A DNA stretch of 37,078 bases from Patescibacteria group bacterium (GTDB lineage Bacteria > Patescibacteriota > Patescibacteriia > Patescibacteriales > WJLG01): NCBI GenBank assembly GCA_028716485.1, contig JAQUPS010000004.1, positions 1 to 37,078 on the forward strand, given 5' to 3'. Shown here in pieces: positions 1 to 37,078 of the stretch. Below the pieces are notes generated by a model. That model was given only the letters and a program-made list of their open reading frames with translations, made no database searches and was not told where the DNA came from. Within the stretch, counting starts at the first letter, position 1. The number at the start of each line of letters is the position of its first letter. The translations under genes were made by a program, and so were the position numbers.

Positions 1-3000
1 GCCGGCAGCTGGACTTCCTATGCCGCCAATACTCTTACCGCCAGCACTTCCCAGATTACTTTCACCAATACCGGCACGATCACTTCCGGCGGAAAAAGTT
101 TTTACAATGTCATCATCAACGCGCCCACCAAAACAGTTACGTTGGGCGACGCGCTCACCACTAATTCGGGCGGCAGCCTGACTCTGACCGCCGGGACATT
201 GAATACTAACGCCAAAGTAGTTTCTATCGGCGGCAACGTAACTCTGGCCTCGGCCGGAACTTTCACCACGACCGGCAGCAAGTTTGTTTTCACCGGCACG
301 CCGACCATTACCGCCAATGGCAAAAGCTTCCCGTCCAGCGCGTTTTACAATGGCGCGACTTTTTCCGATAACGTAACTTTCGCCCGCGCCACCACCACTC
401 CGGGCAAAACCTATTCTTTCGGCAAGACTTTCACTTTAACTTCCTACACGGCCGGCGACTGGAACGGCACGGCCGGAAATTTAGTAACCTTGCAATCAAC
501 CTCGACGGGAAACCATTGGAATTTTGCCAATCCGGCCGGGATGACCGTAAATTATGTGGCGGTTAAAGATTCTTATGCCACTAACGATATTAACGCCGTG
601 AGCCCGACTAACGTCAACAATGGCGGCAATAATGTCCACTGGATATTCGCCCCCACCACCCCCAATCCATTAACCCGCATCGCTTCCACCACCACCGCCA
701 TCAAACTCGGTTATCCGGCGCCGGTCGTTGAATTAAGTTTTTCGCAATACAAAATATATTATCGCCTCGGTTCCACCACGCCGATCCACGAAACCGATTC
801 GCTCTGGGGTTCGAGCTCGGACGCTAATTTGGGCTATATCAATTTCAATGGCAAATCTTCCACCACCATCACCGGTCTGGCGCCAGCCACGGTTTATAGT
901 TTTTCCCTCTGGGCGTATGACATTCTTGGCGGTAAATCCAGTTCGACTTTGATTTGGGATCGCACTGACCGCAACCCGACCATCGCCATCAATTCCGCGG
1001 CCGAACGGATCGATGCCACCGGTAAAGTCGATTTCTCGTTCACAGCCAATGATCCGGACTCTGATGATCAAGTAATGGCTCGGGCGGAATATTTCGCCGA
1101 TGCTTTGTGCCATACTTCGGCTAATCAGGCCACGCTCGATGAAACCGACGCCAATACCACCGCCACCCACGGCGACCCCAAAGTCCAGAACAAAAATACT
1201 TATCAGATCGGCACCAGCACCGGATATATTTTGACGTCCTCCGGAGCCAACACGGTGAACACGGTTTGGAATTCGCAAACCGATTTGCCGACCGGCGACG
1301 GAACCTATTGCCTTAAACTCACGCTCAATGATAACCGCGGCGGCACCGCCATCGCCACTACTTCGCTCATCATCGACAATGTGGCCCCGGCCGGTTTTGG
1401 CCCCCTCACGCTGTCCAAGAAAAATGATAATTCCATCACGGTCAATTTCAATTCCGCCGCGACCGAAACCAACTTCACCCAATACAAGATTTATTACAAA
1501 GCCGGCGCCGCGGGGGTTAAGACAACCAACACTCTATTCGGCTCATCTAGCGATTCAGCCCTTGGCTCTAAAACTTATTTAGGCCATGCCACCACCGCCA
1601 TTTCCAGACTCAACTCCGGCACGGCTTATGTTTTCAATCTTTTCGCTTATGATTCTTACGGCCACGTCGCTTCTTCCAGCGCGGAATTTTCCACCAACAC
1701 CAAGAGTTATCCGGCCGCGCCAAGCAGTCTGAATCAATATAAGTCTGACGGAACTACTGCTATCGTCAACGGCGGCTGGACCAACCAGAATGAAGTAAAA
1801 CTTTTCGCCACTTCCACTGACGCCGACTCTGACGCCATCACCCTTTACTATCAATTAGCCACCACCTCGGGAACATATCTTACGGCAACGACTACTCCGA
1901 TCGGCGCCTGCTCCTCGGGCACGGTCTGGGCATCCTGCCCGTCAAGAGTCTGGCAAACCCCGGCTTCGGTTAAAAAAGCCGATATCGCCGCCCTGCCGGA
2001 CGATAATTACAAATGGCAGGCGCTGGCCTGCGACGCGGACGGCTGTTCCCGCTCCTGGAAAAATTTCAATGATTCCATTCCCAACTTCACCACTATTATC
2101 AACGCCCCGTATTTTACCGCCGATCCTTCGGATAACGGTTCGGCCACCAACACCCCGACCGCTTATGGACAAAACGTAACTTTTTCCGCCACGGCCGCCG
2201 ATACCCAAAATGACCAATATTATCTGGCGATTTGCCAGACCAATGCCATTGTGGCGGGCGATGGCGGAGCGCCGACTTGCACGGGAGGCTCCTGGTGCGT
2301 TTCCGGGCGAGCTTCTTCCACGCAACCGGCCAGCTGCTTAGCCAGCACTGCGCATTTAAGTTCCGAGTCTTATGATTGGTACGGTTTTGTCTGCGATTAT
2401 CATTTTGGCGCTGGCGTGGCCAGATGCTCTGTCGTTTCCCAGGGCAGCGCGGGATCGCCCAACGCTTCGCCGTTCCGCGTCAATCATCAACCGGTATTTA
2501 CCACCATAACTACTTTAAATGATAATCAAGACCCTGGCGCGCTCTTCAATATTCAGGCCACGGCCGCGGATAGCGATGCCAATAGCTCTTTGAATTATTT
2601 TGTTTGCGCCACAAGCAGCGCAACTGCTTCCGGCTGCGCCGGCGGAGCGAGTAATACTTTATGTTCGGCAGTCGCTACCACCACTGCCAATCCGATTTGC
2701 CATTATCAGAACAGCATACCGACTCCGGCCGGCGCTTACACTTATTACGCTTTTGTCTTTGATAATTTTTCCCTGCAAGCCACTACCAGTCCGTTGAGCG
2801 GCAGCTATCATATTAATAATACGGCGCCGGTGCTCGGAGCTTTGTCGATCAACGGCAACGCTGACATAACTTTGAATATCAAGGGCGCGGCCGATAAGCA
2901 AGTCCAATTGCTCGATACTTCGGTAACCGATTTAAACGGCTGCCAGACTTTGGTTTCGGCGACCGCGGCGGTTTACCGGACCAGCCTCGGCTACAATTGC

Positions 3001-3636
3001 GTTGCCGACGATAATAATTGCTATCAGATTACCACGGCCAATTGTGCGCTAAGTAATTGTTCCGGGCCGGCCGATTCCATCGCCACTTACACTTGCTCCA
3101 CCAGTCTGAAATTTTTCGCAGAACCGACCGATAACACCACTAATAATCCGTGGAGCGCGGACACCTGGACCGGCCGCCTGCAAGTTTATGACGGCGTAAG
3201 TTATTCGGCTACCACTTCGCCGACTGTCGAGGTTAACACCAATTCGGCGCTGGACGTGCCGGAAAAAAATATTAATTTCGGCACTTTGGCCACAGGGCTT
3301 AACACGGGCACGACCAATCAATCAGTGACAGTGATCAATTACGGCAACTCGCCCTTGAACAGCGACGTGGCCGGCACCAATATGCTCGGATCGATCGGCG
3401 GCGCGATCGCCTCCACTTATATCCATTGGGACTTGACGCAAAATTTCCTTTATTCGACCGGCAACACTTTGAAAAACGGCGGCGAAGTCGTCAGTCTTGA
3501 TTTAGCCAAACCGACCAGCACCGCCGATATTTACAATTTGATTTACTGGGGCATCGGCGTTCCGGCCACTTCCACCATCACTGTTTTTCACGGCACCAGC
3601 ACCTTTGCCGCGGTATTGAACAGTCTGGGATGGTAA
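1..3636 (+). CDS. large secreted/surface beta-domain protein, 5' truncated
   Basis: The frame is open from base 1 to TAA 3634-3636, so at least 1211 codons are present and the N-terminus with any signal peptide lies outside the window. A TTG at 142 is not a convincing start because the frame continues upstream with the same composition. Codons 1-212 are Thr/Ser/Gly-rich repetitive beta sequence of the adhesin/beta-helix kind. Two fibronectin-III-like domains follow (about 219-320 and 464-567), each with a QYKIYY strand and a GSSSD loop, separated by Ig-like segments. From about codon 700 to the end lies a module with 16 cysteines and a terminal YWGIGVP motif, found again in the protein at 9578-11353. 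Probably an extracellular adhesin or S-layer-associated protein; ligand unknown. The module's disulfides would need an oxidising exterior. Confidence 0.8.
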   Translation, partial: AGSWTSYAANTLTASTSQITFTNTGTITSGGKSFYNVIINAPTKTVTLGDALTTNSGGSLTLTAGTLNTNAKVVSIGGNVTLASAGTFTTTGSKFVFTGTPTITANGKSFPSSAFYNGATFSDNVTFARATTTPGKTYSFGKTFTLTSYTAGDWNGTAGNLVTLQSTSTGNHWNFANPAGMTVNYVAVKDSYATNDINAVSPTNVNNGGNNVHWIFAPTTPNPLTRIASTTTAIKLGYPAPVVELSFSQYKIYYRLGSTTPIHETDSLWGSSSDANLGYINFNGKSSTTITGLAPATVYSFSLWAYDILGGKSSSTLIWDRTDRNPTIAINSAAERIDATGKVDFSFTANDPDSDDQVMARAEYFADALCHTSANQATLDETDANTTATHGDPKVQNKNTYQIGTSTGYILTSSGANTVNTVWNSQTDLPTGDGTYCLKLTLNDNRGGTAIATTSLIIDNVAPAGFGPLTLSKKNDNSITVNFNSAATETNFTQYKIYYKAGAAGVKTTNTLFGSSSDSALGSKTYLGHATTAISRLNSGTAYVFNLFAYDSYGHVASSSAEFSTNTKSYPAAPSSLNQYKSDGTTAIVNGGWTNQNEVKLFATSTDADSDAITLYYQLATTSGTYLTATTTPIGACSSGTVWASCPSRVWQTPASVKKADIAALPDDNYKWQALACDADGCSRSWKNFNDSIPNFTTIINAPYFTADPSDNGSATNTPTAYGQNVTFSATAADTQNDQYYLAICQTNAIVAGDGGAPTCTGGSWCVSGRASSTQPASCLASTAHLSSESYDWYGFVCDYHFGAGVARCSVVSQGSAGSPNASPFRVNHQPVFTTITTLNDNQDPGALFNIQATAADSDANSSLNYFVCATSSATASGCAGGASNTLCSAVATTTANPICHYQNSIPTPAGAYTYYAFVFDNFSLQATTSPLSGSYHINNTAPVLGALSINGNADITLNIKGAADKQVQLLDTSVTDLNGCQTLVSATAAVYRTSLGYNCVADDNNCYQITTANCALSNCSGPADSIATYTCSTSLKFFAEPTDNTTNNPWSADTWTGRLQVYDGVSYSATTSPTVEVNTNSALDVPEKNINFGTLATGLNTGTTNQSVTVINYGNSPLNSDVAGTNMLGSIGGAIASTYIHWDLTQNFLYSTGNTLKNGGEVVSLDLAKPTSTADIYNLIYWGIGVPATSTITVFHGTSTFAAVLNSLGW

Positions 3637-3642
3637 TCGGAA

Positions 3643-3713
3643 AATATCAAATAACAAATATCCAATATTAAATTTTTTAAATATTTGTTATTTGATATTG
3701 GATATTGAATTTT
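3643..3713. repeat. AT-rich 7-nt-periodic inverted repeat
   Basis: A perfect 19-bp inverted repeat has its left arm at 3643-3661 and right arm at 3681-3699. The arms read as successive degenerate heptamers (for example TATCAAA then TAACAAA on the left, TATTTGA then TATTGGA on the right). It begins a few bases after the stop codon of the preceding gene and could act as a transcript-end structure. Confidence 0.8.
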
Positions 3714-3719
3714 GGCTCC

Positions 3720-3748
3720 GGCAGAATCTCGCTCAAGCGGATTCTGCC
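3720..3748. repeat. 29-nt stem-T-stem hairpin (copy 1)
   Basis: GGCAGAATC (3720-3728) pairs with GATTCTGCC (3740-3748). Inside, after an unpaired T, CGCT pairs with AGCG around a 2-nt loop. The same 29-nt architecture with a similar core is found at 29067-29095. Confidence 0.7.
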
Positions 3749-3780
3749 GACGGTCGGATTTCTTAGTTGCGGTTTATTTT

Positions 3781-3825
3781 GTTATAATGAAGATAAATAA
3801 TTCTTAGGCAAATCAAACAAGGAGG
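3781..3825 (+). promoter_or_regulatory. extended -10 promoter and strong Shine-Dalgarno
   Basis: TGTTATAAT at 3780-3788 is an extended -10 (TATAAT at 3783-3788) without a good -35 box. AAGGAGG at 3819-3825 lies 3 bases before the ATG at 3829. A clear Shine-Dalgarno is unusual in this window and supports that start. Confidence 0.65.
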
Positions 3826-3828
3826 ATT

Positions 3829-5412
3829 ATGAAAAGATCTTTGCTGATCATTAATCTGCTGCTGCTTTTTTTGGCGCTGGCCGCGAGCCTGATCGTTGGC
3901 TTGTTTTTGCTGAGCAATTTTCGCGCCCCGGCGGCGGGAGCGGCGGTTAATGACAAAATTCCGCCGATCATCTTCAATTCCAAGATCGATTCCATCACCG
4001 CCAGTTCCGCGGTCATTTATTGGCAGACGGACAAGTCGGCCGACGCGCTGGTCAATTACGGCTTGAACCGCAATTACGGCATGGTGCGGGATCCGCTGGC
4101 CGACAAAACCAGCCATAAAATAGTTTTGGACGATTTATTGCCCGACAGCGTTTATTATTTCCGGATAATTTCCGCGGACTCGTCGGGCAATCAGGCGATT
4201 TCCAGCGATTTTTCTTTTGTGACTCCGGGCAAGCAGAACGCGCAAGTGTCTGAACTGCCCGGCCAATACCCCGGTCCGTCGCAGACTCCGGGCCAGTATC
4301 CGGGCAATGCCGAACAAGTATCTTCGACCACCGAAGTTACCAAACTGCAAATAACGCAGATTTTGGAAGCCATCGGCAAAGTTACGGACCAGCCGACCTT
4401 GCAAGTGATCCAAAATCAAATTCAGGAGCAGGCCCAGCAGGTTATCGCGAAACTGGAAATAATTTTCGATCAGGTGAACGTTACCACCGGCGTCGATTAT
4501 GCCATTGTCAAATGGCAGACCAATCAGCCGGCCAATACTATGGTGTCGCTGGCGACGGAAAAAGATTTCAACGGCGCCGCTCCCAATCCCTATGTCTGGC
4601 AGGAAGGAAATTACAATGAACAAGTTACTGATCATACGGTGCAGGTTTACGGCCTGACTCCGGCTACAACTTACCATTTTATGGTTGATTCCAAAACCAC
4701 CTTGGGCGTGGAAAGCAAAAGCGCTGACAAAGTTTTCGTGACCAAAGCGATTCTGCCGGAAATTTATAACATCACCGTGGCCAAAATCGAAGAGGAGGCG
4801 GTGACCATTAATTTCGCTACCAATATCCCTTGTTCTTCCTTCGTTGAATATACCAACTTGGACACGGGTGAAACCAAGATGCAGGGCAGCTCGAATTATT
4901 CGATCGTCCATTCGATCCGCATTGATAATTTGAAATACGATACTTATTATTCGGCGATGATCACCGCGGAGAGCGAAAATAGCGACAAGGTGCAAAGCCC
5001 GCCCTTCACTTTCCTGACCATTAAAGACGTACTGCCGCCGGCCATCACTAAAGTGAAAACCGAATCGACTCTCTATCCCGGCGCGGACACGAAAGTGCAG
5101 ACGATCATCAGCTGGGAAACGGATGAGCCGGCGCTTTGCCAATTTTCTTTCCACCAGGGCTTCAATGCCACGGAAAAAGTGGACGTTTTGCCGATGGAAA
5201 CCGATTATGGATTGAAGCACGTGCAGGTCACGACGAATCTATTGCCCTCGACGGTTTATAAATTCTGGATCGAATGCTATGACAAGGTGAGCAATAAATC
5301 CCGCACCAGCGATTATATTATGCTCACGCCGACCCGCGAGCAGAACATCATCGATATTATCTTGAAGAATTTCGAAACAACCTTCGGCTGGGTCAATGGG
5401 GCGGGGAAATAA
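3829..5412 (+). CDS. membrane-anchored multi-FN3-like protein
   Basis: The protein has 527 residues. A hydrophobic segment at about 5-30 is a signal anchor or signal peptide. Four fibronectin-III-like domains of the purple-acid-phosphatase N-terminal type follow (about 45-133, 205-308, 311-397 and 402-505). They carry recurring features such as IYWQTDK or VKWQTNQ in the B strand and YYFRI or YHFMV in the F strand. Between domains 1 and 2 lies a Pro/Gln/Tyr linker containing PGQYPG twice, then a helical stretch (about 170-205) rich in Gln and Ile. No catalytic domain is visible. Its own promoter and a strong Shine-Dalgarno precede it. Likely an extracytoplasmic scaffold or adhesin; partner unknown. 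Confidence 0.8.
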   Translation: MKRSLLIINLLLLFLALAASLIVGLFLLSNFRAPAAGAAVNDKIPPIIFNSKIDSITASSAVIYWQTDKSADALVNYGLNRNYGMVRDPLADKTSHKIVLDDLLPDSVYYFRIISADSSGNQAISSDFSFVTPGKQNAQVSELPGQYPGPSQTPGQYPGNAEQVSSTTEVTKLQITQILEAIGKVTDQPTLQVIQNQIQEQAQQVIAKLEIIFDQVNVTTGVDYAIVKWQTNQPANTMVSLATEKDFNGAAPNPYVWQEGNYNEQVTDHTVQVYGLTPATTYHFMVDSKTTLGVESKSADKVFVTKAILPEIYNITVAKIEEEAVTINFATNIPCSSFVEYTNLDTGETKMQGSSNYSIVHSIRIDNLKYDTYYSAMITAESENSDKVQSPPFTFLTIKDVLPPAITKVKTESTLYPGADTKVQTIISWETDEPALCQFSFHQGFNATEKVDVLPMETDYGLKHVQVTTNLLPSTVYKFWIECYDKVSNKSRTSDYIMLTPTREQNIIDIILKNFETTFGWVNGAGK

Positions 5413-5420
5413 AAAAACAT

Positions 5421-5503
5421 CGAACATAGAGCATGGAGCATGAGAACATAGAGCATATAATCGTAGTAATATGTTTCCCTGTTTTCATGCTTCCTATGCT
5501 CCG
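5421..5503. repeat. 7-nt-periodic inverted repeat, GAGCAT/GAACAT theme
   Basis: The left arm (5421-5456) repeats variants of AGAGCAT and GGAGCAT. The right arm (about 5482-5503) carries the complementary words (ATGCTTC, ATGCTCC). The same words recur at 18647-18722 and 22089-22168. A TATAAT at 5456-5461 lies at the end of the left arm. The element fills the gap before the ABC ATPase and argues for its start at 5513 rather than at 5471. Confidence 0.7.
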
Positions 5504-5512
5504 CTGATAAAA

Positions 5513-6832
5513 ATGGAGCCGATCATCCAAACCAAGCATATGGATGTGGTCTATAACCTCGGCAAGAAGAACGAGTTTAAGGCCATCACCGATTTCAATC
5601 TGGATATTTATCCGGGCGAGTTCATCGCGCTTTTCGGGCCTTCCGGCTGCGGCAAATCCACCATTTTTTACAGTATTCTGGGAATCTTGCAGCCCTCCAG
5701 CGGCGAGATTCTGATCAAGGGCGAAAATCCTTACGCCTTTTCCGCCAATGAAATGGTCAATTATCAGTCGCGGATCATCGGCATTATTTATCAGGCTTTC
5801 TTTTTGATTAATTCCATCTCGGTGATGGATAATGTCGTCTTGCCGCAGGCTTTTTTGGGAATTCCCTGGTGGAAAAGAAAAAAACGCGGCCAGGAATTGC
5901 TCGACCGCTTCGGCATCGGCAACAAGGCGGAAAATTTTCCCATGCTGCTTTCCGGCGGACAATCGCAGAGAGTTTCCGTCGCCCGCTCGATGGTAAATAA
6001 TCCGGATATTCTGCTGGCTGACGAACCGACCGGCAACCTGGACTCGAAATCTTCCGAGCAGGTGATGCGCGTGCTCGACGAAATCAACAAAAAAGACAAG
6101 AAAACGGTGATTATGATCACCCATAACGCTTCGCAGCTGGTCTGGTGCCACCGGGTTTTTTATATGAAGGACGGCCAATTATTGCGCACCGTGCCCAACC
6201 CGGATAAGAAGCAGATCATCAAATTCGACCGGCAGAAAGTCCTGGTCACGGAAATCGAATTGCTTTCCCAGATGTTTCCTTATTTCGAGCCGGAAGATTT
6301 GAAAGTCAAAAGCCTGGTCAATTATTTGACGCAGGATTTGGATTTTTTGCAGATCGACCGCCTGGAAAAAGCCGTGAAACTGATGATTTTGCGGACCATG
6401 GGCCGCGATAATTTCCAGGAAATCTTAAACGCGCCGCTGGCTCGCGGGGGAGTGGGGCTGCCAAGGACTCGGGCGAAATTTTTGGCCGATAAAGTGGGGC
6501 AGCTTTTAAAGCATTCGGAAGACGTCCGGCGCTACCGGCGGCGGATGAACGAGGGGACTTTTTTCAGCCGGGAAGACAAGTTGATCAATGAGCTACTATA
6601 TTATATAGTGGAGGAAGCGGAAATCAAACTTGACCGCGACCAGAAATCAATTCTGAAACAGGCGGTGCGCGACCGCGTCTCCGGCTTGATCCGCAAGGAA
6701 GAGCTGGAAATAATTCTCAAAAATCCGGTTAAAAAAGGCGGCGTGGGCCTGGATAAAACAGACCGCGAGAAAATCGTCTTTTATTTTGAGAAATTATTGA
6801 CGCAGGGGATTGATACCGCTAATAAGTCATGA
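5513..6832 (+). CDS. ABC transporter ATPase with duplicated C-terminal extension
   Basis: The ATPase of a LolD/MacB-type exporter, 439 residues from ATG 5513. An in-frame ATG at 5471 would add 14 residues encoded by repeat DNA. Residues 1-228 hold Walker A GPSGCGKST (42-50), Q-loop Q94, signature LSGGQ (146-150), Walker B ILLADE (166-171) and the switch His204. Residues 230-439 form a charged helical extension absent from ordinary LolD proteins of about 230 residues. It contains two related copies (about 279-332 and 372-430), each with the motif ILxxP followed by GGVGL and a helix ending in LL. The permease gene follows after a 93-bp palindromic gap, so both probably form one transporter. The function of the extension is unknown; it may sense a cytoplasmic partner or regulate ATP turnover. 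Confidence 0.9.
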   Translation: MEPIIQTKHMDVVYNLGKKNEFKAITDFNLDIYPGEFIALFGPSGCGKSTIFYSILGILQPSSGEILIKGENPYAFSANEMVNYQSRIIGIIYQAFFLINSISVMDNVVLPQAFLGIPWWKRKKRGQELLDRFGIGNKAENFPMLLSGGQSQRVSVARSMVNNPDILLADEPTGNLDSKSSEQVMRVLDEINKKDKKTVIMITHNASQLVWCHRVFYMKDGQLLRTVPNPDKKQIIKFDRQKVLVTEIELLSQMFPYFEPEDLKVKSLVNYLTQDLDFLQIDRLEKAVKLMILRTMGRDNFQEILNAPLARGGVGLPRTRAKFLADKVGQLLKHSEDVRRYRRRMNEGTFFSREDKLINELLYYIVEEAEIKLDRDQKSILKQAVRDRVSGLIRKEELEIILKNPVKKGGVGLDKTDREKIVFYFEKLLTQGIDTANKS

Positions 6833-6925
6833 AATTCGTATCTCGTATTTCGTATCTCGTATTTCTGCCCAGTCAGCGCTGTGGAGAATATACGAAATAC
6901 GAAATACGAAATACGAAATACGAAA
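6831..6925. repeat. 7-nt tandem inverted repeat filling an operon gap
   Basis: The left arm (6831-6867) is made of CGTATCT and CGTATTT heptamers in alternation. The right arm (6888-6925) is four to five copies of GAAATAC. The arms pair over about 29 bp with only a couple of A-C mismatches. The left arm overlaps the TGA stop of the ATPase and the right arm ends at the base before the permease ATG. Confidence 0.85.
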
Positions 6926-8119
6926 ATGATCAACTTCAACGATACATTCAAACTGGCGACCAGAATGTTCCGCACCCGGCCGATGAGAACTTGGCTGACG
7001 ATTTTGGGCATCGGCGTGGGAATTTCCGCGGTGGTTATTTTAGTAGGCTTAGGCTATGGCCTGCAAAGGATCCTTTTGGAGAAAATCGTTTTCGGCGAAG
7101 CGATGCTGTCTTTGGACGTGGTTGCGCCGCCGTCGCAGGTTATTACGATCGACGACCAGAAATTAGCGGAGTTCCAGCAAATAGCCAATGTCCAGGACGT
7201 TTCGCCTTTGGCCAGCTTCAGTTCCTCGCTTACCTTTAACGGCTTGACCGGCAGCATTATTCTGAACGGAGTGAATCCGTCTTATTTCCGCTATGCCGGC
7301 ATAGCGGCGGACAAGGGAAGTCTGTTTGCCGAGGGGGAGAATGACCAGATAGTGATTTCTTCGGCCTTGCTAAAACTTTTTGACGTTAAACCCGAGCAGA
7401 TTATCGGCCAATATGTGGATCTGAAAGTTTTGCTTCCCTCAAACGATAGCCAGGTTCACGAGACGCCGCTGAACAAGCAATATCGGATCAAGGGCGTGGT
7501 GGCTGATGATACGTCTCTTTATGCTTTTATCCCTTTGGGCGATCTGACTTCGCAATTTGCCATAACAAGCTATGAACGAGCCAGAGTAAAAATAAGTTCG
7601 CGGGAATTTTTGGATAAAGCCGCGAATGATTTTTTGGCCAAAGGGCTTATTGTCAATTCTCTTTCCAAGACAGTGGATCAGGCGAATAAAATTTTTAACG
7701 TCATCCAGATAGTTTTGGCCATTTTCGGCGGAATCGCCCTGATTGTTTCGGCGATCGGCATGTTCAACACTATGACCGTCACCTTGCTGGAGCGCACCAA
7801 GGAGATCGGCATCATGCGCACCATCGGCGCCTCCAATTTAACGATTGAAATTTTATTTTTGTCAGAAGCTATTTTAATGGGATTTTTCGGCGGTTTGTCC
7901 GGCGTGGCGATCGGCGTCGGCGGGGGAACAGCGATTAATTTGATTTTGGGAGTAGTGGCCAGCCGGATGGGCGGCCAGGCGGTGAATTTATTTGAGTTTC
8001 CTCTCTGGTTTTTGGGGTTTATGGTCGTTTTTTCGGCGATTTTAGGGGCGTTGACCGGTTTTTTCCCGTCGCGCAACGCCTCCAAACTCAATCCTCTGGA
8101 CGCGATTAGGTACAGCTAA
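6926..8119 (+). CDS. MacB/FtsX-type ABC transporter permease
   Basis: The 397-residue permease partner of the ATPase upstream. I place the start at ATG 6926; an in-frame ATG at 6881 would encode only repeat-derived sequence. A first membrane segment (about 23-45) is followed by a periplasmic-type MacB-PCD domain (about 50-250), then the FtsX domain with three membrane helices. The coupling-helix motif ERTKEIGIMRTIGA, which contacts the ATPase in this family, is intact, as is the C-terminal PSRNASKLNPLDAIRY signature. Four-helix permeases of this class are mechanotransmission exporters or extractors of lipoproteins, peptides or macrolides rather than channels. The substrate cannot be read from sequence. 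Confidence 0.92.
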   Translation: MINFNDTFKLATRMFRTRPMRTWLTILGIGVGISAVVILVGLGYGLQRILLEKIVFGEAMLSLDVVAPPSQVITIDDQKLAEFQQIANVQDVSPLASFSSSLTFNGLTGSIILNGVNPSYFRYAGIAADKGSLFAEGENDQIVISSALLKLFDVKPEQIIGQYVDLKVLLPSNDSQVHETPLNKQYRIKGVVADDTSLYAFIPLGDLTSQFAITSYERARVKISSREFLDKAANDFLAKGLIVNSLSKTVDQANKIFNVIQIVLAIFGGIALIVSAIGMFNTMTVTLLERTKEIGIMRTIGASNLTIEILFLSEAILMGFFGGLSGVAIGVGGGTAINLILGVVASRMGGQAVNLFEFPLWFLGFMVVFSAILGALTGFFPSRNASKLNPLDAIRYS

Positions 8120-8143
8120 AATAATAAATTAAATAAAACTTTT

Positions 8144-8713
8144 ATGGATTATCAAGTCAACTGGCAAAGAAAATTTATTTCCTGGACCAGGAATAAAAAA
8201 ATATTTTATCCGGTTTTGATCGCGGCCGCGCTGCTGCTTATTTTGGCCGGTCTCTGGTTTTTCTTCTATCAGCCGCGGCTGGAAGCGAAAAGAGCGGCCG
8301 AGCTGCAGAAGCAAAAAGCCGCCCAGGTTTTGCTGGAAAAAAAGAAAAACGCCACCTATGTCCGCGCTTCGTTCTTTTTGAGCGCTCCGGTCGGCGCGCG
8401 AGGCGCGATGAATATGCCCAGTTATCTGGAAGGCTATTGGCGGATGGCTGACACTTTGAATACTGATAAAAAAATGACTATCCAATATGTAAAGAATCCG
8501 GACAGCCCCGAACCGCTGATGTATGTCAGATATGACAATAAAACTGATTTCAGATTGGCAGCCGGCGAAGCGGAGTTAAAAACCGATTCAAGCAAATATT
8601 CTTACGCTTATTATTTTTATCCCGTTGATTTATATCCGGGCGCGGACAAAGCCGATTTCACCTCGATGCAGGATGATTTTAAAGAAGCGCTGAAATCTTT
8701 CGGCATATTTTAA
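8144..8713 (+). CDS. membrane-anchored coiled-coil protein, unknown function
   Basis: The protein has 189 residues with ATG 8144 lying 24 bases after the permease stop, so it is likely co-transcribed. A short basic N-terminus precedes one membrane helix (about 22-42). An Ala/Lys/Glu/Gln-rich helix follows (about 45-70, possible coiled coil), then a soluble domain of about 115 residues presumably outside the cell. No family is recognised. By position it may be an accessory subunit of the exporter, such as a short adaptor, but this is inference. The stop codon abuts the GGAACGC hairpin repeat. Confidence 0.7.
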   Translation: MDYQVNWQRKFISWTRNKKIFYPVLIAAALLLILAGLWFFFYQPRLEAKRAAELQKQKAAQVLLEKKKNATYVRASFFLSAPVGARGAMNMPSYLEGYWRMADTLNTDKKMTIQYVKNPDSPEPLMYVRYDNKTDFRLAAGEAELKTDSSKYSYAYYFYPVDLYPGADKADFTSMQDDFKEALKSFGIF

Positions 8714-8741
8714 ATCGTAGGAACGCGATATTTTGTGTTCC
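8712..8741. repeat. 30-nt GGAACGC hairpin repeat (copy 1)
   Basis: It overlaps the TAA stop at 8711-8713 and is identical at 28 of 30 positions to 33411-33440. GGAACGC pairs with GTGTTCC, where the substitution leaves a G-U pair in RNA. Possibly a transcript-end structure. Confidence 0.75.
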
Positions 8742-8783
8742 GCAAGGGGATTGCCAATGGCTTCTCTTTAAATTACAAATTCC

Positions 8784-9398
8784 ATGGCTCCGGAGATCAT
8801 TTTAACAATTCAAATTATTATTCTGTCGATCGGCCTATTTATCTTTTTTGTCGTTTTGCGCGAACTGCTGTTTTTCGGTTTTGCCCCGTTTATGTCGTCG
8901 CACCCGGAAGTAATGGAGAAAATATTGGCGGAATTGAGAATCAGGGACGATTATGTTGTTTATTCCCTGGGCTACGGGCGGTCCGGTTTTCTTCGGGCAA
9001 TGGAAAAAAAATTTCCCGCCGTGAAATTAGTCGGCGTCGATGACCATCTATGGCATTGCCTCTTGGCTCGCTTGCAGATTTTTTTCCGCCACAGCCGGAT
9101 AAAAATCAAGCATGCCGGCTATTACGCGGCGGACATCAGCTCGGCCAACATCGTTTATTGCTATCTGGATGTCCAAATTTTGCGGGAAATTTATAAAAAA
9201 TTGCGCGTTGAGCCCAGAGCCGGCGCTATAATCATCAGCTCGGGTTTTATCATCCCTTATCTGGAGCCGATCAAGGTTTTAAAAACCGAGCCGAAAAAAA
9301 GATGGTTCAATTTCCTCATCGGCGGCCAGGAAAAAGTTTTGACCGAGAAAGAAAAAGAATATAAGCCTGACAATAATATTTATTATTATGAAGTGTAG
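8784..9398 (+). CDS. FAM173-like class I methyltransferase, degenerate SAM motif
   Basis: The protein has 204 residues. An N-terminal membrane helix (about 8-31) is followed by PxxxxHPEVMEKIL and then a Rossmann-like core. This resembles the FAM173/ATPSCKMT-like membrane-tethered lysine methyltransferases. Motif I, usually DLGSGDGR in that family, reads SLGYGRSG (61-68), so the first Asp is Ser and the DGR is changed. The acidic residue of motif II is kept (GVDDH, about 84-88). The protein may be a divergent enzyme or a non-catalytic homologue. No Shine-Dalgarno precedes ATG 8784, and the gene follows the exporter genes after 70 bases. The family assignment is moderately sure and the activity uncertain. 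Confidence 0.6.
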   Translation: MAPEIILTIQIIILSIGLFIFFVVLRELLFFGFAPFMSSHPEVMEKILAELRIRDDYVVYSLGYGRSGFLRAMEKKFPAVKLVGVDDHLWHCLLARLQIFFRHSRIKIKHAGYYAADISSANIVYCYLDVQILREIYKKLRVEPRAGAIIISSGFIIPYLEPIKVLKTEPKKRWFNFLIGGQEKVLTEKEKEYKPDNNIYYYEV

Positions 9399-9402
9399 GC
9401 GG

Positions 9403-9467
9403 GTAACAGGCAGCAGGCAGCATATTTGATACTTGTTACATGATATATGCTGCCTGTCATTTTTTTG
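9403..9467 (+). terminator. terminator-like inverted repeat with 7-nt words
   Basis: CAGGCAGCATAT (9414-9425) pairs perfectly with ATATGCTGCCTG (9445-9456), and a T-run at 9461-9467 follows. The left arm contains GGCAGCA twice in tandem, so the structure belongs to the 7-nt-periodic repeat class and may double as a terminator for the methyltransferase gene. Confidence 0.65.
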
Positions 9468-9505
9468 CTATTATTAAATAAAAAAATAATCATTAATCAA
9501 ATTTT

Positions 9506-9521
9506 AAAAAAGTGGTATAAT
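9506..9521 (+). promoter_or_regulatory. extended -10 promoter
   Basis: AAAAAAGTGGTATAAT ends in an extended -10 (TGgTATAAT, hexamer 9516-9521). Nearly the same box occurs at 23071-23087 before the glycosyltransferase. Transcription would start near 9528, about 50 bases before the ATG at 9578. Confidence 0.6.
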
Positions 9522-9577
9522 ATGAATGCGGAGTATGGTTGTGGATAAGTTGTTGACGGCGATAAAGAATTTTTAAT

Positions 9578-11353
9578 ATGGGGAAAATTTTAAAAAGAAA
9601 AATCAAGCACACCCTGCCGATTATCGTGATTTTTTGCCTGCTCAATATTTTAACGCTGGGCTTTTCTTTTAATTTGAATTTGAATTTTGTCAAAGTTCAG
9701 GAAAGGGGACTGGTAAAGATGGCGATTGGGGCACAGGCGGACACCGCCACCACTTCCGTAATCGTCAAGAACGCTCCGCCGGCTTTTTCCGTCAGTCCGA
9801 CCGAAGTCCCGACTTCCACTTCCACCACGCCGGTGAACGTTGGCGGCAGCATCGGTTTCCAGGCAACCGGCCTTGATGGCGAAGGGGACGATTATTGGCT
9901 GATAATTTGTTCAACCAACAGCGCCACTTCTACCCAGCCCGGCGGCTTGCCGACTTGCGGCGTCACCGAATTTTGTCTTTCCAATAAAGCCAGCTCTTCG
10001 GTTTCAGCTTCCTGCACTTATAATAATGTAACTGATCCGGGCGCGGAAACCCAGGCTTGGTACGCTTTTGTCTGCGATGACCATTATGGCGATCCGCATT
10101 GTTCATTGTCCGGCCAGGGAAGCGGCGACGGCGGCAGCCCTTTCTATGTCAATCACGCGCCGCGGCTCGTTCATCTTTACACCTCGGTAGACAATCAAGA
10201 CCCGGGAGTTAATTTTACTTTTACCGCCAGCACCAGCGATTCCGATGTTTTGGGAGGAACTGATCATATGAATTTATATGTCTGCGCCACCACTACCGGC
10301 TGGACGGCCGGCGGCGGCTGCGGCGTCGGCTCCACTCTTTGCGTCGGCTCTTCGACCCTCAATACCAGTATTTCCTGCACCTATGCCACGGGAATTCCCC
10401 GTATGCACGGCGCTTATACTTATTACGGTTTTGTCAAAGATTGGCATGGTCTGGCCGCTTCGCAAGGCAATGGCACGTCATCGACTTACAATGTTAATAA
10501 TGTGGCGCCCACAATTTCCAACGTGACTTTAAATCAGGGCAATAATATCACTTTGAATATTAAAAACGCTCCGGCCGTCTTGGTAAAAGCGTCTTCAACC
10601 AGCGTGACTGACAATAATGGCTGCACGGATCTGTCTTCGGCCACCAGCACTATTTATATTGAGTCGGCAACCAGCGGAGCGAATTGCGCCGCGGACGACA
10701 GCTATTGTTATCAAATTGGCACTTCTTATTGCTCCATCAGCAAATGCAGCGGCCCGACCAGCGCCACGGCCGCGGTCACCTGCTCGACTTCTATGGCTTT
10801 TTACGCGATGCCGACCGATGCGTCCAGCATCGCTTCCACCAGTTCCTGGTATGCTAAAATCAAGGTCGCGGACGCTCCGGGATTGAAAGGCGAGGCGAGT
10901 TATACCGTCTTGAACGGCGTGGAAGTTGTTTCGGCGTCGGCTCTGGAAGTTTCGGAATTGGATATTCCTTATGGCACTGTGCAGGCCGGCACCAATACCG
11001 GCGCCACGAATGCTCTTACCACAATCATTAATTTCGGCAACACCCCGATCGATACCGAAGTTTCCGGCACGGATATGAGTAAAAATAGCATTGGGCCGGA
11101 AATCATCGGGATTGAAAACCAAAAACATTTGAAAACCGCCTTTAACTTCAATGCCGAGGGAACCGTCACCTCTTCGTCGACTCCGGATACGGTGCAAACA
11201 GATGTTTCCCGGCCGACCAGCGCCGTCGATGTTTCCAATCCGATTTATTGGGGAATCGCTGTTCCGTTCGGAACGCCATCGGCTAATTTTTACGGCCAAA
11301 ACCTTTTCACCGTAGTGCTGGACAAATACGATAATTGGCAATATACCCCCTGA
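9578..11353 (+). CDS. secreted 16-cysteine surface protein
   Basis: The protein has 591 residues. The leader is unusually long: a hydrophobic core at about 12-32, then about 20 residues before a likely AQA|DT cleavage near residue 54. The mature protein matches the last 510 or so residues of the gene ending at 3636 along its whole length. All 16 cysteines are conserved in three groups (6, 4 and 6). Also shared are FVCD, NQDPG, SALxV, an INxGNxP strand, and the C-terminal YWGIAVP. The last part, after SALEV, is reminiscent of the small beta-sandwich domains that close many archaeal and Patescibacterial surface proteins. Ligand and anchoring mode are unknown. It has its own promoter and terminator, so it is probably monocistronic. 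Confidence 0.8.
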   Translation: MGKILKRKIKHTLPIIVIFCLLNILTLGFSFNLNLNFVKVQERGLVKMAIGAQADTATTSVIVKNAPPAFSVSPTEVPTSTSTTPVNVGGSIGFQATGLDGEGDDYWLIICSTNSATSTQPGGLPTCGVTEFCLSNKASSSVSASCTYNNVTDPGAETQAWYAFVCDDHYGDPHCSLSGQGSGDGGSPFYVNHAPRLVHLYTSVDNQDPGVNFTFTASTSDSDVLGGTDHMNLYVCATTTGWTAGGGCGVGSTLCVGSSTLNTSISCTYATGIPRMHGAYTYYGFVKDWHGLAASQGNGTSSTYNVNNVAPTISNVTLNQGNNITLNIKNAPAVLVKASSTSVTDNNGCTDLSSATSTIYIESATSGANCAADDSYCYQIGTSYCSISKCSGPTSATAAVTCSTSMAFYAMPTDASSIASTSSWYAKIKVADAPGLKGEASYTVLNGVEVVSASALEVSELDIPYGTVQAGTNTGATNALTTIINFGNTPIDTEVSGTDMSKNSIGPEIIGIENQKHLKTAFNFNAEGTVTSSSTPDTVQTDVSRPTSAVDVSNPIYWGIAVPFGTPSANFYGQNLFTVVLDKYDNWQYTP

Positions 11354-11370
11354 ACTTAATTTGAAAGATA

Positions 11371-11400
11371 AAAAAGAGCGCTCACCAGGGCGCTTTTTTT
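11371..11400 (+). terminator. rho-independent terminator
   Basis: An A-run leads into AGCGC (11377-11381), an 8-nt loop, GCGCT (11390-11394) and a run of T, 18 bases after the stop of the 16-cysteine protein gene. Confidence 0.85.
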
Positions 11401-11551
11401 ATTGTTTAAAGATAATATTTTAGCTAACAATAAATATTTTTACTCTAAAAAAGACGGTGATTATTAGCATTGCATTTGCCAAAACATTGATGTATTATTA
11501 AGCTGTAGGATTATACGCAACTTTTGGCGTATTGTTTTATGATTTAGCCAA

Positions 11552-12613
11552 ATGTTTAAGAAAATTTTATTACTGGCGCTGATTTTGGTTTTGTTTTTAA
11601 CTTGGGCTACCGCGACTCAGGCCGGTTTTGGCGTTTCACCGCCCTTGATCCAGAATCATCAATTAACTCCGGGATCGACTTATAGCCAGCAAATAATGTT
11701 ACTACGGTCATCGACTGATGATGATCTTAAAGCGGAAATAAAAGTCAACGCTCCGGACATCGCTTCCTGGATCAGTCTTGACAAGGGTGAAAGTTTTATT
11801 TTGCCCAAAGGAGAATACCAGGTACCCGTGGTCGTTACTTTTAAAATTCCCAAAAGCGCGGAACTGGGGAATTACACCGGCAGCATTGATATTAAAGTTG
11901 CTCCGGCGGGAAACGGAGCCGGCGGCGTATCCATCGCTTTGGGAGCCAGAGTCGATATCGATTTGGCCCTTACCAATGTTTACCAATCGGACTTTTTAGT
12001 CAGATTGGTTTCCCTTCCCGATTTCGAGCGCTTGGGCAGTCCCTGGAACTGGAAAATTTGGTCGCCGATCTTTAACCGGCTTTTTTATAAAATAAAAGTC
12101 GTGATGAATATCGAGAATAAGGGTAATATCAAAATCGCGCCGTCAAAAGTGGCGATCGAAGTTTGGGATCTGAACAAGCAAAGAATGCTTCAGTCCAGCG
12201 TTGACAAATCAATCAAAAAAATCAATCCTTTTTCCACCGCGGTGGTTACGGCCGAATTCCCGACCAGCCTGCCGGCCGGACAATACTGGACCAAAGTTAA
12301 AATTTACAAAGAACAGGAAATCGTCAATTATTATGAAATAGCTTTTACCATCGCCGAGCCGGGCGTTTTGGGCGGCAATAATTTGGGCATTTGGCCTTAC
12401 CTGGTCGCGGCGGCGCTGATTCTTATCGCGCTGGCGATAATCGCGATTTTGATCAAAGTCAGGTTCTGGCGCTTCTTCATTTGGCTGATTTTGCTGCCGA
12501 CCAAGCCGGTTTGGAGCGCGATGATTAATTTTTTCAAGGCGCTTAATAAAAAATTCTGGCAGTGGATAGCCAGGCAGGCGGAAAAGCACAAGGAAGAAGA
12601 TAAAAAGGAATAA
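11552..12613 (+). CDS. DUF916-like (WxL-interacting-type) membrane protein
   Basis: The protein has 353 residues. A signal peptide ends near TQA|GFG (about residue 24). An Ig-like domain starts with GFGVSPPLI and continues through LTPGSTYSQQIMLLR to an Asn/Pro-rich strand pattern. A second beta domain lies at about 150-270, then a strong membrane helix (about 277-302) and a basic cytoplasmic tail ending EDKKE. This order (signal peptide, two beta domains, membrane helix, charged tail) is that of the DUF916/DUF3324 proteins which hold WxL-type surface proteins in Gram-positives. The match is by pattern and not certain. It sits between the 16-cysteine protein and the dockerin protein, so it may dock or stabilise surface proteins. 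Confidence 0.6.
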   Translation: MFKKILLLALILVLFLTWATATQAGFGVSPPLIQNHQLTPGSTYSQQIMLLRSSTDDDLKAEIKVNAPDIASWISLDKGESFILPKGEYQVPVVVTFKIPKSAELGNYTGSIDIKVAPAGNGAGGVSIALGARVDIDLALTNVYQSDFLVRLVSLPDFERLGSPWNWKIWSPIFNRLFYKIKVVMNIENKGNIKIAPSKVAIEVWDLNKQRMLQSSVDKSIKKINPFSTAVVTAEFPTSLPAGQYWTKVKIYKEQEIVNYYEIAFTIAEPGVLGGNNLGIWPYLVAAALILIALAIIAILIKVRFWRFFIWLILLPTKPVWSAMINFFKALNKKFWQWIARQAEKHKEEDKKE

Positions 12614-12676
12614 TCATGAAGCATTTTCAGAGAACAGTTTTTAGTTTTTATAATAACTCTAAGATATTTCCTGAAA

Positions 12677-12819
12677 ATTCGAAATTCTAAATCCTGAATT
12701 CGAAACAAACCCGAAGCGCGAAATCCAAAATTTTATCCAAAGGTTGCTATTCTCCTGATGGCAAAATGTTTTTGATTTTGAATTTGTTTAGAGTTTCGAA
12801 TTTAGGATTTCGAATTTAA
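12677..12819. repeat. 7-nt-periodic inverted repeat, GAAATTC theme
   Basis: The gap 12614-12865 holds no gene. The left arm (12677-12735) is a series of degenerate GAAATTC/TAAATCC words and the right arm (12767-12819) carries complementary GAATTTx words. It closely resembles the array at 27220-27350. Confidence 0.7.
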
Positions 12820-12865
12820 TCTCGGGGGCGCTCTGATTATAATTTTTCATAGTTTCGGATTTTTT

Positions 12866-14176
12866 ATGTTCAATCATTTTTCTAAAATACCGTTGATTTT
12901 ATTTTTTTGTTTGTTCGGCTTAGCTTTGAATTTTAATTTGTTTTCCGGCGGCCGGATGGGGGAAAAAATTTTTCCGGTTCAGGCCGATACTTTTAACTTC
13001 GTGACAACTTCGGTGGAAATTCTGCTGGTTTGCGGCGATGGCAGCATTGACCCGTATTATGAAGTTTGCGATCCGGGCAATCCCCCCGTAACTTTGCCCA
13101 ATACCGGCACTACGACCTGCCATGATTTTATCGATAGATATTCCGGCTTGCCTTTTGCGAGCGGCCGGCTCACTTGCGCCAGCGATTGCTTGGCTTATTC
13201 CACCTCCACCTGCTACACTTGCGGCGATAATCATAAGCAAACGCTGGAAGAATGCGACGGCACGGATTTTGGCGGCAGCAACGATTGCGTGAATTACGGA
13301 TACACAACCGGTTCTTTGCGCTGTACTCCCGACTGCCGGCTTGATTTAAGCGGTTGCAGCATGATCGGCATCCTGCCGACGCCTGGCAACAATCCGCCTT
13401 CCGGCGGCTCCAGCGGCGGGACTTTCGGCTATGTGTCCGGAACAAAGATTCCGCCTGATCAGACTATCGTTATTATCAATGGCAACGGTTACCCTAACCG
13501 CGAAGTCCGCGTGTTGATTGACGGCACTGTTACCGGCATCGTTAAAGCCGACTCTAAGGGCGATTTTCATTTTCAAAGCGGCGATATCACTCCCGGCGTT
13601 TCCACTTTCGGCCTTTGGACTGACGATGAGCGCGGCTTAAAATCCACCTTGCTTACTTTGACTTTTCGCGCCGCTTCCAAATCAGTTACGACTATCGAAA
13701 ATGTTTATCTTTCGCCGACCATTGATGTTGACAAGAACCAGGTGAACAAGGGGGAGGATGTGAAAATTTTCGGCAAGAGCACCCCGGCCGTCGATATCGC
13801 CGTGCACGTCAATTCGGATTTGGAAAGAGTGGCCACCACCACCAGCGGGACGCTCGGCGATTGGAGTTTGGTTTTTAATACGGCGGCTTTGGCCGAAGAT
13901 TTTCATACCGCCAAAGCTTTAATCCACTTGCAGAGCCCGAGTGGAGTTATTGAAAGTAATTTCAGCCGCACCGTCAGTTTTTATGTCGGCAAGAATATAC
14001 CGGAAAAAGGCAAATGCGGCATAGCCGATCTGAATTGCGATGGTTCGGTTAATTTGGTGGATTTTTCCATCTTGCTTTATAACTGGGGAACGGCTGATAC
14101 AACATCCGATATCAATAAAGACGGCAAGGTCGGCCTGGCTGATTTTTCCATCATGATGTTTTATTGGACAGGCTGA
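12866..14176 (+). CDS. secreted dockerin-domain protein with Cys-rich and Ig-like domains
   Basis: The protein has 436 residues. The leader has a hydrophobic core (about 9-25) and a likely VQA|DT cleavage near residue 40. Residues 56-164 contain two Cys-rich units starting CGDG and CGDN and continuing to EVCD or EECD, like the CGDGxxxxxEECD repeats of myxobacterial and CPR surface proteins. Two Ig-like domains follow (about 195-275 and 283-380). The C-terminus (382-436) is a type I dockerin with two calcium loops, DLNCDGSVNLVD (388-399) and DINKDGKVGLAD (415-426), each followed by an FS-I-x-x-x-W helix. Dockerins bind cohesins, and cohesin genes lie directly downstream. No enzyme domain is seen, so this would be a structural or ligand-binding subunit of a surface assembly. 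Confidence 0.88.
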   Translation: MFNHFSKIPLILFFCLFGLALNFNLFSGGRMGEKIFPVQADTFNFVTTSVEILLVCGDGSIDPYYEVCDPGNPPVTLPNTGTTTCHDFIDRYSGLPFASGRLTCASDCLAYSTSTCYTCGDNHKQTLEECDGTDFGGSNDCVNYGYTTGSLRCTPDCRLDLSGCSMIGILPTPGNNPPSGGSSGGTFGYVSGTKIPPDQTIVIINGNGYPNREVRVLIDGTVTGIVKADSKGDFHFQSGDITPGVSTFGLWTDDERGLKSTLLTLTFRAASKSVTTIENVYLSPTIDVDKNQVNKGEDVKIFGKSTPAVDIAVHVNSDLERVATTTSGTLGDWSLVFNTAALAEDFHTAKALIHLQSPSGVIESNFSRTVSFYVGKNIPEKGKCGIADLNCDGSVNLVDFSILLYNWGTADTTSDINKDGKVGLADFSIMMFYWTG

Positions 14177-14214
14177 CAATCAATTAAAAATTAAGAATTA
14201 AAAATTAAATAAAT
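14177..14214. repeat. short 7-nt-periodic AT array
   Basis: The whole 38-base gap between the dockerin and first cohesin genes is AAAAATT/AAGAATT-type heptamers. An almost identical sequence lies at 29036-29060. Confidence 0.5.
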
Positions 14215-15306
14215 ATGGCAAAATTCAAAGTCGTTAAGTTTTCCAATTTTCCAACTGCAAAAATTTTTTTGGGGCTGATTTTTGTTTTATTGGCCGGCAT
14301 TCTTCCGCTAAGCGTCCGGGCGGCAACCTTTTATCTTGATCCGGCGTCGTCAATCATCGGGCTCAATCAGACGATCGAGCTGAAAGTAAAAATCGGCGTG
14401 GCCGGCGGCGAGTGCGTCAACGTCGCGCAAGTCGGCATAACTTTTCCTTCCGACATTCTTGAATTCAAGGATTTTAATTCCGGCGAATCGTTCTTGTCTC
14501 TTTGGCTGCAGCAGCCGGGCGAAGATTCTCTGGCAAAAATCAACCGCGACGGAAAAATTATTTTCAGCGGCGGACTGCCCGGCGGTTATTGCGGCGTCAT
14601 CAATGGCGATCCGGGCGAGAGCAATATTGTCGGTTCGCTGATTTTTACTCCCAAGAAGCCCGTTCTTTTCCACAAAGCCAAAATTGATTTTAGTTCGGAA
14701 ACACAGGCTTTCCTTAATGATGGTAACGGCACCGAAGCGCCGATTAATGTCCAGGGAGCGGTTTTACAAATTGATGAAAGCATCACCTCGACGACCAATG
14801 CCTGGGCGGAGCAAGTCGCGGCCGATAAGACCCCCCCCGAGCCGTTTACCATTGAGATTGACAACAGTCCGCGCATCGCCGGGGGCAAATATTTTGTGGT
14901 TTTTTCCACAGTGGACAAACAGACCGGCGTTGACCATTATGAAATCTTGGAAACCAAAGCCGGCGATTTACAGGAAAAAAAGATCAACGTCCTTGCCGAA
15001 TTCATCAGAAAAATTTTTCAAATCAAAGAACCGCTGCCGCCGGTTTGGGTAAAGTCCGTGTCACCGTATATCCTTAAGGATCAATCCTTGAACAGCGTGA
15101 TTAAAGTTAAAGCCGTTGACCGCGCCGGCAACGAGCGGATTGTTGAATTTGATAATGCCATCCGGCAATCGCTTGCCAGCTCCCGCCCGATCAATTGGCC
15201 GCCGATTATTTTCGGCGCTGGCGGCTTATTGGTGATTATTTTCGCGCTAACGCCGATTATTGTTTTCCTCAGGCGGAAAATGAAACCAAAGATTAAACTT
15301 GAGTAA
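14215..15306 (+). CDS. membrane-anchored cohesin-domain protein
   Basis: The protein has 363 residues. A signal peptide ends near VRA|ATF (residue 36). A cohesin-like beta sandwich covers about 38-172, running from FYLDPASSIIGLNQTIELKV to the AFLNDGNGTEA loop that precedes the last strand. An Ig-like domain (about 200-320) begins DKTPPEPFTI. A membrane helix (about 328-350) and a short Lys-rich tail end the protein. It starts 38 bases after the dockerin gene and shares its domain order with the next gene, so the two are tandem paralogues. It likely displays the cohesin on the cell surface and binds the dockerin of the upstream protein; the pairing is inference from gene order. Confidence 0.82.
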   Translation: MAKFKVVKFSNFPTAKIFLGLIFVLLAGILPLSVRAATFYLDPASSIIGLNQTIELKVKIGVAGGECVNVAQVGITFPSDILEFKDFNSGESFLSLWLQQPGEDSLAKINRDGKIIFSGGLPGGYCGVINGDPGESNIVGSLIFTPKKPVLFHKAKIDFSSETQAFLNDGNGTEAPINVQGAVLQIDESITSTTNAWAEQVAADKTPPEPFTIEIDNSPRIAGGKYFVVFSTVDKQTGVDHYEILETKAGDLQEKKINVLAEFIRKIFQIKEPLPPVWVKSVSPYILKDQSLNSVIKVKAVDRAGNERIVEFDNAIRQSLASSRPINWPPIIFGAGGLLVIIFALTPIIVFLRRKMKPKIKLE

Positions 15307-15328
15307 ACTTTTGGTTGGCATATTTAAT

Positions 15329-15357
15329 TTGCTCCGGCATTAGAACAGGGGTATAAT
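15329..15357 (+). promoter_or_regulatory. sigma-70-type promoter of second cohesin gene
   Basis: TTGCTC (15329-15334) and TATAAT (15352-15357) are spaced by 17 bases. The start codon lies 72 bases downstream and the leader contains a 10-bp inverted repeat. Confidence 0.65.
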
Positions 15358-15362
15358 ATATA

Positions 15363-15420
15363 GGAAGTCGGAAAGTAATTATTAATCCGAAATCCGAAAT
15401 CCGATGTCCGACTTCCGAAA
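15363..15420. repeat. 7-nt-periodic inverted repeat in a leader
   Basis: GGAAGTCGGA (15363-15372) pairs with TCCGACTTCC (15407-15416). The right side repeats CGAAATC and CGATGTC heptamers. It lies between the promoter and ATG of the second cohesin gene, so it would fold in the 5' leader. Confidence 0.7.
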
Positions 15421-15429
15421 CAAGGGGAT

Positions 15430-17169
15430 ATGAAAAAATATTTTTACTCTCTTTTATTACTCGCTTTATTTTTGGCTGGCGCGTTTTTAGCGACACCGGC
15501 ATTTGCCGCGGGCGCGTCGATTTATCTGTCGCCTTCAAGCGGAACGCAAATTCTTAACAGTAAATTTACCGTGGCCGTAAAGATCAGCACCGGCGGCCAA
15601 AGCGTCAATGCCGGGCAGGCGTCGCTTACTTATGATAAGTCATTGATCAAGGTAGTCGGCATCAGTAAAGGTTCGGTTTTCAGTTTGTGGACCGAAGAGC
15701 CGGCTTTTTCGGCATCGGCGGGAACGATTGATTTCGGCGGCGGCGTGCCCCGTCCCGGCTATACGGGCAATGGCGGCACGGTTTGCGTCATCACTTTTCA
15801 GGCTATCAAATTGGGGACGGCGGCGATTAATTTTTCTTCCGGAGACCTTTTGGCCAACGACGGCAGGGGAACGAATATTTTAACCAGTATGGGTTCGGCC
15901 AGTTTTACCATCACCCCCAAGGTGGAAGCTCCCATACCGCAACCGACCCCGAATCAGCCCGCTCCGGCTCCGGCAGCGCTAACTCCGGCGCCGGTGGAAA
16001 CAGCCGCTTATAATCGGCCGGAAATAAGTTCCGACACTCATCCCGACCAGACCAAATGGTATAAAGAAAAGACGGTTAATTTTTCCTGGAAATTGCCGGA
16101 AGCGGCCACCGGCGTCAGTATTGCTTTTGATCAAAACGCCAATACCGAACCAGGCCCGGTTTCCGATGGCTTGTTTAACAGCAAACAATACACCGTGGAG
16201 CATGACGGCAGCTGGTATATTCATGTGAAAGTCAAAGACGATAAGGGCCGCTGGGGCACGCCCGGCCATTTCCGCGTGAACATTGATTCCACCCCGCCGG
16301 CCGATTTTACCCTCACCGTAAAGCAGGAAGACCCCAATGACTGGCCGACTTTATATTTCCAAACCATGGATGAATTATCCGGTCTGGATAAATATGAAAT
16401 ATTAATCGACAGCCTATCGGCTCAGCCGATTGTTTTGACGCCGGATAAAACTTCTTATAAATTGACCGATTTGGCGGTTGGTTCGCATACGGTCGCGGTC
16501 AAGGCGATTGATTTAGCCGGCAACGAAACGATGGCCAATCTGACTTTTGAGGTAACCGCGGTGGCGACTCCGGTGATTAAAAATTATTCCGCCGAGATAA
16601 CGCCGGGCGATAAATTCTTCATCAGCGGCGCGGCCAACCCCGATAATTCCATCAATATTTATATTCAGGGGGAAAGCGAGGCTCAGCCGGAACTTTCCCG
16701 CGTCAAAAGCGACAATGACGGCAATTGGTTCGAGGTGATCGAGAAGAGCTATGCCAACGGCCGTTATACCGCCTGGGTGGAGGCGGTAAATCCCAATGGC
16801 TTGAAGAGCAAACAAAGCGCCAAAATCAGCTTTTTGGTCACTCCGCCTGTTTTTACCAAAATTGGATCGTTCGTGGTCAACTATTTTACGGTCTTGGTGT
16901 CCTTGATATTCATGATCGTGCTGATAATTCTGCTGCTGGTTTGGCTGGCGGAAATTGTCCGGAAAAGATTAAAGAAAGAAACCTGGGAGATTGAGGATGT
17001 ACTGGAGAAAAATATGAATTCGCTCAAACAAACGATTAACGCGGAAATTTCCGCTCTGGGCCGGGTCGAGGGCAGGCGCGAACTGAAAAAACGGCTGGAA
17101 GACAAGATTGACGACACCAATAAAAAAATCCTTAAAGAAGTCAGGGATGTGGAGAAGATATTGAAATGA
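15430..17169 (+). CDS. membrane-anchored cohesin protein with cytoplasmic coiled coil
   Basis: The protein has 579 residues. A signal peptide ends near AFA|AGA (residue 26). A cohesin domain covers about 28-163 and ends with the LLANDGRGTNIL motif, shared with the minus-strand protein at 17306-17827. A Pro/Ala/Gln linker (165-192) is followed by three Ig-like domains (about 195-285, 286-375 and 378-472), the second starting DSTPPADF as in the neighbouring paralogue. A membrane helix (about 483-508) leads to a charged cytoplasmic coiled coil (about 510-579) rich in Lys, Glu and Arg. The tail may link the surface complex to an internal partner. A purine-rich AAGGGGAT just before ATG 15430 is a plausible ribosome-binding site. 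Confidence 0.85.
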   Translation: MKKYFYSLLLLALFLAGAFLATPAFAAGASIYLSPSSGTQILNSKFTVAVKISTGGQSVNAGQASLTYDKSLIKVVGISKGSVFSLWTEEPAFSASAGTIDFGGGVPRPGYTGNGGTVCVITFQAIKLGTAAINFSSGDLLANDGRGTNILTSMGSASFTITPKVEAPIPQPTPNQPAPAPAALTPAPVETAAYNRPEISSDTHPDQTKWYKEKTVNFSWKLPEAATGVSIAFDQNANTEPGPVSDGLFNSKQYTVEHDGSWYIHVKVKDDKGRWGTPGHFRVNIDSTPPADFTLTVKQEDPNDWPTLYFQTMDELSGLDKYEILIDSLSAQPIVLTPDKTSYKLTDLAVGSHTVAVKAIDLAGNETMANLTFEVTAVATPVIKNYSAEITPGDKFFISGAANPDNSINIYIQGESEAQPELSRVKSDNDGNWFEVIEKSYANGRYTAWVEAVNPNGLKSKQSAKISFLVTPPVFTKIGSFVVNYFTVLVSLIFMIVLIILLLVWLAEIVRKRLKKETWEIEDVLEKNMNSLKQTINAEISALGRVEGRRELKKRLEDKIDDTNKKILKEVRDVEKILK

Positions 17170-17220
17170 TTTTCAGAAATTGGAAATTTGAGATTAGAAA
17201 TTTGGAATTTTATAAATATA
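17170..17220. repeat. 7-nt-periodic array
   Basis: Follows the TGA of the cohesin gene. It consists of GAAATTG, GAAATTT, GAGATTA and similar heptamers without an obvious second arm. Confidence 0.55.
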
Positions 17221-17224
17221 CGCA

Positions 17225-17254
17225 AAACAAAACACCTTTCGGGGTGTTTTTTTA
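17225..17254. terminator. bidirectional terminator between convergent genes
   Basis: AACACC (17231-17236) and GGTGTT (17243-17248) form a stem flanked by an A-rich stretch on the left and a T-run on the right. It lies between the + strand cohesin gene and the − strand cohesin gene and could stop both transcripts. Confidence 0.8.
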
Positions 17255-17305
17255 TGAGATCATTCGGGGGATTAAGAAACTATTTTGTCGTCCCAATCTC
17301 TAATT

Positions 17306-17827
17306 TCAATATATTGTTTGTCCTTTTAAATCTTTTAACACATTCGTGCCATAACCATCATTGGCTAAAACCAACGAATCAGGACTTAAACTAAGCTCGG
17401 CCGCGCCGGAATCGATTTGTTTGAATGTCAACGAAACCACATTGCTCATTTTGTCCGTGCCCGGATAGGGAGCGACGCAGCTGATTTTTATTTCCCCCAG
17501 ATTATTATCAATTTTTTCTTCCACAAAAAAAGAGCAAAAAGAATCGGTTTTGCTCAAATTTGTTAAAAATAATTTGTCGGTCGGAAAGGAAATTTCCGCG
17601 CTTACCGTGTTGATTTCTTCGCCGGCCGGATCAACCACCAGATCCAGCGTGAGGGAATCGCCGGTTTTTTCTCTCACCGGGGTCAAAAAAAGAGCTGAAT
17701 TGGCGGATTGCGGGTTCAACTTGGGGCCGCGGTAATAAAAGTCTTCGGCTCTGGCCGGTTTTATCGCCGAAATAATAAACAGGGCTATTAAAATAATAAA
17801 TAGCGCCTTCAAACGGGCTTTAAGCAT
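17306..17827 (-). CDS. secreted stand-alone cohesin-domain protein
   Basis: The protein has 173 residues. A signal peptide ends near ARA|EDF (about residue 27). The rest is one cohesin-like domain, from ALFLTPVREKTGDSLTLDL to the LVLANDGYGTNVL motif that matches the second cohesin protein. There is no membrane helix or anchor motif after it, so it would be released or held by partners. It is the only protein gene on the minus strand, convergent with the anchored cohesin gene. On the minus strand AGGAGG (17837-17842) lies 9 bases before the ATG, and a TATAAT lies at 17905-17910. It may compete for or bridge dockerins. Confidence 0.78.
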   Translation of the reverse strand: MLKARLKALFIILIALFIISAIKPARAEDFYYRGPKLNPQSANSALFLTPVREKTGDSLTLDLVVDPAGEEINTVSAEISFPTDKLFLTNLSKTDSFCSFFVEEKIDNNLGEIKISCVAPYPGTDKMSNVVSLTFKQIDSGAAELSLSPDSLVLANDGYGTNVLKDLKGQTIY

Positions 17828-17845
17828 GGGAAAAGCCCTCCTCTC

Positions 17846-17864
17846 CCCCTACGACAAATAGGGG
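17846..17864 (-). promoter_or_regulatory. leader hairpin of the minus-strand cohesin gene
   Basis: CCCCTA (17846-17851) pairs with TAGGGG (17859-17864). In the minus-strand message this hairpin sits directly upstream of the AGGAGG ribosome-binding site. A control role is inference. Confidence 0.45.
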
Positions 17865-17939
17865 TTTTAGCTTTGAAAAATACTTAGATTAGCTGTATAG
17901 TTGTATTATACCACGTATTATAGAGCAAAGAACAGAGAG

Positions 17940-17945
17940 TATAAT
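17940..17945 (+). promoter_or_regulatory. -10 box of Cys-rich lipoprotein gene
   Basis: TATAAT at 17940-17945 lies 16 bases before ATG 17962. A convincing -35 box was not seen. It follows AGAGCAA/AGAACAG repeat words. Confidence 0.45.
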
Positions 17946-17961
17946 CACTTAATTTTATCCA

Positions 17962-18654
17962 ATGCTTAATAAACGCCAACTATTACCGGTATTATTGTTT
18001 TTTTTAATCGTCTTGCTGCCTGCCTGCGCGAAAAATAATCAGGCTGCCGGCCGTAAAGTTCCGGAAGTTTTATTGGCCACTGATTGCGGTTTTGACAAGT
18101 TGAAATGCTGCGCGACAACGCCCGCCTGCACTTATGGCCAGCAGTGCTGTGTTGACCCCAATGATCCGGCGCGAAATTATTGCAATGACGCTTGCGCTTG
18201 CGGCAGCAATGATGAATTCTGTTGCGCCGGAAATAAATGCAACGGCAATGCCGTCTGCGTCAACGGCCTTTGCTCCGCTTGCGGGGACAAAAATCAGTCT
18301 TGCTGCGCCGCCGGGGCAAGCTGCCAGCCCGATTTGATCTGCCTTGATAATAAGTGCGCCGAGTGCGGAATAACCGGCGGGCCATGTTGCCCAGGCGCGA
18401 ATAAATGTTTATCCAAGGAAGGCGAGCGGTCTGAGTGTTGGAATAATATTTGCGCCAGCTGCGGCTTTGACGGCAATCTCCCTTGCTCGACCGGTGATAA
18501 ATGCCTGCCCGGCCAGATATTTGCCGGCAAAACCTGCGAACGCTGCGGCCAAGCCAATCAGCCTTGCTGTCTTGCCAATTCCGGCAAAGGCTATGCCTGT
18601 GATCCGGCCGTTGGATTAAAATGCGAATTAGGATTCTGTTCGTTAGAACATTAG
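17962..18654 (+). CDS. cysteine-rich lipoprotein
   Basis: The protein has 230 residues. A lipobox LLPAC ends the signal peptide, with Cys22 the expected lipidation site. By my count there are 37 cysteines (about 16%), with six CC pairs spaced through the chain. Units of the form CG-x-x-x-x-CC-x(4-6)-C-x(5)-C-x(4)-C repeat four to five times and resemble small knottin-like or EGF-like disulfide modules. No named family is recognised. The protein would be tethered to the outer face of the membrane. It lies next to the cohesin/dockerin genes, which also encode disulfide-rich proteins. The last codons overlap a palindromic repeat, so the C-terminus may have been reshaped by it. Confidence 0.75.
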   Translation: MLNKRQLLPVLLFFLIVLLPACAKNNQAAGRKVPEVLLATDCGFDKLKCCATTPACTYGQQCCVDPNDPARNYCNDACACGSNDEFCCAGNKCNGNAVCVNGLCSACGDKNQSCCAAGASCQPDLICLDNKCAECGITGGPCCPGANKCLSKEGERSECWNNICASCGFDGNLPCSTGDKCLPGQIFAGKTCERCGQANQPCCLANSGKGYACDPAVGLKCELGFCSLEH

Positions 18655-18722
18655 AACATCGAGCAAAGAACAGAACGCATTTAATGCTGTTTGCTCTATG
18701 CTCCATGCTCTTTGCTCTTTTT
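18647..18722. repeat. 7-nt-periodic inverted repeat, GAGCAAA/GAACAT theme
   Basis: The left arm (18647-18680) overlaps the stop of the lipoprotein gene. The right arm (18684-18722) reads TGCTCTA, TGCTCCA and TGCTCTT in perfect 7-nt register and ends in a T-run, so it may also terminate transcription. Confidence 0.8.
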
Positions 18723-18725
18723 CGT

Positions 18726-18754
18726 TTGAATAAAACTTAAAAAAATGTTAAAAT
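18726..18754 (+). promoter_or_regulatory. promoter of the TraD-like gene pair
   Basis: TTGAAT (18726-18731), a 17-base spacer and an extended -10 TGtTAAAAT (hexamer 18749-18754). The ATG follows 26 bases after the -10. Confidence 0.7.
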
Positions 18755-18780
18755 ATTATATAGAGAGATAAATTTAACCA

Positions 18781-20265
18781 ATGAATATCGTCATCGATTT
18801 TACGCCTATTTTGAATTTTTTCAGCTTGCCGGCCGATGTGATTCTAGCCAAGGCGCTTTTTTATTTCGGCTGGATTCCGGTGGCGATGGCTTTCCTTTGG
18901 GGGGCGTTTGAGCTCTGGATTTTTTACCGTCAGAGCCAATGGGCGGCCAAGAATGCCAAGTATACGCTTTTGGCAATCGACATTCCCCGCGGCAACGAAC
19001 AGTCGCCCCGCGCCGTGGAAAATTTATTCGCCTATTTGGGCGGCGCGCACGGCACGATCAATCTGATTGAAAAATACTGGGAAGGTAAATTCCAAATGGG
19101 TTTTTCTTTTGAAATTATCAGCACCGGCGGCTATACCCAATTTTTGATCCGCACGCCGATTGTCCAGCGCGATCTGGTCGAGTCGGCGATCTATGCCCAA
19201 TATCCGGACGCGGAAATAACCGAAGTCGATGATTACGCCACCGCTTTCCAAGATGTCCGGTTTCCGAATGACAAATATGATATTGTGGGAGCCGAATTCA
19301 TTCAGACCATGCCCAAGGCCTATCCGATCAAAACTTACGAAGAGTTCGAGCATATGATGGGGGAGCCGGAAACGCATTTTAAAGATCCGATGGCCGCGCT
19401 GATGGATCTGTGTTCCAGCATGCGGCCGGGCGAGAATTTTTGGCTGCAGCTTTTGGTGATTCCGACCGGGTTTGATTGGATTGATGATTTGGATAAAGAG
19501 GTGAGCAAGATTTTGGGGGAGAAAGCCAAATTTAACAAGAATATTTTGCATTATGGAGCCGATGCCGCCTTGGGGATCATTTCCGCGGCGAGCAGCGCCG
19601 TGATGGCTCCGGTTGAGCCGGCCAAAAAAATCGAAAAGAAAGATGACGCGCTGAAAATGATGAATTTGAAGCCGAAGCAGAAAAAAAGAGTGGAAGGCAT
19701 TGAGAAAAAATCCGGCAAAATCGCTTTCGAGTTTAAAATCAGATTTGTTTATATCGCGGAAAAAGAAATATTCAATAAGGCTAAATCTTTCGGCGGCATT
19801 GTCGGCTATATGAAACAGTTTGCGGCGCTTGATTCGAATAATTTGAAGCCGGATATGGATAAGACGGCGACTTCCACGGCCTATTTATTCCGTTTGGGCC
19901 ATCTGAACGCCAGAAAAAACAGGATTTTGAGAAATTATATCAACCGCGATACTGTCGCCGGGCGCAAACGCGGACTTTTTAACGTTGAAGAGCTGGCGAC
20001 TATCTGGCATTTCCCCAATGAAGGCACGGTTAAGGCGCCGATGATCCAGAAAGCGCCGGGCCGCAAAGCCGAACCGCCGATGACTTTGCCGCAGGCGGAA
20101 GAGATCGTCGGGGAAGAAAAAGCCGAGCCGCTGTTTTTGGGAGATTTGGAAGAATCGGCCGCGGTCGGAAACAAGCCGGCTGCCAGGCGGGCGGAACCGC
20201 CAACAACCGAAAAAATAACAGAAGATGATAAAGGAACGCCGCCGGAAAATTTACCTTTTGTATAA
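18781..20265 (+). CDS. membrane-anchored protein coupled to TraD-like ATPase
   Basis: The protein has 494 residues. One or two hydrophobic segments occupy about 20-50, and the rest is predicted soluble and cytoplasmic. No catalytic motif was recognised. Features include IPRGNEQSP RAVENLFAYL near residue 70, a mixed alpha/beta core, a charged stretch KKIEKKDDALKMM (about 280-295), and a Pro/Glu/Ala-rich tail. The next gene starts 5 bases after the stop, so the two are translationally linked. The pair resembles the conserved arrangement in CPR genomes where an uncharacterised anchored protein precedes a type IV secretion-like ATPase. It may be the membrane platform for that ATPase. Function is inference from context only. 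Confidence 0.72.
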   Translation: MNIVIDFTPILNFFSLPADVILAKALFYFGWIPVAMAFLWGAFELWIFYRQSQWAAKNAKYTLLAIDIPRGNEQSPRAVENLFAYLGGAHGTINLIEKYWEGKFQMGFSFEIISTGGYTQFLIRTPIVQRDLVESAIYAQYPDAEITEVDDYATAFQDVRFPNDKYDIVGAEFIQTMPKAYPIKTYEEFEHMMGEPETHFKDPMAALMDLCSSMRPGENFWLQLLVIPTGFDWIDDLDKEVSKILGEKAKFNKNILHYGADAALGIISAASSAVMAPVEPAKKIEKKDDALKMMNLKPKQKKRVEGIEKKSGKIAFEFKIRFVYIAEKEIFNKAKSFGGIVGYMKQFAALDSNNLKPDMDKTATSTAYLFRLGHLNARKNRILRNYINRDTVAGRKRGLFNVEELATIWHFPNEGTVKAPMIQKAPGRKAEPPMTLPQAEEIVGEEKAEPLFLGDLEESAAVGNKPAARRAEPPTTEKITEDDKGTPPENLPFV

Positions 20266-20269
20266 ATGT

Positions 20270-22090
20270 ATGATAAATAGCGAGATAACCACTTTTGCCG
20301 AAACAACTTTTCGCAACCGGAAATTGAAATTCGGCATCAAGACCGACGACCGCCGCCGCCACATGTATTTGATTGGAAAAACCGGCATGGGCAAGTCGAC
20401 GATTTTGGAAAATATGATCGTCGCCGATATCCGCGCCGGGCGGGGAGTGGCGCTGGTCGATCCGCACGGCGATCTGGCGGAAAAAGTGATGCAATATATT
20501 CCGGCCGAGCGGGTCAAGGATGTCATTTATTTCAATCCGTCCGATACTGATTTCCCCATCGCGTTCAATATCGTCGAAGCGGTCGATATCAAAGTGCGGC
20601 ATCTGGTCGCTTCCGGTTTGGTCGGGGTGTTCAAGAAACTTTGGGCCGATTCGTGGGGGCCGCGCTTGGAATATATTTTGCGCAATGCCATCTTGGCGGT
20701 TTTGGATTATCCCAATTCCACCTTGCTCTCGGTCATTCAGATGCTTTCCGACAAGGCTTACCGCAAAAAAGTCATGGCTGAAGTGAAAGATCCGGTGGTC
20801 AAATCTTTCTGGCTGAAAGAATTCGCCAGCTATGCCGATAAATTCGCTTCCGAAGCGGTTTCGCCGATCCAAAACAAAGTCGGCCAATTTTTATCCAGCT
20901 CCTTGATCAGGAATATTGTCGGCCAGACCCGCTCCTCGATCGACGTCCGCGAAGTGATGGATCAGGGAAAAATCTTGATTATGAACCTGTCCAAAGGGCA
21001 TATCGGCGAAGATAATTCCGCGCTCTTGGGCGCGATGATGATCACCAAAATCCAGCTGGCGGCGATGAGCCGGGTGGACATTCCGGAAAAGGAAAGAAAA
21101 GATTTTTATCTTTACATCGACGAGTTCCAGAATTTCAGCACCGAATCTTTCGCGACGATCTTGTCCGAAGCGCGGAAATATCATTTGAACTTGATCATCG
21201 CCCATCAATATATGGAGCAGCTTACCGATGAAGTGAAAGCGGCCGTGTTCGGCAACGTCGGCACGTTGGTCGCTTTCCGCGTCGGCGCCGTCGATGCCGA
21301 AGAATTGGTCAAGGAATTCGCGCCGATTTTTGAGGAAGAGGATATTCTTAATCTTCCCAAATATGAGTTTTATATTAAATTAATGATTGACGGCGTGGCT
21401 TCCTCGCCTTTTTCCGCCCGAGGCTTGCCGCCGCTGTCAGACGCGGAGCGGACGAATAATTTGGACAAGGCGGTGCAATGGACGCGGCAAAATTTCGCCA
21501 AACCGCAGGCGGAAGTCGAGGAGGAAATAATGAGAATTCATTTTGCCGAAGAGCCGGCCAGGCCGCCGGCCGCGCCGGGAAGGGAAATAAAATCCGCCGC
21601 TGATTTTTCCAAACCGAGTCTGGAAAAATCAAGAATTGAAACTCGTCCTAATTTTGTGCCCAGATTTGAAACCGCCACCGCCAAAGCCGACAAGCCGGAA
21701 AGGCCGGAAAGGAGAGAACAGCCGAAAGCGGGCGGAGTTCTTTACGATGCCAAGTGCGCTTCCTGCGGAACTGACACGAAAGTTCCTTTCAAGCCGGATA
21801 GCTCCCGGCCGGTTTACTGCAAAAACTGCCTGTCGGAATTAAAAAAGAAAAAGCGCGACGGATTTTCAGAGCGGCGTCCGGAAAAAAAAGGCCGAGTCGA
21901 TCTTTCTCAGATTTCACCTTCGGCGCTTCTGAAGCAAGGCGCGGTTTCCGGCGCTGATAAAGATGAAGGCTATGTTTCGCTCGCCAAATTGAAAGAAGCG
22001 GTGAAATCCGGTTTTAAGCCGGCGCCGGCAGCCGCGGAAAAAAATTCCGACAAAGATTTGGCGGAAGGGGAGGATATCGTGTTTGAATAA
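20270..22090 (+). CDS. TraD/VirD4-type DNA-transfer ATPase with zinc ribbon
   Basis: The protein has 606 residues from ATG 20270. An alternative upstream start at 20225 would overlap the previous gene. Walker A GKTGMGKST is at 36-44 and Walker B LYIDEFQNFS at 281-290. The HQYMEQL segment (312-318) and AFRVG (335-339) match the TraM-recognition/TraG-TraD branch of the FtsK-HerA superfamily. No N-terminal membrane helices are present, so membrane binding would come from the preceding protein. A disordered Pro/Ala/Glu linker (about 425-488) leads to a zinc ribbon with CASC (496-499) and CKNC (517-520). No relaxase or pilus gene is nearby, so a conjugative role is not shown. DNA uptake, segregation or secretion are alternatives. 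Confidence 0.85.
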   Translation: MINSEITTFAETTFRNRKLKFGIKTDDRRRHMYLIGKTGMGKSTILENMIVADIRAGRGVALVDPHGDLAEKVMQYIPAERVKDVIYFNPSDTDFPIAFNIVEAVDIKVRHLVASGLVGVFKKLWADSWGPRLEYILRNAILAVLDYPNSTLLSVIQMLSDKAYRKKVMAEVKDPVVKSFWLKEFASYADKFASEAVSPIQNKVGQFLSSSLIRNIVGQTRSSIDVREVMDQGKILIMNLSKGHIGEDNSALLGAMMITKIQLAAMSRVDIPEKERKDFYLYIDEFQNFSTESFATILSEARKYHLNLIIAHQYMEQLTDEVKAAVFGNVGTLVAFRVGAVDAEELVKEFAPIFEEEDILNLPKYEFYIKLMIDGVASSPFSARGLPPLSDAERTNNLDKAVQWTRQNFAKPQAEVEEEIMRIHFAEEPARPPAAPGREIKSAADFSKPSLEKSRIETRPNFVPRFETATAKADKPERPERREQPKAGGVLYDAKCASCGTDTKVPFKPDSSRPVYCKNCLSELKKKKRDGFSERRPEKKGRVDLSQISPSALLKQGAVSGADKDEGYVSLAKLKEAVKSGFKPAPAAAEKNSDKDLAEGEDIVFE

Positions 22091-22168
22091 ATAGAACAAT
22101 GATCAAAGAACATAGAACACAGAGCATTCGCGTCCGGATGTTCCATGCTCTATGTTCTTTGTTCTATT
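22089..22168. repeat. 7-nt-periodic inverted repeat, AGAACAT theme
   Basis: The left arm (22089-22126) overlaps the TAA stop of the ATPase gene. The right arm (22138-22168) reads TGTTCCA, TGCTCTA and TGTTCTT in strict 7-nt register. The same family occurs at 5421 and 18647. Confidence 0.8.
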
Positions 22169-22173
22169 GAGAT

Positions 22174-22824
22174 ATGACTTTTTTTAGCATCAAGAATATT
22201 ATCGATAATTTCAGCCTGTTTTCCGTCAACGGAATTACTTTCGTAATGCTGGTCTGGAATATGGTATTGGCGATGGCGCCCTTCGGTTTTTTTCTGCTTT
22301 TTTCCTCTTATTGGCATCGGACCAAGTTTGAAAAAAATGGGCAAAAGATTTTAGCCGCGATATTTTTTTTCCTCTGGTTAATTTTTTTGCCCAATGCCGC
22401 TTATTTGATTGCTGATATTCGCCATTTGCTGGACTATTGCCCGCCCGGTTCTTTTGTCAACGTTTGCGTTAACGGCGCTTGGGAAATAATGTTCTTTTTT
22501 GTTTACAGCGTTTTTGGCTGGGCGTTTTTAGTGATCTATTTGAGCCAAATGCGCGCCTTGCTCGCGGAAATATTCAATCAACGGACTGCTAAAATGATAA
22601 CCTTGCTTATCATCCCCGCGCTGGCTCTGGGGGTCTTATTCGGCTTGACCGAACGATTCAATAGCTGGGATATATTTATTCATCCCTTGGCAATTTTCCA
22701 AAATTTGCTAAGGTATATGACGAGCTGGGATTATTTCCGCAATTGGCTGGCGTTTATGGCCGGCTACTATATATTATACTTTTTCGGCGCTACCATGTTT
22801 AAAACGAAACTGACGAAAAATTAG
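22174..22824 (+). CDS. DUF1361 family membrane protein
   Basis: The protein has 216 residues and about six membrane helices. The signature LPNAAYLIADIRHL (about 71-84) and the later NSWD and HPL motifs fit the DUF1361 family, whose role is unknown. It starts a few bases after the palindromic repeat at 22089-22168 and may be read from the upstream operon. Nothing in the sequence indicates a substrate. Confidence 0.8.
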   Translation: MTFFSIKNIIDNFSLFSVNGITFVMLVWNMVLAMAPFGFFLLFSSYWHRTKFEKNGQKILAAIFFFLWLIFLPNAAYLIADIRHLLDYCPPGSFVNVCVNGAWEIMFFFVYSVFGWAFLVIYLSQMRALLAEIFNQRTAKMITLLIIPALALGVLFGLTERFNSWDIFIHPLAIFQNLLRYMTSWDYFRNWLAFMAGYYILYFFGATMFKTKLTKN

Positions 22825-22908
22825 AGGCAGAGGATCGGCCAATTAGTTGATTAGGCGGTCAAAAAAATAAGTTGGTTATTTTTTAACAGATGAATAAATT
22901 TTTCCATA

Positions 22909-23047
22909 GCGCGCATTGGAAAATTTTGGATAAGACGCGCAGCGTAGAAACCGTGCAAAATTTCGTTGTTTGAGGAGGCGCCGTGCCGACGAGTTCGAAA
23001 TTTTGCTAGGTTTCATAGCGGAGCGTCCCAAAATTTGTCCAGCGCGC
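22909..23047. repeat. 139-nt fold-back (MITE/REP-like) element
   Basis: The gap 22825-23098 holds no gene. GCGCGC begins (22909-22914) and ends (23042-23047) the element. Outer arms about 30 nt long pair imperfectly. An inner GAAACC (22947-22952) pairs with GGTTTC (23009-23014), and GCAAAATTTCG (22955-22965) pairs perfectly with 22996-23006. The tip has a GAGGAGGCGCC segment. It has no coding capacity and no target-site duplication was identified. Confidence 0.7.
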
Positions 23048-23058
23048 GATTTTTTGTG

Positions 23059-23087
23059 CCACTTTTTTCTAAAAAAAGTGGTAAAAT
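23059..23087 (+). promoter_or_regulatory. hairpin overlapping extended -10 promoter
   Basis: CCACTTTTTT (23059-23068) pairs with AAAAAAGTGG (23072-23081), and the right arm runs into TGgTAAAAT (hexamer 23082-23087). The box AAAAAAGTGGTA is shared with the promoter at 9506-9521. ATG 23099 lies 11 bases after the -10, so the leader would be very short. Confidence 0.5.
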
Positions 23088-23098
23088 AATAATTTAAT

Positions 23099-24682
23099 AT
23101 GGATTACTTAAAAATCGGCAAAGCGACTGAATTGACCGGAGGCGACCGGATTTTTTACCGCCTGCTGGAAATTTTTCCCGGCGCTTTTGCCTGGGGAACT
23201 TTGCTGATTGTAATTATTTTTTCTTATTTCCAGCCGGTTTGGGTGGCCTATTTTATCATCGCTTTCGATGTTTACTGGCTCTTGCTCGTGCTTTATCTGG
23301 GAATCATGCTTTTCGCTTCGTATTTCAAGATTCAGAAGATGCGCCAGATTGATTGGCGCCGCAGATGCGAGGAGCTGATCACTGGGAAAAATGATAAATT
23401 GCCGGCCGATAGCCTGGCCAGGGCGGGCTTCATTTATCGCGATATCGTCCATTTGATAATTATGCCGACGCTCATTGAATCGGCGGAAGTTTTGCGCGCC
23501 AGCATCCAATCCATCGTCGATGACGGTTTTCCCGCGGAAAACATAATTTTCGTTCTGGCGATCGAGGAGCGCGAAGGGCAAAACGGATTGGACAAAGCGG
23601 AAATACTAAAAAAAGAATTTACCGGCAAGTTCCGCGATTTTTTCGTCGCCATTCATCCGGACGGCATCGTCGGAGAGCTTAAGGGCAAAGGCGCCAATCA
23701 GACCTGGGCGGCCCGTCGGGTCAAGGAGGAAATAATCGATAAAGAAAAAATTCCTTATGATAAAATTTTGGTCAGCGTTTTTGACGCTGACACGGTTGTT
23801 TATCCGGGATTTTTTTATTGCCTCTCTTATTATTTCTTGACTTTCACCAAGCCCTATCGCGTCAGCTATCAGCCCGTGCCGCTTTATCATAACAATGTCT
23901 GGGAAGTGCCGTTCTTCTCGCGCGTCGCCGCCTCCTCCAATACTTTTTGGCAGATGATGCAGCAGATCCGCCCGGACAAGCTGGCCACCTATTCTTCCCA
24001 TTCAATGAGCTGGCAGGCTTTGGTGGATATCGGCTTCTGGTCGACGACGATGGTTTCCGAAGATTCCCGGATTTATTGGCATTGCTATTTTCACTATAAC
24101 GGCGATTACCGGGCCGAGCCGATTTTTTTTCCGATTTCGATGGATTCGATCATGGTGCAGGACAATTGGAATACGATGAAAGGCTTGTACAAGCAGCAGC
24201 GCCGCTGGGGCTGGGGAGTGGAGAATATTCCTTATTTGATTTTCAATACGGTGAAGCGCTGGAAAAATCTGCCCAAGCGCGACGCGCTGGATAAAATTTT
24301 CACTCAGGTTTACGGCTTTCATTCTTGGGCGACCAACGCGCTGATTATCGGCGTGGTCGGCTGGCTGCCGCTGTTTTTCGGCGGCGAGGCTTTCAACGGC
24401 ATGGTCATCTCGGGCAATCTGCCCAATGTCACCAAAACTCTGATGACGCTCTCGATGTCCGGCTTGGTGATTTCGGCGATTGTTTCTTCACTGCTGATGC
24501 CGCGCCGTCCGGTCGGGGTCAGCCGGCTCAAGCGAGTGATGATTGTTTTGGAATGGCTACTGCTTCCCTTGGGAATTATTTTCTTCGGCGCTTTTCCCGC
24601 GCTCGACGCGCAAACCCGCCTGATGTTCGGCAAATACATGGGTTTTCTGGTCACGCCCAAAACAAGAAAAACGGAAATTTGA
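23099..24682 (+). CDS. membrane-embedded family 2 glycosyltransferase
   Basis: The protein has 527 residues. Two N-terminal membrane helices (about 29-75) precede a cytoplasmic GT-A domain, and four helices follow at about 405-515. Catalytic motifs are present: DAD (229-231) for metal/nucleotide-sugar binding, ED (321-322) for the catalytic base, and QQRRW (366-370), the QxxRW motif of processive GT2 enzymes. The layout matches cellulose-synthase-like or HasA-like enzymes, which make and extrude polysaccharide. The sugar cannot be inferred. It is followed by division and wall genes, suggesting a role in envelope polysaccharide. Confidence 0.85.
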   Translation: MDYLKIGKATELTGGDRIFYRLLEIFPGAFAWGTLLIVIIFSYFQPVWVAYFIIAFDVYWLLLVLYLGIMLFASYFKIQKMRQIDWRRRCEELITGKNDKLPADSLARAGFIYRDIVHLIIMPTLIESAEVLRASIQSIVDDGFPAENIIFVLAIEEREGQNGLDKAEILKKEFTGKFRDFFVAIHPDGIVGELKGKGANQTWAARRVKEEIIDKEKIPYDKILVSVFDADTVVYPGFFYCLSYYFLTFTKPYRVSYQPVPLYHNNVWEVPFFSRVAASSNTFWQMMQQIRPDKLATYSSHSMSWQALVDIGFWSTTMVSEDSRIYWHCYFHYNGDYRAEPIFFPISMDSIMVQDNWNTMKGLYKQQRRWGWGVENIPYLIFNTVKRWKNLPKRDALDKIFTQVYGFHSWATNALIIGVVGWLPLFFGGEAFNGMVISGNLPNVTKTLMTLSMSGLVISAIVSSLLMPRRPVGVSRLKRVMIVLEWLLLPLGIIFFGAFPALDAQTRLMFGKYMGFLVTPKTRKTEI

Positions 24683-24765
24683 TATTCGAAATTAGAAATT
24701 CGGGGTTGAAAATAGGAATAACCGGCGCGATATCAAATATCGAATTTCAAATTTATAATTTCGTC
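24683..24765. repeat. 7-nt-periodic inverted repeat, GAAATTC theme
   Basis: GATATTC, GAAATTA and GAAATTC on the left and AAATATC, GAATTTC on the right form an interrupted inverted repeat that fills the gap to the FtsB-like gene. Confidence 0.65.
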
Positions 24766-24767
24766 AA

Positions 24768-25178
24768 ATGCTTCGAAAAAATAACAAAAGAAAATTTTTC
24801 ACCGGATTATTTTTAACTCCATATTTTTTTACCTTGGTTTGTTTAATTGTGATCGCCATGATCATTTTGCCGGTTTATCGAAATGCCCGCCAGCGTTTTG
24901 CCGTCAATGGCGAGATAGTTGATCTGCAAAAGCAAATCGCCAGCCTGCAATCAAGCAATGATGATCTGGCCAAGCTGGAAACGTATCTGCAGTCCGACCA
25001 ATTCGCCGAAAAAGAAGCCCGGCTGAATTTGGGTTTGAAAATGCCGGGCGAACACGTGGCGGTGATTGAAAATTCCGGCCTGAACAGCCAGCTCGATAAC
25101 GGCGGCTCGGCGAACGATAACACTGACAAAAAAAATTCCAACATCAGGAAATGGTGGAATTATTTCTTCGGACAATGA
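24768..25178 (+). CDS. FtsB/DivIC-like septum formation initiator
   Basis: The protein has 136 residues. A basic N-terminus, one membrane helix (about 17-37), a coiled coil (about 40-75) with Gln/Leu spacing, and the family motif EKEARLNLGLKMPGE (about 82-96) are in the expected order. FtsB/DivIC proteins bridge the divisome and septal peptidoglycan synthesis with FtsL and FtsQ/DivIB. The tail after residue 100 is Asn/Asp/Lys-rich. Downstream wall and FtsEX genes support a division context. Confidence 0.85.
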   Translation: MLRKNNKRKFFTGLFLTPYFFTLVCLIVIAMIILPVYRNARQRFAVNGEIVDLQKQIASLQSSNDDLAKLETYLQSDQFAEKEARLNLGLKMPGEHVAVIENSGLNSQLDNGGSANDNTDKKNSNIRKWWNYFFGQ

Positions 25179-25190
25179 CACGGATAATTT

Positions 25191-25262
25191 TCAAATTACA
25201 AATCAAAATTTTAAAATAAATTAAAAATTCCAATTTTAAATTTAAAATTGAGATTTGAAAAA
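25191..25262. repeat. AT-rich 7-nt-periodic inverted array
   Basis: CAAATTA, CAAATCA words are followed by TTTAAATTTAAAATTGAGATTTG in inverted sense, between the FtsB-like gene and the tRNA. Confidence 0.5.
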
Positions 25263-25266
25263 TCTG

Positions 25267-25339
25267 AGCCGATGACCGGAATTGAACCGGTAACCTACGG
25301 TTTACGATACCGTTGCTCTACCAGTTGAGCTACATCGGC
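25267..25339 (-). tRNA. tRNA-Thr (CGT)
   Basis: A full cloverleaf reads on the minus strand. Acceptor GCCGATG pairs with CATCGGC, D stem GCTC/GAGC, anticodon stem ACGGT/ACCGT with loop ATCGTAA (anticodon CGT), and T stem ACCGG/CCGGT with loop TTCAATT. The discriminator base is T and CCA is not encoded. It decodes ACG. Confidence 0.95.
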
Positions 25340-25342
25340 AAT

Positions 25343-25376
25343 AACGGAAATTTGAAATTGGAAATTCGAAATTTGT
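25343..25376. repeat. short 7-nt-periodic array
   Basis: Words of the form GAAATTT, GAAATTG and GAAATTC follow one another between the tRNA and the next promoter. Confidence 0.5.
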
Positions 25377-25392
25377 AGTGAAAAATCGCAAC

Positions 25393-25421
25393 TTTCCATA
25401 ATAACGAATAGTTGGTATTAT
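25393..25421 (+). promoter_or_regulatory. promoter of the carboxypeptidase gene
   Basis: TTTCCA (25393-25398), a 17-base spacer and an extended -10 TGgTATTAT (hexamer 25416-25421). The ATG is 44 bases after the -10. Confidence 0.55.
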
Positions 25422-25465
25422 AAAAGTATCATTAAATATTTATAAAATCAAGGCAAGACGTCATT

Positions 25466-27169
25466 ATGTTGAAAAAATCGACATTATTTTTAACTTTTAA
25501 CTTTTTACTTTTAACTTTCGCGGCTCTGCCGGCTTTGGCCGAGGAAGGGATTGTTTTTGACGGCGGCGGAGTTTCGGCCGCGCCGATGTTGGTTCAGGCG
25601 GCTGTTCAGGCTATTCCTACGGCGGTTTTAGCAACTTCAAACGCGGCCGTTGAGGCGACCGATACGCCGGCGGTTGGCGTTGATCTGGATGCCGGCGCGG
25701 CCGCCAAAGGCTATGCCTTGGCAACCGCCGATAATAAATTTACCGTTTCTTTTCCGCCCAAGTCTTTGGCTGGCGCCACTCGGATCGAAGCTCGGCTTAT
25801 TGCTGGCGATCTGCCCACGCCGTGGAAATTGGAAAAAATCAGCCCGACTTACCAATTTGATTTAAGCAACAATCCGGTTTACGACAATAAAAAGCCGATT
25901 ACTCTGACAATCGGCTATGACGGCGGCAGCCAGTATTACAAAAGAATATATTTTTACGATAAAAATTTCCAATCCTGGCGAGAATTGCCGACGATTGATG
26001 ATCCGGAAAAAAAAATCGTTACGGCCAAGATATTTTTGCCCTACGCGCAAGTGGCGGTTTTTAGCGATCCGGCCGTATTAGTTGTCGGTAAATCCAGCTG
26101 GTATGCGTATAAAAAAGGAAATTTCGCCGCCTCGGTGGATTTTCCCAAGGGTTCAAAATTGCGCGTTTATAACATCGACAACAATAAATCAGTCGATATT
26201 ACCATTAATGATTTCGGTCCGGAGCGAGATAAATTTCCCGATCGCATTTTAGATTTAGACGCGGTGGCTTTTAAAAAAATCGCGAGCCGCGGCGCCGGCG
26301 TGATCAATGTCAGGATTCAGCCGCTTTACGTGGCGCCGGATAGCAACGGCCGCGTCCTGGGGGTTTCCGAAAAAGGAGCGATGGCTGAACCGGATATCAA
26401 GGCGGCCTCGGCGATCGCCATCGACGAGCAAACCGGAAACGTGATTTGGGAAAAAAATTCTGCCGCCGTCTTGCCTTTGGCCAGCTTGTCAAAGTTGGTC
26501 GCGATTAAAGTTTTTTTCGATCAGCATCCGTCTTTGAATACGGTCGTCAGCTATAAGAAACAAGACGAATTATATAATTATCAATATTGCAAGCCGGCTG
26601 AATCAGCCAGATTGACGGTTAATGATGGCGATACGATGACCATCGGCGATCTGGTTTATTCCGCTCTGGTCGGGTCAGCCAATAATGCCGTGGAATCCTT
26701 GGTCAGAGTTTCCGGCCTTTCCCGCGATGTTTTTATCGCTCAAATGAATACTTATGCCGCCGCCATCGGCGCGACCAGCACTCATTTTATCGAACCAACC
26801 GGCCTCTCGCCGCAAAACGTGAGTACTGCCCGGGAATATGCTATAATTACCAGAGAAATATTCAAGAACCCGGTAATCCAGAAAATCAGCGTTACTCCCA
26901 AATATTCTTTTACCACCATCAACACCAAGAAGAAGCATACGCTCACTAATACCAATAATTTTATCCGCGACGGAGTTTTCGCCGCCGCCAATAATTTAAA
27001 AGTTACCGGTTCCAAAACCGGCTATCTGGACCAGTATAATTTAATGACCAGGGTGGCTGGTCCGAAAGGAGAAGCGCTGATTGCGGTGGATTTTGGCGCC
27101 ACTACCAAAATGCAAAGTCTGGCGGAAATCCAAGAGCTGATCCAATACGGCTTGAGGAAAATAAAATAA
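25466..27169 (+). CDS. RlpA-like domain fused to S11 D,D-carboxypeptidase
   Basis: The protein has 567 residues. A signal peptide ends near ALA|EE (residue 25). An Ala-rich stretch and a beta-rich domain (about 90-203) come first. A double-psi beta-barrel of the RlpA type follows (about 206-287): GKSSWYAYKKG, then LPxGT-like FPKGSKLRVYNI, then INDFGPERDKFPDRILDLD. The active-site His of RlpA transglycosylases is not seen where AAH is expected (AAS, 221-223), while the Asp of NDxGP is kept. The C-terminal half is a penicillin-binding-type S11 carboxypeptidase with SLSK (S340, K343), SAN (404-406) and KTG (517-519). It would trim the pentapeptide D-Ala. The fusion may target the enzyme to glycan strands. 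Confidence 0.88.
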   Translation: MLKKSTLFLTFNFLLLTFAALPALAEEGIVFDGGGVSAAPMLVQAAVQAIPTAVLATSNAAVEATDTPAVGVDLDAGAAAKGYALATADNKFTVSFPPKSLAGATRIEARLIAGDLPTPWKLEKISPTYQFDLSNNPVYDNKKPITLTIGYDGGSQYYKRIYFYDKNFQSWRELPTIDDPEKKIVTAKIFLPYAQVAVFSDPAVLVVGKSSWYAYKKGNFAASVDFPKGSKLRVYNIDNNKSVDITINDFGPERDKFPDRILDLDAVAFKKIASRGAGVINVRIQPLYVAPDSNGRVLGVSEKGAMAEPDIKAASAIAIDEQTGNVIWEKNSAAVLPLASLSKLVAIKVFFDQHPSLNTVVSYKKQDELYNYQYCKPAESARLTVNDGDTMTIGDLVYSALVGSANNAVESLVRVSGLSRDVFIAQMNTYAAAIGATSTHFIEPTGLSPQNVSTAREYAIITREIFKNPVIQKISVTPKYSFTTINTKKKHTLTNTNNFIRDGVFAAANNLKVTGSKTGYLDQYNLMTRVAGPKGEALIAVDFGATTKMQSLAEIQELIQYGLRKIK

Positions 27170-27184
27170 TCTGAATTTACGAAA

Positions 27185-27200
27185 TCCGCTGGCTGGCGGA
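27185..27200. repeat. small GC hairpin, possible stem-T-stem relative
   Basis: TCCGC (27185-27189) and GCGGA (27196-27200) pair around TGGCTG. Its reverse complement has the CGCCAG/AGCGGAT core seen in the 29-nt hairpins. The relation is tentative. Confidence 0.4.
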
Positions 27201-27219
27201 CTGAATACCGCGGACTTTT

Positions 27220-27350
27220 AAAATCCGAAATCCTAAACTCTAAATTCTAAACAAATTCGAAATCCAAATGACAAAAATTAAAAACGTTTTGAATTTTGGA
27301 TTTTGAACATTTGAATTTGTTTCGGATTTAGGATTTAGTGCTTCGAATTT
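27220..27350. repeat. 7-nt-periodic inverted repeat before ftsE
   Basis: The left arm (27220-27266) reads AAATCCG, AAATCCT, AAACTCT and AAATTCT in heptamer register. The right arm (27287-27350) carries GAATTTG, TTTCGGA and TTTAGGA. It occupies most of the 189-bp gap and closely resembles 12677-12819. Confidence 0.8.
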
Positions 27351-27358
27351 AATTTATT

Positions 27359-28039
27359 ATGATAAAATTATTTAACGTCTACAAATCTTATACTCCCGAA
27401 ATTCAAGTCCTAAAGGACGTGAATTTACATATCAAACCGGGCGAATTCGTTTCCATCGTCGGCGTGTCCGGTTCGGGCAAGACCACTCTGGTCAAAGCGA
27501 TGATCGGCGAAGAAAAGATTAATGAAGGAAAGATAGTGGTCGGCGGCTGGGATATCACTGATATCGGCAATAAAGAAGTGCCATACCTGCGCCGGCAAAT
27601 CGGCGTGATTTTTCAGGATTTTAAATTATTGCCCAAAAAAACTTTGTTTGAAAATACGGCTTTTGCCTTGGAAGTCTGCGGCCAATCTTCAAAAAGGATC
27701 AGAGATATCATTCCTCGCGTCATGAAAATCGTCGGGCTGGAAGATAAGATGGATCGCTATCCGCACGAAGTTTCCGGCGGAGAAAAACAGCGCGCCGCCA
27801 TCGCCCGCGCCTTGGTACACAGCCCGAAAGTGCTTTTGGCTGATGAGCCGACCGGTAATCTGGATGCCATCAATGCAAACGAGATCATCGACTTGCTTTC
27901 GCACATCAATAAGTTCGGCACGACCGTTGTTTTGGTCAGCCATAACAAAGAGATCGTCAACCGCCTCAACAGAAGAGTGATCACCATCGATAATGGCAGC
28001 ATTGTCAGCGACCGGGAGAGAGGAAAGTATCTATTATAA
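27359..28039 (+). CDS. ftsE: cell division ATP-binding protein FtsE
   Basis: The protein has 226 residues, the usual FtsE length. Walker A GVSGSGKTT (about 36-44), Q-loop VIFQDFKLLP (about 83-92), signature VSGGEKQR (about 138-145) and Walker [13 protein letters not shown] are present. FtsE with FtsX forms an ABC-type complex that does not transport but drives peptidoglycan hydrolases at the septum. The ftsX gene follows after 78 bases. The phrase RRQIGVIFQDFKLLP is typical of FtsE rather than other LolD-like ATPases. Confidence 0.93.
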   Translation: MIKLFNVYKSYTPEIQVLKDVNLHIKPGEFVSIVGVSGSGKTTLVKAMIGEEKINEGKIVVGGWDITDIGNKEVPYLRRQIGVIFQDFKLLPKKTLFENTAFALEVCGQSSKRIRDIIPRVMKIVGLEDKMDRYPHEVSGGEKQRAAIARALVHSPKVLLADEPTGNLDAINANEIIDLLSHINKFGTTVVLVSHNKEIVNRLNRRVITIDNGSIVSDRERGKYLL

Positions 28040-28056
28040 TTGCGAATTTAAATTTA

Positions 28057-28103
28057 TTCCCCTCCCCAGGAGGGGTGGTTGCGCCTCGCAACCGGGGTGG
28101 GTT
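28057..28103. repeat. two-hairpin REP-like element (copy A, ftsE-ftsX gap)
   Basis: Hairpin 1 is CCCCTCC (28059-28065)/GGAGGGG (28069-28075). Hairpin 2 is GGTTGCG (28077-28083)/CGCAACC (28087-28093). GGGGTGGG follows. It starts 17 bases after the ftsE stop and ends 14 bases before the ftsX ATG. Confidence 0.85.
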
Positions 28104-28117
28104 TCTTTAAATACTAT

Positions 28118-29032
28118 ATGTTTTTTCTTTCGCTTTATCGAATTATTAAATTCAGCCTGCAAGACCTTAGCAGGAATATCTGGCTGTCGATCGTCACAGT
28201 CATGATTTTGATTTTGGCGCTTTTTTCCATAAATATGCTGTTGGTGGTCAAAGTGATCGGCGATGCCGCCGTTGGCGCGATAAAAGACAAAATCGACATC
28301 AGCCTTTATCTTAAACCCGATGCCGATGAAACCGCAATCGCTGCTTTAAAAGCGCAGTTGGGAAATTTAAGCGAAGTGAAGTCGGTCACCTATGTTTCTA
28401 AGGAAGAAGCGCTGAATATTTTTCAGCAAAACAACAGCGACAATCCGGAAATTTTGCAGGCCTTGCGCGAACTGGGGAAAAATCCGCTGACACCCACCTT
28501 GATCATCCAGCCGAAAAACGCCGATTTAATCGATAATCTGACTCACGAATTGGATCGTGTTGACAGCAGTATTATCGACTCCCGAAATTTTACCGATTAC
28601 AAAACTATGCTGGATAAGATAAACGCCGTAACTGACAAAGTCACCAAGGCCGGCCTGATTTTGAGCGCCATTTTTATTTTCATCACCTTGATGGTTATCT
28701 TTAACGCCATCCGCGTCGCTATCTACACGCATAATATGGAAATAAATATTATGCGCCTGGTCGGAGCGCCCAACTCTTTCATCTATTTGCCGTTTTTGGT
28801 CTCCGGGCTTTTTTACACCCTGTTCGGCGTCTTGATTATTATTTTGCTGTTTTATCCGTTTTTAAGCTTATTGCAGCCGTATCTGGAAGCGTTTTTCGTC
28901 GGCTATAATATCAACCTGGTTGATTATTTCAATCGCCATTTCCTGGAAATTTTCGGCGGCGAATTTATCGGGATTGCCGCGATAAATATCCTGGCCGGCT
29001 GGTGGGCCGCCCGCCGCTACGCGCAAGCCTAA
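28118..29032 (+). CDS. ftsX: cell division protein FtsX
   Basis: The protein has 304 residues from ATG 28118. A TTG at 28079 in the same frame would add 13 residues encoded by the inserted repeat and is unlikely. A first membrane helix (about 22-45) is followed by an extracellular domain (about 46-150) with the SEVKSVTYVSKEEAL stretch typical of FtsX. Three membrane helices end the protein. EINIMRLVGAPNSFIYLPF (about 207-225) is the coupling region. The extracellular domain would contact and activate a hydrolase; the nearest candidate is the coiled-coil transglycosylase at 30338-31681. No Shine-Dalgarno is visible. Confidence 0.93.
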   Translation: MFFLSLYRIIKFSLQDLSRNIWLSIVTVMILILALFSINMLLVVKVIGDAAVGAIKDKIDISLYLKPDADETAIAALKAQLGNLSEVKSVTYVSKEEALNIFQQNNSDNPEILQALRELGKNPLTPTLIIQPKNADLIDNLTHELDRVDSSIIDSRNFTDYKTMLDKINAVTDKVTKAGLILSAIFIFITLMVIFNAIRVAIYTHNMEINIMRLVGAPNSFIYLPFLVSGLFYTLFGVLIIILLFYPFLSLLQPYLEAFFVGYNINLVDYFNRHFLEIFGGEFIGIAAINILAGWWAARRYAQA

Positions 29033-29035
29033 ATC

Positions 29036-29060
29036 AATTAAAAATTAAAAGTTAAAAATT
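29036..29060. repeat. short AT heptamer array
   Basis: Nearly identical to the gap sequence at 14177-14214, with AAAAATT-type words directly after the ftsX stop. Confidence 0.45.
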
Positions 29061-29066
29061 GGTTCC

Positions 29067-29095
29067 GTCGCAGTCTCCCGCCAGGGGACTGCGAC
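29067..29095. repeat. 29-nt stem-T-stem hairpin (copy 2)
   Basis: GTCGCAGTC (29067-29075) pairs with GACTGCGAC (29087-29095). After an unpaired T, CCC pairs with GGG around GCCA. Same length and layout as 3720-3748, with different outer stem sequence that keeps pairing. Confidence 0.75.
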
Positions 29096-29108
29096 GTTTA
29101 GTAAGTTT

Positions 29109-29744
29109 ATGAAGAGAAAAATTTTGCCGCAAAAATTTTTCACTCGTCCGGCTCTGCAAGTCGCCCGCGATTTGCTGGGGAAGTTTTTGATAAGAGAATT
29201 CCCCTCCCCGGGAGGGGTGGACGCGCCGCGCGGACGGGGTGGGTTAAAACAAATTGCCTTGATGATCACCGAAGTCGAAGCCTATGACGGTCCGCGCGAC
29301 AAAGCCTCGCATGCTTCGCGGGGTGAAACGCGCCGCAACGCGATTATGTTCGGAGCGGGCGGATATTTTTATGTCTATCTTTGCTATGGTATGTACGAAA
29401 TGCTCAATATCGTTACCGGCGCAAAAGATTATCCCGCCGCCATCTTGCTCCGTAGCGCCATAATTAATTTCCCTCTAATAAGAGGGGTGGACTGCCGCCG
29501 CGGCAGGACGGGGTGTGTCACGGATAATATGGTTCTCGACGGTCCGGGCAAGCTCACCCGCTTCTTGAAGATTGATCACAGTTTCAATAAAAAGCCGGCT
29601 GACAAATCCACCAGCCTCTGGTTCGAAGACCGCGGCGTAAAAATTCCGGACAAGATGATAAGGCGCGCGCCCCGCATCGGCGTCGCCTACGCCGGCCCGA
29701 TCTGGTCCAAGAAAAAATACCGTTTCTTTTTGACAAAAACTTAA
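29109..29744 (+). CDS. mpg: 3-methyladenine DNA glycosylase with two in-frame repeat insertions
   Basis: The protein has 211 residues and belongs to the AAG/MPG family of alkyl-base glycosylases. Recognised parts are ARDLLGKFLIR, the catalytic-Glu motif ITEVEAYDGP followed by SHASRGETRRNAIMF, YVYLCYGMYEMLNIVTG, DGPGKLTRFL and PRIGVAYAG. Two segments are foreign to the family: residues about 31-47 (starting FPSPGG) and about 121-138 (starting FPLIRG). Both are translated from copies of the two-hairpin repeat in the same frame, and both lie in loops between conserved strands, so activity may be kept. It probably initiates base-excision repair of 3-methyladenine and hypoxanthine. Confidence 0.9.
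   Translation: MKRKILPQKFFTRPALQVARDLLGKFLIREFPSPGGVDAPRGRGGLKQIALMITEVEAYDGPRDKASHASRGETRRNAIMFGAGGYFYVYLCYGMYEMLNIVTGAKDYPAAILLRSAIINFPLIRGVDCRRGRTGCVTDNMVLDGPGKLTRFLKIDHSFNKKPADKSTSLWFEDRGVKIPDKMIRRAPRIGVAYAGPIWSKKKYRFFLTKT
29199..29245. repeat. two-hairpin REP-like element (copy B, inside mpg)
   Basis: Hairpin 1 is CCCCTCC (29201-29207)/GGAGGGG (29211-29217). Hairpin 2 is CGCG/CGCG around CCG (29222-29232), closed by GGA/GAC with tandem G-A mismatches. GACGGGGTGGGTT ends it. It has no stop in any of the three forward frames. Confidence 0.88.
29468..29518. repeat. two-hairpin REP-like element (copy C, inside mpg)
   Basis: Hairpin 1 is CCCTCT (29471-29476)/AGAGGG (29481-29486) with a different stem and loop. 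Hairpin 2 is CTGCCG/CGGCAG around CCG (29492-29506), closed by GGA/GAC. GGACGGGGTG follows. The second hairpin stem differs from copy B but stays fully paired. Confidence 0.85.
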
Positions 29745-29764
29745 AAATAACCTATATTTTAAGC

Positions 29765-29790
29765 AAGCGCCGCCAATCAGGTGCTTTTAT
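29765..29790 (+). terminator. probable terminator after mpg
   Basis: AAGCGCC (29765-29771) pairs with GGTGCTT (29780-29786) with one G-T pair, then TTATTAT. Moderate strength. Confidence 0.6.
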
Positions 29791-29817
29791 TATAATGAAC
29801 GGATAAGCAAAAACTAT

Positions 29818-29875
29818 AAATCGTAAATCTGAAATCGAAAATCGTCGAACCTCCTTCGTCCCGCTTGGGCGGGAC
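29818..29875. repeat. heptamer array plus GTCCCGC hairpin
   Basis: Heptamer-like words (AAATCTG, AAATCGA, AAATCGT) lead into a perfect GTCCCGC (29858-29864)/GCGGGAC (29869-29875) hairpin 15 bases before the tRNA-Gln gene. Confidence 0.5.
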
Positions 29876-29889
29876 TTCGGCGGTCGCAG

Positions 29890-29960
29890 TGGGGGATCGT
29901 CCAACGGTAGGACAGCAGCCTTTGGAGCTGTTTATCATGGTTCGAATCCATGTCCCCCAG
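29890..29960 (+). tRNA. tRNA-Gln (TTG)
   Basis: Acceptor TGGGGGA pairs with TCCCCCA, D stem GTCC/GGAC, anticodon stem GCAGC/GCTGT with loop CTTTGGA (anticodon TTG), and T stem CATGG/CCATG with loop TTCGAAT. The discriminator base is G and CCA is not encoded. Its last 16 bases plus one are repeated exactly at 30054-30070. Confidence 0.95.
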
Positions 29961-30070
29961 CTTGTAACATAAAACTGGCCAAAAAGGCCAGTTTTATGTT
30001 ACAATTTGAGAAATGGATGAGAAGTTTATGACCCGCAACGAAGCGGAGGGGTAAATCCATGTCCCCCAGC
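29945..30070. repeat. 17-bp direct repeat of the tRNA-Gln 3' end
   Basis: AATCCATGTCCCCCAGC occurs at 29945-29961 (inside the tRNA) and at 30054-30070, 109 bases apart. Such 3'-end copies are typical footprints of integration at tRNA genes, but no integrase gene is present. Confidence 0.7.
29962..30004 (+). terminator. long perfect hairpin, tRNA terminator
   Basis: A perfect 19-bp stem (29962-29980 with 29986-30004) has an AAAAA loop. The top is AAAACTGGCC/GGCCAGTTTT, so the T-rich right arm can terminate the tRNA transcript. The A/T-rich base makes it readable from both strands. Confidence 0.85.
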
Positions 30071-30085
30071 ATATAAAATAAAAAT

Positions 30086-30247
30086 ATGGATAAAAAAATC
30101 GTGATGATTGGAATGGTTATCGGCTCATTTGCCGGCGGTTATCTGCCGACGCTTTGGGGCGCCGGAGTTTTTTCTTACACTTCGGTGATCGGCGGATTTG
30201 TCGGCGGTATTATCGGTATCTGGGCTTCCTATAAGCTTGTCAGATAA
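30086..30247 (+). CDS. small 53-residue membrane protein
   Basis: An ATG at 30086 opens 53 codons ending with TAA 30245-30247. The product has two Gly-rich hydrophobic helices (about 5-20 and 33-47) separated by LPTLWGAG and ends in a basic KLVR. GxxG patterns (IGSFAGG, IGGFVGGIIG) suggest tight helix packing, similar in size and feel to GlsB/YeaQ-like proteins, but no family is claimed. A strong terminator follows the stop. It starts 15 bases after the tRNA-derived repeat. Confidence 0.65.
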   Translation: MDKKIVMIGMVIGSFAGGYLPTLWGAGVFSYTSVIGGFVGGIIGIWASYKLVR

Positions 30248-30271
30248 GGCGGAAATTTAAATTGATTATTC

Positions 30272-30299
30272 AAGCCCTCTGGTCGGGGCTTTTTTGTTT
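30272..30299 (+). terminator. rho-independent terminator
   Basis: AAGCCC (30272-30277) pairs with GGGCTT (30286-30291), followed by a T-run interrupted by one G. Confidence 0.85.
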
Positions 30300-30322
30300 G
30301 GCAAGGTTTTTTCCGGATAAAA

Positions 30323-30331
30323 TGTTATAAT
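30323..30331 (+). promoter_or_regulatory. extended -10 giving a leaderless message
   Basis: TGTTATAAT (hexamer 30326-30331) ends 6 bases before ATG 30338, so transcription would start at or next to the start codon. Confidence 0.65.
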
Positions 30332-30337
30332 GATAAT

Positions 30338-31681
30338 ATGACCGGGAAAAATGTAATTTTTTGGCTAATTTTGGTTTTGGCGCTGCCGTGTTTTTTGTTC
30401 GGCTCAAAAACTTCCGCCGATATTTATACCGATCAGATCGTCGCGGTGGACGCGCAACGGGCGGCGCTGCAAAAACAGCTGGCCGATATTGAAAGCCAAA
30501 TCGCCCAATATAATAAGGATTTGACCAAGATCGGCGCGCAGAAAAACACTTTGGCCAATAAGATAAAGCAATTAAAAATAAAGCAGGCGCAATTGGCTTT
30601 GCAGATCCAACAAATGACTCTGCGCCTGGAAGATGTCCAAATTCAGCTGCTGCAGAATCAGGCCGACGCGCTGCTGAATAAAAATAAAATATCAGTCTTG
30701 AAAGATCAGTTGGCGGTGATAATCAAGCAGATGTGGAAGCTGGATCGCTATTCGTCGCTGGATATTTTGATTTCTTCGGAAAATATTTCCAGCTTTTATG
30801 ATCGGCTGCGCAGTTTTGAAGTTGTCGGCGAAGGTCTGGGGCAGCTTTTGCAATCGCTGAAAATCGCCGAAAGGAATTTGCAGAATACGCAAGAACAGTT
30901 GGCGGCTAAGCAGGAGGAAGAACAGAATTATGTACAAATCGTCAGTCTGCAAAAAAGTCAATTGAGTTTGAATTTGCAAGATCAGAATACTTTACTGGCG
31001 CAAACCAAGGGCAAGGAGGCGAATTATCAGGCGATGTTAAAGCAGAGCAAGGCGGCCGCGGCGGAAATCCGCAATCGTATTTACAGTTTGATTGAAGTCA
31101 GCCAGCAGATAACTTTTGGCCAGGCGGTAGCGATCGCTACTTGGGCGGGCGGACAGACCGGAGTGCGTCCGGCAATGTTGTTGGCGATTTTAACGCAGGA
31201 ATCAAATTTGGGAAAAAATGTCGGCACTTGCAACCGGCAGGGCGACCCGCCTTCTAAAAGCTATAAAGTAGTAATGAAACCGGATCGCGACATCCAGCCG
31301 TTTCTGCAAATCACCAGCGAGCTGGGGCGCAATCCCGATATCACGCCGGTTTCTTGTCCGATGAAAAGCAAAAGCGGCGCGCAGATCGGCTGGGGCGGCG
31401 CGATGGGTCCGGCGCAATTCATTCCTTCGACTTGGCTGGGTTATCGAAATAAAATTACGGCAATCACCGACAAGGCAGCCGACCCTTGGGATATCCGTGA
31501 CGCTTTTTTAGCCGCGTCGCTTAAATTGGCGGCTGACGGCGGAACAAGTAAGGCGGGGGAATGGGCGGCGGCGATGAAATATTTTTCCGGCTCGACTAAT
31601 GTCGCTTATCGTTTTTACGGCGACAATGTCGTGGCTACGGCGGCGAAATATCAGGCGGATATTGATCAGATTAATCAGTAG
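30338..31681 (+). CDS. coiled-coil lytic transglycosylase, candidate FtsEX effector
   Basis: The protein has 447 residues. A signal peptide ends near TSA|DIY (residue 27). Residues about 32-262 form a long coiled coil rich in Gln, Leu and Lys, like the N-terminal parts of EnvC, PcsB and CwlO. The C-terminal domain (about 265-447) is SLT-like: AILTQESNLG puts the catalytic Glu at residue 288, and GAMGPAQFIPSTW (354-366) is the MltB/Slt motif. In known FtsEX partners the coiled coil is joined to LytM, CHAP or NlpC/P60 domains; here it would be a transglycosylase. ftsX ends 1.3 kb upstream. The FtsEX link is inference; the enzyme class is well supported. Confidence 0.88.
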   Translation: MTGKNVIFWLILVLALPCFLFGSKTSADIYTDQIVAVDAQRAALQKQLADIESQIAQYNKDLTKIGAQKNTLANKIKQLKIKQAQLALQIQQMTLRLEDVQIQLLQNQADALLNKNKISVLKDQLAVIIKQMWKLDRYSSLDILISSENISSFYDRLRSFEVVGEGLGQLLQSLKIAERNLQNTQEQLAAKQEEEQNYVQIVSLQKSQLSLNLQDQNTLLAQTKGKEANYQAMLKQSKAAAAEIRNRIYSLIEVSQQITFGQAVAIATWAGGQTGVRPAMLLAILTQESNLGKNVGTCNRQGDPPSKSYKVVMKPDRDIQPFLQITSELGRNPDITPVSCPMKSKSGAQIGWGGAMGPAQFIPSTWLGYRNKITAITDKAADPWDIRDAFLAASLKLAADGGTSKAGEWAAAMKYFSGSTNVAYRFYGDNVVATAAKYQADIDQINQ

Positions 31682-31880
31682 GCACGTAACACGTAACAGC
31701 ATCTCCCAGTAACTCTAATACGTAGGAAGAAAAATTAATTCGTCAGGTCAATTTTTGGCAGACTGTGGGTTATGAATAAAGTTGATTTGCAGAAGAATTT
31801 TTTTTACCCAATGTGTTATGAGTTATGTGTTACGAGAAATCGGTTGATAATCTCCGACCAATGTGTTATCGTAATTAAAT
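31682..31880. repeat. 7-nt-periodic inverted repeat, GTAACAC theme
   Basis: The gap 31682-31901 holds no gene. The left arm (31682-31699) has CACGTAA twice in tandem. The right arm (31811-31834) has TGTGTTA, TGAGTTA and TGTGTTA in strict 7-nt register. CCAATGTGTTAT recurs at 31808-31819 and 31858-31869. Confidence 0.75.
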
Positions 31881-31901
31881 AATTATTATATACAAAATAG
31901 C

Positions 31902-32708
31902 ATGAACAGTTTGCACGCGATTATCCTCGGCGCCGTCCAGGGCTTATCGGAATTTTTGCCGATTTCTTCTTCCGGACATTTGGTTTTGATCCCTTATTTT
32001 TTCGGCTGGAAATATCAGGGCGTGGCCTTTGATGTGGCCTTGCATGCCGGCACGGTCGCCGCCTTACTGATTTATTTTTGGCAAGACTGGCTGAAAATAA
32101 TCAAAAACGGTTTTAGCAAGAAATCCGCTATTCAAGCCGATGCTTCCTGGCCATATCCGCCGAATTTTTTGTGGCAGATAGTCGTAGCTTCCATTCCGGC
32201 GGCAATTCTCGGTTTGGCGCTGGATAAGATCGCCGGGGATATCCGCGCGCCGCTTTTTATCGCTTTTAATTTTGCCTTTTTCGGCTGGCTGCTTTGGTTC
32301 ACCGATAAAAAAGCCAAAGCAAATTTAACTCCGGCGGAGATGACTTATGGCAAGGCTTTCATCGTCGGCTTGTTTCAATCAATCGCTTTGATTCCCGGAG
32401 TTTCCCGTTCCGGCATCACTTTGACCGGCAGCCGGATTATCGGCTTGGCTCGCGCCGAGGCCGCCCGCTTTTCTTTCTTGATCGGCACGCCGGCGATTAT
32501 CGGCGCCTTCTTAGTGGAACTGCCGAAAATAATCAAAGATGATTTAAGTTTGTCTTTTTGGCTGGGCGTGATCGCGGCCGCTATCTTTGGCGTTGCCGCG
32601 ATTAAATTATTAATAGCTTATTTGAAAAAAAGCGATTTTTCTTTGTTCCTGTGGTATCGCCTGACCCTCGCCTTGATCATCGCGATTGTTTTCTTGTTTC
32701 GTCTATAA
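31902..32708 (+). CDS. uppP: undecaprenyl-diphosphatase UppP (BacA)
   Basis: The protein has 268 residues, the usual length, and about eight membrane segments. The first signature, EFLPISSSGH (17-26), and the second, PGVSRSG (165-171), contain the catalytic Glu, His and Arg positions of the BacA family. It dephosphorylates C55-PP to recycle the lipid carrier for peptidoglycan and surface polysaccharides, with the active site facing outside. It is followed by a strong terminator. Its neighbours (transglycosylase, FtsEX, carboxypeptidase) are all wall genes. Confidence 0.96.
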   Translation: MNSLHAIILGAVQGLSEFLPISSSGHLVLIPYFFGWKYQGVAFDVALHAGTVAALLIYFWQDWLKIIKNGFSKKSAIQADASWPYPPNFLWQIVVASIPAAILGLALDKIAGDIRAPLFIAFNFAFFGWLLWFTDKKAKANLTPAEMTYGKAFIVGLFQSIALIPGVSRSGITLTGSRIIGLARAEAARFSFLIGTPAIIGAFLVELPKIIKDDLSLSFWLGVIAAAIFGVAAIKLLIAYLKKSDFSLFLWYRLTLALIIAIVFLFRL

Positions 32709-32711
32709 ATA

Positions 32712-32743
32712 AAAAAACTTCGACCAACGGGTCGAAGTTTTTT
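32712..32743 (+). terminator. rho-independent terminator after uppP
   Basis: ACTTCGACC pairs with GGTCGAAGT around AACG (32726-32729), with an A-run before and a T-run after the stem. Confidence 0.92.
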
Positions 32744-32746
32744 CCG

Positions 32747-32780
32747 CAGAGAGTTGGCAGCTCGCTATCTATGCTCTCTG
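32747..32780 (+). promoter_or_regulatory. inverted repeat upstream of the sigma gene
   Basis: CAGAGAG (32747-32753) and CTCTCTG (32774-32780) form a 7-bp inverted repeat about 32 bases before the -35 box. An operator role is possible but unproven. Confidence 0.35.
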
Positions 32781-32811
32781 ACAGTTGATACGAAGAACGA
32801 TTGGAAAAAGT

Positions 32812-32840
32812 TTCACAAAAGTTTTAAGATGTGCTATATA
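32812..32840 (+). promoter_or_regulatory. sigma-operon promoter, leaderless
   Basis: TTCACA (32812-32817), a 17-base spacer and TGcTATATA (hexamer 32835-32840). Only 6 bases separate the -10 from ATG 32847, so the message would begin at the start codon. The boxes are housekeeping-like, not ECF-like. Confidence 0.72.
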
Positions 32841-32846
32841 TAGCTT

Positions 32847-33419
32847 ATGAGCATTTTAACCGACGAACAATTAGTCGCTGATTACGCCAAAGGCAATGAG
32901 AAATCTTTGGAATTGCTGATTCAAAGGTATTTAACGCGGGTGTATCAATTCGCCTTTAAATATCTGCAAGATAAGGACGAAGCCGAGGACGCGGCGCAGG
33001 AAGTTTTCGTCAAAATCTGGAAAAATGTCCATAAATTCAAGGCGGATTTTAAATTCAAAACCTGGCTTTATGCCATTACTAAGAATGTTTGTCTGGATTG
33101 GCTGAAAAAGAAAAATCGGCCGATTGCCTTTTCCGCGCTGGACGATAAGGATAGCGATTGGGGATTTGCCGATTCTTTAGCCGATAAAACTCCGTCGGTT
33201 TTGGAAACGCTGCAGAGAAACGAAGGAATCAAGGCGCTTAATTTTGCCGTGGAAGAATTGCCGCCGATTTATCAGAGCACGGTTAATTTGCGCTACCAGG
33301 AAGATCTGAAATTCAGGGAAATCGCCGAAGTGCTGCGCGAATCGATCGATACGATAAAAACTCGCCACCGCCGGGCGATCAAATCATTGAAAAATATTTT
33401 TCAGAGAAAGAAATCGTAG
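32847..33419 (+). CDS. ECF-type RNA polymerase sigma factor
   Basis: The protein has 190 residues. Region 2 (about 20-90) has the pattern YLTRVYQFAFKYLQDKDEAEDAAQEVFVKIW and TWLYAITKNVCLDWLKKK. Region 4 (about 130-185) has ELPPIYQSTVNLRYQEDLKFREIAEVL and a helix-turn-helix with TIKTRHRRAIKSLK. No region 1.1 or 3 is present. It heads an operon with membrane proteins and an exporter, as ECF factors often do. The stop TAG lies inside the GGAACGC repeat, so the last residues are encoded by it. Confidence 0.93.
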   Translation: MSILTDEQLVADYAKGNEKSLELLIQRYLTRVYQFAFKYLQDKDEAEDAAQEVFVKIWKNVHKFKADFKFKTWLYAITKNVCLDWLKKKNRPIAFSALDDKDSDWGFADSLADKTPSVLETLQRNEGIKALNFAVEELPPIYQSTVNLRYQEDLKFREIAEVLRESIDTIKTRHRRAIKSLKNIFQRKKS

Positions 33420-33440
33420 GAACGCGATATTCTGCGTTCC
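33411..33440. repeat. 30-nt GGAACGC hairpin repeat (copy 2)
   Basis: It matches 8712-8741 at 28 of 30 bases and overlaps the stop of the sigma gene. GGAACGC/GCGTTCC is a perfect 7-bp stem. Confidence 0.8.
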
Positions 33441-33446
33441 CGTGAT

Positions 33447-33470
33447 GAGCCCGGCGGGGCTCTTTTTTTT
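33447..33470 (+). terminator. terminator or attenuator after the sigma gene
   Basis: GAGCCC (33447-33452)/GGGCTC (33457-33462) with a GGCG loop and eight T. It would reduce read-through into the downstream genes of the cluster. Confidence 0.9.
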
Positions 33471-33514
33471 GGGGTTATTTTGAACCAAAATCAGCGATTA
33501 TTCGTATAAAAAGC

Positions 33515-33910
33515 ATGAGCGAATTACCATCTCCCGATCTGTATGACCGGGTTATCAACCGCATAAACTATGAACATAAGCTTCTTTTGCTAAAAAGAAA
33601 GCTTTTCGGCTATCTGGCCGGTTTCACACTTTCCTTGATTGCTTTTGTCCCGTTATTCGGCAGGCTTCATCAAGACATCGTCCAATCCGCTTTGCCGCAA
33701 TTTTTTTCTCTGATTTTTTCCGATTTTAATAGCGTAATTTCCAATCTGGGCGATTTTTTCTGGCTTATTTTGGAATCGATTCCGGCTGCCTCCGCCGCCC
33801 TGACCTTGCTCGCCTTGACAGCATTTGTTTTCAGCCTGGTAAAAGTTTTTTATTTTTGGAGCGAATTCCACGATTTGCGCCATCTCAAAATGAAACACAT
33901 CAAGATATGA
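33515..33910 (+). CDS. small membrane protein, possible anti-sigma factor
   Basis: The protein has 131 residues. A charged cytoplasmic N-terminus (about 1-28, PSPDLYDRVINRI) is followed by a membrane helix (about 30-50), a short loop and a second hydrophobic region (about 80-113), then a basic tail. Position right after an ECF sigma gene and the cytoplasmic segment before the first helix suggest an anti-sigma role, but no ASD or zinc motif was recognised. Its stop overlaps the next start (ATGA at 33907-33910), indicating translational coupling. Confidence 0.6.
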   Translation: MSELPSPDLYDRVINRINYEHKLLLLKRKLFGYLAGFTLSLIAFVPLFGRLHQDIVQSALPQFFSLIFSDFNSVISNLGDFFWLILESIPAASAALTLLALTAFVFSLVKVFYFWSEFHDLRHLKMKHIKI

Positions 33911-34380
33911 ACATCAAAGAAATCATCAATTCCAAATTATTCCGCGTTATCTTGACTTGGGCCGCCTGCCTGGTGATTTTGGTATTTGTTTTTTCCGCCG
34001 GCGTTTTTGTCGGCCTGGAAAAAGCCAAGTTTTCCTACGGCTGGAGCGAAAATTATTATCGTAATTTCATCGACCCGCGCGGACCGGTTACGACGCCTTT
34101 CGGCGGCCGCAATCCTTTTTGGGATAAGAATTACGTCAATCCGCACGGATTGTTCGGACAGATTATCGAGGTGGATGACGACGGTTTTATTCTGTTGGGG
34201 GCGAATCAGACGGAAATGCCCGTGCAAGTCAATGAACAGACAATAATTAAAAATAGCCGGGATAATTTAAAATTATCCGACCTTAAAATCGGCGAGCAAG
34301 CGGTCGTCATCGGCGCGCCCGGCGAGCAGGGAGAAATTGAGGCCAAATTAATCAGAATTGACGATGGATTTTCACATTAA
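33907..34380 (+). CDS. membrane-anchored DUF5666-like protein
   Basis: The protein has 157 residues from ATG 33907. An in-frame GTG/ATG upstream would overlap the preceding gene more deeply. One membrane helix (about 14-36) is followed by an aromatic, Pro/Gly-rich stretch (about 40-80) and a small beta-barrel (about 83-152). The barrel shows GQIIEVDDDGFIL and TIIKNSRDNLKLSDLKIGEQ, as in DUF5666 domains, which are often found beside ECF sigma factors. It would sit outside the membrane and may sense metal or ligand. The function is not established. Confidence 0.68.
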   Translation: MNIKEIINSKLFRVILTWAACLVILVFVFSAGVFVGLEKAKFSYGWSENYYRNFIDPRGPVTTPFGGRNPFWDKNYVNPHGLFGQIIEVDDDGFILLGANQTEMPVQVNEQTIIKNSRDNLKLSDLKIGEQAVVIGAPGEQGEIEAKLIRIDDGFSH

Positions 34381-34398
34381 TAATCAGTTAAATATTTT

Positions 34399-36315
34399 AT
34401 GAACATTTTTTTCGGCAAAATCAAAAGCGCGATCGCGGCGCACAAAATTATCACCTTTCTGGCCATAATTATTTTAGCCGCCGGCGCTTATTATGGCTAT
34501 CAAAAATTTTTTATCGCCGCTCCGCAAACTCGCTATGTAACTTCACCGATTATCAAGACGACTATTACGGCGGCAGTAACCGGTTCGGGCCAAATTTCCG
34601 AGCTGAACAGCATTGATCTGAAACCGCAAACTTCCGGAACTTTAACCGCTTTGAATGTTAAAAAAGGGGATCAGGTTAAAGCCGGCCAGGTGATTGCCGT
34701 AGTCGATCAGCGCAGCGCCATCGCGTCTATCAGCCAGGCGAAAGCCGCTTTGTCCAACGCGCAGGCTAATTACGATACTTTGATCGCCGGCGCCACCGCT
34801 GTCGATATCAATATCAGCAAAAATAGCGTTGCGCAAGCGGAAAATTCTTACAACAACGCTGTTTTGTCCCAGCAAAACACCATTCAAACCACTGCGACGA
34901 ACGTTGCCCAGGCGCAGAATGCTTTTAACGATTTAGAAGACACCACCAGTACGGCTAACCCGACCAATAAAAGAGGATTGGCGCTCTCGGCGATCGACAA
35001 CACGCTATCAGGCGACCGGAGCGCTTTGGACGCGGAGAATAAAATTTTTATTGATGATAATTTTACGGTAGTTTTCAGCGCGCTCAATTCCAGCTTGGTG
35101 AATAGCGCCAAAGATAGTTATAAAAATGCCGTCACCCTCCTCGGCACGGCCCAAAGCAGTTTAAGCAATGCCAAACTTTATCGATCTGACACCAATGTCG
35201 ATCAAGCGGTTAATGACGCGGTGAATGCCCTGAATGGCGCGCAAACATCTTTGAATATTTGTTATAACGCTTTGCAAAATACGGTTTCGGGAACTAATGT
35301 CACCCAGGCGCAGATCGATTCTTATAAATCCTCGATCAATAGCCAGCTTTCCACGGTCAACGCCGGCGTTACCTCCGTTCAAACAGCCGCCCAGGCTTTT
35401 AAAGACGCCGTGGTGGCCGCGCAAAACGCTTTGGATTCGGCAAAATTAACCGCGCAATCGCAATTGGCTTCGGCCAAGGCTTCGGTGGATTCAACTTATA
35501 ATTCCTGGCAGACCGCCAAAGAGCAACTGGCCAAATTGGTTGCTCCGCCGACCGCGCAGAATGTCAATTCTGATTTGGCCGCTATCGCTTCAGCCAGAAC
35601 CCAATTACAGCAAGCCGTCGATTCTTACAATAATACTATTATCACCGCGCCGTTTGACGGACAGATTGCCGCGGTGACGCCGCAAAAAGGCGATCAGATT
35701 TCGGCCGGCACATCCATCGCCACTTTGATTACCAATCAATACGTGGCGATTATTCCGCTTAACGAAGTTGATGTGGCCAAAGTGAAAACCGGCGATCAGG
35801 TGATTTTGACTTTCGACGCGATTGACGGCTTGAGCCTGACCGGAAAAATTATCGACATTGATACCCTTGGCACAGTCAGCCAGGGCGTCGTGACTTATAA
35901 CGTTAAAATTGGTTTAGATACGCAAGACCCGGCCGTCAAGCCGGGAATGAGCACTTCTGTTTCTATTATTACGGAGGTCAAGACCGATGTTCTGGCGGCG
36001 CCGAACGCGGCAATAAAATCCCAGGGAAATTTATATTACGCGCAGGAACTTGACGCCAAGGGCCAGCCGCAGAATTATCCGGTGCAGGTCGGGATTGCCG
36101 ACGATACCAACACGGAAATTATTTCCGGAGTTAACGAAGGCGATTTGGTGGTGACGCAGACGATTACGGCCGCGGCAGCCAAAACAGCGGCCGGCAGCAC
36201 CGGCTTGAATAGCCTTTTGGGTGGTAGCGCCAATCGCGGCGCCGGCGGGTTCAGCGGTGGCGCAACACTCAGAACCACTACCGGCGGCGGCGCGGCTGCC
36301 GGCAGAGGAAATTAG
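34399..36315 (+). CDS. MacA/HlyD-type adaptor with very long alpha-hairpin
   Basis: The protein has 638 residues. A membrane helix (about 18-36) anchors it. The lipoyl domain is split: first half about 72-105 (SGTLTALNVKKGDQVKAGQ), second half about 414-448 (ITAPFDGQIAAVTPQKGDQ). Between them lie about 300 residues rich in Ala, Asn, Gln, Ser and Thr, much longer than the roughly 100-residue hairpin of MacA. A beta-barrel (about 450-525), a membrane-proximal domain and a Gly-rich tail end the protein. It works with the MacB-type ATPase gene that follows. No outer-membrane partner gene is seen, so the long hairpin may span a thick wall or S-layer instead. That is inference. Confidence 0.85.
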   Translation: MNIFFGKIKSAIAAHKIITFLAIIILAAGAYYGYQKFFIAAPQTRYVTSPIIKTTITAAVTGSGQISELNSIDLKPQTSGTLTALNVKKGDQVKAGQVIAVVDQRSAIASISQAKAALSNAQANYDTLIAGATAVDINISKNSVAQAENSYNNAVLSQQNTIQTTATNVAQAQNAFNDLEDTTSTANPTNKRGLALSAIDNTLSGDRSALDAENKIFIDDNFTVVFSALNSSLVNSAKDSYKNAVTLLGTAQSSLSNAKLYRSDTNVDQAVNDAVNALNGAQTSLNICYNALQNTVSGTNVTQAQIDSYKSSINSQLSTVNAGVTSVQTAAQAFKDAVVAAQNALDSAKLTAQSQLASAKASVDSTYNSWQTAKEQLAKLVAPPTAQNVNSDLAAIASARTQLQQAVDSYNNTIITAPFDGQIAAVTPQKGDQISAGTSIATLITNQYVAIIPLNEVDVAKVKTGDQVILTFDAIDGLSLTGKIIDIDTLGTVSQGVVTYNVKIGLDTQDPAVKPGMSTSVSIITEVKTDVLAAPNAAIKSQGNLYYAQELDAKGQPQNYPVQVGIADDTNTEIISGVNEGDLVVTQTITAAAAKTAAGSTGLNSLLGGSANRGAGGFSGGATLRTTTGGGAAAGRGN

Positions 36316-36413
36316 TCAACCATTTTATATCTATTCGCATGTTTCCAATTCGCATTTAACGGTTTTTAGAATAGTGAATTTAACATTGCCCGCGCAAGCC
36401 GGCAAGAACAGTC

Positions 36414-37078
36414 ATGATTGAATGTAAAAATATTTATAAAAATTATGAAAACGGCGGCGTTGTCACCGAGGTTTTGAAAGACATCTCTTTTAAAGTCAAA
36501 GACGGCGAGTTCGTGGCGATCATGGGTCCGTCCGGTTCGGGAAAATCCACGCTGATGCATATCATCGGCGCCCTGGACACGCCGACTAAAGGGCAATATT
36601 TGTTGGACGGAATCGATGTTTCCACTTTGTCCGACGACAAATTGGCGGCAATCAGGAATTCTAAGATCGGCTTTGTTTTCCAAGCTTTTAATTTGCTGGC
36701 TCGCGCCACGGTTTTGCGCAATGTCGCCTTGCCGCTGATTTATGCCAATCTGGAAAAAACCAAGCGGGAAGAAATCGCCCGGCATGCCTTGGCGCAAGCC
36801 GGTTTGGACGAGGAGCATTTTTATCATTTATCCAATCAATTGTCCGGCGGTCAGATGCAGCGCGTGGCCATCGCCCGCTCGCTGGTGAACAATCCTTCGA
36901 TACTCTTGGCTGACGAGCCGACCGGCAATCTTGATTCCAAAACCGGCGATGTCGTGCTGGGAACTTTCCAGGAGCTGAATAAAAAAGGCCGGACGATTAT
37001 CTTGATCACCCACGAACCTTACGTGGCCGAACATGCCGACCGGATTATTTTTATCAAGGATGGAAAAATTATCAGCGA
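36414..37078 (+). CDS. MacB-type ABC ATPase, 3' truncated
   Basis: ATG 36414 opens a frame that runs to the window edge without a stop (221 codons). Walker [11 protein letters not shown]-loop [10 protein letters not shown], signature LSGGQMQR, Walker [17 protein letters not shown] and the H-loop THEP are all present. The sequence is that of LolD/MacB-type exporter ATPases and reaches nearly the end of a typical 225-230-residue protein. A permease gene is expected immediately to the right. It starts 98 bases after the adaptor gene and likely belongs to the same operon. Confidence 0.93.

Follow-up and report, generated by a model that had tools for sequence, protein, structure and literature searches.

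Short dispersed palindromes include the GTAG REPs, which are mobilised by RAYT transposases. Palindromes that enter protein-coding sequences have been described in Rickettsia (Rickettsia palindromic elements, RPE, of 105-146 nt; Ogata et al. 2000, 2002), Wolbachia and Methanocaldococcus, according to PMC2229807 and its references, and have so far passed for a peculiarity of Rickettsia and a small number of further lineages. The CGTC-tagged REPs are reported to have no dedicated transposase and to lie inside genes, many of which serve DNA repair (Di Nocera et al. 2013, PMC3733652). They consist of a single stem-loop with a CGTC tag and a CCA tail, the A/T pairs at the stem base being nearly invariable; the same paper placed CGTC repeats in five phyla, Patescibacteria not among them, and REPs in genes of several phyla. 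Searches of the open PMC literature for palindromic, REP or MITE elements in Patescibacteria, Parcubacteria or CPR returned nothing that apparently described a case like the one below, as judged from titles and abstract openings. As far as checked, no earlier report was found in the phylum, which is short of proof of prior absence.

The 37,078-nt window analysed here, meaning the whole stretch of DNA and not a single feature of it, belongs to the draft assembly of a Patescibacteria genome related to Falkowbacteria (G000; 1,145,562 bases or 1.15 Mb, 28 contigs). It carries copies A, B and C of a two-hairpin repeat designated R1, of which B and C lie in the DNA glycosylase gene mpg (Table 1). 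The main comparison was made with a congener (G001; 1.12 Mb), in which 72 kb of contig C2 is given as N and was treated as a break in the gene calls.

Table 1. Positions of mpg, the R1 copies of the window and further genes that hold repeats.
Feature	Position	Strand	Remarks
mpg, methylpurine-DNA glycosylase (DNA-3-methyladenine), 211 aa	29109-29744	+	PF02245, E=5e-49; TIGR00567 above cut-off; human AAG by sequence and fold
R1 copy A	28057-28103	+	intergenic, ftsE/ftsX, just upstream of ftsX; 71.9 bits; aligned with G001 C5
R1 copy B	29199-29245	+	in mpg, in frame; residues 31-46 (FPSPGGVDAPRGRGGL); beta-hairpin turn; covariance model 76.2 bits
R1 copy C	29468-29518	+	in mpg, in frame; about residues 121-137 (FPLIRGVDCRRGRTGCV); disordered loop; 41.4 bits, E=3e-11
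Hairpin 1, copy B	29201-29217	+	CCCCTCC CCG GGAGGGG; fold and helix 1 covariation
Hairpin 2 region, copy B	29220-29235	+	stem hypervariable across R1; both partners vary in each of the five helix 2 pairs
R1 hosts by profile search, set 1	G000		valS, recQ, dihydrouridine synthase (two copies), metallophosphoesterase, mutM/fpg, dcd-like, comEC-like, DHH phosphoesterase, murD-like, tgt
R1 hosts by profile search, set 2	G000		leuS, lepA, xthA, recG, gatA, TrhP-like peptidase, ligA, TIGR01177-type methyltransferase
Repeats in G001 ORFs	C12:96, C4:70995, C20:16580, C2:42134, C3:12282	+, -, -, -, +	look like uvrD (3), uvrA, uvrC, recG, metG (4 repeats); names by eye from N-termini

An earlier note, made from the letters of the window, had described copies B and C as lying in frame inside mpg, in loops between conserved blocks of the MPG family, and both points were borne out by the ORF with its PF02245 match and by comparison with homologues. 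Copy B reads FPSPGGVDAPRGRGG and copy C reads FPLIRGVDCRRGRTGCV, the insert segments in MPG being FPSPGGVDAPRGRGGLK and LIRGVDCR. The gene encodes an MPG domain with a conserved core, as residues E55, H68, Y90, Y93, N100 and R115, which correspond to catalytic and base-binding residues of human AAG, were invariant in a ten-sequence alignment. Of 34 homologues taken from named genomes, 30 or more are gapped at MPG residues 32-44 and 119-138 (residue 126 alone was aligned more often); for the copy B residues this was so in 33-34 of the 34, and for nearly all copy C residues in 32-34. The MPG of Candidatus Falkowbacteria bacterium Bin_529 (G002), a member of the same family as G000, has neither insert, both of its loops being short (KKVDGKEMALMIT and GVEGFDGPGK), and others in the ten-sequence alignment were short there too; the peptide segments are absent from orthologues. 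The MPG DNA of G002 is found, letter for letter, within the Bin_529 record, which is the ground for relating G000 to Falkowbacteria.

The turn that joins strands 26-32 and 46-60 forms loop 1; loop 2 is flanked by the conserved LLR and DGPGKL segments. In an AlphaFold2 model of MPG, pLDDT exceeded 90 for most of the chain and dropped to about 63-69 in the first insert and about 46 in the second, and the best PDB matches of the model were human AAG complexes (E=1.9e-16). Both inserts are predicted to be low-confidence loops on an intact AAG fold, and, going by the alignments, copies B and C in mpg are insertions.

R1 extends from TTCCCC to GGGTT over about 48-52 nt and comprises two hairpins: hairpin 1 (CCCCTCC/GGAGGGG) is followed by TGG, a hypervariable hairpin 2 and then ACGGGGTGGGTT / ACGGGGTGGG. 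The strict core CCCCTCC-n3-GGAGGGGTGG was found 14 times in G000, against 0 for a reversed control pattern. The earlier note had made its reading depend on recurrence of the consensus elsewhere in the genome, and a covariance model built from 14 copies recovered 58 full-length R1 copies (E-values from 1e-24 to about 0.002), dispersed and with unique flanks. Some copies were nested in hairpin 2 of other copies, and one four-copy tandem array was present. At least 105 copies were found in the congener. Rfam contained no family matching copies A-C.

Hairpin stems had been said to differ between copies and yet to stay paired, which agreed with the alignment of 52 distinct copies: 95.7% of cells pair, and five of the five pairs in helix 2 carry changes on both sides. 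Double-change cells numbered 59, where shuffles gave 17.7 and slid controls 0-6; the covariation score was 0.278, compared with 0.119 for shuffles and no more than 0.085 for slid controls, the alignment being fitted to the model, which favours the R1 structure over the slid controls. Taken singly, copies showed no significant folding advantage over shuffles (z -0.9 to -1.9). Both hairpins are supported, the evidence being covariation rather than single-copy folding. At the site of copy A, the ftsE/ftsX gap on contig C5 of the congener holds two tandem R1 copies versus the one of the window, with a different hairpin 2, so this hairpin varies between orthologous sites. The flank upstream of R1 was 75-98% A/T over about 8 nt versus 53% in the window and returned to baseline by about 15 nt, and the downstream flank was near baseline past the first two bases. 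No clear target-site duplication was seen in G000/G001 alignments.

The parallel with the Rickettsia elements that the earlier note had drawn holds. Like the palindromes of Rickettsia, Wolbachia and Methanocaldococcus, R1 is dispersed, occurs in frame in loops of conserved housekeeping genes and also between genes, and by analogy its translated inserts would be tolerated as they are there. It falls outside the RPE families proper, being about 50 nt long, with two hairpins, and in Patescibacteria; also in contrast to RPE, genes are entered in both orientations and several frames, and unrelated families occupy the same loops. R1 shares with the GTAG REPs the form of a short dispersed palindrome, whereas neither a RAYT gene flanked by repeats nor a terminal GTAG was found: G000 and G001 have no RAYT, and the consensus has no GTAG tag. 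Hairpin 2 read in reverse shows CGTC on one side in 35 of the 58 copies (GAC preceding GGGG), the opposite side having a CCA tail in 44 of 58, and, as with the CGTC REPs, there is no associated transposase (no RAYT; no Y1 transposase in G001). R1 differs from these in the additional conserved hairpin CCCCTCC/GGAGGGG and in a stem base without A/T pairs. Its place in the REP class is one of structural resemblance. The kind of element is already known; what is new is the anatomy of R1, the turnover of several families within the same loops and the failure of any mobiliser to emerge.

A simple gene caller based on codon usage placed 21 of the 58 copies in G000 inside predicted genes, 10 on the same strand as the gene and 11 on the opposite one, in several frames. 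Comparison with G001 revealed two further hosts missed by the caller, O-antigen-ligase-like and thermonuclease-like (names by eye), which brought the total to at least 23 copies in 21 genes. The hosts named by profile search belong to conserved families, with matches above cut-offs or at very low E-values, and in-frame copies in conserved genes with empty orthologous sites were found among them. The xthA gene of the congener shows the site cleanly empty (...AAGAAGTTGGAAAAGACCAAGCCG...) versus ...AAGAAGTTAGAA (54 nt) AAGACCAAACCG... in G000, the insert being exactly 54 nt, or 18 codons, in frame. The LigA segment SPLLRGVPEGRG of G000 falls in a gap of 2owo, the closest solved bacterial LigA. 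In G001, 34 of the at least 105 copies lie inside ORFs of at least 300 nt, in both orientations and several frames.

Frame preservation was assessed on copies defined as "in gene" by the aligned G001 position and not by the G000 ORF, which avoids circularity. Sixteen G000 copies had a G001 site in a gene (gene calls assigned 14 of these, the mpg PF02245 match the other two), and the frame was open through R1 in all 16. Since the core length is generally not a multiple of three and stop-free frames are near what composition gives, an open frame is expected by chance at about 0.27 per copy (one third for length, times about 0.81 stop-free). By this comparison of sequences, the 16 of 16 open frames bear the mark of selection acting on the frame of the host gene; they argue for an insert that is translated and not skipped. 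Copy B has, as the earlier note observed, no stop in any forward frame; across all R1 copies 4.88 of 6 frames were stop-free, versus 4.65 in dinucleotide shuffles, so most of the coding compatibility is explained by base composition. Selection for stop-free elements was rejected as the main explanation, the excess over shuffles being just marginal, and element length as a multiple of three did not apply in genes or outside. With the frame preserved and the modelled fold intact, R1 would be translated and the enzyme would stay active, the insert being presumably nearly neutral for it.

Presence and absence of R1 differ between G000 and G001 in both directions. The two congeners share R1 at some sites, so the copies are not all recent. 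Other repeat families were also encountered. A second repeat in G001, S (CCCTCCTT..AAGGAGGGG...GGGGGTGG), has 23 copies, of which 14 fall within ORFs of at least 300 nt. G000 and G001 carry different repeat families at the same site in valS, in the gene for the metallophosphoesterase and in MPG loop 2. MPG loop 1 in other families of the order carries CCCTCTCC/GGAGAGGG..GGGTGAGG repeats, which are dispersed, with 12 to 14 copies in three genomes (G007, G025 and G040). A further genome (G023) has five copies of this repeat, one of them just upstream of the PF02245 match on the opposite strand; this copy probably encodes the MPG segment TSPQPSPYKGEGG. For the MPG insert of G003 a strict pattern found that one copy alone, so it is not established as a dispersed repeat. 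A third family, TTGTCATCC.GAGC..GATC, counts at least 29 copies in G000 and 37 in G001. Inserts resembling this family were also seen in frame in leuS (L051:624-3230) and murD (L041:401-1870) of G000, the one in leuS containing TTTGTCATCCTGA..GATC..TCAGGATGACAAA. Elsewhere in G000 (C1:1754-2134), four TTGTCATCCCGAGC repeat units stand in tandem at a spacing of about 117 nt.

The RAYT transposase that the earlier note had suggested looking for was absent from G000, where a single IS200-type TnpA, with its own CCGGCGAAGCCGG hairpins, was found. RAYT (NF047646) was likewise absent from G001 and G002. RAYT genes exist in other genomes of the order, and at four RAYT loci of relatives that were examined no R1 was present. 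RAYT was rejected as the mobiliser of R1 on its absence from the R1-rich G000 and G001 and on the lack of R1 at the RAYT loci of relatives. No Y1 transposase was found in G001, the congener with most R1 copies, and the IS200-type TnpA was rejected as mobiliser, being single in G000 and absent from G001. We infer that R1 is moved by a trans-acting or host process.

R1 is very probably a non-autonomous, REP-like mobile element whose gene copies survive in frame in tolerant loops and are translated. It would have amplified in a Falkowbacteria-related genus of Patescibacteria, inserting beside A/T-rich DNA in either orientation; within genes, only frame-keeping insertions in tolerant surface loops would survive, to be translated as 13-20 extra disordered residues, and copies B and C, in loops 1 and 2 of mpg, would be such tolerated insertions. 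This reading is carried by the dispersal of R1, its conserved structure, the emptiness of orthologous sites, the preserved frame and the loop position in a model. The simplest reading of the turnover is that the loops tolerate inserts and have been filled repeatedly. The same loops could instead be hot spots, targeted by an insertion machinery for their hairpins, A/T-rich turns or earlier copies. R1 inserted into hairpin 2 of other copies, the A/T-rich upstream flank and the exchange of families at one site between congeners (valS, the metallophosphoesterase gene and mpg loop 2) would all fit targeting; a mere filter for tolerance accounts for these data equally, and the MPG loops are also regions of variable length in family members free of repeats, which makes hot spots an unlikely account. 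It is rather improbable that the inserts are adaptive, as loops or hairpins that regulate or modify DNA-repair and translation enzymes, with reuse of the MPG loops reflecting selection for an insert. Unrelated palindromic repeats do occupy both MPG loops in other families of the order, and the hosts include several repair genes (mpg, mutM, xthA, ligA, recQ, recG), matching the remark of Di Nocera and colleagues on REPs in repair genes (PMC3733652), yet the inserts occur patchily, families and sequences replace one another at a given site, the peptides depend on frame and strand, and the loops are disordered in the model.

Removal or skipping of R1 by RNA processing or translational bypassing, which would leave the proteins normal, has a precedent in Magnusiomyces mitochondria, a known system in which in-gene hairpins can be bypassed (PMC6649704). 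Bypassing or splicing would need neither frame nor open codons, yet all 16 testable copies keep both, and with several frames and both orientations among the copies no common processing signal is apparent, so that this is highly improbable. As for an artefact of assembly or binning, the G000 record is a draft in 28 contigs, but its 58 copies have distinct flanks, many of them syntenic with the independent G001; against ancestral loops resembling the repeat by chance stand the homologues without the segments. These comparisons already refute both, and the chance of either is practically negligible. Returning to tolerated mobile insertions, we would tentatively go further, though with rather less than even confidence: in Patescibacteria several unrelated palindromic families may keep invading a shared set of tolerant loops in essential enzymes, DNA-repair proteins included, and displacing each other there, with no known transposase in the R1-richest genomes, so that protein loops would be continually rewritten by selfish hairpins moved by an as yet unrecognised mechanism.

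R1 is a pervasive new example of apparently translated protein-coding palindromic elements, and an unusually dense one. In this CPR lineage of reduced genomes, palindromes are found in around 20 conserved enzymes, and a congener supplies empty or differently filled sites. The entry of selfish DNA into proteins can thereby be tested directly, with regard to the loops that tolerate it, the keeping of frame, the cost to the enzyme and the movers of REP-like elements that lack RAYT. For annotators and structure modellers there is a warning that some "lineage-specific loops" of CPR proteins are apparently translated mobile DNA.

Two further features were observed. The valyl-tRNA synthetase encoded by valS of G000 (L016:633-3053) has a large domain insertion: residues 125-298 form a histidine-phosphatase domain (PF00300), which is apparently flanked by tRNA-synt_1 stretches on its two sides. 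In the window, the 3' end of tRNA-Gln(TTG) (29890-29961), AATCCATGTCCCCCAGC at 29945-29961, is repeated exactly at 30054-30070, about 90 nt downstream; this direct repeat is attachment-site-like, and none is expected by chance.
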